Below, piece by piece: positions 1-50,454 of a stretch of 50,454 nt of DNA. Source of the DNA: Clostridiales bacterium (GTDB taxonomy: Bacteria > Bacillota > Clostridia > Christensenellales > Borkfalkiaceae); the NCBI GenBank assembly GCA_015055545.1, contig SVHY01000011.1, positions 1-50,454 of the forward strand, read 5' to 3'. Position 1 is the stretch's first letter, and each line of letters opens with the position of its first letter. Below the pieces are notes generated by a model that saw only the letters and a list, made by a program, of their open reading frames with translations, made no database searches and had not been told where the DNA came from. The position numbers and the translations under genes are program-made.

Positions 1-1243
1 CGTTTTCCGCCGCAAGGCATTTTTCCAGTTCGTCTTTGAGCGCAACGGAAAACGCCGTATTATTCCCCCGTCGTACTTCTCTGCGCATATCCGCTATCAC
101 GATTTCAGGGAGCGGGCGTTTATTGATACGCTTATCCAAGCGAATGAGCGAAAATTCTTTATCCACCGCCCGTTTATACGTATCCACCGACGGCGTGGCG
201 CTACCCAAAACGAGCTTGCAACCGTTATATTTTGCGCGCAAGTATGCTACGTCGAACGTGTTATAACGTGGCGCGCTTTCGCTTACGTAGCTACCGTCGT
301 GTTCTTCGTCGATAATGATAACGCCCAAGTTTTCGAGCGGCGCAAAAATCGCGCTCCTTGCCCCGATAGCGATTTTCGCTTCGCCCGTGCGGAGTCGCCA
401 CCATTCGTCAAAACGTTCGCCCGCGGAAAGTCCGCTGTGCAAAATCGCCGCGTTTTTCCCAAACCTCGCGCGAAGCTGCGCAAGCATTTGCGGCGTAAGC
501 GAGATTTCAGGTACTAAAAATATCGAACTTTTCCCCTCGCGTAAGCACTTGGCAATCAACGTCAAATAAATTTCCGTTTTACCGCTACCCGTAACCCCGT
601 GAATAAGCTGTACCGTTCTTTCGTCCGTTTCAATCGTTTTTACGGCGCGGTTTTGATCGTCCGTCAAAACGTGCAAAACGTTTTCTCTATCCAGCGTTTT
701 ATACGGATCACGGAAAATTTGTTCTTTGGTGATACGCACGTATCCTTTCTTTTCCAAACCGGCTACGCCGCCTTGGAACGCACTGTTCAAATACGCGCAA
801 TCGGTTTTACCGTTTTGAGCAAGGTATTCCGCTACGCCAAGCTGATTTTTTGCGGTTTTGGGCAACTTCAACTCCGAAAGCGGCACGATAAGTTCCGCAT
901 AGTTCCGCATGAGCTCGCGTACTTTCCCCGTCCGCATTTCCGTCGGCAAAAACAAGCGCAACGTCAACGCTTTGGGTACGCGGTATCTTGCCGTGATTTT
1001 TTCCGCCAAGGCTAAACATTCACTACTTAACGCAGGTAATTCGTCCGAGCAGGGCAGCACTTTTTTGAGTTTCTCTACGGGATAATCGGTGGTATTTTTC
1101 ACGCGCATGACGAACCCGGGCACGATTTTACCGCCGAACGGCGCGCGAACGCGACTGCCGACGATCGTTGTTTCGTCGCAGAGATAATCGTATATTCTAT
1201 CCGTTTCGCTAGCCGCGATATCTACGATAACTTCCGCTATCAT
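1..1243 (-). CDS. priA: Primosomal protein N' (replication restart helicase PriA), C-terminal part outside window
   Basis: PriA is a 3'-5' superfamily 2 helicase that reloads the replisome at stalled forks. About 414 residues are visible; the gene runs off the left edge, so the helicase C-terminus and zinc-binding cysteines are not seen. The N-terminal DNA-binding domain (about 1-110) is followed by a helicase core with Walker A GVTGSGKT (216-223) and Walker B DEEH (313-316), the typical PriA form, then GSATPS further on. The ATG at 1241-1243 is chosen because the product MIAEVIVDIAA matches the usual PriA start, although the ribosome site is weak (GGGAAC). It follows yicC, gmk and rpoZ, as in Firmicutes, but without the remA and coaBC genes often found in this cluster. 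Confidence 0.95.
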   Translation of the reverse strand, partial: MIAEVIVDIAASETDRIYDYLCDETTIVGSRVRAPFGGKIVPGFVMRVKNTTDYPVEKLKKVLPCSDELPALSSECLALAEKITARYRVPKALTLRLFLPTEMRTGKVRELMRNYAELIVPLSELKLPKTAKNQLGVAEYLAQNGKTDCAYLNSAFQGGVAGLEKKGYVRITKEQIFRDPYKTLDRENVLHVLTDDQNRAVKTIETDERTVQLIHGVTGSGKTEIYLTLIAKCLREGKSSIFLVPEISLTPQMLAQLRARFGKNAAILHSGLSAGERFDEWWRLRTGEAKIAIGARSAIFAPLENLGVIIIDEEHDGSYVSESAPRYNTFDVAYLRAKYNGCKLVLGSATPSVDTYKRAVDKEFSLIRLDKRINKRPLPEIVIADMRREVRRGNNTAFSVALKDELEKCLAAEN

Positions 1244-1263
1244 TTGCACCGTTCCCGCCTGTT

Positions 1264-1316
1264 AAAATGAATTGCAAGCCCCGCTTGCATGCATTGAAAT
1301 TTTCAATTCATGATAA
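1264..1316. repeat. Two-unit variable-stem hairpin array
   Basis: Two short palindromes lie side by side: GCAAGC-ccc-GCTTGC and GAAA-t-TTTC. The second is followed by AATTCAT, the linker seen in the arrays at 5115-5236 and 34303-34383. It lies between priA and the rpoZ terminator. No protein is encoded. The hairpins are directly visible; membership of one repeat family is inferred from the shared linker. Confidence 0.6.
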
Positions 1317-1318
1317 AA

Positions 1319-1345
1319 AAATGCTCCGTGCGGAGCGATTTTTTT
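1319..1345 (-). terminator. Rho-independent terminator after rpoZ
   Basis: On the minus strand the inverted repeat GCTCCGCACGGAGC is followed by a run of T immediately downstream of the rpoZ stop codon. It would separate rpoZ from priA, at least in part. Confidence 0.8.
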
Positions 1346-1565
1346 AATCCTTGGCTATTACGACTTTGCCTTCCGCAATATCCTTGCAAGCGGTAAGAAG
1401 TTCTTTATCCTTACCCGTCGAATCGGTGATACCCGCATTCTTTTCCGTTTCGATGATTTGACGCGCACGTTTTGCCGCAACCGTGCAAAGCGCGTAACGG
1501 CTAATCGGTTCTTCTTCCGTGCCCAGTTTGCGAATCATTACGTCTACCGAAGGTTCGTTAATCAT
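1344..1565 (-). CDS. rpoZ: DNA-directed RNA polymerase omega subunit
   Basis: The 73-residue protein is a typical short Firmicutes omega subunit, which assists assembly of the beta' subunit into RNA polymerase. The N-terminal MINEPSVDVMIRKLG and the core segment SRYALCTVAAKRARQI match the family signature (R-Y-x-L-V-x-x-x-A-K-R-A-R-x-I). A GGAG ribosome site (GGAGTGTAAACA) lies upstream of the ATG. It is 23 nt downstream of gmk and in the same direction, as in many Firmicutes, so it is probably cotranscribed from the promoter ahead of yicC. A strong hairpin terminator follows the stop. Confidence 0.95.
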   Translation of the reverse strand: MINEPSVDVMIRKLGTEEEPISRYALCTVAAKRARQIIETEKNAGITDSTGKDKELLTACKDIAEGKVVIAKD

Positions 1566-1588
1566 ATTTGTTTACACTCCTTTTTGTG

Positions 1589-2149
1589 TTATTTTTCTAA
1601 TTTTGCTTTGTCGATAATATCTTCCAGCTCTTGTAAAGCCCGTTCCAACTCGTCGTTGACGACGACGAAATCGTATTTATCCTTTTGCGAGAGTTCATAC
1701 TCTAGCCGCGAAAGCCTATTTTCGATTTGTTCGTCCGTTTCCGTGCCACGACCTTGCAAACGTTTTTTCAGCTCCGCAACCGACGGCGGGGCTATCATAA
1801 CCAGCACGCAATCGGGGAACGCTTTTTTCGCGTTCAACGCGCCCACCACGTCTATTTCCAAAATCACCGATTTTTCTTTGAGCTCTTCTTGCACGAACGA
1901 TTTGGGCGTACCGTAAAAATTCCCGAAATGTTCGTCGTATTCCAAAAAATCGTTTTCTTGAATCCGTTTTAAAAATTCCGCTTTGTCCAAGAAATAATAT
2001 TCCCTGCCGTGCACTTCGCCTTCTCTCGGCGCGCGCGTGGTACACGAAACGGATTCCACAACGTCCGCGCGGCGTTTTATCAGCGTTTTGACTAGCGTGC
2101 CTTTCCCAACGCCCGACGGACCGGATACCACCATCAGTATATTTTTCAT
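1589..2149 (-). CDS. gmk: Guanylate kinase
   Basis: Guanylate kinase phosphorylates GMP to GDP with ATP. The 186-residue product has the P-loop GPSGVGKGT at residues 10-18 and the GMP-binding segment SCTTRAPREGEVHGREYYF shortly after. The frame is open further upstream, to 2203, but that start would overlap the end of yicC. The ATG at 2147-2149 has a GGAG ribosome site about 8 nt ahead, gives the standard N-terminus MKNILMVVSGPSG, and starts 16 nt after the yicC stop. It lies in the yicC-gmk-rpoZ operon. Confidence 0.95.
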   Translation of the reverse strand: MKNILMVVSGPSGVGKGTLVKTLIKRRADVVESVSCTTRAPREGEVHGREYYFLDKAEFLKRIQENDFLEYDEHFGNFYGTPKSFVQEELKEKSVILEIDVVGALNAKKAFPDCVLVMIAPPSVAELKKRLQGRGTETDEQIENRLSRLEYELSQKDKYDFVVVNDELERALQELEDIIDKAKLEK

Positions 2150-2165
2150 TCGTTTTCTCCGTTCG

Positions 2166-3041
2166 TTATTCCAAATTTTGAACTTGTTCTCGCACCTTTT
2201 CAATCTCGTTTTTCAAGGCAAGCCCTAAACGCGTGATTTCCACGTCGTTGCTCTTGGAACAAGTCGTATTCGCCTCACGGTTAAATTCCTGCACCAAAAA
2301 GTCAAGTTTTCTACCCACGACCTTTTCCTTGCAAATATCCCTAAATTGCTGAATATGTGAACGCAACCGCGTAAGCTCTTCGTCGATATTGCTCTTATCC
2401 GTGAACACCGCTACTTCCGTCAAAATCCTGCTCTCGTCCACGTTCACGCCAGCAAGGTATTCCTTTACCCTTGTCGTGAGTTTTTCCTTATACGCCGCCG
2501 CAACCACGGGCGCGCGCAGTGCAACTTCTGCCACCAGCTTTTCAATCGTCGCCACACGGGAGAGCATATCCTCTTTCAACTTCTCGCCTTCCACAAGCCG
2601 CATTTGATTGAGCGAATCAAGCGCCCCGCCAAGCGCGGTTTTGAGCGCCGTTATCATGCTCTCGTCCAAAACCGTCGTATCTTCCGCTTTCAAAACTTCG
2701 GGATAACGCAACACGGACGTGAGCGTTAAATCGTCTACAAGCTCGGGAAACAAATCCTTGATTTGCTTTGCCGCCGCCACGTAGGAAGCAGCAAGCGCGC
2801 TATCCACCGAAAGCGCCGTCGGCTTTTCGCGTTTGTCTTTGAGCGTGATAAACACGTCGGCGTGGCCGCGCGTGAGTTTTTCTTTCACAAGCGAACGGAT
2901 TACGTCTTCGTACGCCGCGAACACGCGCGGGGCTTTGATGGAAACGTCCAAATAACGGTTGTTCACCGTCTTTATCTCACAGGTCAACTCCAACCCGTCT
3001 TGATCGTATCCGCCTTTGCCGTAGCCCGTCATACTCAACAT
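2166..3041 (-). CDS. yicC: YicC/YloC family endoribonuclease
   Basis: The 291-residue protein has the two halves of the YicC family: an N-terminal domain starting with the signature MLSMTGYGKG and a C-terminal DUF1732 domain ending in the conserved stretch with EFNREANTTCSKS. Family members are reported to act as metal-dependent endoribonucleases that influence small RNA and mRNA turnover; the substrate here is unknown. Length is normal for the family. A GGGAG ribosome site precedes the ATG, and a near-consensus promoter lies just upstream, making this the first gene of the yicC-gmk-rpoZ operon. Confidence 0.93.
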   Translation of the reverse strand: MLSMTGYGKGGYDQDGLELTCEIKTVNNRYLDVSIKAPRVFAAYEDVIRSLVKEKLTRGHADVFITLKDKREKPTALSVDSALAASYVAAAKQIKDLFPELVDDLTLTSVLRYPEVLKAEDTTVLDESMITALKTALGGALDSLNQMRLVEGEKLKEDMLSRVATIEKLVAEVALRAPVVAAAYKEKLTTRVKEYLAGVNVDESRILTEVAVFTDKSNIDEELTRLRSHIQQFRDICKEKVVGRKLDFLVQEFNREANTTCSKSNDVEITRLGLALKNEIEKVREQVQNLE

Positions 3042-3075
3042 ACGCTTTTTCTCCCGTTTTCGCTTTCGTTCTCAT

Positions 3076-3104
3076 ATTATAGCAAATATTTTTTGAAATT
3101 TCAA
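3076..3104 (-). promoter_or_regulatory. Sigma-A-type promoter for yicC-gmk-rpoZ
   Basis: Read on the minus strand: TTGAAA (3099-3104), a 17-bp spacer, then TATAAT (3076-3081). The predicted start is near 3069, about 27 nt before the yicC ATG. Confidence 0.8.
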
Positions 3105-3118
3105 GTGCTATTCCCTGC

Positions 3119-3146
3119 TTTTCACTTTTTTTTATAAAAAAGTGCA
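3119..3146 (-). terminator. Possible weak terminator after ligA
   Basis: Directly after the ligA stop there is an A/T-rich inverted repeat: CACTTTTTT, a short loop, then AAAAAAGTG. Its low GC content makes it a weak hairpin, so function as a terminator is uncertain. Confidence 0.35.
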
Positions 3147-5093
3147 TTATTCTTGCAAAAGTTTGTTAAATTCTTCTTCGTCGATAATCCGAACGCCCAA
3201 CTTTTTCGCTTTTTCCAGCTTACTGCCCGCGTCGTCGCCCGCAAGCACGAGCGTCGTTTTTGCCGTTACCGACGACGAACATTCGCCGCCGCGCGCCTCA
3301 ATGAGCTTTTGCGCTTCACTTCTCTTATACCCCGAAAGCGTACCCGTTAAAACAACCACCTCGCCCGAGAATACGCCGTCCGTTTTTTCGTTCAACCAAA
3401 CGGGTACAACGCCCGCGTTTTGCAACGCCGCAAGCTCGTTTAAGTTGTCTTGGTTTTGGAAATATCCCACGATATCGTCCGCGGTAATCTCGCCGATATT
3501 TTCCATTTGCACCAGCTCGTCTTTCGTCGCTTTTGTCAATGCGTCCACGCTTCCGAATTTCGCCGCAAGGTCTTTCGCCGCAACCCTGCCTACCCCCTCC
3601 ACGCCGATTGCGAAGATAAACGCGTCCAACGTCGGGGTTTTGCTCTTTTCGATTGCCGTCAATAAATTGTCGATTTTCTTGTCTTTAAAACCGTCCAAAT
3701 CCGCAAAATCCTCTCTTTTCAAACGGTATAAATCGGAAAACTTCTTCACGCCGCGCTTTTCGAGCAAAACTTGCGCGGTACTCTCTGAAAATCCGTCTAT
3801 GTTCATGGCGTTCTTGCTCGCGTAATGATCGAGCGCGGCAACGATCCGCGGCGGACATTCTCTGTTCGGGCAAAACAGGTGTGCACCGTTTTCTGCCACC
3901 GCCGTGCCGCAAGCGGGACAAACGCAAGGTTTTTCTACTTCACGGCTCTTTTGCGTGTGCTCCGTCGCGCCCAAGATTTCGGGGATAACTTCGTTAGAAC
4001 GGCGGACGAGCACGCGCGAGCCGATTTTCACGTCTTTACGCAAAATGTCGCCGTAATTATTCAGCGTTGCCCTCGCAACCGTCGCCCCGCCCAGCTCAAC
4101 GGGCTGTAAATGCGCCAACGGAGTTAATTTGCCCGTTCTGCCCACCTGCCAAACGACGTCTTTTACGATCGTCGTTACTTCTTCCGCTTCAAACTTATAC
4201 GCCATCGCCCAACGCGGGAATTTATCCGTTGCGCCCATATCTTCGCGCACGGCAACGTCGTCCACCTTAATCACCGCGCCGTCCGTCAGTACGTCGATGA
4301 CTTTGCGTTCTTTTTCAATCTCCGCAACGGCGGCAAGCACTTCGTCCGCGCTTTTACAAACGCGGAAATACGGGAACACTTTAAAGCCCTGCGCGACGAG
4401 AAAATCGTGCGCTTGCACTTGCGAAAATTCTTCCCCGTCCGAGTTATAATTGATATCGTAGAAATAGATATCCGGCTTTCTCGATTTCGTGATTTTCGGA
4501 TCGAGATTACGAATCGCCCCCGCCGCGGCGTTGCGCGCGTTTTTGAGCGTTTCCGTCGCCGTAGCGTTGTATTTTTCCAAAACGGACAAGCGGATAACCG
4601 CTTCGCCGCGCACTTCCAAAGTGCCTTGATACGCGATTTTTAAAGGGAAGGACGGAATGGTTAAAACCTGCTCGGTTACGTCTTCACCCACGACGCCGTT
4701 GCCGCGCGTCGTCGCGCGCACGAACGCGCCGTTTTCGTACGTTAAACAAACGGTCAGCCCGTCGAATTTATATTCCACGGTGTACTGAACTTCCCGCCCT
4801 GCCGCTTTCTCCACGCGCGTCAAAAAAGCGCGGAGCTGTTCTTCGGACACCGATTTATCCAAACTGAACAGCCTTGCGATATGCGTATGTTTCTCAAAAC
4901 CTTTGATAGGTTCGCCGCCCACTCTGCGCGTGGGGCTGTCGGCAAACACTTCGCCGCTCTCTTCTTCCAAGCGACGGAGCTCGTCGTACAACGCGTCGTA
5001 TTCCTTATCCGACACAGTCGGCGCGTCCAAAACGTAATATTCGTGCGCCCATTTATTGAGAATATCCACAAGTTCTCTTTTTCTGTCGTGCAT
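3147..5093 (-). CDS. ligA: NAD-dependent DNA ligase
   Basis: LigA seals nicks in duplex DNA using NAD+. The 648-residue protein has all family domains. They are the Ia domain with HEYYVLDAPTVSDKEYD near the N-terminus, the adenylation domain with active-site lysine K109 in EYKFDG, an OB fold, a four-cysteine zinc finger (CPACG ... CPNRECPP, about 395-420), helix-hairpin-helix motifs (GVEGVGRVAAKDLA) and a C-terminal BRCT domain (about 575-648). The ribosome site AAGGGGG lies about 9 nt before the ATG. It sits downstream of pcrA, a common ligA neighbour, but a 152-bp hairpin array separates the two genes. Confidence 0.97.
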   Translation of the reverse strand: MHDRKRELVDILNKWAHEYYVLDAPTVSDKEYDALYDELRRLEEESGEVFADSPTRRVGGEPIKGFEKHTHIARLFSLDKSVSEEQLRAFLTRVEKAAGREVQYTVEYKFDGLTVCLTYENGAFVRATTRGNGVVGEDVTEQVLTIPSFPLKIAYQGTLEVRGEAVIRLSVLEKYNATATETLKNARNAAAGAIRNLDPKITKSRKPDIYFYDINYNSDGEEFSQVQAHDFLVAQGFKVFPYFRVCKSADEVLAAVAEIEKERKVIDVLTDGAVIKVDDVAVREDMGATDKFPRWAMAYKFEAEEVTTIVKDVVWQVGRTGKLTPLAHLQPVELGGATVARATLNNYGDILRKDVKIGSRVLVRRSNEVIPEILGATEHTQKSREVEKPCVCPACGTAVAENGAHLFCPNRECPPRIVAALDHYASKNAMNIDGFSESTAQVLLEKRGVKKFSDLYRLKREDFADLDGFKDKKIDNLLTAIEKSKTPTLDAFIFAIGVEGVGRVAAKDLAAKFGSVDALTKATKDELVQMENIGEITADDIVGYFQNQDNLNELAALQNAGVVPVWLNEKTDGVFSGEVVVLTGTLSGYKRSEAQKLIEARGGECSSSVTAKTTLVLAGDDAGSKLEKAKKLGVRIIDEEEFNKLLQE

Positions 5094-5114
5094 GTTTTTT
5101 ACCCCCTTGGGTTA

Positions 5115-5236
5115 ATGAAATGAAACGCGTTGCGTTTCGTGAAATGGCTAACGCCGTGAAATGAACGCTACGCGTTCGTGACTTGACGGCTTCGCCGTCA
5201 TTGTGGAAATATTTCCATAATGCACGCAAGGCATAG
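5115..5236. repeat. Variable-stem hairpin array, six units
   Basis: Six palindromes with tiny loops follow one another: GAAACGC-gtt-GCGTTTC, GGC-taac-GCC, GAACGC-tac-GCGTTC, GACGGC-ttc-GCCGTC, TGGAAA-ta-TTTCCA and GCAAGGC-ata-GCCTTGC. The linkers after the first three are GTGAAAT, GTGAAAT and GTGACTT, and the last unit is followed by AATTCATT. Stem sequences differ but linkers are near constant. The array fills the pcrA-ligA gap. No gene was seen in it. Confidence 0.75.
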
Positions 5237-5245
5237 CCTTGCAAT

Positions 5246-7582
5246 TCATTGAATAACCGTGAGCGGTGCTAATAACGCGGACAACTGCTTTATTCCTAAA
5301 CCTTCAAACGCTACGTCTAAAATCATATTCGAGCCCGTACCGCGAACGTTGATAACAATCCCCGTCCCAAATTTCGGGTGTTTGACCGATACGCCCACTT
5401 TGAACACGCTCAAATCCTTGCCCGCGCCCATTTTCGGCGTTGCCACTTTCCCTACGCCGCCGAACGTAAACCCCGCGCTCTTTTTGGGCGTGGACGGGCT
5501 TTGCCCTCTCGCACCGTACGTCGTGCCACCGTACGACGAACCGTACCCGCCGCCAAAGCTCGTTTTTCTACCGCCGTAACCGTCGTTGTATCCATACCTG
5601 CCCCCTACGTACGCGTCGTTGCCGTAGCTTTCGGGGTCGTCGTAATCGCCATAGCCCATAGGCGTACGGCGCGTTTCTTTGGGCAAGTCAAGCTCGCCCG
5701 CAAGTTCTTTCAAGAACCGCGAACGCATCGTCGGTTCACGCTTACCATAAAGATAACGGCTCTTGGAACGGGTAAAACAAATGCGTTCTTTTGCGCGCGT
5801 GATGGCAACGTACATAAGCCGCCGTTCTTCTTCCATATCGTCGTCGTTGCCTACGGCGCGCGATACGGGCAGGATATTTTCTTCCATGCCGCATACGAAC
5901 ACCACTTTAAATTCCAAACCTTTCACCGCGTGCACGGTGGCGAGCGTTACGTACTCGCTTTCGTCCATTTCGTCCGTATCCGACGAGAGCGTAACTTGGT
6001 TGAGATAATCGGTGAGCGTCGCGCCTTCGTTCAAGCGACAGTATTCGTCTACCGATTGAATAAATTCTTCGATATTCGCGCGCTTGTTGATACTCTCGTC
6101 CGATTCGTCGGCGTACGCCTCGCGCATACGCGTGTCTTCCACGATTTGCTTAACAAGCTCGTTCACGGGCAAGTCTTGGCTGGAAATAATCCACGATTTT
6201 ACAAGCGTTCTGAAATCCGCAAGCTTTTGTTTGGTCGCGCCCGTAAAGCCCATTTCGTCCAAATCGAGCAACGCCTCGTATACGGACATCTCGTTTTCAA
6301 ACGAATAATTTTGCAACGTTTCCACCGTTTTCGCGCCAATACCGCGTTTGGGGAAATTGATAATTCGCGTCGCCGCTTCGCTATCGAACGGGTTGTTCAC
6401 AAGCCGTAAATAGGCAAGCAGGTCCTTAATTTCCTTACGTTCAAAGAACTTAAAACCACCGAACACTTTATACGGAATAGCGTCGGACGTGAACTCTTGT
6501 TCAAACGAGCGCGTGAGCGCGTTCAAGCGCATAAGTACGGCAAAATCGGAATACTTATATCCGCGCGCCACCAAGCCCGCGATGGTATGCGCGATATACC
6601 GCGCCTCGCCGCTTTCTTCTTCCGCCTCGTACACCTTGGCACGTTCGCCCTCTTCCTGCTCCGTCCAAAGCGTTTTATCCTTACGGTTCGCGTTGTTGCG
6701 GATAACCGTATTCGCGAGCTTTAAAATATGCCCCGTCGAACGGTAGTTACGCTCTAATTTGAATACTTTCGCGCCCTTGAAATCCTTTTCAAAATGCAAA
6801 ATATTCTCAATCTTCGCGCCCCGCCAACCGTAAATGGACTGATCGTCGTCGCCCACGGCGAAAAGATTCCCGTGTACGCTTGCCAGCAGCTTGACGATCT
6901 CGTACTGTACGGCGTTGGTGTCTTGGAACTCGTCCACCAAAATATAACGGAATTTTCCGCCTAAATATTCGCGCGCGTCTTCGTTTTTACGCAAGAGTAA
7001 CCGCGTTTCGTTCAATAAATCATCGAAATCGAGCGCGTTATTTTCGCGCAAATGTTTTTGATAACGGGTGTATACTTTCGTAATCTCGTCAATTTCCCGC
7101 TCTCCCGCGTATTCTTCGGCGTAGCGGTTGGGATCGTAACCGAGCATTTTCGCGTTCGCGATATGGTATTTCACCGTTTTCAAGAGTTTTTCGTCGTCGA
7201 AATCACATTCTTGAAAGGATTTTTTGATAATGTTATTGCGTTCCGTTTCGCTGTAAATGGAAAAGTTGGCGTTAATCCCCACTTCGGTTGCATACGTGCG
7301 CAAAATCCGCACGCACATGCTGTGAATGGTACACACCCACGCGCGCGAAACGTCCACGATCTTTGAAAGCCGTTCTTTCATTTCGTTAGCGGCTTTGTTG
7401 GTGAACGTAATAGCAAGAATCGCCGAATCGGGCACGCGTTTTTCTTCCACGAGATAGGCAATCCGCGACGTTAAAACGCGGGTTTTTCCACTCCCCGCGC
7501 CCGCAAGCACCAAAACAGCCCCTTCCGTTTGCAGAACGGGCTTTATCTGTTCGTCATTGAGTTTTTCTAAAATATCGTTCAT
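5246..7582 (-). CDS. pcrA: ATP-dependent DNA helicase PcrA/UvrD
   Basis: This 778-residue superfamily 1A 3'-5' helicase acts in replication restart, excision repair and clearing of RNA polymerase. Visible motifs are the Q motif (LNDEQ), Walker A GAGSGKT near residue 30, DEFQDT near 220, GDDDQSIYGWRGA, the ERNYRST motif, TVHAVKGLEF, and motif VI MYVAITRAKERI near 600. A glycine/tyrosine-rich linker (about 660-710) leads to a C-terminal Tudor-like segment (GVSVKHPKFGTG) that in PcrA contacts RNA polymerase. No Shine-Dalgarno is seen before the ATG, and the predicted transcription start lies only 2 nt upstream, so the mRNA may be leaderless. Confidence 0.96.
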   Translation of the reverse strand: MNDILEKLNDEQIKPVLQTEGAVLVLAGAGSGKTRVLTSRIAYLVEEKRVPDSAILAITFTNKAANEMKERLSKIVDVSRAWVCTIHSMCVRILRTYATEVGINANFSIYSETERNNIIKKSFQECDFDDEKLLKTVKYHIANAKMLGYDPNRYAEEYAGEREIDEITKVYTRYQKHLRENNALDFDDLLNETRLLLRKNEDAREYLGGKFRYILVDEFQDTNAVQYEIVKLLASVHGNLFAVGDDDQSIYGWRGAKIENILHFEKDFKGAKVFKLERNYRSTGHILKLANTVIRNNANRKDKTLWTEQEEGERAKVYEAEEESGEARYIAHTIAGLVARGYKYSDFAVLMRLNALTRSFEQEFTSDAIPYKVFGGFKFFERKEIKDLLAYLRLVNNPFDSEAATRIINFPKRGIGAKTVETLQNYSFENEMSVYEALLDLDEMGFTGATKQKLADFRTLVKSWIISSQDLPVNELVKQIVEDTRMREAYADESDESINKRANIEEFIQSVDEYCRLNEGATLTDYLNQVTLSSDTDEMDESEYVTLATVHAVKGLEFKVVFVCGMEENILPVSRAVGNDDDMEEERRLMYVAITRAKERICFTRSKSRYLYGKREPTMRSRFLKELAGELDLPKETRRTPMGYGDYDDPESYGNDAYVGGRYGYNDGYGGRKTSFGGGYGSSYGGTTYGARGQSPSTPKKSAGFTFGGVGKVATPKMGAGKDLSVFKVGVSVKHPKFGTGIVINVRGTGSNMILDVAFEGLGIKQLSALLAPLTVIQ

Positions 7583-7590
7583 ACGATATT

Positions 7591-7619
7591 ATTATAACAT
7601 AACCGCGCTTTTTTGGCAA
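7591..7619 (-). promoter_or_regulatory. Promoter for pcrA, predicted leaderless transcript
   Basis: Minus strand: TTGCCA (7614-7619), 17-bp spacer, TATAAT (7591-7596). The expected start is about 7584, two nucleotides before the ATG at 7582. No ribosome site fits in between. Confidence 0.65.
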
Positions 7620-7638
7620 GCGTATTTGGCTTTGACAA

Positions 7639-8049
7639 TCATGCTTTGTGCAGATTTTCAAATTCACATTCGCGGCGGAAACGCTCTAACGCGCGTAAAT
7701 ATTTTTCGCTTAAAGACAGCGTATAACGCTGTTTTTCTTCATAGGAAAGGGTGTCGTAATACGCTTTGTCGGTGAGCCGCCCTATCGCGTTGGAAACTTC
7801 GCCTTCGTTTTCAAGCATTTGCTTGACCTTTAAGTAAAACTCGTCTTCCTTTTCGCCCGCGATTTTCGCACTCACTTTTTCCGCGAAATACCTGCCCGCT
7901 TTGCTCTCGTTCACGCCTGCGGCGCGCGCGTTTTCCAAACGCTCGTCCATGTCCTCTTTACAAGCCGTCCAAAACCCGCTTTTTATGCGCGATTTTGCTC
8001 GACGTGCTTCGTCCTTTAAAGTGCGTTCGCCCGTGTGTTCTTTCGACAT
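7639..8049 (-). CDS. Uncharacterised 136-residue protein next to rpsU
   Basis: I do not recognise this family. The product is highly charged and predicted mostly helical: a basic N-terminus (EARRAKSRIKSGFW), a central acidic and lysine-rich stretch, and a C-terminal region with YEEKQRYTLSLSEKYLRALERFRRECEF. There is no signal peptide, membrane segment or metal motif. The frame is open up to 8121, but the start at 8047-8049 has purine-rich AAAGGG just ahead and avoids the rpsU terminator. It lies downstream of rpsU, where many Firmicutes carry yqeY, but it does not look like YqeY. A cytosolic protein is likely. Confidence 0.7.
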   Translation of the reverse strand: MSKEHTGERTLKDEARRAKSRIKSGFWTACKEDMDERLENARAAGVNESKAGRYFAEKVSAKIAGEKEDEFYLKVKQMLENEGEVSNAIGRLTDKAYYDTLSYEEKQRYTLSLSEKYLRALERFRRECEFENLHKA

Positions 8050-8110
8050 AATCCCTTTCACTCCTTTTTTTGTTGATTTTTTTCGACTTTTTCTCGTGTT
8101 TTTCGCATGA

Positions 8111-8137
8111 AAAAAGCTCACGTAACCGTGAGCTTTT
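8111..8137 (-). terminator. Terminator after rpsU
   Basis: Minus-strand inverted repeat AAAAGCTCACG-gtta-CGTGAGCTTTT lies between rpsU and the 136-residue gene, ending in a T run. It is nearly symmetrical and may allow partial read-through into the downstream gene. Confidence 0.8.
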
Positions 8138-8143
8138 CATTCG

Positions 8144-8320
8144 TTAGTTTCTGCTTCTTTTACGAGCGGCTTCCGACTTCTTCTTTCTTCTTACGGAAGG
8201 TTTTTCGTAAAATTCCTTCTTTCTCAAATCGCCGATAATACCGTCACGAGAGCATTTTCTCTTAAAACGACGAAGCGCGCTTTCTACGCTTTCGTTTTCA
8301 CCTACTCTTACCGTAGACAT
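8144..8320 (-). CDS. rpsU: 30S ribosomal protein S21
   Basis: The 58-residue basic protein matches bacterial S21: [20 protein letters not shown] at the N-terminus, then [18 protein letters not shown] and a basic tail. S21 contacts the 16S rRNA near the anti-Shine-Dalgarno region. The open frame extends to 8398, but the ATG at 8318-8320 gives the standard length and follows a purine-rich site (GGTGGTGAAAAG). A consensus promoter lies about 40 nt upstream and a strong terminator follows. Confidence 0.95.
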
Positions 8321-8369
8321 ATTCTTTTCACCACCTTTGCGAATCGCCGCGTTTGTTTTATGCTCCGTT

Positions 8370-8398
8370 ATTATATCAATAAAGGAAAACTTTGTCAA
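8370..8398 (-). promoter_or_regulatory. Consensus promoter for rpsU
   Basis: Minus strand: TTGACA (8393-8398), 17-bp spacer, TATAAT (8370-8375). Both hexamers are perfect matches, fitting a highly expressed ribosomal gene. Confidence 0.85.
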
Positions 8399-8484
8399 GT
8401 CTTTTTTCGCGGTTTTTTCGGGCTTTTTTCTATTTTTTATTTTTCTATGGAAAGTATTTGTGGAAGAATAGCGAACGTTGGCAA

Positions 8485-9093
8485 TTATTGTACTTTTTCA
8501 AAATCGGACGCGGGGTGTTTACACCACGGGCAAACGAAATCGTTGGGCAATCCCCCCTCGTGCACGTAGCCGCAAACTTTGCAAACCCATTTCTCCTTGC
8601 CGTCCGCTTTGGCTTGGGGTTTGGGTTTGATATTCGCTTGGTAATATTCGTACGTGGCGGATTTGTCGTCCGAGAGCTTTTGCGCAAACGTTACTTCCGC
8701 CACAAACAACGTATGCGTACCGTAATCGAGCGCGTCCACTACGTTTGCACTCATGACGGCGTTGGAAGTTTCCGTGAGATAATACAGCCCGTTTTCCGTC
8801 TTCGGATAGCTTTTCCCCGCAAATTTATCCACGTCTTTACCCGATTGAAAACCAAACTGTTCAAAGACGGAAAAAGGCGTTTTTTCCGACAAGACGGACA
8901 CGTTGAATTTGCCCGTTTCGCGAATACACTTTTCCGTGTGATTCGCCTTATTGACGAACACCACGATCCGCGTGGGATTATCCGTAAGCATACTCACCGT
9001 GTTCACGATACAACCGTTTTGCTTTTCGCCGTCCTTTGCCGTAACCACGAACAACCCGTACGAAATTTTATACATCGCCTGTTTTTCAATCAT
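8485..9093 (-). CDS. Flavin reductase-rubredoxin fusion protein
   Basis: The 202-residue protein joins an FMN-binding flavin reductase-like domain (about 1-150, starting with [25 protein letters not shown]) to a C-terminal rubredoxin domain with the iron ligands CKVCGY and CPWC (about 168-200). This matches high-molecular-weight rubredoxins of anaerobes, which pass electrons from NAD(P)H to oxygen- or superoxide-reducing enzymes. AGGAGG lies 7 nt before the ATG at 9091-9093. It is 68 nt downstream of a superoxide reductase gene, so the likely role is electron supply for oxygen and superoxide detoxification. A short palindrome, AACGC-aaa-GCGTT, lies in the gap. Confidence 0.92.
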
Positions 9094-9161
9094 GATAATC
9101 CTCCTAATCCTGCTTAACGCAAAGCGTTATGCGCGCTATATTGTTTAGGGTAATTTATGAA

Positions 9162-9512
9162 TTACGCTTTCCAAAGCCCGTGCAGATTGCAATACGCGTA
9201 CACCGCCACCGCTTTGTCCCCGCCGGCAAGCGAGAATTCGCATACGGGCAAATCCCCCGCCTTTAAATACTTGATTTGATAGCCTTGTTCCGTTTCCAAA
9301 ACTACCCATTCAATCAAGTGCTCTTCCGTCATCGGGTGCGCTACGCTCCCTACGTCCACTTTCACTTGCTTGCACTTCGTCGTAATAACCGGCACGTGCT
9401 TTTCTTTCGCCGCGTCCACGCTGTCCGCTACCAGTTCCACCCAGCCGTCTAAACGCAGCTCGTCTTTGCTCACAATCACTTTTTTGCATTTTTCACATTG
9501 ATAAATTTTCAT
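9162..9512 (-). CDS. Superoxide reductase (desulfoferrodoxin family)
   Basis: Superoxide reductase converts superoxide to hydrogen peroxide without making oxygen. The 116-residue protein has the C-terminal iron centre ligands: E-K-H (KEKHVPVI), the histidines of AHPM and EEHLIEW, and the Cys and His of YCNLHGLW. The N-terminus keeps CEKC, but the later adjacent cysteine pair that completes a desulforedoxin iron site is missing. The rubredoxin-like centre is therefore probably absent or altered, and this is closer to a one-iron enzyme. A GGAG ribosome site precedes the ATG. It is the first gene of a unit with the flavin reductase-rubredoxin gene. Confidence 0.93.
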   Translation of the reverse strand: MKIYQCEKCKKVIVSKDELRLDGWVELVADSVDAAKEKHVPVITTKCKQVKVDVGSVAHPMTEEHLIEWVVLETEQGYQIKYLKAGDLPVCEFSLAGGDKAVAVYAYCNLHGLWKA

Positions 9513-9530
9513 AACCGTTTCTCCTTTTAT

Positions 9531-9545
9531 TAGGATTAAATCCTA
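9531..9545. promoter_or_regulatory. Perfect palindromic operator at the superoxide reductase start site
   Basis: The 15-bp sequence TAGGATTAAATCCTA is a perfect palindrome around a central base. It covers the predicted transcription start (about 9544) directly downstream of the -10 box, which is a typical repressor position. The regulator is unknown. Confidence 0.6.
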
Positions 9546-9550
9546 TTTAT

Positions 9551-9579
9551 ATTATAGCAAAGCGAAAACACTTTGTCAA
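9551..9579 (-). promoter_or_regulatory. Consensus promoter for superoxide reductase
   Basis: Minus strand: TTGACA (9574-9579), 17-bp spacer, TATAAT (9551-9556). Both hexamers match consensus. Confidence 0.85.
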
Positions 9580-9606
9580 CAGTTTATGCAAAATTTTACA
9601 AAAAAA

Positions 9607-10407
9607 TTAACCGTATTTATACAAAATTTCGTTTAAGTAATCGCAAGAAACTTTCAGCTCGCTTTCCGCGCCGTAATCGCCCGTATATACTTCGATGAGC
9701 AAATTGCCGTTAAAGCCGACGTCTTTCAAGCGTTTGACGAGCGTTTGGAAATCGAAAACGCCTTTCCCGGGCAGACAAATTTTGCCCTGTTCGTCCACGT
9801 CGGACACGTGCACGTAGGCAATCTTTTCGCCCATTTCCTTTAAATAATCTTCATAAGGGTATTCGGAAATACGCGCCTGTTTGATATCGAGCACGCCGCG
9901 CATAGACGGGACGCTTTCCGCTATCCGCGAAAACACCCCCGGGCGGTTATACGTAGACCATTCCACGTTTTCCAAACACAGCGTTACGCCCTTTTCGTCG
10001 CAACGCTTGGCAATCGCGGCAAACCCGTCGCGCATTTTATCGAAATCGTCGTTCTTACCCGATCGCGCGGCGCGTTTCATACGCGCCGTACCGTGGAAGG
10101 TATAATAGGGCGCGCCCAAAACCTGCGCGCTTTCCAGCACTTTATCCAGCCATGCGAACGCATCCGCTTTTGCGCGCGGATGCGCGTTGAATAACTGCGG
10201 TTCAAACTGCGTATTTAGAATATGCACGGAATTGACGAAAACGTTACCTTGCACAGAGGCAAGCTTTTCGGCAAACTCCCTGCCGTACTCAGAATAGGTT
10301 GTGAGAAACACCTCGGCGGTTTTCACGCCGAGGTCGTTTAAAAGCGGAAGCGCTTGTTCGTTATATTTACGCAAAAACAGCGACGCCGTAGATACCCCCG
10401 CCCGCAT
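9607..10407 (-). CDS. Sugar phosphate isomerase/epimerase-like TIM-barrel protein
   Basis: The 266-residue protein belongs to the xylose isomerase-like TIM-barrel superfamily, which includes sugar epimerases and endonuclease IV. Visible metal-ligand-like segments are SVHILNT, YTFHGTARM, LCLENVEWS, MRGVLDIKQA, AYVHVSDVDEQGK and LLIEVYTGDYG. They supply the His, Glu and Asp residues expected in the barrel. The substrate cannot be read from the sequence. It is the last gene of the thioesterase-iorAB-paaK-luxS run and starts 4 nt after the BFD-like ferredoxin gene. Whether it serves that pathway is unclear. Confidence 0.85.
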   Translation of the reverse strand: MRAGVSTASLFLRKYNEQALPLLNDLGVKTAEVFLTTYSEYGREFAEKLASVQGNVFVNSVHILNTQFEPQLFNAHPRAKADAFAWLDKVLESAQVLGAPYYTFHGTARMKRAARSGKNDDFDKMRDGFAAIAKRCDEKGVTLCLENVEWSTYNRPGVFSRIAESVPSMRGVLDIKQARISEYPYEDYLKEMGEKIAYVHVSDVDEQGKICLPGKGVFDFQTLVKRLKDVGFNGNLLIEVYTGDYGAESELKVSCDYLNEILYKYG

Positions 10408-10411
10408 ATTT

Positions 10412-10603
10412 TTACGCCATTAACTGCGAAATTACGTCGAGAACCTTGTCGTGGCAACCGCCGCAACCCGTCGAACAGTGCGTAATGAATTGCACTTCTT
10501 CAAACGCTTTTTCTACGTTTGCGAAATGCTCGTGTTCGTGCAACGCCTTTTCAATGTCCGCTACCGATACTTGTTTACAATTACAAATGATTTGATTTTC
10601 CAT
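10412..10603 (-). CDS. BFD-like [2Fe-2S]-binding protein
   Basis: The 63-residue protein has cysteines spaced as in bacterioferritin-associated ferredoxin-like domains: CNC near the N-terminus and C-x4-C-x2-C (CSTGCGGC) about 35 residues later. Such domains bind a [2Fe-2S] cluster and act in electron transfer or iron release. The ATG at 10601-10603 has GGAG 9 nt upstream; the frame extends to 10624 but would then overlap the nitroreductase gene. The tight fit between the nitroreductase and TIM-barrel genes points to one transcript. Confidence 0.85.
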   Translation of the reverse strand: MENQIICNCKQVSVADIEKALHEHEHFANVEKAFEEVQFITHCSTGCGGCHDKVLDVISQLMA

Positions 10604-10616
10604 GATCTCAACTCCT

Positions 10617-11138
10617 TTAATCAATATAATACACCCAATTTTCTTTACGGGGTTTATCTACGGGCGTCATATCGGGATAACCCACGATACAGTTCCCTAT
10701 GCCCTCGTAATCCCCTTCAATACCGAGTTTTTTCAAAATCGCCTTGCCCGCCGCGCTTTCAAACGTTTCCTTTGCGCGGTGTATCCAGCACGCGCCAAGC
10801 CCAAGGCTGTGCGCCTCCAAAAGCATATTGCCCATAACCAGCGAACCGTCGTATACATAGGTGTGTTTACTCTTGTCCGCAAGCACCACTAAAACGCACG
10901 GCGCGCCGTAAAACGGATCGATACGCTTATCCGAATCGTAACCGAAATTCAAGCGGGAAAGCTCGTCGCGAATTTCCTTATTCGTCACGGCAAGAATAAT
11001 AGGCGATTGCCAGTTTCTGCCCGTCGGCGCGTACGTACCCGCCTCTACGATTTTTTCAATCAGTTCTTTGGGTACGGGATCGCTTTTGTATTTTTTCACG
11101 CTCCTACGCGATTTAATCAGTTCTAAAATATCGCTCAT
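10617..11138 (-). CDS. Nitroreductase family protein
   Basis: This 173-residue FMN-dependent oxidoreductase of the nitroreductase fold begins with the usual SRRSVKKY FMN-binding segment, followed by APTGRNWQSP and, near the C-terminus, GLGACWIHRA and GIGNCIVGYP. Family members reduce nitro groups, quinones or flavins with NAD(P)H; the physiological substrate here is unknown. The size is at the short end of the family. It starts 3 nt after luxS ends, so translation is probably coupled. Confidence 0.9.
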   Translation of the reverse strand: MSDILELIKSRRSVKKYKSDPVPKELIEKIVEAGTYAPTGRNWQSPIILAVTNKEIRDELSRLNFGYDSDKRIDPFYGAPCVLVVLADKSKHTYVYDGSLVMGNMLLEAHSLGLGACWIHRAKETFESAAGKAILKKLGIEGDYEGIGNCIVGYPDMTPVDKPRKENWVYYID

Positions 11139-11141
11139 AAC

Positions 11142-11600
11142 TCACTCCTTATACCGCAAATCGTTTTCCGTCCAAGCCCGTAATACGCCGTCCATATCCG
11201 CCGCCAGTGCTTTCGCGCCCGCAAGGTCGTGGTCGAGATAATTTCCGCACTCCGCGCGTTTATTACCGGGAATTTCACCGTTAAAATCGCGAATAAAGCG
11301 CATACTTTCTTGCACGAGCGCAATCGCTTGCGCGCCCGTTACTGCGCGAACGAGCAAATAAAAGCCCGTTCTACAACCCATCGGACCGACGTATACCACC
11401 TTATCGCCCAACGCGCTATTTCGCGCAAACGTTGCAAACAGGTGTTCAAACGTATGTCCAGCGGACGGGGAAAAATAATCGCCGCCGTTGGGGATTTTCA
11501 TGCGGATATCGTAGGTTACTACGTCGCCGTCTACACGCGAGATATACATGCCCTTTTCAAGCGTATCGTGGTTGACGGCAAAGCTTGCTATCTTTTTCAT
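11142..11600 (-). CDS. luxS: S-ribosylhomocysteine lyase LuxS
   Basis: LuxS cleaves S-ribosylhomocysteine to homocysteine and the autoinducer-2 precursor DPD. The 152-residue protein has the metal-binding HTFEHL motif (two ligand histidines), the catalytic cysteine in MGCRTGFY, and ECGNYLDHDL with the third metal residue region near the C-terminus. The stop of the upstream ACT gene and this ATG share one base (TAATG), indicating coupled translation. Placement between an ACT-domain gene of an aromatic-acid operon and a nitroreductase is unusual, since luxS more often sits with methyl-cycle genes. Confidence 0.96.
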   Translation of the reverse strand: MKKIASFAVNHDTLEKGMYISRVDGDVVTYDIRMKIPNGGDYFSPSAGHTFEHLFATFARNSALGDKVVYVGPMGCRTGFYLLVRAVTGAQAIALVQESMRFIRDFNGEIPGNKRAECGNYLDHDLAGAKALAADMDGVLRAWTENDLRYKE

Positions 11601-12001
11601 TACAACACCGTTGCGCCCACTGCTTTGAGCGCGGCAATCGCCTTTTCGGGCGTACCCGTTTTAAACGCGATTTGCGCGTGGTTGTCCGTACCCGCGAACG
11701 AGTACATATATTCCACGTTCACGCCGCCGTTTTCCAGCGCGATTAAAATATCCGCAAGTGCGCCCGACGTGTGCGGCACTTCTACGCCGATCAAATCGAC
11801 GATAGTGGACAAGAATCCCGCCGCTTTAAGCGCGGCAAGCGCTTTTTCGTTGTCGTCCGCAATCACGCGCAAAATACCGAATTCCTTGGTGTCTGCAATG
11901 GAAAGCGAATACAAATTCACGCCCGCGTCTTTTAAAACTTTACAGCAATCGCCCGCGCGACCTTCTTTATTTTCCAAAAATACCGCTATTTGTTGAATCA
12001 T
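11600..12001 (-). CDS. Tandem ACT-domain protein
   Basis: The 133-residue protein consists of two ACT domains: residues 1-70 (IAVFLENKEGRAGDCCKVLKDAGVN) and 71-133 (GVEVPHTSGALADILIALENGGVN). ACT domains bind amino acids and regulate enzymes. Stand-alone tandem ACT genes commonly accompany phenylacetate-CoA ligase, as here (25 nt downstream of paaK). A role in sensing an aromatic or branched amino acid is plausible, but the ligand is inferred only from context. Confidence 0.9.
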   Translation of the reverse strand: MIQQIAVFLENKEGRAGDCCKVLKDAGVNLYSLSIADTKEFGILRVIADDNEKALAALKAAGFLSTIVDLIGVEVPHTSGALADILIALENGGVNVEYMYSFAGTDNHAQIAFKTGTPEKAIAALKAVGATVL

Positions 12002-12026
12002 CTTTTTGCTCCTTATTGGCTAAATT

Positions 12027-13331
12027 TTAAAGTTTCCGATTATCCGTGATACGCTTTGCCTTGCCTTCACTTCTCGCCACCGTACCGGGAGTAACCAGCG
12101 TGATTTTTGCTGAAACGGAGAGCGCGGAAGCCATGTTCGCAGCCAACTTCTTACGAATTTCTTCCACGTGCGCCACTTCGTCCACTTTCACATTGGGCGA
12201 AAGCTCTACGACGATTTCCATCGTATCAAGGTTATTCACTCTATCCACGTTGATATGATAGTTTGGCGTGATATTTTCGTCTTTTAACAGCACGCTTTCG
12301 ATTTGCGACGGGAATACGTTTACGCCGCGGATAATGAGCATATCGTCGCTTCTGCCCGTGATTTTATTGAGTTTAACGCTCGTTCTACCGCAAGGGCAAG
12401 GATCGTCGTTCAAGCTCGCGATATCGCGCGTACGGTAACGGATAAGCGGCATACCTTCTTTGGTAAGCGTCGTGATTACGAGTTCGCCCGATTCGCCCAT
12501 GGGCAACGGTTCAAGCGTATTGACGTCCACGATTTCGGGATAGAAATGGTCGTCTTGGAAGTGCATACCCGTCTTAAATTGACAGTCGCACGCAACCCCC
12601 GGGCCTGCAATTTCCGAAAGCCCGTAAATATCGCAAGCGCGAATCCCCAAACGGCGTTCGATGTCCGCGCGCATACCCTCCGACCAAGCCTCCGCGCCGA
12701 ATACGCCGCCTTTGAGCTTGATATCCGTACCGATTTTCAAACCCAAACGTTCGATTTCCTCGGTCAGGTAAATGATATACGACGGAGTACAACAAATAAT
12801 ATCCGCGCCGAAATCGGAAATGAGCTGGATTTGTTTTTGGGTATTGCCCGCCGACGCAGGGACTACCACCGCGCCCAAGTGTTCGCCGCCGTAGTGCATA
12901 CCCAAACCGCCCGTGAACAAGCCGTAGCCGTACGCCACGTGGATAACGCTGTCCTTATCCGCGCCCGCCATCACGAGCGAACGCGCCGCACAATCTCCCC
13001 AAACGTCGATGTCGTTTTGCGTATAGCCCGCCACCGTGAGCTTGCCCGTCGTCGCGCTGGACGCGTGTAAGCGCACTAAATCCTTTCTCGGCCGCGCCAT
13101 CATACCGAACGGATACGCGTCGCGCAAATCCTGTTTTACGGTATACGGCAATTTGTAAATATCGTCAATCGATTTAATATCGGACGGTTTTAACTTAATT
13201 GCGTCCATTTTCGCGCGGTAGGGTTTTTGGTTTTCGTAAACGTATTTTACCATCTTCACCAAACGCTCGGATTGTAACGCGCGTTTGTCCGCTTTGCTCA
13301 TCGTTTCAATTTCTTTTTGAAAATACTGCAT
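12027..13331 (-). CDS. paaK: Phenylacetate-CoA ligase (AMP-forming family)
   Basis: The 434-residue adenylate-forming enzyme interconverts aryl acids, ATP and CoA with aryl-CoA. Seen are the nucleotide motif SSATTGKLT (about 95; family usual SSGTTGKPT), YGLSEIAGPG near 240, RYRTRDIA, and TGRSDDMLIIRGVNVFPSQIE near 330, all typical of PaaK. An AAGGAAG ribosome site precedes the ATG. Beside iorAB, it may run toward the acid with ATP formation during aromatic amino acid fermentation, as proposed for other anaerobes; direction and substrate are inferred. Confidence 0.95.
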   Translation of the reverse strand: MQYFQKEIETMSKADKRALQSERLVKMVKYVYENQKPYRAKMDAIKLKPSDIKSIDDIYKLPYTVKQDLRDAYPFGMMARPRKDLVRLHASSATTGKLTVAGYTQNDIDVWGDCAARSLVMAGADKDSVIHVAYGYGLFTGGLGMHYGGEHLGAVVVPASAGNTQKQIQLISDFGADIICCTPSYIIYLTEEIERLGLKIGTDIKLKGGVFGAEAWSEGMRADIERRLGIRACDIYGLSEIAGPGVACDCQFKTGMHFQDDHFYPEIVDVNTLEPLPMGESGELVITTLTKEGMPLIRYRTRDIASLNDDPCPCGRTSVKLNKITGRSDDMLIIRGVNVFPSQIESVLLKDENITPNYHINVDRVNNLDTMEIVVELSPNVKVDEVAHVEEIRKKLAANMASALSVSAKITLVTPGTVARSEGKAKRITDNRKL

Positions 13332-13346
13332 CGTTTTTTCTTCCTT

Positions 13347-13916
13347 TTATACTCTCTCAAAACCAAGACGGAACGCCGTCAGGTTTAATTCTCTAAATTT
13401 TTCCGGTACGCAAGCGGCAACCGCATCTTCCATGCGCGCTTTGTCGAATCCGTACAACTTACAAATACTACCCAGCATAACGATATTCGTCGCCTTTTCG
13501 CTGCCCGCTTCCAAAGCGATTGCTTTCGCGTCGATAAACCGCGCGTTTTTCACGCTCTGTTGCAAGCTTTCTTTCAACCCGTCGGGATATTTCGCCGCGC
13601 CCGTGATACAGGGCATAGGCAAAATCTTTTCTTCGTTGACGAGCAAAATTCCGTCCTCTTTTAAGAAATGTTTCACGCGCGCCGCTTCTAACGTTTCAAA
13701 CGCGATCACCATATCCGCGCCCCCTTCCCAAACGACAGGGGAATATATCTTTTCGCCTATCCGCACGTGCGTCGTAACCGAACCGCCGCGTTGACTCATA
13801 CCGTGAATTTCACTCACCTTGCAATCGTAACCGCCAAGAAGCGCGTATTTACCGAGCACGCGGCTAGCAAGCAAAGTACCCTGACCGCCTACGCCCGAAA
13901 TGAGAATATTCATCAT
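13347..13916 (-). CDS. iorB: Indolepyruvate ferredoxin oxidoreductase beta subunit
   Basis: The 189-residue gamma-type domain of 2-oxoacid:ferredoxin oxidoreductases begins with MNILISGVGGQGTLLASRVLG and has the conserved HGMSQRGGSVTTHVRIG loop. With IorA it oxidatively decarboxylates arylpyruvates to aryl-CoA, reducing ferredoxin. The start at 13914-13916 lies 1 nt after the iorA stop; a second in-frame ATG directly follows, so the exact first Met is open. It is coupled between iorA and paaK. Confidence 0.94.
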   Translation of the reverse strand: MMNILISGVGGQGTLLASRVLGKYALLGGYDCKVSEIHGMSQRGGSVTTHVRIGEKIYSPVVWEGGADMVIAFETLEAARVKHFLKEDGILLVNEEKILPMPCITGAAKYPDGLKESLQQSVKNARFIDAKAIALEAGSEKATNIVMLGSICKLYGFDKARMEDAVAACVPEKFRELNLTAFRLGFERV

Positions 13917-13917
13917 A

Positions 13918-15632
13918 TCAGTTATCCCCCTTTTGCAAGCACTTGAACGGGCAAACCTGCATACAAACGCCGCAACCCGTACACTGCGTTAAATCAATTT
14001 TCACGCCCGTTTCCGTTCTGCTGATAGCAGGACAACCGATTTGCATACACTTGCCGCAATTTTTGCAATCCTTGACCACGACCGTTTCCCGTTTCGCCTT
14101 TTTATTGAGCAATACGCAAGGCCGTTGCGCGATAATAACGCTCACTTCGTTCGACGCGGTCGCCGCTTTTACGGCTTTTTCCACCGCCGCTACGTCGTAC
14201 GCGTCCACGATTTGCAAATCTTTCACGCCGCACGCTTTGCACAGTTCGTCCAAGAGCACGGACGGCGCGCTTTCGCCTTTCAAATTCTTACCCGTTGCGG
14301 GGTGTTGTTGATGTCCCGTCATACCCGTCGTGGAGTTATCCAAAATGATAAGCGTCAAACCGCTTTGGTTATACACCGCGTTGATAAGCCCCGTTACGCC
14401 GCTATGTAAAAACGTGGAATCGCCGATAACGGCTACGTTGTGCGCGTTTTCGCCGCGCGCCTTTTTAAAGCCGTGCGCCATACCCACCGACGCGCCCATG
14501 CACACACACGTGTCCACGGCGGCAAGCGGCGGAACTGCGCCGAGCGTATAACAACCGATATCGCCGTTTACCGTCAGTTTGAGTTTATGCAGAACGTAGA
14601 ACACGCCGCGGTGCGGGCAACCTGCGCACATAACGGGCGGGCGCGCAGGTACTTTTTCCGCTTGCGGAATTTCCCTGTTTTCAAACGCCTTTAAAATCTT
14701 CGCTACCGAAAGTTCGCCTTGTACGGAAAAGAGCTCCTTGCCCACACAAGCAACGCCCGCCGCTTTTAACGCGTCTTCGATATACGGTTCTAATTCTTCG
14801 ATAACGTAGAGTTTTTTTACTTTTTTAGCGAATTCTTTCATGCCCTCGATCGGCAACGGATACAGCGTACCTACTTTATACACGTTGGCGCTGGGCAACG
14901 CCTCTTTGACGTATTCGTACACTGCGCCGAAACAGATTACGCCTATTTCGTTCTCGCTTGTGTATTCCGCGCGGTTGATATCCATGCCGTTGACAAACGC
15001 AGCAAGCGCGTTATCCCGTTTTTCCACTTCAATATGCCGCAAAATCGCGTTCGCGGGCATACACACGTATTTATTCGCCGCCTTTTCGTAAGGCTTGATT
15101 TCCTTTTCTTCCCTATCGCAAAGCTCCACGATACCGTGCGAGTGCGCCACGCGCGTAGTTTCTCTAATGAGCACGGGCGTGTCGAATTTTTCGCTCAATT
15201 CGTACGCGAGCTTGACGAACTCTTTCGCCTCCTGCGCGGACGACGGCTCTAACATGGGCACGTGCGCGCTACGCGCATAGTAACGTGAATCCTGTTCGTT
15301 TTGCGACGAGTGCATACCCGGATCGTCCGCAACGACGATTACCAAACCGCCGTTCACGCCCGTATACGCCGCCGTAAACAGGGGGTCTGCCGCCACGTTC
15401 AAACCGACGTGTTTCATACACGCCATCGCTCTCGCGCCGCCAACGCTTGCGCCAAGCGCCACTTCCACCGCGACCTTTTCGTTGGGTGCCATTCGGCATA
15501 GCTCTCCGAAAACGTTGCGAATTTTTCCGCAATTTCCGTGCTGGGCGTGCCGGGGTACGCGGACAAAACGTGTACGCCCGCTTCCCATGCCCCGCGCGCA
15601 ATCGCGTGATTCGTAAGCATTAATTCTTTCAT
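13918..15632 (-). CDS. iorA: Indolepyruvate ferredoxin oxidoreductase alpha subunit, broken by a one-base frameshift
   Basis: IorA carries thiamine diphosphate and iron-sulfur clusters. The N-terminus (MKELMLTNHAIARGAWEAGV, then SAYPGTPSTEIAEKFATF) reads in frame from 15632 to W48, then leaves the family pattern. The matching continuation (APNEKVAVEVALGASVGGARA) is in another frame. Adding one G to the GG at 15489-15490 would restore AEWAPNEKV. The rest is complete: the TPP-binding GDIGCYTLG region and two ferredoxin motifs (CKNCGKCMQIGCP and CTGCGVCMQVCP) at the end. An internal ATG at 15490-15492 has GGAG ahead but would lack the pyrimidine-domain N-terminus. This is either a real mutation or a sequence error. 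Confidence 0.88.
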
Positions 15633-15651
15633 TCGTATACTCCTAAAAAGG

Positions 15652-16062
15652 TTATTTTTCTTTAATAAAACCGCTGAAATTACAGATACAACAAACTTTT
15701 CCGCTTGCGTCCGTAACCCTTACTTCGCAAAGACAGGTATGCCCCGCGCGCTCCGTTTCGCGCGCCGTTGCTATCAGTTTATCCGTGAACGCAGGGCGAA
15801 GATAGTTAATATGCCCGCATTGCGTAACCGTCGTCGCATGCAAATAATTTTCCAAAACCGCAAACGTGAAATCGGCAAGCGTATACAACATACCGCCCTG
15901 CACGCACCCGTTCGCATTCAAGTGCGCGGGCGTTATTTCCGCCGTACAAACGGCGTACTCGTTTGTTATTTCTTCTATTTTAATCCCCGCAAGCTCCACG
16001 AATTTATCAGCCTTGAAAAATTCGATAAGCGCGGCTTTTTTATCCGTTTCTTTTTCGTCCAT
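15652..16062 (-). CDS. PaaI-family hotdog-fold thioesterase
   Basis: The 136-residue hotdog-fold acyl-CoA thioesterase has the helix segment HLNANGCVQGGMLYTLADF, with the GG-M-x-x-L-A-D pattern of PaaI-type enzymes, followed by INYLRPA. It probably hydrolyses aryl-CoA or related CoA esters, which fits the neighbouring iorAB and paaK. The frame opens at 16107, but the promoter start predicted near 16084 excludes that Met. The ATG at 16060-16062 has AAAGG 10 nt ahead; 16071 is an alternative. It is the first gene of the operon. Confidence 0.88.
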   Translation of the reverse strand: MDEKETDKKAALIEFFKADKFVELAGIKIEEITNEYAVCTAEITPAHLNANGCVQGGMLYTLADFTFAVLENYLHATTVTQCGHINYLRPAFTDKLIATARETERAGHTCLCEVRVTDASGKVCCICNFSGFIKEK

Positions 16063-16090
16063 CACTATCATACCTTTCCGTATCGTACAT

Positions 16091-16120
16091 ATTATATCAC
16101 ACTTCATCTAAAAATGTCAA
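16091..16120 (-). promoter_or_regulatory. Promoter of the thioesterase-iorAB-paaK-luxS operon
   Basis: Minus strand: TTGACA (16115-16120), 18-bp spacer, TATAAT (16091-16096). The start is predicted near 16084. No other good promoter was noticed before 9.6 kb, so nine genes may share it. Confidence 0.8.
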
Positions 16121-16133
16121 TAACTGAAAAAAG

Positions 16134-16159
16134 AAAAAACGGACGTTTGCCCGTTTTTT
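16134..16159. terminator. Terminator between the LOR gene and the thioesterase operon
   Basis: Inverted repeat AAAAAACGG ... CCGTTTTTT with an 8-nt loop. On the minus strand it ends in a T run, 30 nt after the LOR-family gene. Confidence 0.75.
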
Positions 16160-16188
16160 ATATACTTTTTTTACATTAATTGGCTCAG

Positions 16189-16698
16189 TTAATCGTGGCT
16201 GTCTTCCAAATCGTCGAAATAATTATCGATAGCAACGACGAGCGCCACGGCAAACGCCGCGTGCCACTCATCCACGACGTCCAACACGTACGCGTCACGG
16301 AACAAATCCGCCGCCGTTTCCCAGCTCCTTTGCACGAACGCTATCTGCACGCCGTTTTTGAAAACAGCGAACTTCCAACCGATTACGTCCCCCTCGATAC
16401 GGATATCGTCGGCTACGCCCTCCACGAAAAAGCTCTTGTGGAACGAGAAAAATTTCTGTTTTCTCAGCATCGCTATCTTTTGCCCGTTCGCGTCCAAGAT
16501 AAACGCTTTGGGCAACGGGAACGAGATAAATTTATTGCGCACGGTAAATAAACGGTTACCCTGTAAATCGCAAATATGCTTTTTGTGCGTAAAACTGAAC
16601 ACCTTGCCTTGCACTTGCAACACCTTATTTCCTCTTTCGTCGCACACGTACGAGCTCCCGCCCAGCGAAACCACTTTATTCCTTACGTACAATCTCAT
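16189..16698 (-). CDS. LURP-one-related (LOR/YxjI) family protein
   Basis: The 169-residue product shows the repeated beta-strand pattern of the tubby-like LOR fold: short strands ending in turns such as DERGNKVLQV, DLQGNRLFTV and DANGQKIAML. It ends in a helix near AFAVALVVAIDNYFDD, which fits the hydrophobic C-terminal helix of tubby-like folds. Function of bacterial LOR proteins is unknown; membrane or phospholipid association has been suggested for the fold. The start at 16696-16698 follows a strong GGAGGAAA site; the longer frame to 16794 would read through the dispersed repeat. No other gene is coupled to it. Confidence 0.85.
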   Translation of the reverse strand: MRLYVRNKVVSLGGSSYVCDERGNKVLQVQGKVFSFTHKKHICDLQGNRLFTVRNKFISFPLPKAFILDANGQKIAMLRKQKFFSFHKSFFVEGVADDIRIEGDVIGWKFAVFKNGVQIAFVQRSWETAADLFRDAYVLDVVDEWHAAFAVALVVAIDNYFDDLEDSHD

Positions 16699-16740
16699 AA
16701 GATTTCCTCCTTTATTTTCAGATAGACAAAACGAATCTAC

Positions 16741-16787
16741 GCGATAGAAAAACGAACGGCAACTTGTAGAAGCCCCGCCGTGGGGCG
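16741..16787 (+). repeat. Dispersed 47-bp repeat, copy 1
   Basis: Begins GCGATAGAAAAACG and ends in a hairpin GCCCC-gccgt-GGGGC. It is nearly identical to copies at 26875-26920 and 27720-27766. Read in the direction of the upstream gene, it starts 7 nt after the stop codon of the pseudouridine synthase gene, the same distance as copy 3 from its gene. Confidence 0.8.
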
Positions 16788-16794
16788 CACTCAC

Positions 16795-17748
16795 CTACCC
16801 GCCGAATAAATCGCGGAACGCACACGGCGGCGCGGCGTGTAAGGACACGATTTCCTTCGTTACGGGGTGGATAAACGACAATCTCGTAGCGTGCAAACCC
16901 AGACGTTTCAACGGGTTTTTGCTACACCCGTATTTCTCGTCGCCGACGACGGGATGACCGAGCTTTTGCATTTGCACGCGGATTTGGTTTTTCCTGCCCG
17001 TTTCAATCTCCACTTTCAATAAACTGTATTGCCCGTTCTCCCGCTCCACTTGGTATTTCGTAACCGCCTTTTGTCCCGTCGGATCACTCGTAGCGTACAT
17101 TAAATGGTTGGCGCTCTCTTTCAAATAGCAAACGAGCGTATCCGCTTTGTTTTCAAACGTACCCTCGACGACGGCGTGATATTCGCGTAGCGTTACCAAA
17201 TCGTTCCATTTCAAGCGCAGCATGGAATGAATTTTCGGGTTTTTGGCAAATACCAACACGCCCGACGTTTCCTTATCTATTCTATGCAACACGAACGGTC
17301 TTGCGCCCTGCGCCGCCAAATATTCCGCAACGTACGCGTACGCACATTCGGCGTCCTTGTCGCTCTCTACCGACAATAAACCCACGGGCTTGTCCACGGC
17401 GATAAAATCCCCGTCCTCGTACAAAATCTTCAAGCGCGGCTTGACTTCCTTTTTACGCGCCGCGCGCTTTTTCGCGTCGTTGCCCGCAACGGAGTTTTTC
17501 GCGATTTTCACTTCGTCGTCCTTGGCAAGCGGATAATCAAACTGCGTAACCACGCCGCCGTTGACGAGCACCTGCCGCCGCGAAAGCAACGATTTCACGT
17601 TATTGCGCGACGTGTTGCATTTTCTAAGCAAAAATTCTAACAGCTCGTCGCTGCGGCTGACTTTATACGTCGCCGTACATACGGGCGGTGCGTTGTCCGC
17701 GCGTTGTTCGCGCCGCTTTTCTCTAAACCGTTCCGTCGCTTTTCTCAT
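16795..17748 (-). CDS. RluA-family pseudouridine synthase
   Basis: This 317-residue enzyme converts uridine to pseudouridine in RNA. An N-terminal S4-like RNA-binding region (about 33-85, with SRNNVKSLLSRRQVLVNG) is followed by a charged linker and the catalytic domain. The latter has HRIDKETSGVLVFAK near 155, whose Asp is the catalytic residue, and GRKNQIRVQMQKLGHPVVGDEKYG. This architecture matches RluC/RluD-type 23S rRNA enzymes. The ATG at 17746-17748 overlaps the end of the YhaN-like gene by 26 nt, with GGAG some 13 nt upstream; the exact start is less certain than the function. Confidence 0.92.
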   Translation of the reverse strand: MRKATERFREKRREQRADNAPPVCTATYKVSRSDELLEFLLRKCNTSRNNVKSLLSRRQVLVNGGVVTQFDYPLAKDDEVKIAKNSVAGNDAKKRAARKKEVKPRLKILYEDGDFIAVDKPVGLLSVESDKDAECAYAYVAEYLAAQGARPFVLHRIDKETSGVLVFAKNPKIHSMLRLKWNDLVTLREYHAVVEGTFENKADTLVCYLKESANHLMYATSDPTGQKAVTKYQVERENGQYSLLKVEIETGRKNQIRVQMQKLGHPVVGDEKYGCSKNPLKRLGLHATRLSFIHPVTKEIVSLHAAPPCAFRDLFGG

Positions 17749-20278
17749 TTTCTACTACGCTCCTGCTTTCATGACAGCAAAAATAGATAATTTGCCTTTT
17801 CTTTGCCAACTCTCTCAATAAGATAGCCGTGCTCTCCATATGCACTTTATCGAGTGCCAAAAACGGATCGTCCATCACGATAAACGGCTGCTGCGATTCG
17901 TACATGTTATCAATCAACGCAAGCCGCAAACACAACCCGCAAAGGCTTTTTTGCCCCGCACTCAAATGCTTATCCACGCGTTCTTCCCCGCCCCGTTCAA
18001 AGCGTAAACGGAAATCCTTGTCCATGCTCACCTTTTCGCCAAGCGCGCGTTCCAGCGCCGACGAATACGCCAAAAACCGTTCCTTGATCGGCGCGACATA
18101 ACGGTTTTGCAAGTTCGCTTCCGCTTGCGCTAACATCTTCATCGTATTGTCGTACAACGCGTATTTTTTACGGTATTCTTCCAGCGTTTCTTCTGCCGTC
18201 GTAAGCTCGTTATACGTATCGGGTAAGCGTTCCACCTGCCGTTCCGCCTCGGTGATTCTCCTATCCGTCATCGCCAGCGCGGAACGAAGTTCAGACACGT
18301 GTTTTAAAAGCGTTTCTATATCCGTTTTTTCGCCCGTTACACGCTCAGTCAGCCCGTTTTTCAAGCGGTAATTTTCCGCGCGTTCTTTCGCCGTTTTAAC
18401 GCTCGTTTCCAACCGCAAAATCTCATCTCTCGCACGTTCTAAACGCTTGAACTGCGCCGACAAATCCCCGTCCGTTTCCAAGCCGTATTTTTGGAGTACG
18501 GCAAGAATAGCCGCCGCGTTTTCCTTTAACGTTTTTTCGGCAAATTCCGTCGTTTGCTTTGCCTGTGCGTATTCTTTTTTGAGCGTAGCGTATTCGCGCA
18601 CGGCCGCGCAAAGGGACGTGTAGTTTTCCTGTAAATTTTCACCGTGTAAACCGTACAAAGCGAACGCGTTTTTCACTTCCGCAACCCGCGCGCTACGCTT
18701 GGCGCGTTTGCCTTCCATTTCCAGCGCGGTTTGCGCGTACGCAGCTTTATGCGTACGGTATTCTTCCAAGTCCTTTTCAAATACCGCGAAATCGTACGCT
18801 ACGCCGTTTGCAGAATAATATCCGTACGGTATTAACAGCTCCCGAACGGCGTCCGTTGCAAGTTCCCTATCCGCTTTCATTTGCGCCGTCGAATCCTGCA
18901 CGGCTTTCCCGTTATTGCCTTTCAAATACCCCGCCAAAGCCAAGACGAGCCCCGCTACGCCCGCGATAAGAAACGCAATACCGAGCAACTTCCCAAGCGC
19001 AAGCACCACGCCGCCGAGCACGAGAAACAACGCCGCAATCGCCACCGCAATCAAGGGCGCTTTGCTCTTTTTTTCGGTTGTCTTTTCCTGCATAGCGTGT
19101 TGCAACTGCAAATCCGCGTTTCGATAACGCTCCAACCCCGCGCGCGCCTTTTTGAGTTGCTCGTCGGTCGGTTCGCGGTTTTCAAAGGTACGGCAAAGCG
19201 TTTCATCGCGCGCCGTTTTTTGCTGCGTATCACCGTTTAATTCCACGTCCAGCGTATGAATTTCACGGATATCCGATTGTAATCTGATAAGCGTTTCTTC
19301 CGACGGCACGCCGCGGGAAAACGCCCTGTCCAACGTTTGCAACCGTGCCGATTTCTCCGCGGAAAACGCTTGCGTTTCCATGCGGCTTTTCGCCGCTACG
19401 CTCTCTTCCAAACGCGCGAAAACGTCGTCCGTTTCCGATTTTTGGGGCAAGCCCAAAGGATATGCGGATTTAAGCTGCGTTAAACGAGCGTTGTCTTCAC
19501 TTGCCGCCGCTAAATACCCGTCGTACGTTTCCCATTTTTGGAGCAATAAATTTTCGACGTTCGCTTTCTTTTCCCGTTCTTCCAGCGCGGAAATATCCGT
19601 TCTCAAACGCTCGCGTTCGGTGTACAGTTCCCCTAAACTCTCGCTGATTTTTTCCAGATTTTTAATCTCCGTATTCAAATCGAAAATCTTATCTTTTTGA
19701 CGGGTACTCAAATCGTTATTCCCACGCGAGGCTTTTAAACGTTTTTTCGCTTTGTCCAGCACGTCCAACGCACGTTCAAACCCGCGCTCGTCGTCCGTAT
19801 CGTCCACGAAATTGTTGAGCTTCGCGCTAATAACCCCCGTCGATACGATTTCCTGTTCGTCCGCGCCGATAAACACCGTACGCGAAAAAGAAGGCTCGTC
19901 CAAGCCGAACACCACGCGCCCGATTTCCGTACCGAGCGTCAGCGTTTCCCTGCCGTTTTCGTATACTTTCAGTTCGTCGTCCTTTTCACTTTTTTTACCG
20001 AAAAAGCGTTCGATTTTATACGTTTTTCCGCTCATTTCAAACGTGAGATTACCACCAAACTTCCCGCCGTTAAAGGGATAAAAATGCTGTCGATCGTCAA
20101 AATCTTTGGCGTTCACGCGACTGGACGGCAAACCGTAAAACATAGCCTTGATAAAGGACGCGAGCGTGGTTTTCCCAAACCCGTTTTCCTTGCAAAGCTG
20201 GGTAAGCCCGTCGTTAAACGTAAACGTTTCGCCGCTGATTTTTCCGTAATTTTCGATATAACAAGAAAGCAGTTTCAT
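17723..20278 (-). CDS. YhaN/SbcC-like AAA ATPase with central membrane segments
   Basis: The 851-residue protein is an SMC/Rad50-like ATPase. The N-terminal lobe has Walker A GFGKTT at 33-38, and the C-terminal lobe has the signature LSAGQKSL and Walker B IVMDDPFLALD (about 780-820). Between them are long coiled-coil stretches interrupted by hydrophobic segments at roughly 425-475 (LIAVAIAALFLVLGGVVLAL and a second one), as in B. subtilis YhaN. Its first codon overlaps the stop of the SbcD-like gene by 4 nt (ATGA), and GGGAGGTGG lies ahead of it. Together the pair probably forms a nuclease complex for DNA end processing, perhaps membrane-linked. Confidence 0.92.
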   Translation of the reverse strand: MKLLSCYIENYGKISGETFTFNDGLTQLCKENGFGKTTLASFIKAMFYGLPSSRVNAKDFDDRQHFYPFNGGKFGGNLTFEMSGKTYKIERFFGKKSEKDDELKVYENGRETLTLGTEIGRVVFGLDEPSFSRTVFIGADEQEIVSTGVISAKLNNFVDDTDDERGFERALDVLDKAKKRLKASRGNNDLSTRQKDKIFDLNTEIKNLEKISESLGELYTERERLRTDISALEEREKKANVENLLLQKWETYDGYLAAASEDNARLTQLKSAYPLGLPQKSETDDVFARLEESVAAKSRMETQAFSAEKSARLQTLDRAFSRGVPSEETLIRLQSDIREIHTLDVELNGDTQQKTARDETLCRTFENREPTDEQLKKARAGLERYRNADLQLQHAMQEKTTEKKSKAPLIAVAIAALFLVLGGVVLALGKLLGIAFLIAGVAGLVLALAGYLKGNNGKAVQDSTAQMKADRELATDAVRELLIPYGYYSANGVAYDFAVFEKDLEEYRTHKAAYAQTALEMEGKRAKRSARVAEVKNAFALYGLHGENLQENYTSLCAAVREYATLKKEYAQAKQTTEFAEKTLKENAAAILAVLQKYGLETDGDLSAQFKRLERARDEILRLETSVKTAKERAENYRLKNGLTERVTGEKTDIETLLKHVSELRSALAMTDRRITEAERQVERLPDTYNELTTAEETLEEYRKKYALYDNTMKMLAQAEANLQNRYVAPIKERFLAYSSALERALGEKVSMDKDFRLRFERGGEERVDKHLSAGQKSLCGLCLRLALIDNMYESQQPFIVMDDPFLALDKVHMESTAILLRELAKKRQIIYFCCHESRSVVENEKSDGTV

Positions 20279-21345
20279 GCGTCCACCTCCCTGCCCGAAA
20301 GCGCTTTTAAGCCCATGGCAATCACTTCGCGCTTTTGTTCTTCGTCCCATTTCTCGCTAGCTAAAACGGTGCGGATAAACTCGCCGCGCAGGGAAATATC
20401 CCCCGCCAGAGCGTCCACGTCGAAACGGCGCAAGGTTTTGTCCTTTACGGACACGAAATAATAATCAGACGAAAGATACCCCTCGATGTCCTTCGCTAAC
20501 GTTTCGTTATCGAAATCAATATCGCCCGTAAGCGTAAGACGGAGCATGTCCTTTTTTTGGCAATCGCCTGCAAGGTAAGCTCGCGTTTTTTGATAAGCTA
20601 CGTACGCGTCCGCACTATCCGTGATATCCACTTTCCGTTCCTCGATTTTACGCTTGGAATGGGGTACGAACCGCGAGATAATCGTATCTTGGATTTCCAA
20701 GAGCACGAACCCTTTTTCGCCCAACTCGTCAAACCCCCTACCTTCCAAACAACCGCAGTAGGAATAAACGCCGCGTTCGTCTAATTTTTCACGGGAATAA
20801 GAATGGATATGCCCTAGCGCAAGATAGTCTATATTCTTATCGCGGAGCTTGGAAATATGCACTTTATCCACGCCCGAAACCTCGCCCACTTGCCCGTGGA
20901 GCATAACGATATTTTTACGTTGTTCGTCCGCGCGGAAGGTGGTATACATAGACGTCGCGTTTTCCGCCGCCGTTTCTATGCCGTAAATATCCACGTCGCC
21001 GTAGGAATATTTCGTCCATTCGCCGCTGAAAGTTTTTAAGTTGGGCAAGTCTTCGGTGTACGATTCCATACCGTCGTGATTGCCGCGCAAATACAAAAAA
21101 TCGAGCTCGGGATTATTTTTCACCGCGCTATAAAAAAATTCTTTATCCTTTTTCAAAGGTCTGTCCGAATCGAACAAATCGCCTGCAATCATAATCACCG
21201 CAACGCCGTTCGTCTTTGCGTATTCGAGCATACGCTCAAAACTTTCGCGCACTTCCGCTTTGCGTTCTTCCGATTTTTCCTTTGGCAATTTGGCTTCCAT
21301 TTTCGAACCCAAATGTATATCCGCCGTATGTATAATTTTCAACAT
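20275..21345 (-). CDS. SbcD/YhaO-like DNA repair metallophosphoesterase
   Basis: The 356-residue Mre11/SbcD-type nuclease subunit has all five metallophosphoesterase motifs: DIHLGS near the start, GDLFDS near 60, GNHDG near 97, MLHGQ near 150 and GHIHS near 180. The C-terminal third is the capping and ATPase-contact region. It directly precedes and overlaps the YhaN-like ATPase gene, as Mre11-Rad50-type pairs do. It would cleave DNA ends or hairpins when activated by the ATPase. It is the first gene of the unit; upstream lies a 349-bp structured non-coding stretch. Confidence 0.93.
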   Translation of the reverse strand: MLKIIHTADIHLGSKMEAKLPKEKSEERKAEVRESFERMLEYAKTNGVAVIMIAGDLFDSDRPLKKDKEFFYSAVKNNPELDFLYLRGNHDGMESYTEDLPNLKTFSGEWTKYSYGDVDIYGIETAAENATSMYTTFRADEQRKNIVMLHGQVGEVSGVDKVHISKLRDKNIDYLALGHIHSYSREKLDERGVYSYCGCLEGRGFDELGEKGFVLLEIQDTIISRFVPHSKRKIEERKVDITDSADAYVAYQKTRAYLAGDCQKKDMLRLTLTGDIDFDNETLAKDIEGYLSSDYYFVSVKDKTLRRFDVDALAGDISLRGEFIRTVLASEKWDEEQKREVIAMGLKALSGREVDA

Positions 21346-21694
21346 AACAAACTCCTAGTAAACCTGTTAAATCATTATAAGGGTCAAGGGACGAGCTGCC
21401 CGTTAAGCAAGGCATTGATAATGCCTTGTAGGGGCGAGATAAGCGAGCGACGATAGGTAGTCGCGAACGTGACCGAACGCAAAGTTCAGCTTTGCGCGAG
21501 AAGATGTCCCTTGTGGGTTGTAAGGGCAACGCCCTTACGTCCTTGCCCCCAAACAAGCAACCATAGGTTGCGCTCCACCGCGTAGCGGTTAATACGCTAT
21601 GGCGTATAGATGGAAAACTTACGCGTCGCTTTTCAATTCATTATTATATCATAAACCGCATAAAAAGTCTTTTTATTTTCCAAGGAAAATTTCG
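21346..21694. repeat. Structured non-coding region with nested and serial hairpins
   Basis: No gene is supported in this 349-bp gap. Serial palindromes are visible: AAGGCAT-tgat-ATGCCTT, GCAAAG-ttca-GCTTTGC, GTAAGGG-caac-GCCCTTAC, GCAACC-ata-GGTTGC, CCGC-gta-GCGG and TACGC-tatg-GCGTA. The first two sit inside an outer pair CAAGGGAC ... GTCCCTTG (about 21386-21513), so a larger folded element is possible. Linkers here do not match the AATTCAT type. Orientation and function are unknown. Confidence 0.6.
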
Positions 21695-22339
21695 TCAAAA
21701 CCCTATGTTTTGCTTGGAATACCGTTCGGGTTCAAAATTTTCGATATTCACTTCCGCGGCGGCAATATCCAGCTCCTTGCAAATCACGGACAGCACTTTG
21801 CCGCCGATAAGCTCCGTAGCGGCGTCCGTGTAATAATGCACGGGGTCGGAATGGTAGCTTTCGGGTAAGTCTTTCACGACGGAATACAAATCGTTGAAAA
21901 TCGTATCCGTGTCTTTAAGCGCCGCTATCGCCGCTTGGTTGTACGCGTCGAGAACGGCGTTATGCCGTTTAAAATCCGCGCTCATCTTATCTTCCAACAC
22001 TGTCGTACAAGTTGCAAAAACAAACTTCGCCTTAGGGAAAAGCATACGCAAACGCTTATCGATACGCGCCACCAACCGCGCGTAACAATCAATAGGCGTC
22101 AACGGTTCGTCGCCGAACAGTTCCAAACAATCCCAAGCCCCTACGTTCCAATGCACCAAATCAACGTCGTCGCCCCATTCGCCCTTGGCTTTCCATTCGT
22201 GTACAAACCGCAAAATATGCAAAGTATACCGACAATTTTCACTTGGATAATACACTTCCGCCGCGCCCTGTAACGCTTCTTTTACGTATTTATCATAGCC
22301 CATACGTATAGAATCACCTATCAAAACTATCTTTTTCAT
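21695..22339 (-). CDS. SGNH/GDSL hydrolase family protein
   Basis: The 214-residue protein has the SGNH-fold elements: IVLIGDSIRMGY with the nucleophile serine, HWNVGAWD with the block III Gly/Asn-like segment, and DPVHYYTDAATELIG with the catalytic Asp and His. Such enzymes remove acyl or acetyl groups from sugars or lipids; the substrate is not visible. There is no signal peptide, so it is cytosolic. The ATG at 22337-22339 has GGAG 8 nt upstream, and the gene starts 11 nt after the XRE regulator, so the two are cotranscribed. Confidence 0.88.
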   Translation of the reverse strand: MKKIVLIGDSIRMGYDKYVKEALQGAAEVYYPSENCRYTLHILRFVHEWKAKGEWGDDVDLVHWNVGAWDCLELFGDEPLTPIDCYARLVARIDKRLRMLFPKAKFVFATCTTVLEDKMSADFKRHNAVLDAYNQAAIAALKDTDTIFNDLYSVVKDLPESYHSDPVHYYTDAATELIGGKVLSVICKELDIAAAEVNIENFEPERYSKQNIGF

Positions 22340-22350
22340 ATTTATATCTC

Positions 22351-22560
22351 CTATCTCACACATAAAATATCGTTCGCGTCTACGTCTAACACCACGCACA
22401 AATTCGCCAGCGTATCTAACGCCGGCATCTTATCCCCTTTTACGTAATGCGAAATCGTCGGCTGTTTTACGCCTAACTTTTCCGCCAACGCCGTTTGGCT
22501 TAACCCGCTCTGCTTTATCGCTTCCGCCAACTTCGCCTGAATTTGAGTAAGTGTTATCAT
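22351..22560 (-). CDS. Small XRE-family helix-turn-helix regulator
   Basis: The 69-residue protein is essentially one Cro/C1-type DNA-binding domain: AIKQSGLSQTALAEKLGVKQPTISHYVKGDKMPALDTLANLC. The recognition helix is in GVKQPTISHYVKG. No sensor domain is present. A ribosome site (CGGGAG) precedes the ATG. It is transcribed with the SGNH hydrolase and faces away from a 72-codon gene. The shared intergenic region holds three copies of an ATGCC-type operator, which makes autoregulation and control of both directions likely (inference). Confidence 0.9.
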   Translation of the reverse strand: MITLTQIQAKLAEAIKQSGLSQTALAEKLGVKQPTISHYVKGDKMPALDTLANLCVVLDVDANDILCVR

Positions 22561-22591
22561 TTTTTATCTCCCGTTTTAATCCTTATCAATA

Positions 22592-22614
22592 TTTTATGCC
22601 AAATGGGCATAAAA
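22592..22614. promoter_or_regulatory. Operator site 1 of the XRE intergenic region
   Basis: The site is a near-symmetric 23-bp sequence with arms TTTTATGCC and GGGCATAAAA. It lies close to the XRE gene start. It shares the ATGCC-NNNT-GG core with sites at 22625-22639 and 22652-22667. Confidence 0.6.
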
Positions 22615-22617
22615 CGC

Positions 22618-22647
22618 TTGACTTATGCCTATTGGCTATTGTATAAT
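22618..22647 (+). promoter_or_regulatory. Promoter for the 72-codon gene with operator in the spacer
   Basis: TTGACT (22618-22623), 18-bp spacer, TATAAT (22642-22647). The spacer contains operator site 2, ATGCCTATTGGCTAT (22625-22639), so a bound repressor would block RNA polymerase directly. Confidence 0.75.
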
Positions 22648-22651
22648 AATT

Positions 22652-22667
22652 ATAACCATTAGGCATA
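22652..22667. promoter_or_regulatory. Operator site 3 of the XRE intergenic region
   Basis: On the minus strand it reads ATGCCTAATGGTTAT, close to site 2. It lies between the -10 box and the ribosome site of the 72-codon gene, over the expected start of transcription. Confidence 0.55.
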
Positions 22668-22682
22668 TAAGGAGCAACAAAA

Positions 22683-22901
22683 ATGAAGAAAAAGAGAAGA
22701 ACCAAGACAAAGATTGATATAAACTGGTTTTTGGCGAACGCTGTATTGGAAGGATTTTTAGATATTTATCGGTTTAATGATAAGTACTTCTTAAAGCTTT
22801 ATAAGCGCGTTCTTGATTACGTACAGGCGCAAATAGATCCGTCGGAAGACGCGGAGATTGTAGACCTTTACGTTGTCGCCGAACAGGAAAGCCGTATCTA
22901 A
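22683..22901 (+). CDS. Uncharacterised 72-residue protein, divergent from the XRE regulator
   Basis: I do not recognise the family. The small protein has a very basic N-terminus (MKKKRRTKTKIDI), a hydrophobic/aromatic middle (WFLANAVLEGFLDIYRF, KYFLKLYKRVLDYV) and an acidic end. No signal peptide or clear membrane helix is seen. It is supported as a gene by a good promoter, AAGGAG 8 nt before the ATG, and a hairpin terminator after the stop. Because it is controlled by the same operators as the XRE gene, a toxin-antitoxin or small effector role could be considered, but nothing in the protein proves it. Confidence 0.75.
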   Translation: MKKKRRTKTKIDINWFLANAVLEGFLDIYRFNDKYFLKLYKRVLDYVQAQIDPSEDAEIVDLYVVAEQESRI

Positions 22902-22935
22902 GAACTGACAAACAAATAATTAAAATTAAGAGCAA

Positions 22936-22986
22936 AAGAAAGCACGCTATATTCGCAAAAAGACGAAACGTAGCGTGTTTTCTTCT
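22936..22986 (+). terminator. Terminator after the 72-codon gene
   Basis: Stem AAGAAAGCACGCTA pairs with TAGCGTGTTTTCTT (14 bp, one G-T wobble) and leads into a T-rich stretch. Confidence 0.65.
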
Positions 22987-22989
22987 TTG

Positions 22990-23195
22990 TTATGATTTTC
23001 GCCTTGCGGCTCAAAACTATGAGCAAGATTATCCTGCACTATGATAGCAAACGAGTTTGCTAATTATGATAAATAAATCTTTAACTTTGCGTAGCAAATT
23101 ATAACTGCGTAAGCATCATAACCTGCCGTCAGGCAATCACAACAAATCCGTAAGGATTTATTTCGTTGCCTTAATCTTGCAGATTAAGGCTTTGC
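22990..23195. repeat. Variable-stem hairpin array, TCATAAC linker type
   Basis: Units read GCAAAC-ga-GTTTGC, TTTGC-gta-GCAAA, TGC-gtaa-GCA, CCTG-ccgt-CAGG, AAATCC-gtaa-GGATTT and CCTTAATC-ttgca-GATTAAGG, among weaker ones. Linkers include TTATAAC, TCATAAC and AATCACAAC. It fills the gap between the 72-codon gene and rhaD; no gene was seen. The last unit could also act as the rhaBAD transcript end. Confidence 0.7.
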
Positions 23196-23212
23196 CGTCC
23201 GCTTTATTCGTA

Positions 23213-24022
23213 TTAATCCAACACGCCTTCCATAGGGGTTAAGTGCCATAAATCGGCAAGACCTTTGATAATCTCGTCGGGTATGACGTTGACGACGCGC
23301 CCGAGCGTGAGCATATAAATTTGCGCCGTCTTTTCCACCGTTTCGATGAGGCCGAACGCTTCGTCCATGTTCTTGCCCGTGCCGTAAATACCGTGGTTCG
23401 TCCACACGACCAAACGGAATTTTTTCATCTTTTCCGCCGTCGCTACGCCTATCTCGTTCGTGCCGCATACCATGCAAGGCAATACGCCCACGCCGTCGGG
23501 GAATACCACAACCGCTTCCGTGTTCGATTGCCAGAGCTTGTGCGTGAAATCCTTTTCATCGATCGGACAAACGGCGTTCATAGCAATCGTATACGTGGGG
23601 TGCGTGTGCATAACTATGCGGTGGTCCTTGTCTGCCTCCAAACGGGAAACGTGGCTCATCATATGCGCAGGGAATTCGGAAGTGAACTTGCCGCCGTCTT
23701 TATAACCCCACAAAAGCTCCGCCGTCGTGCCGTCCTTGGCAATCCGTACGATACCGAGGTTTGTTTCGGGGTCTTTTTCCACGTTCTTGAAATACTTGCC
23801 CGTGCCCGTTACGATAAAGATTTTACCTGCCAACTTTTCCGCAGAAAAGCCCGTAGGAATGGTACGGATAACCTTGTTTACGTCCAAGTATTCCGCTACT
23901 TCCTTTTCGTCGAGCATATAGCTGATATTACCACCGTTTCTCTCGTCCCAGCCAAGGCGGTACATATTTGCCGTCGCTTCACACATTTCGCGCACAAAAG
24001 GCGCGTTTAAAATATTTTTCAT
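23213..24022 (-). CDS. rhaD: Rhamnulose-1-phosphate aldolase
   Basis: This class II zinc aldolase splits L-rhamnulose 1-phosphate into dihydroxyacetone phosphate and L-lactaldehyde. The 269-residue protein has the family elements ERNGGNISYML near 27-37 and the zinc-binding HTHPTYTIAM, with a later histidine in WTNHGIYGTG. Length is normal. It is the last gene of rhaB-rhaA-rhaD, 13 nt after rhaA. No lactaldehyde reductase, transporter or mutarotase gene is nearby. Confidence 0.95.
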   Translation of the reverse strand: MKNILNAPFVREMCEATANMYRLGWDERNGGNISYMLDEKEVAEYLDVNKVIRTIPTGFSAEKLAGKIFIVTGTGKYFKNVEKDPETNLGIVRIAKDGTTAELLWGYKDGGKFTSEFPAHMMSHVSRLEADKDHRIVMHTHPTYTIAMNAVCPIDEKDFTHKLWQSNTEAVVVFPDGVGVLPCMVCGTNEIGVATAEKMKKFRLVVWTNHGIYGTGKNMDEAFGLIETVEKTAQIYMLTLGRVVNVIPDEIIKGLADLWHLTPMEGVLD

Positions 24023-24035
24023 AAGTCTTTCTCCT

Positions 24036-25280
24036 TTATTTTCTGTTTGCTATCACTTCGCTTTCAAAGCTTTCCACTTCGTCCCACCAGTCGTCGCTCA
24101 AATTTTGACGGCGGAGATATTCTTCCCAAACGTCGCCCATCGGCATACATTTGAACTTTTCGTTCAAGTACATAATCTTCGTGAAATCGTTCTGATTTTG
24201 CAACGTTTTCAACTCCGCGTTTGGAAGCAGCAACGCGTTCAAAAGCGCTTTTTGCATTGACCGTACGCCCGTAACCCAAGCGCAAAGACGGTTGATGCTC
24301 GCGTCGAAATAATCCAAGCCTATCAGCGTTTTTTCGTCCGCGTCGTTTCTGATAATTTCCTTGGCGAGTTCTTTGAGTTCGTCGTCTAAAATTATCACGT
24401 GGTCGCTATCCCAACGCACGGGACGGGAAACGTGCAACGCCACTTTATCATAGAACGCAAGCAGCGCAGGCAGTTTATCTGAAACGACTTCCGTCGGGTG
24501 GTAATGCCCCGTATCCAACAAGCAACAAATCCCCGCTTGCGAGGCGTAATTTTGATAAAATTCGTTGCTACCCACCGTATAACTTTCCAAGCCGATCCCA
24601 AACACTTTACTTTCCACTGCGGGGATAACCCATTCTTTGTCGTACCCGTCTAAAATTTCGTCCAAAGCGGCTTTTAAACGCAAGCGCGGGGAAAGTCTGT
24701 CCGCGGGAATATCCTTGTATCCGTCGGGAATCCAAATATTCACCATGCACGGACTGTTCATCTCTTTGCCCATTTCCGCCGCTATTTTCAAACACGCTTT
24801 GCCGTGGCGAATCCAAAACGCACGCGTTTCTTCGTCGGGCGACGACAAGGAAAGCCCGTCTTTCATCATCGGGTGCGCAAAGAACGTCGGGTTGAAATCC
24901 ACACCGTCCATACCACATTCCTTGGCTAAATCTACCCAAGGCTTGAAATGTTTATATTCGTACGCGTCCCTGTCCACTTTGCCCTTGTCCGCACCAAGTA
25001 GCGCATAACAAGCGTGGACGTTGATACGCTTTTTCCCGGGCATAATCGCAAACGCGCGCTTGATATCCGAAAACAATTCTTCGGGGGTTCTCGCTCTGCC
25101 GGGGTAGTTGCCCGTCGTCTGAATCCCGCCCGAAAGCGAATCGCTGCCGTCAAACCCGATTACGTCGTCGCCCTGCCAACAATGCACGCTCACGGGAATA
25201 TTCGCCAGCCGTTTTAACGCGCTTTCCGTATCCACACCGTACTTAGCGTATATCTCTTTCGCCTGTTCGTATCTCGTCAT
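24036..25280 (-). CDS. rhaA: L-rhamnose isomerase
   Basis: RhaA converts L-rhamnose to L-rhamnulose. The 414-residue TIM-barrel enzyme starts in the usual way (YAKYGVDTESALKRLANIPVSVHCWQGDD) and contains the metal-ligand segments WVIPAVESKVFGIGLES, CLLDTGHYHP and LHVSRPVRWDSDHV. Length is normal. It begins 3 nt after the rhaB stop, indicating coupled translation. Confidence 0.96.
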   Translation of the reverse strand: MTRYEQAKEIYAKYGVDTESALKRLANIPVSVHCWQGDDVIGFDGSDSLSGGIQTTGNYPGRARTPEELFSDIKRAFAIMPGKKRINVHACYALLGADKGKVDRDAYEYKHFKPWVDLAKECGMDGVDFNPTFFAHPMMKDGLSLSSPDEETRAFWIRHGKACLKIAAEMGKEMNSPCMVNIWIPDGYKDIPADRLSPRLRLKAALDEILDGYDKEWVIPAVESKVFGIGLESYTVGSNEFYQNYASQAGICCLLDTGHYHPTEVVSDKLPALLAFYDKVALHVSRPVRWDSDHVIILDDELKELAKEIIRNDADEKTLIGLDYFDASINRLCAWVTGVRSMQKALLNALLLPNAELKTLQNQNDFTKIMYLNEKFKCMPMGDVWEEYLRRQNLSDDWWDEVESFESEVIANRK

Positions 25281-25283
25281 AAT

Positions 25284-26663
25284 TTATATCTCCTTTATAT
25301 CAAACGATTTTCTAATCATATTTCTACCCGACTGAACCCCGTCTATCACGCCCGCCGCCGTCATTTGCATAATCAAATTCCCCAGCGCCGTACCCTCCGC
25401 AGGTCCCGTGATAATCCGCTTGCCCGTTTTTGCTTTCGTCAACTCGTTCAAAAGCTCGTTTTTACTACCGCCGCCGATAATATTCAGCGTTTCGTATTTC
25501 TCACCCGTTATGCGCTCCAAATCCGCAAGCGAATGCGCGTAATCAAGAGCAAGATTGTTGTAAATCACGTACGCCGTTTCGCCTACGCTAAGCGTTCTTC
25601 CCACCGTTTTATGAATTTCTTCCGTCATGTTTTCGGGTGCTAAAAACCGCGAATCGTTCACGTCGATTTCGTCGTCTACGGGGCTTTCTCGCGCCATGTC
25701 CGCAAGCGTTGCAAAATCATACCTGTTATCCAGCTCTTTTCGTACCTGCTGTATCATCCACAAGCCCATAATATTCTTTTGCAAACGGAACGAACCATGC
25801 AAGCCGCCCTCGTTGGAATATCCCGACTTTCGCGCCCGTTCGTCCGTGTGTGCGTAGTTTTGTTCCACGCCGAGCAGCGACCAAGTACCGCTGGATATAT
25901 ACGGCGTTTGCTTTTCGAGCGGCGCAGCCAAAACCGCGCTTGCCGTATCGTGCGTAGCAGGCAACACCACTTTCGCCTTATACCCCACTATCTTTGCAAT
26001 CTCGTCGGTAAATTCCCCCACTTCGCTCGTCGGTTGGGACAGGGACTGAAAGAGCGATTTTTTATACCCGAGCGCGGACAGGATTTCCTCGTCCCACGTA
26101 TGCGTAACGGCGTTGACCATACCCGTCGTCGTAGCGTTGGTGTATTCCTGCTTCTTCACGCCCGTCAAGCGGAAATGGAAATAATCGGGCAACATGAGCA
26201 TACTTTGCGCCTTGTCCATGCGCCCCGTCTGCAAATCGTCCAAAAGCTGATACACCGTATTAAAGCTCGCAAACTGTATACCCGTTTTTCCGTACAGCTT
26301 CTCAAAAGGTACGCACGCGTGCACGCGCGGAATCGTTTGTTCCGTGCGCCCGTCGCGATAAGCGTACACGCCGTCGATCGGGTGGTCGTTTTCGTCCAAC
26401 AACGCATAGTCCACGCCCCACGTATCAATCCCCACGCTATAAGGAATTTTCCCTATCTCTTTCGCACGTTTCAAACCGTTCAAAATCTCTGCAAACAGCC
26501 GCTCGTGCTCCCACCCCAAACACGTTCTGCCGTTGACGGTTTTATAAATCGCGCCGTTTTGAAAACGGTAAATTTCTTCCGTGTACAGCTTTTCGCCGTC
26601 CGTGTGACACAAAATATGCCGCCCCGACGACGCGCCTATATCAATCGCCAAAAAATATTGCAT
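25284..26663 (-). CDS. rhaB: Rhamnulokinase
   Basis: This 459-residue FGGY-family kinase phosphorylates L-rhamnulose at O1. The N-terminal ATP-binding segment FLAIDIGASSGRHILCH and the catalytic-region motif SVGIDTWGVDYALLD are typical of RhaB. The C-terminal part has LNIIGGGSKNELLNELTKAKTGKRIITGPAEGTALGN, the second ATP-binding lobe. It is the first gene of the operon, with its own promoter and GGAG site, and is divergent from a DeoR-type regulator. Confidence 0.95.
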   Translation of the reverse strand: MQYFLAIDIGASSGRHILCHTDGEKLYTEEIYRFQNGAIYKTVNGRTCLGWEHERLFAEILNGLKRAKEIGKIPYSVGIDTWGVDYALLDENDHPIDGVYAYRDGRTEQTIPRVHACVPFEKLYGKTGIQFASFNTVYQLLDDLQTGRMDKAQSMLMLPDYFHFRLTGVKKQEYTNATTTGMVNAVTHTWDEEILSALGYKKSLFQSLSQPTSEVGEFTDEIAKIVGYKAKVVLPATHDTASAVLAAPLEKQTPYISSGTWSLLGVEQNYAHTDERARKSGYSNEGGLHGSFRLQKNIMGLWMIQQVRKELDNRYDFATLADMARESPVDDEIDVNDSRFLAPENMTEEIHKTVGRTLSVGETAYVIYNNLALDYAHSLADLERITGEKYETLNIIGGGSKNELLNELTKAKTGKRIITGPAEGTALGNLIMQMTAAGVIDGVQSGRNMIRKSFDIKEI

Positions 26664-26688
26664 ACCCTTTTTTCTCCTGTTCCCGTTT

Positions 26689-26717
26689 ATTATATCATAT
26701 CCGCACGATTTTGTCTA
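26689..26717 (-). promoter_or_regulatory. Promoter for rhaBAD
   Basis: Minus strand: TAGACA (26712-26717), 17-bp spacer, TATAAT (26689-26694). The start is predicted near 26682, 19 nt before rhaB. Confidence 0.75.
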
Positions 26718-26732
26718 TATGTGCTTGAACAG

Positions 26733-26761
26733 TTGACAAAAAAACTTTTTTATGATAGAAT
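26733..26761 (+). promoter_or_regulatory. Promoter for the DeoR regulator
   Basis: Plus strand: TTGACA (26733-26738), 17-bp spacer, TAGAAT (26756-26761). It lies back to back with the rhaBAD promoter. The resulting leader is about 210 nt long and includes the inverted-repeat element at 26797-26968. Confidence 0.75.
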
Positions 26762-26796
26762 ATGCGCATAAACGCGCAAAACCGCGCAAAAAAAGG

Positions 26797-26968
26797 TAGC
26801 CTGACAAGAATTGAACCAAAATCATATCTTACGAGATTCTATCGCTACGCTCCAGAATGACAAAACGGGAAGTTGCGATAGAAAAACGGACGGAAACTTG
26901 TAAGTCTCCGCTGCGGGGCGTTCCCCGCCCGTTAAAACCTTGTTGTGATTCAACTCTTGTCAGGCTAG
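26797..26968. mobile_element. MITE-like 172-bp element with 25-bp inverted ends
   Basis: The left end begins TAGCCTGACAAGA and the right end closes TCTTGTCAGGCTA; over 25 bp they match as inverted repeats at 22 positions. Both ends carry a terminal TA, as expected for a TA target duplication of Tc1/IS630-type transposition, but that is an inference. There is no transposase frame. The interior holds copy 2 of the 47-bp repeat and a GCGGGG-cgtt-CCCCGC hairpin. It sits between the DeoR promoter and its ribosome site. Confidence 0.65.
26875..26920 (+). repeat. Dispersed 47-bp repeat, copy 2 (inside the inverted-repeat element)
   Basis: It starts GCGATAGAAAAACGGACGG and ends GCTGCGGGGCG. It is one base shorter than copies 1 and 3 and lies inside the element at 26797-26968, so the element may have carried or captured it. 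Confidence 0.75.
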
Positions 26969-26977
26969 GAAACAGGT

Positions 26978-27712
26978 ATGGTAAACGAACGACAAGACAC
27001 TATTATGGAAATTTTAAAGGAAACGCGAACGGCGAACGTAAAAACGCTCGCAAAAACGCTGTTCGTCAGCGAAGCGACGGTTCGGCGCGATTTAGCGGAA
27101 ATGAAGACTTTGGGGCTGATCAAGCGCAGTCACGGCGGCGCGATATTGCCCGACAACGCCGAAGAAGTGTCTATATTCGTGCGCATGAACGAAAACGCGC
27201 GTGAAAAAGAAAAAGCGGCGACGAACGCCGTGTTGAAATTACCCGATTTTCAATCGGTATTTATCGACAGTTCTTCTTCCGCCCTCGCTCTTGCCCAACG
27301 TGTGGATTTGCGGTTTAAAACGGTGGTTACCAACAACCTGCAAACGGCGATTTTGCTTTCCAAGCAACGGGATATCAATCTCATTTTGCTCGGCGGCAAC
27401 GTGCAATATAACACCGTTTCCGCAACGGGAGCTTGGACGGCGCGACAGCTTGGCGATTTTTCATTCGATTTAATGATTGCATCCTGCGCCGCGGTAAAAG
27501 GCGTAGACGTTTTGGAACGCTCTATCGAGCAAAAAGAGATTAAACTCGCGGCGTTTACACGCAGTAAAAAGCGGGTACTCATTATCGACCACACGAAATT
27601 CTCCGCGCAAGGCACGTATCGGCTCGCCACGCTTAGCGATTACGATTTAATCGCCACCGACGCACCCCCGCCTAAGGAATTGCAATCTCTCGGCTTACCC
27701 TTTGCGTTTTAA
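26978..27712 (+). CDS. DeoR-family transcriptional regulator, probable rhamnose regulator
   Basis: The 244-residue regulator has an N-terminal DeoR helix-turn-helix (about 5-60: NVKTLAKTLFVSEATVRRDLAEMKTLGLIKRSHGGA) and a C-terminal sugar-phosphate sensor domain (VFIDSSSSALALA, VTNNLQTAI, LLGGNV, KRVLIIDHTKF). Divergent placement from rhaBAD suggests that it represses those genes and responds to a phosphorylated rhamnose intermediate. This replaces the AraC-type RhaS/RhaR control known from enterobacteria. The ATG follows GGAAACAGGT. Its leader contains the 172-bp element described separately. Confidence 0.92.
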   Translation: MVNERQDTIMEILKETRTANVKTLAKTLFVSEATVRRDLAEMKTLGLIKRSHGGAILPDNAEEVSIFVRMNENAREKEKAATNAVLKLPDFQSVFIDSSSSALALAQRVDLRFKTVVTNNLQTAILLSKQRDINLILLGGNVQYNTVSATGAWTARQLGDFSFDLMIASCAAVKGVDVLERSIEQKEIKLAAFTRSKKRVLIIDHTKFSAQGTYRLATLSDYDLIATDAPPPKELQSLGLPFAF

Positions 27713-27719
27713 GCGGGTA

Positions 27720-27766
27720 CGCCCCGCAGCGAAACTTCTACAAGTGTCCGTCCGTTTTTCTATCGC
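27720..27766 (-). repeat. Dispersed 47-bp repeat, copy 3
   Basis: On the minus strand it reads GCGATAGAAAAACGGACGG ... GGGGCG. It begins 7 nt after the DeoR stop codon, exactly as copy 1 follows the pseudouridine synthase stop, in the same orientation relative to the gene. Confidence 0.8.
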
Positions 27767-27812
27767 ATATCCCTTTCGGATATATCACAAATTTGCCGTT
27801 AGGCAATCATAA
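27767..27812. repeat. Two-unit variable-stem hairpin array
   Basis: ATATCC-ctttc-GGATAT, linker ATCACAA, then TTGCC-gtta-GGCAA, linker TCATAAC. The linkers match those of the array at 22990-23195, so these form one subfamily. Confidence 0.65.
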
Positions 27813-27815
27813 CTG

Positions 27816-27844
27816 AAAAATCCTGCCGAAACGGCAGGATTTTT
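27816..27844. terminator. Bidirectional terminator between DeoR gene and ABC transporter
   Basis: A perfect inverted repeat with 13-bp arms, AAAAATCCTGCCG and CGGCAGGATTTTT, around a 3-nt loop. It lies between two genes that converge on it. Confidence 0.92.
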
Positions 27845-27845
27845 C

Positions 27846-30689
27846 TTACGCTCTGCGGATTAAGTCCACGGGTTTTTTCTTGGAGATTTTGAAGATGGGC
27901 AATGCCGACGATAAGAACGCCGTCAATAGGCTCACGCCCGAAATAATCAATATTTGCCTTACGCCAAACAGCGCAAAGGCGACGAATATGTTCATCGTGT
28001 TCATGATATACGAATTGACGAGCATACAACCCACCGCCGAAAGCGCGCACGCAAGTACGCCGTTAATGAGCGCAATTATTAAACTCTCGCTCAGGAAAAT
28101 GCGCAAAATGTCCTTGCCGCCTGCGCCCAGCCCGCGCAACACGCCTACGCTACGGCGTTTGCTGGAAATGCTCGTACTGATATAATTATAGAGCATAAAG
28201 ATAGAGAACACGGCAAGAGCCAGCGCGGCGTACAGGAACAAATCCGCGGCTTGGCGAATCATCGTTTCGTTTTCGCTGATCAGTGCAAGAACGGAATTGT
28301 TATACCAATTCAGAGCAAAACCGCTTTCGCGCGTCAAATATTTCACGATGACGTCCGCACCCTTTTTCACGCTTTCTTGGGAGAAAAGGATTTTACTGTA
28401 ATCGCCCTGTTTTTCGTAGACGTTATACGTTTGCATGAACGACTTGCCGACCATGAGTTTATACCGCGCCGCCGTGGAATAGCTGTTGTTATCCACGCCG
28501 AAATATACCCCGACAATCTTCCAATCCTTGACGATTTTCTCGTCCGTTTCCGTAGAACGGCTTTGCACGGTTGCCGGCACGAACCCGTCTTGTATACGCA
28601 AATTCAACAACGTAGAAAGCATAGCAAACGTCGCGCGGTTTTCTTGCGCGCTACCGTTTTGTAGACTGCGGATCATATCTTTCGCAGCGTTTTTCGTTTG
28701 CGAATCGGGCAAGAGCGAAATTTGATTGCTGAATATATTTTCCAAATTGAGATAATGCACCAAAATCTCGTCGTCGGCAAGTTGCACAGAGCCGTCTTGC
28801 TCGTATTTACCGTCAAAGAGCAGGATATTTTCTTGGGTATACTGCTCGGCGTTATACATATAATCGACCGTTTGTTTTTTCACGGACGAATCCCCGATTG
28901 TAATCGACCAATCTGCGTTACCGCCGTAATAAATATCCGCGGATTCTTGCAGTTTGTTGTATTCGTACATAAACCCTTTGCCGACGAACAGGCATTTCTG
29001 CGCGCCGGAATCGATAAAGGACGTGTAATCGCCAAGCAACGCCGTCGTATTCACGTTCGAGGGCGTGGAATCTAAAATCGTATCGTATTTTTCGGGGATT
29101 TCACCGCAATCGATAATACCCACAATCGTATACGTTTCCTGCCCTATCGTGATTTGCGAGAGCAACAAATCGTCGTACGTTTGAATCGTTTTCCCGTTGA
29201 GCGGTTCGCCGTTCAAATAGAAGATAATGGAATCGGCGAGATAGGACGAAATCGCGACGTTGTACAGCGTAGCTTTATCCAAATTCCCGTTTTCATACGC
29301 AAGCCTTGGATATTCGCCCTTGATAAGTTTATAATCAAAGTCTTTAAACGTCTTACCGTCCATTTCCGTATCCGCGTCAAATTCGATAAACCCGTTGACG
29401 GAATTTGCGTAATATTTCCTGCCCACGACCACTTTAGACGACGTAAGCTCGGTGATTTGCTGCGTATGCGCGACGTTCCCCGAAGTATTATCGCGAAAAT
29501 CGAAAATACCTTTCACCGCGCCCCCCGTTTCGCTTTCCAAAGCGTCCAAAGCCGCCTTAGAAACTTTCACGGCGTACGTATCGTTTGCCGTGTAGTCAAC
29601 GATATATTCGGCGTCAACGGCAAGCGTAGCCGACGATTCGCGCAAGTGGTGCTTTAAAATCTTTTCCGTATTAAAATTCGCAATCGTGTCAAACAACCCG
29701 AACACCGCAAACGCAAGCGCGGAAATGAGAATGGTGATAAACAACCGTATCGGCTTGACCGCAAGCGATTTTACGCCAAGCTGCGCCGAACTTCTGAATT
29801 TCATCTTGCTCTTTTTCAACGCAACGGGTTCTTCGCGCTCGATTGCCACTTCCCCCGTCTTCTGCTTGTCGCGGAAAGAAAGCTTTTCGATAATCTCAAT
29901 CTTCTTGCGTTCTTTGACGGCTTTGGCAAGCGCGTTCTTTTCGTTTTCCGAAAGCTCCGCTCCGTCGCGAACGATGAGCGCGTTTTCCCGTTCGCTGACG
30001 TTTTCCGTTAAATCCGTTTCCGTGAACGTGATATCCTCTACCACCTGCCCGTCAATAAGGTGGATAATTCTATCCGCGTACTTTTGCGCGAACTCTTCAT
30101 CGTGCGAAACGACGATTACCAGTTTATCCTTGGACAGCTTTTTGAGCATATCCAAAACTTGCGTACCCGTCGCGCTGTCCAGCGCGCCCGTCGGCTCGTC
30201 CGCCATAATGATACGCGGCTTCTTCAAAAGCGCGCGTGCAATCGCTACGCGTTGGCGTTGCCCGCCCGAAAGCTCGGAGGGCTTTCTGTCTTTCAAGTCC
30301 TGAATTTCCATCTCTTTTAAGAGCCGTGAAAATTCTTCCTCGTCTACTTCTCCGCCCTGCAATTCCATAGCGATTTTGATATTGTATTCCACCGTGAACT
30401 CGGATAAGAGATTGTATTCTTGGAACACGAACCCGATAAACGTGTTTCGATAGCTGTCGTATTCTTTTGCCGTGAACGTGGAAAATTCCTTGTCCTGTAC
30501 GTAAATCTCGCCACCGTCAATACCGTCTAAACCGCCGATTACGTTGAGTAGAGTCGTTTTCCCGCTCCCGCTCTTGCCTGAAATGAACACCAAACCGCGC
30601 GAAGGGAAAGTAAGCGAAACGCCGTCAAGCGCGTTCACTTCCCCTGCTTTCGTGTTATATTTTTTTACTACGTTTTTCAGCTCTAACAT
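27846..30689 (-). CDS. MacB/LolD-type ABC transporter, ATPase and permease fused
   Basis: The 947-residue protein begins with an ABC ATPase: Walker A GKSGSGKTT (38-46), Q-loop Q90, signature LSGGQR (140-145), Walker B IIMADEP (160-166) and H-loop VVSHD. A charged linker leads to a first membrane helix (about 325-350), a large extracellular region of around 450 residues, and three C-terminal helices ending in FKISKKKPVDLIRRA, the FtsX-type permease layout. Such proteins export peptides or lipoproteins or act in antimicrobial peptide defence. The start at 30687-30689 has AAGGG ahead. It has its own promoter. The substrate is unknown; no two-component genes flank it. Confidence 0.92.
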   Translation of the reverse strand: MLELKNVVKKYNTKAGEVNALDGVSLTFPSRGLVFISGKSGSGKTTLLNVIGGLDGIDGGEIYVQDKEFSTFTAKEYDSYRNTFIGFVFQEYNLLSEFTVEYNIKIAMELQGGEVDEEEFSRLLKEMEIQDLKDRKPSELSGGQRQRVAIARALLKKPRIIMADEPTGALDSATGTQVLDMLKKLSKDKLVIVVSHDEEFAQKYADRIIHLIDGQVVEDITFTETDLTENVSERENALIVRDGAELSENEKNALAKAVKERKKIEIIEKLSFRDKQKTGEVAIEREEPVALKKSKMKFRSSAQLGVKSLAVKPIRLFITILISALAFAVFGLFDTIANFNTEKILKHHLRESSATLAVDAEYIVDYTANDTYAVKVSKAALDALESETGGAVKGIFDFRDNTSGNVAHTQQITELTSSKVVVGRKYYANSVNGFIEFDADTEMDGKTFKDFDYKLIKGEYPRLAYENGNLDKATLYNVAISSYLADSIIFYLNGEPLNGKTIQTYDDLLLSQITIGQETYTIVGIIDCGEIPEKYDTILDSTPSNVNTTALLGDYTSFIDSGAQKCLFVGKGFMYEYNKLQESADIYYGGNADWSITIGDSSVKKQTVDYMYNAEQYTQENILLFDGKYEQDGSVQLADDEILVHYLNLENIFSNQISLLPDSQTKNAAKDMIRSLQNGSAQENRATFAMLSTLLNLRIQDGFVPATVQSRSTETDEKIVKDWKIVGVYFGVDNNSYSTAARYKLMVGKSFMQTYNVYEKQGDYSKILFSQESVKKGADVIVKYLTRESGFALNWYNNSVLALISENETMIRQAADLFLYAALALAVFSIFMLYNYISTSISSKRRSVGVLRGLGAGGKDILRIFLSESLIIALINGVLACALSAVGCMLVNSYIMNTMNIFVAFALFGVRQILIISGVSLLTAFLSSALPIFKISKKKPVDLIRRA

Positions 30690-30725
30690 ATATTTACCCT
30701 TGTATGAAACGATATACCGAAAATC

Positions 30726-30755
30726 AGTATACCAAAAATTCCCGCCGCATGTCAA
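30726..30755 (-). promoter_or_regulatory. Promoter for the fused ABC transporter
   Basis: Minus strand: TTGACA (30750-30755), 18-bp spacer, TATACT (30726-30731). The start is predicted near 30719, 30 nt before the ATG. Confidence 0.75.
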
Positions 30756-30793
30756 GAAAAAAGCGAATAAACGACAGAAGTTTTATAAAATTC

Positions 30794-30821
30794 GAGCCTT
30801 GGAATTTCCGTTCCAAAGCTC
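30794..30821 (-). terminator. Probable terminator after the 235-residue lipoprotein gene
   Basis: Imperfect stem GAGCTTTGGAA ... TTCCAAGGCTC on the minus strand, followed by GAATTTTAT. The U-run is short, so efficiency is uncertain. Confidence 0.5.
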
Positions 30822-30829
30822 TGTGTTTT

Positions 30830-31537
30830 TTACGCGTCGTTTCCTTTTATTACGTACTTTTGTGCGCCATAAGCCAAATAATTGAATTGCATACCTCTAA
30901 ATTCCGTTTCTTCGTCAATGCTATACGGCTCAAAAAAAGCAAAGTAAATTTCATATTGTTGCTTTGTCCTTTGCAGACAAAGCACGCGTATCTCCCCGTC
31001 GATTTCTACTGCGTAACTATACGAACCGAAATATTTCTTATATTCTCCATACCCTTGTATCGTCCACGGGTCTTCTCCCGTATACAGCGAAAGTACGTAA
31101 TACTCGTCGTTTAATATATATCCAAGAACAAATCCCTTATCCGATACGACGTTCGTTCCCCAAACGGACGGTCTTTCAATCGCACAATCCATCGTTATAG
31201 TGATAAGGAAAAATTCGGGGTCGCCGTCGTAAAAGGCGTACACCGTTTCCACGTCGATAGACACTACGTTCCCTATGGTAATCGCCATACCAAGCTCCGC
31301 GTCAATATCTTTCCACGCCCCGCTCTCCGTAATTTTCGTCAAACGTTCAATATGCTCTTCTTCCGTATACGCCGATTGATAATCAGGGTATTCGGGGTAA
31401 TCACTTGGGTCGGCTTTTCCATACGGATCTTCTTTGCTCCCTATCGTCGCAACAAATAGATCCATAATCAGCGTACAGCCTGAAAAGGAAAACAAACTAC
31501 ATACAAGAATCAAAGACGCAATTATTTTTTTTATCAT
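30830..31537 (-). CDS. Uncharacterised 235-residue lipoprotein
   Basis: I recognise no family. The N-terminus is a lipoprotein signal (MIKKIIASLILVCSLFSFSGC) with lipidation cysteine C21, so the protein is probably anchored outside the cell membrane. A proline- and tyrosine-rich stretch (DPSDYPEYPDYQSAYTEEEH) follows. The rest looks like beta-rich sequence with alternating aromatic residues and ends in YGAQKYVIKGNDA. It follows the 225-residue lipoprotein gene by 40 nt and may be cotranscribed with it. A likely terminator lies downstream. Confidence 0.75.
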   Translation of the reverse strand: MIKKIIASLILVCSLFSFSGCTLIMDLFVATIGSKEDPYGKADPSDYPEYPDYQSAYTEEEHIERLTKITESGAWKDIDAELGMAITIGNVVSIDVETVYAFYDGDPEFFLITITMDCAIERPSVWGTNVVSDKGFVLGYILNDEYYVLSLYTGEDPWTIQGYGEYKKYFGSYSYAVEIDGEIRVLCLQRTKQQYEIYFAFFEPYSIDEETEFRGMQFNYLAYGAQKYVIKGNDA

Positions 31538-31577
31538 TCTTAAATCCCCTTATCCCCCGTCTACCGAACATTCAGCT

Positions 31578-32255
31578 TTACGCACCTGCTTTTTTGATAA
31601 GCTCCAAATCGGAGAGATATACGTTCATCGTCGAATCGAGTATTTCGTGCCCGTTGGAAAAATATCCTGCGAAAATATACGCCGTTTGATTGTCGCCCGA
31701 CGTTTCTTCCGTGTTCATGCACGCGATTAAATCGCTTAAATAAATTTCGTATTCCGACCAAACCTTTTTGTGGACTTGGTTATTATTCCAACCCGAATTG
31801 AACGTTTCCACAAACGAGAGTAAATGCGCCGCGCCGTTTTGATAGATAATGTCAACGCCTTGCACCGTTTCAAAATATACGTGGAATTTTGCGCTCTTGT
31901 ATTCGCTTTTCAGCTCTTCTAGCTCCGACGTAGTGTAGCTGAGCTGTAAATACAACTTATCATAACTACCCTTTCGATAGCTTGCGGAATGATAGGCAAT
32001 CTTCGTTGCGCCCGTACAATTCTCTTTGGGAATCCCGGGCAAATCCGATTTCTCCACGTACGCGCCGTACGTCTTTTCGCCCGTCGTCGCATCCACATTA
32101 TAAAGCCGATTGCCCGTGCTTTCGCTCGCATCGTATGCGTACGCGGTTTGACTATCGGCATTATTATTATCGTTATCGCTGGGCGCACCGCCCAAATCAC
32201 AGCCCGTAAACGCACAAGCCAAAAGCAACGATAACGCCATTATCGCTTTTTTCAT
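31578..32255 (-). CDS. Uncharacterised 225-residue lipoprotein sharing a module with the 528-residue protein
   Basis: The lipoprotein signal MKKAIMALSLLLACAFTGC places lipidation at C19, followed by a flexible Asp/Asn-rich linker. The rest (about 75-225) resembles the last 130 residues of the 528-residue protein upstream: a KFHVYFE-like strand, a glycine-rich loop, W-[FS]-E-[WY]-x-I, LI-x-x-x-N, Q-x-A with F-x-G, then VYLSDLELIKK against LYVGDCVFVK. I read this as one shared beta-sandwich module, possibly ligand- or carbohydrate-binding; function is not established. It begins a lipoprotein pair with the 235-residue protein. Confidence 0.75.
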   Translation of the reverse strand: MKKAIMALSLLLACAFTGCDLGGAPSDNDNNNADSQTAYAYDASESTGNRLYNVDATTGEKTYGAYVEKSDLPGIPKENCTGATKIAYHSASYRKGSYDKLYLQLSYTTSELEELKSEYKSAKFHVYFETVQGVDIIYQNGAAHLLSFVETFNSGWNNNQVHKKVWSEYEIYLSDLIACMNTEETSGDNQTAYIFAGYFSNGHEILDSTMNVYLSDLELIKKAGA

Positions 32256-32307
32256 AGTGTTATTTCTCCTTATACGGGGATCTCTTACAAACTACGTTTG
32301 CATTATG

Positions 32308-32400
32308 GTAATATCCCCAATCATTATGCATTTTGCATTAACGAAACGCAGCGCGTTTCATTTTTAGCAAGCGGCAAGCCGTAAACGGCTTGCCGCCCAC
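32308..32400. repeat. Variable-stem hairpins in the gap before the 225-residue lipoprotein gene
   Basis: CAAAC-tac-GTTTG, TGCA-tt-TTGCA, GAAACGC-agc-GCGTTTC and a longer stem GCGGCAAGCC ... GGCTTGCCGC are seen. The arms GAAACGC/GCGTTTC recur from the array at 5115-5236. The longest stem, 50 nt after the 528-residue gene, could double as its terminator although no clean T run follows. Confidence 0.55.
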
Positions 32401-32450
32401 TCGTTTTGGCGAAAAACTCGCCTGTTTTTGTTTGTCGTTTGTCTTTTAAC

Positions 32451-34037
32451 TTACTTTACGAATACGCAATCGCCAACGTAAAGGTTTTGTTGATACCCAA
32501 GTCTTGCACTTATTCTTCCCAACGGCAATAAATATGCACCATTAAACGCCGTTGCCGTTTGCCCTTCGTACCAATCGTTAGCGTTTGTACCATATTGCCC
32601 TACATTGCCGTTACGGTTTGCACACAAATCAATCAACTGATCAATAGTAATCGTCCATTCAAACCAATATCCTTCGCCATAGGGCTTACTGTTATTAATA
32701 TACCCCATCGTTTCCGTCAAACCACCGTTAGATGAACCGTACAATCGTCCTCCCGCGTTAGGGCGAATAGATACGTAAAAACGGAATTTTACACTGCTAT
32801 ACAATTCTTTCGCCGCTTCCAGCTCCAATGCGCCACGTTCGGCAATAGTTGTATGCGTAGAAGGTAAAGCCCAACTATTCGTCGTCACAGCAAGGTGATG
32901 ATTCGTGGATTTTGAGCCATTATTGTCGCCTAACGTGATATACGCCGACTTACCCGTATAGTTTACGTAATCTTCTTTGTTTTCCGCATCAGTTACACTT
33001 GCATCTACTGGAAGTGTTTCATTTACGCGATTTTCAACATAATTGGGCGAAGACGCATCCGACCAGAATTTCGTCGTTGCGCCGTCTATTAATTTCGACG
33101 ACATAACCGCAACACCGTTTCTATGGTCAATCCAGCTAAACGTTGCTTTCTTGTTATACGTATCGCTTACAAACGCTCTTTCGTCGTCGGTGTTCGGGTC
33201 TTCGTCAGCAATAACCAAAATAGCGCGTGCATTCCAATTCCATTCGCCTGCAAATTCTGCGGGAACGGGCGTGAACGTACTGCCGTCTACGGCAATCGTT
33301 TTAGAAAGGGTAAAGTTTAAACCCGCAAGCGTGTTGTCTGTGCGTACGACGTTAGACAGGCGTTGCAAATCTGCGCCGCTGTCAATGGTGAATTCAGAGT
33401 CGTCAAACCAATCGAACGTGTCCGCTATCGCCGTGCGTTTCGTGGGTTCGTTCAAATACGCCCATTTCGCTACGTAAGACAAGCTACGCGAGAAGTCTTT
33501 ATTGAAATCCGCGTATACGGGTTCGCCGTCTTTTACGTAATAGGCAATCGCCGCAAATTCCATCGTTTCGTCTACGACGGTGTGCAATACGCCGTTTACG
33601 CAGTATTTACCGTCCGTTTCGCGTTGATAGATAAGCCCGTCCATTTCCGTCGTCGATACTTTGACGTAATCCCAAAGCCCGTATTCCGCGTTGCCGTCTA
33701 TCCCTTTCACTTGCCAATCGGCTTTACCTGCGTTTTCATCTTCCGCAAGGTATGCGTGCGGGAAAATCAAGAACCCGAATTCGTCCGCGCTTTGCACGTC
33801 GTCTACAAGGTCTGCGCCGATATTCGCATAGAAACGCATACCGGCAGGGTCCGAAACACGGATAGCCGCCGTTTCTTCTACTACGAAGCTATTGTCTTCC
33901 ACAGGCACAGGTTCGCCGCCGCCTGCGGGTGCGCCGTCCGTAGCAAACGCGCCGTTTGCGCTGATTGCAGGAACGCTCGCGCAAAGCATTGCCGCCAAGG
34001 ACAAAGATACTAATTTCTTAAAATTCGTCTTTTCCAT
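32451..34037 (-). CDS. Secreted 528-residue protein with two beta-rich modules
   Basis: A signal peptide (MEKTNFKKLVSLSLAAMLCA, cleavage likely after ANGAFA) leads to the mature protein. The first module (about 50-215) begins AIRVSDPAGMRFYANI and contains EFGFLIFPHAYL and MEFAAIAYYVKDGEPVYAD. I have seen this pattern in surface proteins of gut Clostridia but know no function for it. The last 130 residues resemble the 225-residue lipoprotein downstream. There is no LPXTG anchor or membrane segment at the C-terminus. Its start codon overlaps the stop of a 56-codon gene (TAATG), so translation is coupled. Confidence 0.85.
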   Translation of the reverse strand: MEKTNFKKLVSLSLAAMLCASVPAISANGAFATDGAPAGGGEPVPVEDNSFVVEETAAIRVSDPAGMRFYANIGADLVDDVQSADEFGFLIFPHAYLAEDENAGKADWQVKGIDGNAEYGLWDYVKVSTTEMDGLIYQRETDGKYCVNGVLHTVVDETMEFAAIAYYVKDGEPVYADFNKDFSRSLSYVAKWAYLNEPTKRTAIADTFDWFDDSEFTIDSGADLQRLSNVVRTDNTLAGLNFTLSKTIAVDGSTFTPVPAEFAGEWNWNARAILVIADEDPNTDDERAFVSDTYNKKATFSWIDHRNGVAVMSSKLIDGATTKFWSDASSPNYVENRVNETLPVDASVTDAENKEDYVNYTGKSAYITLGDNNGSKSTNHHLAVTTNSWALPSTHTTIAERGALELEAAKELYSSVKFRFYVSIRPNAGGRLYGSSNGGLTETMGYINNSKPYGEGYWFEWTITIDQLIDLCANRNGNVGQYGTNANDWYEGQTATAFNGAYLLPLGRISARLGYQQNLYVGDCVFVK

Positions 34038-34207
34038 TATGCACCTGCCCCCTTAAAACCGAAATCCCAATCGCCCGTATCTTGTCCTTGCAGAACGTCG
34101 CGTTGGTCGTCGCCTGACGTGGTGATCACGTCGTGTTGGGCAAGGATAAATACGTTCGCCGTAAGACGTTCGTATGCTTTCTTGCCACGAGTCTTGTTAT
34201 CCAACAT
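34037..34207 (-). CDS. Small 56-residue peptide with DVITTSG motif, coupled to the secreted protein
   Basis: The product starts MLDNKTRGKKAYERLTANVF, continues ILAQHDVITTSGDD, and ends in a Gly/Asp/Trp/Phe-rich tail (TGDWDFGFKGAGA). It is basic at the front and acidic behind. No signal peptide is present. The ATG at 34205-34207 has a strong GGAGGAG site; the upstream frame to 34324 runs into a hairpin array and is unlikely to be coding. The stop overlaps the next start by one base. Short proteins with a DVITTSG-like motif occur beside surface genes in Clostridia; their role is unknown. A leader or precursor peptide is possible. Confidence 0.7.
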   Translation of the reverse strand: MLDNKTRGKKAYERLTANVFILAQHDVITTSGDDQRDVLQGQDTGDWDFGFKGAGA

Positions 34208-34302
34208 AAAAACTCCTCCTTTTTTGGCTTTCGCCATGAATTTTTTATAAAAACGCCGTTTTATGGCGGTTTTATTGATTTGATATTGAATCATTCGACA
34301 AT

Positions 34303-34383
34303 GCACGCGATGCGTGCAATTCATGACCGTAGGTCAATTCATGAAATTCATTTCAATTCATGCAAACAACGTTTGCAATTCAC
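34303..34383. repeat. Variable-stem hairpin array with constant AATTCAT linker (cleanest example)
   Basis: Parsed unit by unit: GCACGC-gat-GCGTGC, AATTCAT, GACC-gta-GGTC, AATTCAT, GAAAT-tc-ATTTC, AATTCAT, GCAAAC-aac-GTTTGC, AATTCAC. Every stem begins with G and ends with C, every stem is different, and the 7-nt linker is identical three times. The last linker contains the stop codon of the GH20-like gene. Confidence 0.85.
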
Positions 34384-35999
34384 TTATCGCTTACCGCCCC
34401 GAACGTGATTGCTTTCAAATGATAGTTCATTTGCATATGCATTTTCGGGTCAATCGGCAATAATTCGTCGTCTAATTCGTCGATTTTTTCCGTTTTGCCG
34501 TCGCAGTACGCTTGCAAGCGGTTGCGACAGGTTAGCAATCTCGCCATCAAGCCGCCAAGCCGATAATCGTGTACTTCCCAGCCCTGCGGTTTGTTTTCCT
34601 TATGCCAAAGCGCGCAAAAGGCTTGGTGAAACGCTTTTACACGGCTTGCCGCTTTCGCATAATCGCCAAGCAAAGCTCGCAACGCCGTTTTGTCCTTATC
34701 TTTATACGCCCTGCGCGTGCGTATACCTAAATCCGCTTTGATAGCAAGCGCACTGCAAAGCTTGGCTAAAACGTCGAACAAATACGAAAACTCGCCCGCG
34801 GTTTTACCCTTTTTCCGCAACGTCCGCGCATAGCTTGCGTACGGGATTTTGGGAATCCTTTCGTACAAGTCGTCTTTAATGCCCATGAACGGGTCGCTGT
34901 AAAGTAATAATTTGCAGGGATTTTGTTGCAGCTCTTGCCCGTCCACGTAGATAAACGGTTTATCCATTTTATTCGGCAAATCCAAAGCGGTAAACGTATC
35001 GTAAGCCACGCCGAACGTTTCTTGAAAGCCGCGCTTTATGCTTTCTTCGTCGAAGTTGCCGTTTGCATACTGTCTGATTGCGTACAAGGACGGCAGAACG
35101 CTATAATAAGAACATTCTTTCCCGTCGTTGCCCCAAACGGCAATCAGCACGTTTTTCACTGCTAATTCGCGCACGCTTTGCATGGCGGGTTTCATCGTCT
35201 TTAACGTGAATTCGTTGAGCGGTGCAAAGCCGTTCCACGTCCACGCTCCACCCGCAAACCAAAGCGGTTTGCCTATGCGTTTATGCGCCGTTAAATTTTC
35301 GTCGTAGCCCTGCTTCGTCTTGTGGTAATAATCCCAAAAAACCAGTTCTACGTCGGGGATTTGGTTTACGATTTCTTCGGGCAAACGAAAATCGCCTTCG
35401 ATATGATACGCGCCGCCCGTTACAATTCGGAAGAACGTATCGCTCCACATATGCGCAGTAAACCCGTATTTCTTTGCAATTTCCAACACTTTATTTAAGT
35501 GCCGTAAAACAATGGCAAAACGGTCTTGTACGCCGAATTTGTCCATAAACCTACCGCGCCCGACCATGTGCGCTTCGTCCATGCCGATATTCACGATTCG
35601 CGACGTGAAGTTCTTTGCAAGGCTTGCGAACATTTTATCAATCAGTTCGTACGTTTTCGGCTCGTCTATCAGCAAAATACCTGCCGTATCGTGGATTTTT
35701 GCGTATTCGCTATGATTGAACAGCGTGGAAAGGTGTGCCAGCGTTTGAATACAGGGTATAAGCTCTACGCCGCGCGTTTTGGCGTACGCGTCGATTTCTT
35801 TAAGTTCTGCGCCCGTGTATCTGCCGCGCATATAACCAAAGTACGGTTCGCTCTCAATCTCGTACGTGTCTTCCGTGTACAGTTCCAGCGTATCATAGCC
35901 CATTTTTTGTAAACAGTCTATCATGCGTTTGACTTCGTCCACTTTCATTACGGCGTTTCTGGAACAATCCAGCATTACGCCAAAACGCTCATATTTCAA
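34380..35999 (-). CDS. GH20-like beta-N-acetylhexosaminidase family protein
   Basis: This cytosolic-type glycosidase (about 539 residues, no signal peptide) has a GH20-like TIM barrel. It opens with FGVMLDCSRNAVMKVDEVKRMIDCLQKMGYDTLELY and carries the Asp-Glu pair in VNIGMDEAH (D141-E142) expected for substrate-assisted cleavage of N-acetylhexosaminides. A helical C-terminal region of about 200 residues follows. A TTG at 35997-35999 has AAGGGAG 8 nt ahead and starts 14 nt after the preceding stop; the ATG at 36030-36032 would overlap that gene and has poor spacing to a ribosome site, but cannot be excluded. It probably processes imported glycan fragments. Confidence 0.85.
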   Translation of the reverse strand: MKYERFGVMLDCSRNAVMKVDEVKRMIDCLQKMGYDTLELYTEDTYEIESEPYFGYMRGRYTGAELKEIDAYAKTRGVELIPCIQTLAHLSTLFNHSEYAKIHDTAGILLIDEPKTYELIDKMFASLAKNFTSRIVNIGMDEAHMVGRGRFMDKFGVQDRFAIVLRHLNKVLEIAKKYGFTAHMWSDTFFRIVTGGAYHIEGDFRLPEEIVNQIPDVELVFWDYYHKTKQGYDENLTAHKRIGKPLWFAGGAWTWNGFAPLNEFTLKTMKPAMQSVRELAVKNVLIAVWGNDGKECSYYSVLPSLYAIRQYANGNFDEESIKRGFQETFGVAYDTFTALDLPNKMDKPFIYVDGQELQQNPCKLLLYSDPFMGIKDDLYERIPKIPYASYARTLRKKGKTAGEFSYLFDVLAKLCSALAIKADLGIRTRRAYKDKDKTALRALLGDYAKAASRVKAFHQAFCALWHKENKPQGWEVHDYRLGGLMARLLTCRNRLQAYCDGKTEKIDELDDELLPIDPKMHMQMNYHLKAITFGAVSDK

Positions 36000-36013
36000 A
36001 GCTATATCTCCCT

Positions 36014-38218
36014 TTAATCGATATTTCCCCATTCCTTATCCGCGCCAAGCAAAATATCTTGCTTGTCGTCTTGGTATTCTTCCGTCACGATATCGTCGTT
36101 GCCGTCGTTGCCGTCGTCTTTTTCTTGCAAGAGTACCGAACAGCCTTTTATCATAATCGGTCTGCCGTTCTTGCTCGCTTTAAAACCGCTCATATCCCAA
36201 ACGCCCGTATCAAACGTCGCCGCCGTTTCTTGCACCGAGCGTACGTTGGTTGCCAGCGCGCCCGCTTCTAAATTGAACAAATCGCGCCACTCGTACGCCG
36301 TTTTCGTATCGCCCAGCCACCAGTTGCCGTTAAAACCAAGCGTATCCACACCCAAATCGTCTATCTTCGTGTGGAAAGATTTCATACCCAGTACGAGATT
36401 GTTCGCAAACGTACCCAGCGCGTCCGAACCCGTGCCGCACATGGCGTACCGCGTTGCTTGCGACGTGTCCGCTACGTGCAATACGCAGTTTTTCACCGTT
36501 ACTTGCCCAACCGCCCAAGAAACCATCATGCCCGTCGAGCCTTGTGAGGCTTTGCCCAAGCCTTTGGCGAGTTCGTAATACACGTTTTCCAGCGTACAGT
36601 TTTCGCCTTTGCATATAAGCGAATAGCTTCCTGCTTTATAAAACCGCGGTTCGGGCGTCCATGCGTTGAGCGGGTCTTTCCGCAACGCGCCGTCTATGAT
36701 TTTTCCGTCCAACGTATACACCCTGTCTATGCCGTATTCGGAAAGCTCTAAACCCATATAATTATGGGGGTCTTGCATGGTGATATTTTCAAAGGAAATG
36801 TTTTTCAGTGTACCATTAAACACCCCGAAAATACCCGTATAGTTAGAAACGTAATTATCCGCTTTACTCACCGAAACCCACGCGCCGTAGAATATTTCCG
36901 CGTTCTTCACCGAATACCCGTTCCCGTCTATCGTGCCCGTGAACGGGAGATTGAACGTTCCTTTCGCCGTGTGCTTGTCGTTGAACTTGGCAAACTCTTC
37001 GTCCGTAAGCCCCGTTCCCGCTTTACCAAATTTGGTTCTATCCTCCATTTCGTAGCCGTTTTCCGTTGCTTTTAAGCGGTATTTCCATTGAATACCCGCC
37101 GTCATGTCCGTAGCAACCGCGCTGCCCGTATACGACGAAATGGGCATAATCACGTCGCCGTCGTAATCGATATCCCCAACGAGCATATAATTACCCGACA
37201 AAAGCGACGTATCGTTGTACGTAGACAGCGAAAGCGTGTCCATATCCGCTATCGTCGCAATCGGCGTAGTCACTTCCAAAGGAATAGCTACCGTTTCGCC
37301 CGTTGCTTGAATTTTCGCTTGCAACGTCGTTTCTCCCACCGTCAAAGCCTGCAACGTAACCGTTCCGTCGTCTGCAACGCTTGCTTGCGCCAACGTATCG
37401 TTTCCAACCGTCACGCTGAATTGCGATTTATCCAAATCCGTCTTTTCACCGTTCACGGCATTTACCCGTTTTACGCGTATATCAATGGCTGTATACAAAT
37501 CGTTTACACTTCCGCTCACCGTCTTATCGTCGGCAAGCTTTACCCGCGCTTGACTGAACGCGTAATACGTCGGCTCTACCACTACGCCCGTCCATTCTGC
37601 TTGATAGCTCTTGCCGCCGTAGCTGCAATTTGCTTTTACCGTCGCGCTGTCCGTTACGGTTTTGGGTGTTACCAAACCCGTTTGCGTAATCTCTAACGTT
37701 TCCGCGTCGCCTACGCTCCAAACAACGTCCGTGGGTTCTGCAACCGTCACGCCTCCTTCTAAAATAAACGCATGGGCTTGAATGGGCACGCCTACGTACA
37801 GCTTTTGCGAAGAAAAGCGTATCGCCAAGCCGTCCGTAACAGCGTCCGTTTGCACCTTGACGAACACCGACGTTTCCAGCCCGTCCGCCATCACGTTGAC
37901 GTACGTTTCACCTGCCGAAACCGCCGTAATCAAGCCGTTTGCCACGTTGGCAACCGATTCTAATTCCGACGTATATTCAATTTCAGTTATCGTTTGTTCT
38001 TCGTCGTTGCCGTCGTATTTCTTAACGTCTAATTGCAACGTTTCGCCCACTTTGAGCGTCACGCTGTACGTGTTCAACGTCAAATATCCACTTTTCGACG
38101 TTTCCGTTTGTTCGTTTTGCGTATCGTTCGTTTCCGACTCGTCGTTTTTACAAGCCGCAAACGCCGTCGCCGAAAACAGCATGAACGTAGAAAGAAAAAC
38201 CGCTATACCTTTTTTCAT
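36014..38218 (-). CDS. Ig-like (BIG2) lipoprotein with a beta-helix-like region, 734 residues
   Basis: The lipoprotein signal ends in AFAAC (C23), followed by an acidic Thr/Glu linker. Bacterial Ig-like group 2 units follow: YLTLNTYSVTLKVGETLQLDV ... GLITAVSAGETYVNVMADG at about 45-125, and at least one more to about 330. Residues 340-700 include GTIDGNGYSVKNAEIF, GIFGVFNGTLKNISFENITM and TLENVYYELAKG, the pattern of beta-helix or GLUG-type repeats. It ends in a charged acidic tail. It is likely a surface adhesin or glycan-binding scaffold; binding target unknown. It lies between a shorter BIG2 lipoprotein gene and the GH20-like gene. Confidence 0.85.
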   Translation of the reverse strand: MKKGIAVFLSTFMLFSATAFAACKNDESETNDTQNEQTETSKSGYLTLNTYSVTLKVGETLQLDVKKYDGNDEEQTITEIEYTSELESVANVANGLITAVSAGETYVNVMADGLETSVFVKVQTDAVTDGLAIRFSSQKLYVGVPIQAHAFILEGGVTVAEPTDVVWSVGDAETLEITQTGLVTPKTVTDSATVKANCSYGGKSYQAEWTGVVVEPTYYAFSQARVKLADDKTVSGSVNDLYTAIDIRVKRVNAVNGEKTDLDKSQFSVTVGNDTLAQASVADDGTVTLQALTVGETTLQAKIQATGETVAIPLEVTTPIATIADMDTLSLSTYNDTSLLSGNYMLVGDIDYDGDVIMPISSYTGSAVATDMTAGIQWKYRLKATENGYEMEDRTKFGKAGTGLTDEEFAKFNDKHTAKGTFNLPFTGTIDGNGYSVKNAEIFYGAWVSVSKADNYVSNYTGIFGVFNGTLKNISFENITMQDPHNYMGLELSEYGIDRVYTLDGKIIDGALRKDPLNAWTPEPRFYKAGSYSLICKGENCTLENVYYELAKGLGKASQGSTGMMVSWAVGQVTVKNCVLHVADTSQATRYAMCGTGSDALGTFANNLVLGMKSFHTKIDDLGVDTLGFNGNWWLGDTKTAYEWRDLFNLEAGALATNVRSVQETAATFDTGVWDMSGFKASKNGRPIMIKGCSVLLQEKDDGNDGNDDIVTEEYQDDKQDILLGADKEWGNID

Positions 38219-38227
38219 CGTTACTCC

Positions 38228-38857
38228 TTATTCTGCCACCGTCACGTACACGGTCAACGTATACGTTTGATTCTTATACGAGCAAGAAATTTCCACTTCC
38301 GCGTTCTCAACCACCGAAACCGCCGTAAGCGTTTTATCTTGCACCGTCACCGCCGCGCTGTTAGAGTCCACCTTGAACGTCACGCCGTCCACCTCTTCTC
38401 CGTCCATAAGCATAGGAGCAAGGGTGTACGTACTGCCCTTTAAAAGCTTTAATCTAAACGTATCGTCCTTTTCCAGTTCGTTTGCGAGCGTAATATACAC
38501 GACGTTATCGTATGAAAACGCCACCGTTACTTCGCAAACGAGCGTTTGTTCCCCAACCTTCGCCGTCACGCTCGTCTTGCCAGGGGCAATCCCCACGACT
38601 TTACCCTCGTCCACCGTCGCGATATTAACGTTCGCCGACGACCATTCCACGTCCAAGCCTAAATCGTTGCCCAAAACCTGCAAATCAAAGCTGCCGTCAA
38701 CGCTTACGTTTAATTCCAGCTCGCTTAATACGCAAACCTGCGTTTGTTCGCTTGTCGTATCGTCCGTTTCCGTTTCGTCGTCATTTGTACAAGCCGCAAA
38801 GCACATACAGCAAACGGCGGTTAAGGTTGCCAACAAGCCGCAAAATATCTTACGCAT
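38228..38857 (-). CDS. Ig-like (BIG2) lipoprotein, 209 residues
   Basis: The lipoprotein signal ends in CFAAC (C23), then an acidic linker TNDDETETDDTTSEQTQ very like the one in the 734-residue neighbour (KNDESETNDTQNEQTET). One BIG2 domain (about 45-115: SVDGSFDLQVLG ... GKVVGIAPGKTSVTAKVGEQ) is followed by a second beta-rich unit ending in TYTLTVYVTVAE. It looks like a short paralogue of the neighbour, probably from a local duplication. Its start overlaps the end of the DUF4838 gene by 8 nt, so it belongs to the same transcript. Confidence 0.85.
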   Translation of the reverse strand: MRKIFCGLLATLTAVCCMCFAACTNDDETETDDTTSEQTQVCVLSELELNVSVDGSFDLQVLGNDLGLDVEWSSANVNIATVDEGKVVGIAPGKTSVTAKVGEQTLVCEVTVAFSYDNVVYITLANELEKDDTFRLKLLKGSTYTLAPMLMDGEEVDGVTFKVDSNSAAVTVQDKTLTAVSVVENAEVEISCSYKNQTYTLTVYVTVAE

Positions 38858-40832
38858 ACGTCGCCCTCCATTTCTTATAATAATTTACAAGCAACCCCGA
38901 CGCTTCTCGCTCCTGCGTCGTCGTATACCCGTAATTTTCCGCAATCGACGACATTAAATCAATCGCGTAATAGGTGTATTCCTTGCCGTAGACGGTACGG
39001 TACAGCTCCAGTTGCAAGAACAAATTTTCCATATACGCCGAACCGACGCGCCAATAATATTTGTTGTACGCCTTTTTGTCTTTGCTTTCCAACGGTTTTA
39101 TCGATTCGTACGCGTGTTCCATAATATTTTTGATATTGTCCACGTACCCGAACGACCAGTATTTCGTATCCACTAAATTCACGCGTAACCCGCCGCTTAA
39201 ACGGGGCGTTTCTTCGCTGGGCGTGCGCGAACGCAAATATTCGTAATAACTCGTTTGCTTATAAAACATTTCCGCGATATCATCCGCCGCTGGTCCGTAG
39301 TAATGCTGAATAAATTCGTTGGCGAGGTCGTTATAGTTCAAGTTGGGATTCCACATGAGTTTTGCGTGCACGTAATTACGCATTTCGATAAGCCCTGCTT
39401 GGAATACGTTGCCTTGACCTTGCATGTACATACGCGTTGCCCCCGCGTCCGAATACGCCCGAAGCGACGTCGATTCAATATCGAAATTTTTATGCAACGA
39501 AAGGATATGGTTGAAGTTGGTATTATATTGCCAAATATTCAAATTCCCGTGCGTGCAAAGCACCGACCAACCGTCGAGATATTCTTTAAAAGTAGCGTTG
39601 GGCGCGCTCGTAATCGCTTCGCTCCAATTCGCGTAAATAGGCGCGTACCACACGTATACGTTCTCGTCGGGAATACAAAGCGGGCTATCCGCCACCCATT
39701 CCCCGTTTTCCGCGTGTACGGGCGGTTCGGTACAATGCGAATACGCAAACATTTGTAATTCAACCGACCGCGCCGAGTCCAGTTTTTTGATACGTTCGTT
39801 GGTTAAACGGCAAACGCGGTTGGTGAAGTCCACCATTTGCCCCGACGTGCCCGTATTGTTGTCCGTGCGCCATTTTTCGCAAGCCTCGCACTTACAATAC
39901 ACCGCTGTATCCATAATCCCCAAATGCGCGAAATTGATTTCGGGATAGCGCTCAAACCAGCTCACGAGCTCGTCTACGAACGCGCTAGTCATTTCTTCGT
40001 TAGCAAGACAAAGCGCGTGCACTTTCATCTCGCCCGTTTTATCGTCCGCTTCCTTAACGAACCATTCGGGGTGCAAACCGCCGTACTTTTCATACGTCAA
40101 AATTTTCAAATGCGAGTGCGACGCTCCGAACGGCAACGAATACTCGTCTTCAATTTCTAAACGCAACAAACGTCTGTATTCGGGATTTTCTTGCAACTTA
40201 CGCGTACGCAACCCGCGCGTTTCAAATTCGGGAATTTCCACTACGTCAAAATCGTACAACTTCAAATCTTTCAAAATATCGTATTGAATTTCATCGTACG
40301 AATACACTTCCCAGTCCATGGCGTACCGCAAAAATTCCTGCGCCGCATAATACGTACCGTACCGAATCCCCTTACGCGAACCCGTAGCGTACACATCGTC
40401 GCCGCGCGTGAACAGTCTAAAGCCCGCCATACCGAATTTTTCTTGGCTAACGGACACACCGCTTGCACGCATTAGGGCGGTATCGCCTATGGAAATAAAT
40501 TTCCCGTCGCTTGCGTCTTCTTCGCCCGTGGAATACGCGACGGGGAATTGCACACCGAGCGAAAGCTGCATGTATTCGTTGATCAAATCCGCCGCGTAGA
40601 TTTCGTATTCCTTCGGTTGCTCAGGCAAGAGCAATACGTAGTCCGTCGTGCCGTTTTTCACGATATATTCGTCCGTTTCGCTTACCGTTGCCGTATGTAT
40701 GCCCCGTCCCGTCCAAACGTCGGCTTCGCCCTGCGTTTCCGCCTCTTCCGCCGCCTCCGCGCAAGAAACGAACGCTGTCGAAAACGCACACACGCCTAAA
40801 AGCAAACTGATGAATTTGTTCGTCTTTTTCAT
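38850..40832 (-). CDS. DUF4838 lipoprotein (alpha-glucuronidase-like)
   Basis: The 660-residue protein has a lipoprotein signal ending in AFVSC (C24). An N-terminal glycosidase-accessory-like domain (about 50-190, with YAADLINEYMQLSLGVQFPV and GIRYGTYYAAQEFLRYAM) precedes the DUF4838 region (about 265-600), which has LCLANEEMTSAFVDELVSWF, YCKCEACEKW and WQYNTNFNH. DUF4838 proteins resemble GH67 alpha-glucuronidases or GH20 enzymes in layout and are found in glycan loci, but their activity is mostly undetermined. It lies 13 nt after the 1469-residue protein gene in the same direction. Confidence 0.87.
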   Translation of the reverse strand: MKKTNKFISLLLGVCAFSTAFVSCAEAAEEAETQGEADVWTGRGIHTATVSETDEYIVKNGTTDYVLLLPEQPKEYEIYAADLINEYMQLSLGVQFPVAYSTGEEDASDGKFISIGDTALMRASGVSVSQEKFGMAGFRLFTRGDDVYATGSRKGIRYGTYYAAQEFLRYAMDWEVYSYDEIQYDILKDLKLYDFDVVEIPEFETRGLRTRKLQENPEYRRLLRLEIEDEYSLPFGASHSHLKILTYEKYGGLHPEWFVKEADDKTGEMKVHALCLANEEMTSAFVDELVSWFERYPEINFAHLGIMDTAVYCKCEACEKWRTDNNTGTSGQMVDFTNRVCRLTNERIKKLDSARSVELQMFAYSHCTEPPVHAENGEWVADSPLCIPDENVYVWYAPIYANWSEAITSAPNATFKEYLDGWSVLCTHGNLNIWQYNTNFNHILSLHKNFDIESTSLRAYSDAGATRMYMQGQGNVFQAGLIEMRNYVHAKLMWNPNLNYNDLANEFIQHYYGPAADDIAEMFYKQTSYYEYLRSRTPSEETPRLSGGLRVNLVDTKYWSFGYVDNIKNIMEHAYESIKPLESKDKKAYNKYYWRVGSAYMENLFLQLELYRTVYGKEYTYYAIDLMSSIAENYGYTTTQEREASGLLVNYYKKWRATYA

Positions 40833-40844
40833 CTTCTTCTCTCC

Positions 40845-43800
40845 TTACAGATGACTATTTACCACGTATTCCACAATGGTATACGCGCCGTAAACGTCTA
40901 ATGCGCAATAGCGGATTACGTAATCTCCAAGCTCCGTTGCGTAGAACGCCATATCGTCGTCGCGCATAAGCGTATACGTATTCGTAGACGGCGAAATACA
41001 TACAACCCAAACAAGGTTCTTTTCGTTCTCATCCGCAAACGCCACGTCTGCCAACGGCACTTCCACAACCGACCCCGCTTTTACACTCGTCGGCAAATCG
41101 CCCTTTAACGTAATCACAGGTTTTTGATGTTTCATCACTTCAAACGTAAACGTCTTTACGTACGTGTTTCCTTTACCGTCTGAAACGGTGTACACCGCTT
41201 TATACGCGCCCGTTTCGTTGAGTTGTAGCTTATACCCTATTTTTGCGGAAACGTTTTGCAAAGTCAGCCCCGACGTATCTTTTGCGTAATATTCGTTACC
41301 ACCGCTCGTATAACTGACGGTGAGCGTAAGCGAACCGTCTTTAATGCCGCTCAATACGTCGTACGCTTGTACCGCCGCCAAGTCAATCGTATCGCCCTGC
41401 TCGTAAACGCCGCCGAGTTCCACCGTAGTTGCAATCGTAGGATTAACCGCGTCCGTTTCCAAATCGCTAGTCAACTGCTGACCGTTGACAGAGTACAACC
41501 GCAACGCCGTTTCTTTCGTTTCGTCCGCTCTCTCTAACGCAAACGATACGTAAACTAAATCGCCAAAACCTTTAAACGGTTCGCCGTTTGTATAACGGGT
41601 GGGCGCAACCAGTTTCAAGCCGTCGCCGTTCGCGTCGTAGAAATATCCGTCGTTATAACGCAAACGAATCAATTCTACCGCCGCCCCGACGAGCGAACCT
41701 GCAAACGCCGCCGAATAATCTTCCCCGTTGATACAAAGATTTACTTTATTCGTCAACGCGTTCGTTTGCAATTCCACAAGAATTGATTTATTCAAATCGC
41801 TCGCGTCCGTAAGATAGAGCTTAACCGATTTCAAATTGGTATCCACGGGCGAAAGGTCGCCGTTTTTCGGCTGGTCGATATCCATAACGAGCTGCAACCC
41901 GTTCGCCTGAATAGGCTGTGCAAACGCAATTTTCGCCGCGTTGTCGTTGGACTTAAGCGTGAAATGCGTTTTTTGCGCCGTTACCGACGTATTCTCGTCC
42001 GTCAAGAAATACCGCTCTGCAAACAGTTTAGCAACTTCTATCGTTTGCGCGCCCATTTTCTTGTCCACCATTTTATTCACGGTGATAACGGGAATATCAT
42101 ACCCCTTCAAAATCACGTTGCCGTAACGGTATTCTAAACGCAACGTTTCGTTTTGTTGCGATTCGTTCTTGCCTTCCACTTTATCTTCTACGGCGTATTC
42201 CGCACCCGTAAAACGTGTTCCGTTGATATACACGTCCGCTTTTTGTTGCGTTTCCGATTGCTTATAATCTATAAAATACACGTCCGCAACCGTATACGAA
42301 TTCCCGCGAATAAACCCGACGTATGTAGGCAACGCGCTTGCGATAACAGGCTCGCTCGGCACAGCGACGTCGATTGTATACGCCAATCTTGCCGTTCTGC
42401 CCACGGAATCCGTGAACGTGTATTCCACCGTATATACGCCCGCCTTTTGCGGTGTGAACGTCCAACCTTCAAACGCCACTTCTTCCGTTCCAAAGTAAAT
42501 TTTACGTTCCGTTTCCAGCGCGCCGATTGCGCCGCTAACCGTTACGTTTTCCACGTCGTACAAAGGCAATTTACCTGCAATTTTTCCGTCCGTGTATTCC
42601 GCGGTAGGTTCTTCCCAAACCGCCGTCAAATCCGCGTACGTTTCCATTACGCTTACCGTCACGGTTTTTTCACTTCTACGCCCGAATGCGTCCGTTGCCG
42701 TATATACGATATGATACGTACCGCTATAATCCGTTTTAAAACGCCCGTTTTGCACGGTTACGTCAAATCGGTTGCCGTCCTTGACGTAATACGCTTTTGC
42801 CAACGTCTTTAAAACGTTGCCACCGCAATCGCTTGCCGTTGCTTGCGGGATAGCCACGGAATAACCCTTTAAGCCCAAAACCTCACTTTCGTTTACGCGA
42901 ATAGTCGGCACACTTTCGTCCGTTTCAGCAGCCAAACGTCTACCGTCTACGGTATAGATACACGACGTCGCTTGCGATGCCGTCAAACCGCTTACCGCCA
43001 TACTCAAATACACGGTGTTCGACTCAAAACCACCCCACGGCATATCCGCTTGCAAATATCTCGAATCGTCGTAGTCCATGATAACGTGGTTTTTCGCGTC
43101 GGTGTTCCCACCGTCCAAACCGGGGTAGGACAACAATTGTTTCGCCTCGTTATCGTAATACAAAGACACTATCGATTCGCCCGTTCGCATTTCCTTGGCA
43201 GGTAAGCCGTCGAATGTATGCCAAACGCGGAATCCCGTACCGCCGTACGCTTCAATGCTCCCGTATTGTCCGTCGATATACGACGTCGCGTTTTCCGCGG
43301 TAGCTTTCAGATTCATAAACCCTTTCAACGATTGACCGCTTGCGCCCGTCGTAATTGCCGCGTAATCGGCGCGGGTACGCGCGTTGATTGTAAGAACGTT
43401 GTCGGGGTTGGCAGCGTCAGTAAGATAGATATACACTTCGTTCGCCGCGCGCACGTTCATCACGTCGGGGTCAACCGTAAATTCGATAAGCGGAATAGCG
43501 TCTTCTTTGAGCTTAATGCCTACTATTTCGCCGCTGTCGTCGTACGTCAAATTGCGTTGATTGACGTATTTGGAAATATCAATAGGCTGCGTGTATTCCA
43601 CAAGCGCGCCCGAGTGCGTAGTCGTCACCACCACGCCTTCTTTTTGCGTATACGAACTTACGCCGTTTTCCACCGTCGCCCCGTGCAACGGCAGGAAATA
43701 ATCGGTATAATCTTCCGAAACCGTAAACGATTTTTTAAACGCGTACGTCTTTTCGCCTACCTTTGCCGTTGCCAGCAGTTCGTACTTGCCTGCAACGTTG

Positions 43801-45254
43801 ACTTGGAATTTCTTATTTTGATACCGTTTCCCGTCGGGGAATTTTACGCTGAACGTGAATGGCGTTTCCGCTCCGTCCACAAGCACTTTAAAATCCCTGC
43901 AATCGAGTATGGTATTTTTCGCGTACGTCGATTGCAAACCCGCCGTTACGAATTGACTTGCCGCGCCGTTTACAAGCACGTTATACCGCAATTCTTCGCC
44001 GTTGACGTCGTAAACGAACGCGTATTCACCCGTTTGAGTAAAAGTGAAATCGAACCCGCTTTCTTTATTTTCATAGCCCGCAAAAACCGCACCGTCCTTT
44101 TCCACGGTCAGCGTACCGAGCGTTTTTCCGTATCTACGCAAGCCACCAGAAATCCAAAGTTTGGGCACGGACACTTGTTCGTTTAATACGTATTCGGCGT
44201 TTAACGCCCCGTCTATTTCATACGCAACGTTCGGTTGCGTATCGTAAGCGTTAATCGCGTATTCTCTCGTCGTTCTTGTCCCCCGCGCGTTCATCGCCGT
44301 ATACGAAAGCGTATACTCCCCCGCCGCGGTTGGGGTGAACGTCGCAGCGCTCATCGCTACGCGTTCGCCGCTGGGATTGTAGACTTCCCATTCCGTATCC
44401 AGTTCGCCGTCCAAAACGTCGTAGCCCACGCCTTGCGGCAGCGTATACGCTTGCCCGATTAGTGCGTTTAATTCTACGTTTGCAAACACGGACGGTTTAC
44501 CCGAATCCCGAACGAATAATCCGTCAAACGGACAACCGTTCACTTCGTACAAAATCACCGAGCCACTACGCACGGCAAACGCGGGCATAGCAAAAGAAAC
44601 GGTGTATTTTTCAAAGGGATTTAAAGTCTTTTCTACGTTTCTGCCGTCGTTAATTTCCTTGGTCAAATCCCAAACCAAAGAAAGCGCGCCTGCCGCATCG
44701 CCTGCATATACGCACATGGTAGACGGGTCGAACTGCACGCCGATTTTAGTCGCCGAAAACTGCGTGTACGCGCCGTCTTCATTACAAAAGCTCGTAAAAT
44801 CAAGTTGCTTTTTATTCATATAATAGATGCCCGCGCTCACGTTTTCAAAACGCACGTACGCGTTCATTGTTTGCCCGTGTTCCACGACGAGCGTAAAGCT
44901 ATCGCCGTCGACGGTATCGGTAAAGGTTATTTCCAACGCTTGCGCGGTATACGAAGAACCCGTTTGCGTAGGCAAATAAGTAAACGAAAAATCCCCTACG
45001 CATTCGTTTTTCCACTCCGCAACGTTTTTCGTATTGTCCGAAGAAAGCATTAACCCTTTATCGAGTATTTGCATAGTTTCGTCCTGCGACATGGGTTCAA
45101 GCACCATGCCGTCGGGCGAAAACAGCTCTGTCACGAGCAACGTTTCGGCTGTTTCACCGCTCGCAGACAAGGTATCTTTTTGCGAGAGCGTACCGCCTAC
45201 ACAAGCGCAGACAAGTCCTAACGTCGCTATACTTGCAATTGCTTTTTTTCTCAT
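40845..45254 (-). CDS. Giant secreted multi-domain surface protein, 1469 residues
   Basis: A signal sequence (MRKKAIASIATLGLVCACVG) starts the protein; VCAC could be a lipobox, but this is uncertain. Six or more Ig/PKD-like ends recur (YTAMNARGTRTTREYAINAY, YTATDAFGRRSEKTVTVSV, YTFTDSVGRTARLAYTIDV, YTVSDGKGNTYVKTFTFEV). Between them are about three copies of a larger sandwich module, two with matched segments VYIYLTDAANPDN / VKLYLTDASDLNK and IYTVDGRRLAAETDESVPTI / LYSVNGQQLTSDLETDAVNPTI. No sorting motif or C-terminal helix is seen. It overlaps the permease gene by 4 nt, so it is built into the transporter operon and probably binds the transported glycan. Confidence 0.85.
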   Translation of the reverse strand: MRKKAIASIATLGLVCACVGGTLSQKDTLSASGETAETLLVTELFSPDGMVLEPMSQDETMQILDKGLMLSSDNTKNVAEWKNECVGDFSFTYLPTQTGSSYTAQALEITFTDTVDGDSFTLVVEHGQTMNAYVRFENVSAGIYYMNKKQLDFTSFCNEDGAYTQFSATKIGVQFDPSTMCVYAGDAAGALSLVWDLTKEINDGRNVEKTLNPFEKYTVSFAMPAFAVRSGSVILYEVNGCPFDGLFVRDSGKPSVFANVELNALIGQAYTLPQGVGYDVLDGELDTEWEVYNPSGERVAMSAATFTPTAAGEYTLSYTAMNARGTRTTREYAINAYDTQPNVAYEIDGALNAEYVLNEQVSVPKLWISGGLRRYGKTLGTLTVEKDGAVFAGYENKESGFDFTFTQTGEYAFVYDVNGEELRYNVLVNGAASQFVTAGLQSTYAKNTILDCRDFKVLVDGAETPFTFSVKFPDGKRYQNKKFQVNVAGKYELLATAKVGEKTYAFKKSFTVSEDYTDYFLPLHGATVENGVSSYTQKEGVVVTTTHSGALVEYTQPIDISKYVNQRNLTYDDSGEIVGIKLKEDAIPLIEFTVDPDVMNVRAANEVYIYLTDAANPDNVLTINARTRADYAAITTGASGQSLKGFMNLKATAENATSYIDGQYGSIEAYGGTGFRVWHTFDGLPAKEMRTGESIVSLYYDNEAKQLLSYPGLDGGNTDAKNHVIMDYDDSRYLQADMPWGGFESNTVYLSMAVSGLTASQATSCIYTVDGRRLAAETDESVPTIRVNESEVLGLKGYSVAIPQATASDCGGNVLKTLAKAYYVKDGNRFDVTVQNGRFKTDYSGTYHIVYTATDAFGRRSEKTVTVSVMETYADLTAVWEEPTAEYTDGKIAGKLPLYDVENVTVSGAIGALETERKIYFGTEEVAFEGWTFTPQKAGVYTVEYTFTDSVGRTARLAYTIDVAVPSEPVIASALPTYVGFIRGNSYTVADVYFIDYKQSETQQKADVYINGTRFTGAEYAVEDKVEGKNESQQNETLRLEYRYGNVILKGYDIPVITVNKMVDKKMGAQTIEVAKLFAERYFLTDENTSVTAQKTHFTLKSNDNAAKIAFAQPIQANGLQLVMDIDQPKNGDLSPVDTNLKSVKLYLTDASDLNKSILVELQTNALTNKVNLCINGEDYSAAFAGSLVGAAVELIRLRYNDGYFYDANGDGLKLVAPTRYTNGEPFKGFGDLVYVSFALERADETKETALRLYSVNGQQLTSDLETDAVNPTIATTVELGGVYEQGDTIDLAAVQAYDVLSGIKDGSLTLTVSYTSGGNEYYAKDTSGLTLQNVSAKIGYKLQLNETGAYKAVYTVSDGKGNTYVKTFTFEVMKHQKPVITLKGDLPTSVKAGSVVEVPLADVAFADENEKNLVWVVCISPSTNTYTLMRDDDMAFYATELGDYVIRYCALDVYGAYTIVEYVVNSHL

Positions 45255-46198
45255 TCTTTCAATCCTCCTCCCGTCGTCGTGGCGCCCAACATTTTCTCCT
45301 TGAAGATTAAGAAGAATAACGTCGTGGGCAACAACAGCAACATAAAGCCTGCCAGCTTATAGGGTATATAGGCAAATTTCGACATTTCTCCGCCCGATTT
45401 CGCTTGGTTGAAGATATATAACCCGTACGCAACCGTAGGGTAAGACGGCAAGTAGACAAGCGGTGTGGAATAGTTATTCCAAGCCGCAATAACGTCCGTC
45501 ATTATCCCCATCATCCAAAGTGCTTTGACAAGCGGGAAACAAATAGAGAACATAATCCGATAATGCCCCGCGCCGTCGATTTTTGCCGCTTCCGAATACC
45601 CGTCCGAAAGCTTTTTGAACGCGTCGTAATAAATCAAAAACGTCACGCCGCCAAAATAGTGCAAATGCTGTACGCCAACGCCCAGCCACGTATCGAACAG
45701 TCCCAGTTCCATTTGCAATTTCAAGCCCGCCGACATCGTACCGACAATAGGCACGAGCATTTGGAAATAGAACAAACCGATAATCACTTTATTAAACTTA
45801 AAATTGTATTTCGCAGTGACGTACGCCATGGAAATAACCGTCACCAAATGCACGATCGTAGTAATGGACGCGTATAACAGCGAGTTCATCACCATTTCAA
45901 ACATGTATACGGTGTGCAATTGCCCGCTCGTATCACGAACTTTGTATTTGATAACCGTCAAAACCTGTTTATAGCTTTCAAAGGAAAATTCATTCGGCCA
46001 AGACGTAGCGGACGCACCGCTTAAAATGAAATCGTCGAATTGATGAATGGATTTAATAAACGCCCAGCCCAGCAACGTGAACAGTACGATAACGTACACC
46101 GTTAAATAGCTGAACCCGAAAATCCCGAACCAATGCCACTTTCTTTTGGCGTTCAGTTTGCCTTTCTTTACTCTTTTCACTTTTTTTACTTCTTCCAT
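45251..46198 (-). CDS. Carbohydrate ABC transporter permease (CUT1, MalG/AraQ type)
   Basis: The 315-residue inner-membrane permease has a basic cytosolic N-terminus, a first helix (FGFSYLTVYVIVLFTLLGWAFI) and five further helices. The ATPase-contact EAA loop is visible as SDGYSEAAKIDGAGHYRIMFSICFPL near 205-230. The length and C-terminal KEKMLGATTTGGGLKE tail are typical of the MalG group. It follows the MalF-type gene by 12 nt and overlaps the downstream 1469-residue gene by 4 nt. Confidence 0.93.
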   Translation of the reverse strand: MEEVKKVKRVKKGKLNAKRKWHWFGIFGFSYLTVYVIVLFTLLGWAFIKSIHQFDDFILSGASATSWPNEFSFESYKQVLTVIKYKVRDTSGQLHTVYMFEMVMNSLLYASITTIVHLVTVISMAYVTAKYNFKFNKVIIGLFYFQMLVPIVGTMSAGLKLQMELGLFDTWLGVGVQHLHYFGGVTFLIYYDAFKKLSDGYSEAAKIDGAGHYRIMFSICFPLVKALWMMGIMTDVIAAWNNYSTPLVYLPSYPTVAYGLYIFNQAKSGGEMSKFAYIPYKLAGFMLLLLPTTLFFLIFKEKMLGATTTGGGLKE

Positions 46199-46210
46199 CG
46201 TTCCACCCCC

Positions 46211-47200
46211 TTAATACTGCACCTTGGGATCGATTTTATCCGTCAGCCAACGCATACCCAGCGTCAACGGCACGGCAAACAACGTAAAGAACATACCGCA
46301 GGCCGAGGCGTAGGGATAATTGGAATACCCCTTACTGTCCAGCGTTAAGCAATAGATAAAATACCCCACGCTTGAAGGATTCGTCGAACCCGTACCAAAG
46401 TAGGTAAACCACGATCCGTTGCTGGAAAAGATAGTCGCTACGCCGCCCACCAAATTGACGGCGAACGTACCGAAAATCAGCGGGAAGGTAATCGTCAAAA
46501 ATTCGCGCATAGGTCCACAGCCCTCTAAGTACGCGTATTCGGTAAGCGATTCGGGAATACGCGACATAATCGTCGTGTACAGTAAAATACCGCCACCACA
46601 GCTAAACAAGCCCGTCCACCAAAAATCCGTCCAGTACGCGTCCCAACCGCCGACGTTGAGCATAGGGTTTACGCGTTTTCCAAAATACGTCATCGCGATT
46701 TCGGGAATTAAGTTGTTGAACATATATTGCACAAGCAAGCTGATAACCATTGCCGAAAGCACCTGCGGCAAATACAGCATACCCTTAAAGAAATTCCAAC
46801 CGGGCATTTTCTTATAACAGTAATAGGCGAACAGGATATCGAGCGGCATAAAGATTTTGCTTGCTATCCACGTTACGCACGATTGCACGAGTGAAACGTT
46901 AAGCCAACCGCCGTCCTGTTTCACTTCAAACAAAACCTTTCTGAAATTGTCAAAACCGACCCAGCTAAATTCCCCCGTTATCGCGTCCCATTGTTGAAAG
47001 GACATAAAAAACGCGTCGAAATTCACGTATACGTAATACAGCGAAAGCTGTAACATAGGCAAAATCACGATACTGATATAAAACAGCGTTTCCACCATAC
47101 GCGCTTTTTTAACCGAGCCGTCCTTTTTTCTTACGTATAAGGGCGGTTGCGCCGTAGTTTCTACGGCGCTTTCTACTTTGCTTGCTTGTTGATTTTTCAT
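46211..47200 (-). CDS. Carbohydrate ABC transporter permease (CUT1, MalF/UgpA type)
   Basis: The 329-residue permease has a first helix (TLFYISIVILPMLQLSLYYVYV), then FDAFFMSFQQWDAITGEFSWVGFDNFRKVL as usual for this group. The EAA loop is IPESLTEYAYLEGCGPMREFLTITFPL near 220-245, with a less usual LEGCG in place of the common DGAG. The partner permease, solute-binding protein and accessory genes surround it, but no ATP-binding subunit gene is present in the window; such systems often use a shared MsmX-like ATPase. Confidence 0.92.
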   Translation of the reverse strand: MKNQQASKVESAVETTAQPPLYVRKKDGSVKKARMVETLFYISIVILPMLQLSLYYVYVNFDAFFMSFQQWDAITGEFSWVGFDNFRKVLFEVKQDGGWLNVSLVQSCVTWIASKIFMPLDILFAYYCYKKMPGWNFFKGMLYLPQVLSAMVISLLVQYMFNNLIPEIAMTYFGKRVNPMLNVGGWDAYWTDFWWTGLFSCGGGILLYTTIMSRIPESLTEYAYLEGCGPMREFLTITFPLIFGTFAVNLVGGVATIFSSNGSWFTYFGTGSTNPSSVGYFIYCLTLDSKGYSNYPYASACGMFFTLFAVPLTLGMRWLTDKIDPKVQY

Positions 47201-47216
47201 AACGTACCCCTTTATC

Positions 47217-49109
47217 TTATCTGTTCAAGGTTGCCCACTTGGTATCCTTGAAATACTTATACACACCCTCGAAATACAATTTTGCGTTCAAGCCCTTGTC
47301 TTGGTTATTCCGCATTGCCTGCATAGGATAGTTATGCTGACCAATGCTTGCGTTGGGGAAAGACACAAAGTTGTCCCAAATGGAGCTGTTGTTTTGCGCA
47401 AACGCCTTTTCCGAATACGGGTACACTACGTTTGCGTTTTGTTGCAATTCGATAAGGCGTTTGGAATACGCCGAAAGCTCGTTGTATCTATCTTGGTCCA
47501 CCGCGTCGTAATCGGGAGTCAAGGGACGGAGCATGTTCGTCGTTTCCATGAACGTCAAAATATTGTCGTCGTTGCTGATAAAGGACAGGAACGCTTTGGT
47601 AACTTCCATTTCCACGCTACCCTCTTTCAATTTCCCGTTCACGTACATATACGAATCGTTTGCAGTAACAAACGTCATTTTTTCGTCGTTTTCGATACGT
47701 TTAATATGTCTTTCAATGGTAGAATCGGGCAAGGGTAAAACGGAGAAATTACGGTTCACTTTTGCATACTTGCTGTCTTTCTTTTCCATGATTTCAAAGG
47801 TGGAAGTTGCTTCCTGTTGCCACCACGACCCATCCAAAAGCATAGCGATACGGTTGCCGCCAGCCGTGTTGCCCGTCGTCAAGTATTTCGCTTGCGCGTC
47901 CACCATCGACGTTTCGTCGTAGCAACTAAGCGACGTCCAGCTGTCGTTTCTTACAACCTTTTCCACAAACTGTAACGCGTTATACAAATTTTCCAATCTG
48001 AAAATGTTATATCCGTCGTTTTCGCCGCCCGTAAAGGTGTAGCTTTCCAAAACGGGTTTACCGTTCTGGACAACCACCGAATTACCGTCGAATTTCACCA
48101 AATTATCCACCTTGCCCTCCAACGAATAATACGTTTTAAGGGTGTCTACTCCCGCGTCGTTTTGAAAGAGAGATCTCGTCAAATTTTCCGCATAGTTCGG
48201 CGACGAACCCGCCCAAATAAACGGCGTTACGTTGTTTGCTGCCATCTTATCGCAAAGCAGATAAAATTCGTCGTACGTTGCGGGCAAACCGTCGTCAAAC
48301 GTATCGTACTTGCCGTCAGGTCCTGCCGAAAGCCCTAATTGCAAGGTCGTCGCACCCGACTTAAACGTACCGTTTTTGTCTACGAACGCCCAGTAATCGC
48401 TGGACTCGCCCGCTTTCAGCTTTCCGATTTCCGTTTCGTACGCGGCAATTGCGGTGGGCAAATCCGTTTCGTTTTCAATCGCTTGCACGACGATTTCACT
48501 CGGTGCGCAACCCTTTGCGAAATAGAATTGTTTATCGCTCCAAAGGTCGATATCGTAATTGACGACGCGCATACCCAAATAATAGGGCATTGCACGATAA
48601 AGCGCAGGTTCGCTTGTGTTCGCCACGTTCAAATATTCCAAGAAATCGCCGTCGATTTTCTCGGCAATGGGCTTACTTTCGCGAATAAAGTTTCCGCTTG
48701 CGTCCACGCCCGTAATCGCGCCTTGCTCCATAACGTCGCTAACGTCCGCCATATACTTGGAATACATCGCGTAGTCTACCGATTCCGTAAAGAATATGTA
48801 GTTAGCGTCCGTTTGCGATTTTTCGACGAATTCACCCGCATAGCTCGTGTCGTGGTTGATAATCACTTGCACGCCCGTTTTCCCCTCTTCAAAGGAATAA
48901 CCTGCAAACGCGTCCTCAAATTTCTTGCTAAGCGTTTCTACCCAAGTACGGCCGATACCCACGTCAAGGTTGGCAACGTAAAGCTGCGTTTTGCTCTCGT
49001 CGATTTCCACCTCTTCGTCGTCGCCTTTACAACCCGTCGCCATCACCACGCTCCCCAGCGTCAAAACGGCTGTTAAAAGCGCTACTTTCTTGTACCAATT
49101 TCTTTTCAT
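47217..49109 (-). CDS. Extracellular solute-binding lipoprotein of the CUT1 transporter
   Basis: The protein is 630 residues, longer than the usual 420-450 for sugar-binding proteins. The signal MKRNWYKKVALLTAVLTLGS leads to lipobox MATGC (C27) and an acidic linker. Family-like features are FIWAGSSPNYAENLTRSLF, MLLDGSWWQQEATSTFEIM and KAFLSFISNDDN. The extra length and many aromatic residues suggest a large oligosaccharide ligand (inference). The ATG at 49107-49109 follows AGGAGG; the frame opens at 49127. It is the first gene of the long glycan operon, behind a 168-nt leader with two hairpins. Confidence 0.92.
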   Translation of the reverse strand: MKRNWYKKVALLTAVLTLGSVVMATGCKGDDEEVEIDESKTQLYVANLDVGIGRTWVETLSKKFEDAFAGYSFEEGKTGVQVIINHDTSYAGEFVEKSQTDANYIFFTESVDYAMYSKYMADVSDVMEQGAITGVDASGNFIRESKPIAEKIDGDFLEYLNVANTSEPALYRAMPYYLGMRVVNYDIDLWSDKQFYFAKGCAPSEIVVQAIENETDLPTAIAAYETEIGKLKAGESSDYWAFVDKNGTFKSGATTLQLGLSAGPDGKYDTFDDGLPATYDEFYLLCDKMAANNVTPFIWAGSSPNYAENLTRSLFQNDAGVDTLKTYYSLEGKVDNLVKFDGNSVVVQNGKPVLESYTFTGGENDGYNIFRLENLYNALQFVEKVVRNDSWTSLSCYDETSMVDAQAKYLTTGNTAGGNRIAMLLDGSWWQQEATSTFEIMEKKDSKYAKVNRNFSVLPLPDSTIERHIKRIENDEKMTFVTANDSYMYVNGKLKEGSVEMEVTKAFLSFISNDDNILTFMETTNMLRPLTPDYDAVDQDRYNELSAYSKRLIELQQNANVVYPYSEKAFAQNNSSIWDNFVSFPNASIGQHNYPMQAMRNNQDKGLNAKLYFEGVYKYFKDTKWATLNR

Positions 49110-49181
49110 TTTATCCTCCTCGCCCACCGTTTTGGCGGACTTAAATTATTTCAAAATTTTTTTCTCAATAGAGATTTTTTT

Positions 49182-49217
49182 GTTTGCTTATCCAAGCAAA
49201 CAAAGGGCGCGCCCTTT
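49182..49217. promoter_or_regulatory. Twin hairpins in the leader of the glycan transport operon
   Basis: TTTGCTT-atcc-AAGCAAA (49183-49200) is directly followed by the perfect 16-bp palindrome AAAGGGCGCGCCCTTT (49202-49217). Neither is followed by a T run on the minus strand, so they are not ordinary terminators. The palindrome could be an operator or the pair could shape the mRNA leader. Confidence 0.5.
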
Positions 49218-49260
49218 TCCGAAAATCGCATTTTTCAACTTTATTATTTTTCTATTTTTG

Positions 49261-49289
49261 TTGACAAAAGCTTTCTTTTGTGTTATTAT
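49261..49289 (+). promoter_or_regulatory. Promoter for the AraC-type regulator
   Basis: Plus strand: TTGACA (49261-49266), 17-bp spacer, TATTAT (49284-49289). The start is predicted near 49296. Its -10 box overlaps that of the opposite promoter. Confidence 0.8.
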
Positions 49290-49313
49290 AACATAAAGGC
49301 ACTGTTCTTTCAA
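49285..49313 (-). promoter_or_regulatory. Promoter for the solute-binding protein operon
   Basis: Minus strand: TTGAAA (49308-49313), 17-bp spacer, TATAAT (49285-49290). The start is predicted near 49278. It shares five bases of the -10 region with the AraC gene promoter on the other strand. Confidence 0.7.
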
Positions 49314-49373
49314 TAGCAAATTCAATTTTTTAGCGTATATTTTTAGCATAAAACAACTTTTCAAGGAGTACCT

Positions 49374-50111
49374 ATGGAACTAACACTTTACCGTCATCAC
49401 AGCCCCGGCGAACGGTTTCGGGACTTAGCCCCCGTCAAAATTCCCTTTCACGAACTGATTATTTTTTTGCACGGGCATTGCCATTATAAAATCAACGGTA
49501 AGGACGTATTTTTAAGCGACCGCGATATTATGTACGTGCCTATGGGTTGCACTCGCGCGCGCAAGGAAGAACCCGTATCTATGGATTATATCAGTATCCA
49601 TTTTTTATGCGACGAACCCTTGCCTTTGCCCGTTAAAATCCCCGAAGCCGTATGTTCGTGTATTCCCGCACTTATCATGAGCGCCGATCGGATTTGGAGC
49701 GAATTTTACCCCAACGCGCTTCCGCTTATCCAACCTATTATTCAATGTATCTTGGATTATACGCAAGCCAATTTAGCCAAAGGCAAGGAATCCCCGATTA
49801 TTCGTGATTTGCGACAATTTATGCTTGCCAATCTGCACCGAAAATTCCACGCGAAAGATATCGCGTCGCAAGCCCTTTTATCCACGTCTTATTGCAACGC
49901 CATGTTCAAACGGGAAACGGGTATGCCGATTATGGCGTATTTCACACATTTACGTATGCAAGAAGCGAGAACACAACTCATCGCCAACGTTCATTCCTTA
50001 AAGGAAATCGCCGAAAACTTAGGCTTTGACGATTACAACCTTTTTGCCCGAACGTTTAAAAAACACTGCGGTTTAACCCCCACGCAATACCGTAAAAAGT
50101 TTTCCCTTTAA
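49374..50111 (+). CDS. AraC-family transcriptional regulator
   Basis: The 245-residue regulator has an N-terminal cupin-like sensor domain (about 1-90: FHELIIFLHGHCHYKINGKDVFLSDRDIMYVPMG) and a C-terminal double helix-turn-helix (about 145-245). The latter has KDIASQALLSTSYCNAMFKRETG as the first motif and KEIAENLGFDDYNLFARTFKKHCGLTPTQYRKKF as the AraC signature. AAGGAG lies 7 nt ahead of the ATG. Divergent placement from the glycan transport operon, with overlapping promoters, suggests that it controls that operon in response to a sugar. Confidence 0.94.
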   Translation: MELTLYRHHSPGERFRDLAPVKIPFHELIIFLHGHCHYKINGKDVFLSDRDIMYVPMGCTRARKEEPVSMDYISIHFLCDEPLPLPVKIPEAVCSCIPALIMSADRIWSEFYPNALPLIQPIIQCILDYTQANLAKGKESPIIRDLRQFMLANLHRKFHAKDIASQALLSTSYCNAMFKRETGMPIMAYFTHLRMQEARTQLIANVHSLKEIAENLGFDDYNLFARTFKKHCGLTPTQYRKKFSL

Positions 50112-50116
50112 AGAAA

Positions 50117-50153
50117 GCTCTACTCTTCCGAATTTTTCGGAAGAGCTTTTTTT
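50117..50153. terminator. Bidirectional terminator between the AraC-type gene and the GH3-type gene
   Basis: Perfect stem CTCTTCCGAA / TTCGGAAGAG with a 3-nt loop, followed by C and an eight-base T run on the plus strand. The minus-strand side is flanked by AAAGCTC. Confidence 0.9.
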
Positions 50154-50454
50154 ATGCGTTAAAAGAAGTCGTTTGCTCATCCGTGAAAATCAAAATTTCG
50201 CCGTGCGCAGGCACGTATTTCATGTCCACGCCGATATACGCAAACTGTTGCATGGGAATATCAAATTCCACACGCTTTGCTTCGCCTTTGGCGAGTTTGA
50301 TACGCTTAAACGCAACGAGCTTTTTCACTACGCCCGATACGATTTTCGTGCGCACGTTCCGCGCGAATATCAATACGCTGTGTTCCGCGTCGTACTCGCC
50401 CGTATTCTTCACTCTCACACTTACTTTACACGTATCCCCCTGTCTTTCCGCCGT
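50152..50454 (-). CDS. C-terminal end of a GH3-type beta-glucosidase (fibronectin type III-like domain), partial
   Basis: About 100 residues are visible; the frame continues past the right edge. The segment VSVRVKNTGEYDAEHSVLIFARN, then KKLVAFKRIKLAKGEAKRVEFDI, is the fibronectin III-like domain at the end of GH3 glycosidases, where VKNTG and LxAFxKVxLxPGE motifs are typical. The catalytic barrel is not in the window, so substrate class cannot be told. It converges on the AraC-type gene across a strong terminator and probably belongs to the same glycan locus. Confidence 0.85.
   Translation of the reverse strand, partial: TAERQGDTCKVSVRVKNTGEYDAEHSVLIFARNVRTKIVSGVVKKLVAFKRIKLAKGEAKRVEFDIPMQQFAYIGVDMKYVPAHGEILIFTDEQTTSFNA

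Follow-up and report, generated by a model that had tools for sequence, protein, structure and literature searches.

The stretch of Clostridiales DNA that we analysed (50,454 nt; hereafter the window) carries at positions 34303–34383 an array of four short palindromes alternating with a repeated 7-mer. On the plus strand, the first half reads GCACGC-gat-GCGTGC, AATTCAT, GACC-gta-GGTC, AATTCAT and the second half GAAAT-tc-ATTTC, AATTCAT, GCAAAC-aac-GTTTGC, AATTCAC; three AATTCAT linkers lie between the hairpins and AATTCAC closes the array. This reading agrees with the first-pass annotation, which described a linker–hairpin array with every stem starting with G and ending with C. Only one of the four loops (gta) has the GNA form. 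The outer linker contains the TGA stop codon (34380–34382) of a GH20-like open reading frame (34380–36032, minus strand), and no partner arm is recognisable for this array. The C-terminal part of the GH20-like glycoside hydrolase was matched four times in the window's genome and in 29 of 41 genomes of the genus. In total, the window holds five members of the repeat, comprising one arm, one partly deleted element and three remnants or diverged copies:

34303–34383, minus strand: alpha arm, outer-to-inner order read on the minus strand (outer linker 34377–34383, H1 34362–34376, linker 34355–34361, H2 34343–34354, linker 34336–34342, H3 34325–34335, linker 34318–34324, H4 34303–34317)
5115–5249, plus strand: partly deleted element with a complete beta arm (linkers at 5115, 5139, 5156 and 5178; hairpins GAAACGC, GGC, GAACGC and GACGGC), a centre at about 5200–5221, one alpha hairpin (5226–5242) and an outer linker (5243–5249)
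1267–1311, minus strand: remnant of two hairpins flanked by ATGAATT (1267–1273) and AATTCAT (1305–1311)
23045–23185, minus strand: diverged element whose linkers belong to the GTGATAT/GTTATAT branch, containing a GCAAAC/GTTTGC stem
32288–32359, minus strand: decayed remnant with a GAAACGC/GCGTTTC hairpin and a centre-like stretch, judged by eye

The partly deleted element lies between a uvrD/pcrA-like gene (5246–7582, minus strand) and a ligA-like gene (3147–5093, minus strand), and the uvrD stop codon TGA (5246–5248) falls within its outer linker. It and the remnant at 1267–1311 are the related arrays that had been reported elsewhere in the window. The recurrence of stems between arrays is likewise real, with positions to be corrected: GCAAAC/GTTTGC lies at 23047–23060 rather than at 22990, and GAAACGC/GCGTTTC at 32343–32359 rather than at 32308. 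Below, G000 denotes the window's genome, other G-numbers (G022, G031, G049 and so on) other genomes, and L-numbers sampled stretches. By eye, the diverged copy at 23045–23185 resembles G049 copies in L216.

Two collections of arms underlie the following description. The first set, located mainly through linker pattern, DNA similarity and position, comprises 399 arms in 172 of 197 loci, while the replicate covers 40 stretches (484 kb) from 24 genomes of other orders of the class, picked for matches to the Rfam model Gut-1, and yielded 102 arms versus one after shuffling. In the element, an AT-rich centre such as GTTGTGGAAATATTACAATAAC is flanked by two inverted arms, and each arm contains four short hairpins and four 7-mer linkers of the RTGAAWT type. 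We call the arms alpha and beta, names coined in this analysis, with arm classes assigned by simple stem rules. From the outside in, alpha stems are GCAAGC-like (H1), GAAAT/GAAAAAC (H2), GCGCC/GCCC (H3) and GCAAAGC/GCAACGC/GCACGCC (H4), with H2 and H3 swapped in some copies; beta stems are GAAAAGC/GAATTGC, GGC/GGGC, GAACGC/GACGGC and GACGGC/GCGTTGC/GCATTTC. Each slot has few alternative stems, and the loops are more variable. The stems, earlier taken to be unrelated and free, as if hairpins were freely made, follow a regular order of hairpin types, with each slot limited to a short list.

A full copy measures about 190–280 bp from outer linker to outer linker, which is too short for a transposase. 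G000 and G022 together gave 31 full elements; 27 consist of one alpha and one beta arm, and four have an unclassified or like arm. Opposed arms (left then right, gap below 160 nt) account for 117 of 243 neighbouring arm pairs and for 36 of 64 in the replicate; at the two ends, linkers and layout are inverted, but stem sequences usually differ. Linker types vary by branch (ATGAATT, GTGAATT, GTGAAAT, GTGATAT, GTTATAT and others), and the tally, made by a parser that seeks the RTKAWWT type, is led by ATGAATT (626), GTGAATT (314), GTGAAAT (189) and GTGATAT (102). One cassette, TTCGCTAACGCTCA, forms an imperfect hairpin whose opposite strand could, by eye, pair tandem G·A below a GNNA loop. In a trial MAFFT alignment of 23 of the 50 eligible arms, gaps fell across hairpins. 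We also considered and rejected pairing between linkers, in which the element would form one long rod and pairs of hairpins would emerge from four-way junctions; RNA folding predicts this in part, and covariation does not support it. Many G022 elements, judged by eye, carry GTGAATT in one arm and GTGAAAT in the other, resulting in a mismatch in each linker pair.

The linkers are more frequent genome-wide than chance would give. Across the whole of G000, units of linker, hairpin-length gap and linker occur 74 times (38 forward, 36 reverse), 31 of them on the 145-kb contig C19, versus 0 and 0 for a reversed-pattern control. Arrays of at least three hairpins number 34 in a 420-kb G000 sample, which includes the window and whose stretches were picked partly for having matches, versus none in one shuffle, and 21 versus one in 382 kb of the relative G022; linker–hairpin chains number 32 and 48 in these two samples, versus 0 and 0 after shuffling. 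Only three of the 399 arms lie inside a predicted gene, as called by a simple codon-usage script rather than a curated annotation. An apparent enrichment between co-directional genes (14 of 23 and 19 of 25 in two genomes) was discarded, being expected from gap length: tandem gaps hold 208 of 287 arms (72%) and 68% of intergenic bases.

Two further repeats were seen alongside these arrays. A second array family, present in the window at 21557–21607 and also at L017 2198, L020 13536, L030 599–740 and other places, has three hairpins (GCAACC-like, ACCGC(C) and TACGC-like) with a flank such as AGCCCCCAAGTAA and lacks conserved 7-mer linkers; by eye, it makes up 14 of the 34 G000 arrays of at least three hairpins. 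A perfect 24-bp palindrome, AAAACTTAACCATGGTTAAGTTTT, adjoins arrays at L211 (G031) 5978–6001 and at further sites; with up to two mismatches allowed it was counted 104 times in G031, once in G000 and not at all in G022, G049 and G052.

Part of this architecture is already catalogued as an RNA. Gut-1 was proposed as an RNA candidate in 2010 and is filed in Rfam as an sRNA (RF01706); the source paper (Weinberg et al, 2010; PMC2864571) rated it 'Y' as RNA, gave its range as 'Human gut only' and counted it with the noncoding RNAs known from environmental sequences alone. In cmscan searches, beta arms match Gut-1, while one alpha arm scores 27.6 bits, under the cut-off of 50; in the alignments, the 77-position model corresponds to one arm, with three hairpins between (G)UGAAAU linkers. 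G000 copies outside the window reach the cut-off (65.3, 61.8 and 50.3 bits), whereas the window matches at 5091–5167 (31.8 bits, E 0.022) and 23074–23168 (26.8 bits, E 0.4) stay under this gathering score and 34303–34383 gives no match up to E 5. Gut-1 was matched in 26 of 61 relatives (17 above the cut-off) and, across the class, in 49 of 291 genomes (33 above), spanning many families and often with many matches per genome; among 14 control genomes, E. coli alone was matched, under the cut-off, in both searches. A pattern search gave at least 119 matches in named GTDB genomes; among the 80 listed, 70 have Clostridia-type or Bacillota names, two are 'uncultured bacterium' and eight are others (Prevotella, a planctomycete, Paenibacillus), some possibly chance matches. 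Gut-1 probably represents a single arm of a mobile DNA repeat that is widespread in gut Clostridia, in which case annotation pipelines would mislabel it. The Rfam entry presents one arm as an sRNA gene, whereas the element described here has two inverted arms and a centre, many copies in many families, and a DNA-like constraint. Within open-licence PMC text, no paper on the two-armed linker–hairpin architecture was found, and Gut-1 is named only in PMC2864571.

Several observations concern the setting of these matches. A number (in G031, G052, G166, G190 and others) lie less than 400 bases from a contig start, and the repeats may break assemblies. Arrays also occur on IMG/VR contigs classed as viral, such as L056 and L070 (17 stretches found by pattern, of which at least one, L058, is a simple repeat). 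At L216 12639–13236, a G049 copy is flanked by a 5S rRNA gene on one side and a tRNA gene on the other.

Near-identical copies at unrelated sites, together with sites that are empty in relatives, indicate from sequence comparison that the element is mobile. Copies 92–97% identical with unrelated flanks occur within single genomes (L091, L086/L112, L090/L131, L051, L216/L218); their ends are sharp, no consistent target-site duplication was seen, and in some species extra terminator-like outer hairpins move along with the element. At the uvrD–ligA junction, read in 30 of 41 matched genomes, the element is present in G000 and G022, in opposite orientations, and G005 has one decayed arm; judged by eye, G035 carries hairpins of a different family, a few genomes single hairpins and the rest no array. 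At a second site common to G000 and G022, the orientation is the same and the stems differ. At four other sites, an element or arm is present in G000 and absent from G022 (L016 9227, L021 2000, L021 4430, L033 6774). In one comparison of the two genomes, a 196-bp element of G000 separates a stop codon from a ribosome-binding site, and the corresponding G022 sequence is GTCAATTAAGGAGG. Most presence/absence sites are compatible with either gain or loss. Two arrangements deserve separate mention: at L021 2000–4503, a beta arm and an alpha arm flank a 2.3-kb gene pair (Gfo/Idh oxidoreductase and AraC regulator), AAATATT occurs in both centre halves and the matching outer flanks in G022 are about 140 nt apart; at L121 650–4050, four similar arrays lie within 3.2 kb, and the second block of two has direct, not inverted, GTGAAGT linkers.

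A composite or autonomous form of the element was also sought and rejected. Fourteen opposed arm pairs 160–6000 nt apart hold 12 predicted genes. Ten of these, excluding two of L121, were run against Pfam and are ordinary or without assignment (GAPDH, a serpin, an aminotransferase, Gfo/Idh, an AraC regulator, a MazG-like protein, DUF4416, DUF898, a hexapeptide protein and one unmatched); neither a mobilising gene nor a parent transposase was found among these ten. Opposed pairs at least 160 nt apart are not commoner than other orders (LR 15, LL 26, RL 50, RR 17). MITEs are non-autonomous elements with inverted ends. The Gut-1 element resembles them in its inverted arms, absence of genes, dispersal and presence or absence at orthologous sites, but differs in that its arms are usually unlike in stem sequence; no consistent target duplication was seen, and none of the ten genes run against Pfam is a parent transposase.

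We then weighed whether the hairpins are maintained as DNA or as RNA. A structured non-coding RNA, as in Rfam, would imply transcription of the arrays and selection acting on their RNA hairpins; we regard this as unlikely, even though model matches exceed the gathering score, the 2010 paper rated Gut-1 'Y' as RNA (PMC2864571) and many copies lie between co-directional genes, where they would be transcribed. The elements also fold strongly as RNA: single-strand folding beats shuffles both as RNA (z −5.4 to −7.6) and as DNA (z −5.4), as palindromes must. In the first set (1034 hairpins, 5541 pairs), mismatches comprise 40 G·T, 52 A·C and 91 others, bearing in mind that hairpin choice scored G·T and A·C alike. 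On the mRNA strand, where flanking genes are co-directional, the G·T:A·C ratio is 32:22 (9:8 in an initial two-genome count), compared with 47:8 in 173 terminator-like hairpins of the same loci (Fisher p 0.0027). The replicate gave 13:23, with 53 others, and 8:13 on the mRNA strand; the first-set ratio leans to G·T and that of the replicate the opposite way. There is no clear transcribed-strand G·U excess, while terminators in the same loci have one. The test is weaker than it looks, since mismatches in dead copies decay symmetrically whatever the selection on the source copy, and the 97–98% Watson–Crick figure arises partly by construction, as the parsing took palindromes only.

The loops are polar with respect to the arm. 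Read from outer to inner, first-set loops (n = 661) are T..C in 344 cases, G..A in 8 and other in 309; the replicate (n = 249) has 180, 2 and 67, a ratio that may be inflated because the Gut-1 model itself contains U..C loops, which affects the first set less. The closing pair is C·G in 568 of 661 and 227 of 249 hairpins, respectively. On the inner-to-outer strand, the polar loops have the form C(GNA)G or C(GNNA)G, which is followed less by inner hairpins (n = 101: T..C 32, G..A 1, other 68). Counted relative to the mRNA strand, the loops split 99:94 in the first set and 39:38 in the replicate; polarity tracks the arm and not transcription, which speaks against a structured RNA. Four-base loops on the inner-to-outer strand are GNYA in 72 and GNRA in 66 cases (37 and 26 in the replicate), showing no preference for the RNA GNRA tetraloop. 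An RNA gene is further disfavoured by the order of the arms along transcription, alpha-first versus beta-first being 12:11, and by the many copies per genome and element-free sites in relatives, which are unlike an sRNA gene. We favour the view that the mismatch, loop-polarity and N4-like loop-rule patterns fit folding DNA better than RNA.

Comparison of related copies, some pairs of which join different genomes, revealed how the parts change. In 35 non-overlapping pairs, change rates are 5.4% for linkers, 7.4% for stems and 26.6% for loops, and in 166 overlapping pairs 6.4%, 9.1% and 31.8%. Stem changes in the non-overlapping pairs include 34 that are Watson–Crick on both sides, four broken on both sides and 35 one-sided (4 G·T, 5 A·C, 26 other), the one-sided being as many as the paired; the overlapping pairs gave 208 paired Watson–Crick changes, 35 broken on both sides and 30 G·T, 47 A·C and 103 other one-sided changes. 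The first-pass proposal that linker and palindromy are conserved while stems vary therefore stands, partly by way of paired changes. Such counts could also reflect mutation bias alone, with template switching during replication making and repairing palindromes without any function. Paired and one-sided changes are equally frequent (34 versus 35; 208 versus 180), as is unexpected from independent single mutations, and template switching has been published for RNA hairpins (PMC8794818). However, it also inverts the loop (PMC8604942), and inverted loops are rare (344:8; 180:2); nor would it preserve the non-palindromic linkers, which are the least changed part, or slow stems relative to loops. 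Mutation bias as the whole explanation appears improbable, and template switching may contribute to the paired changes.

We give similarly little credence to terminators or mRNA 3′-end stabilisers, by which hairpin clusters directly after stop codons would end or protect transcripts. In the first set (197 loci), 162 arm edges face a gene 3′ end within 300 nt; in 19 of them the linker TGA serves as the stop codon, and 25 of the edges sit 0–5 nt beyond the stop; some species add terminator-like outer hairpins, and hairpin clusters are able to terminate (PMC8355165). This adjacency does not recur in other orders of the class (none of 23 at −4 and one of 23 at 0–15 nt), the share of arms in tandem gaps is near that of intergenic bases, the mismatch spectrum is symmetric and several copies interrupt tight co-directional gene pairs.

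The first-pass annotation had suggested a REP-type tyrosine transposase or a reverse transcriptase elsewhere in the genome, but neither PF01797 (Y1) nor PF00078 (reverse transcriptase, RVT_1) is matched at E ≤ 0.001 in G000 (83% complete). The same holds, at the same threshold, for two copy-rich relatives from other families, G049 (94% complete, 52 Gut-1 matches) and G055 (100% complete, 13 Gut-1 matches). Among 61 relatives, Y1 was matched in 18, including G022 and G031 and excluding G052, and RVT_1 in 12, including one match each in G031 and G052 and none in G022. Mobilisation as a REP-like element through a Y1 (RAYT) transposase, or synthesis of the hairpins by a reverse transcriptase, would account for palindromy, extragenic position and mobility as for REPs and could draw on these matches in relatives, but is highly improbable given that G000, G049 and G055 gave no match to either family, that G052 gave none to Y1 and G022 none to RVT_1 although copies are present, and that the linkers are neither GTAG nor CGTC. 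Similarity to REP, BIME and REPIN sequences extends to multicopy short palindromes outside genes, to the proximity of some of them to stop codons and to stem sub-families (PMC3733652, PMC12306157, PMC3116915). The contrast first drawn with REP/BIME elements, said to keep their stems, was overstated, as REP sub-families have alternative complementary stem residues (PMC3733652). The Gut-1 element differs in its 7-mer tag, repeated within each arm rather than standing as GTAG/CGTC at the palindrome end, in having up to eight hairpins per unit and in its presence also where no Y1 match was obtained. G·T pairs are frequent in the stems of REPs (PMC3733652), unlike those of the Gut-1 element.

Returning to maintenance as DNA, the reading towards which we lean, with modest confidence, is that each array belongs to a non-coding DNA element with two arms, which is dispersed and spreads within the genomes of gut Clostridia, with stems presumably retained for their folding as DNA. 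Extruding DNA hairpins are proposed mainly because the loop rule of phage N4 recurs in these arrays, with a strand polarity that is set by the arm and does not depend on transcription. In N4 promoters, extrusion of short hairpins needs a C·G closing pair and a loop with 5′ G and 3′ A, and occurs at a superhelical density of −0.035 with Mg2+ and in vivo (PMC4496689). By analogy, when the DNA is negatively supercoiled or single-stranded, hairpins with C(GNA)G or C(GNNA)G loops would extrude from each arm on its inner-to-outer strand, leaving the linkers exposed between them. A putative protein (a recombinase, a transposase or a host DNA-binding factor) would read linkers and hairpins together, and this recognition would let the element move and would preserve both linkers and palindromes. 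The N4 early promoters share the short stem, the three-base loop, the closing pair, the loop bases and a partly free stem sequence (PMC4496689), but are single viral promoters, whereas the arrays here are chromosomal. Integron attC sites offer a parallel in that folded DNA hairpins are recognised by a protein (PMC11641012), which in the present case is only postulated.

A more specific version, which we offer tentatively and consider somewhat doubtful, is a class-wide mobile family whose ends are strand-specific, self-extruding DNA mini-hairpins and whose 7-mer linkers are read by a recombination protein that is neither Y1 nor an integron integrase; stems would be loose as mainly DNA shape and loop code are read. 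If this were true, Rfam would have taken a DNA element for an RNA in its Gut-1 entry. Mismatch strand symmetry, loop polarity by arm and paired changes in related copies could serve to separate DNA palindromes from other repeated 'RNA' families. Should the extrusion model prove correct, supercoil-driven DNA hairpins would occur naturally in arrays at numerous chromosomal positions, and their reader protein would represent a new hairpin-recognising recombination or chromosome-binding system.
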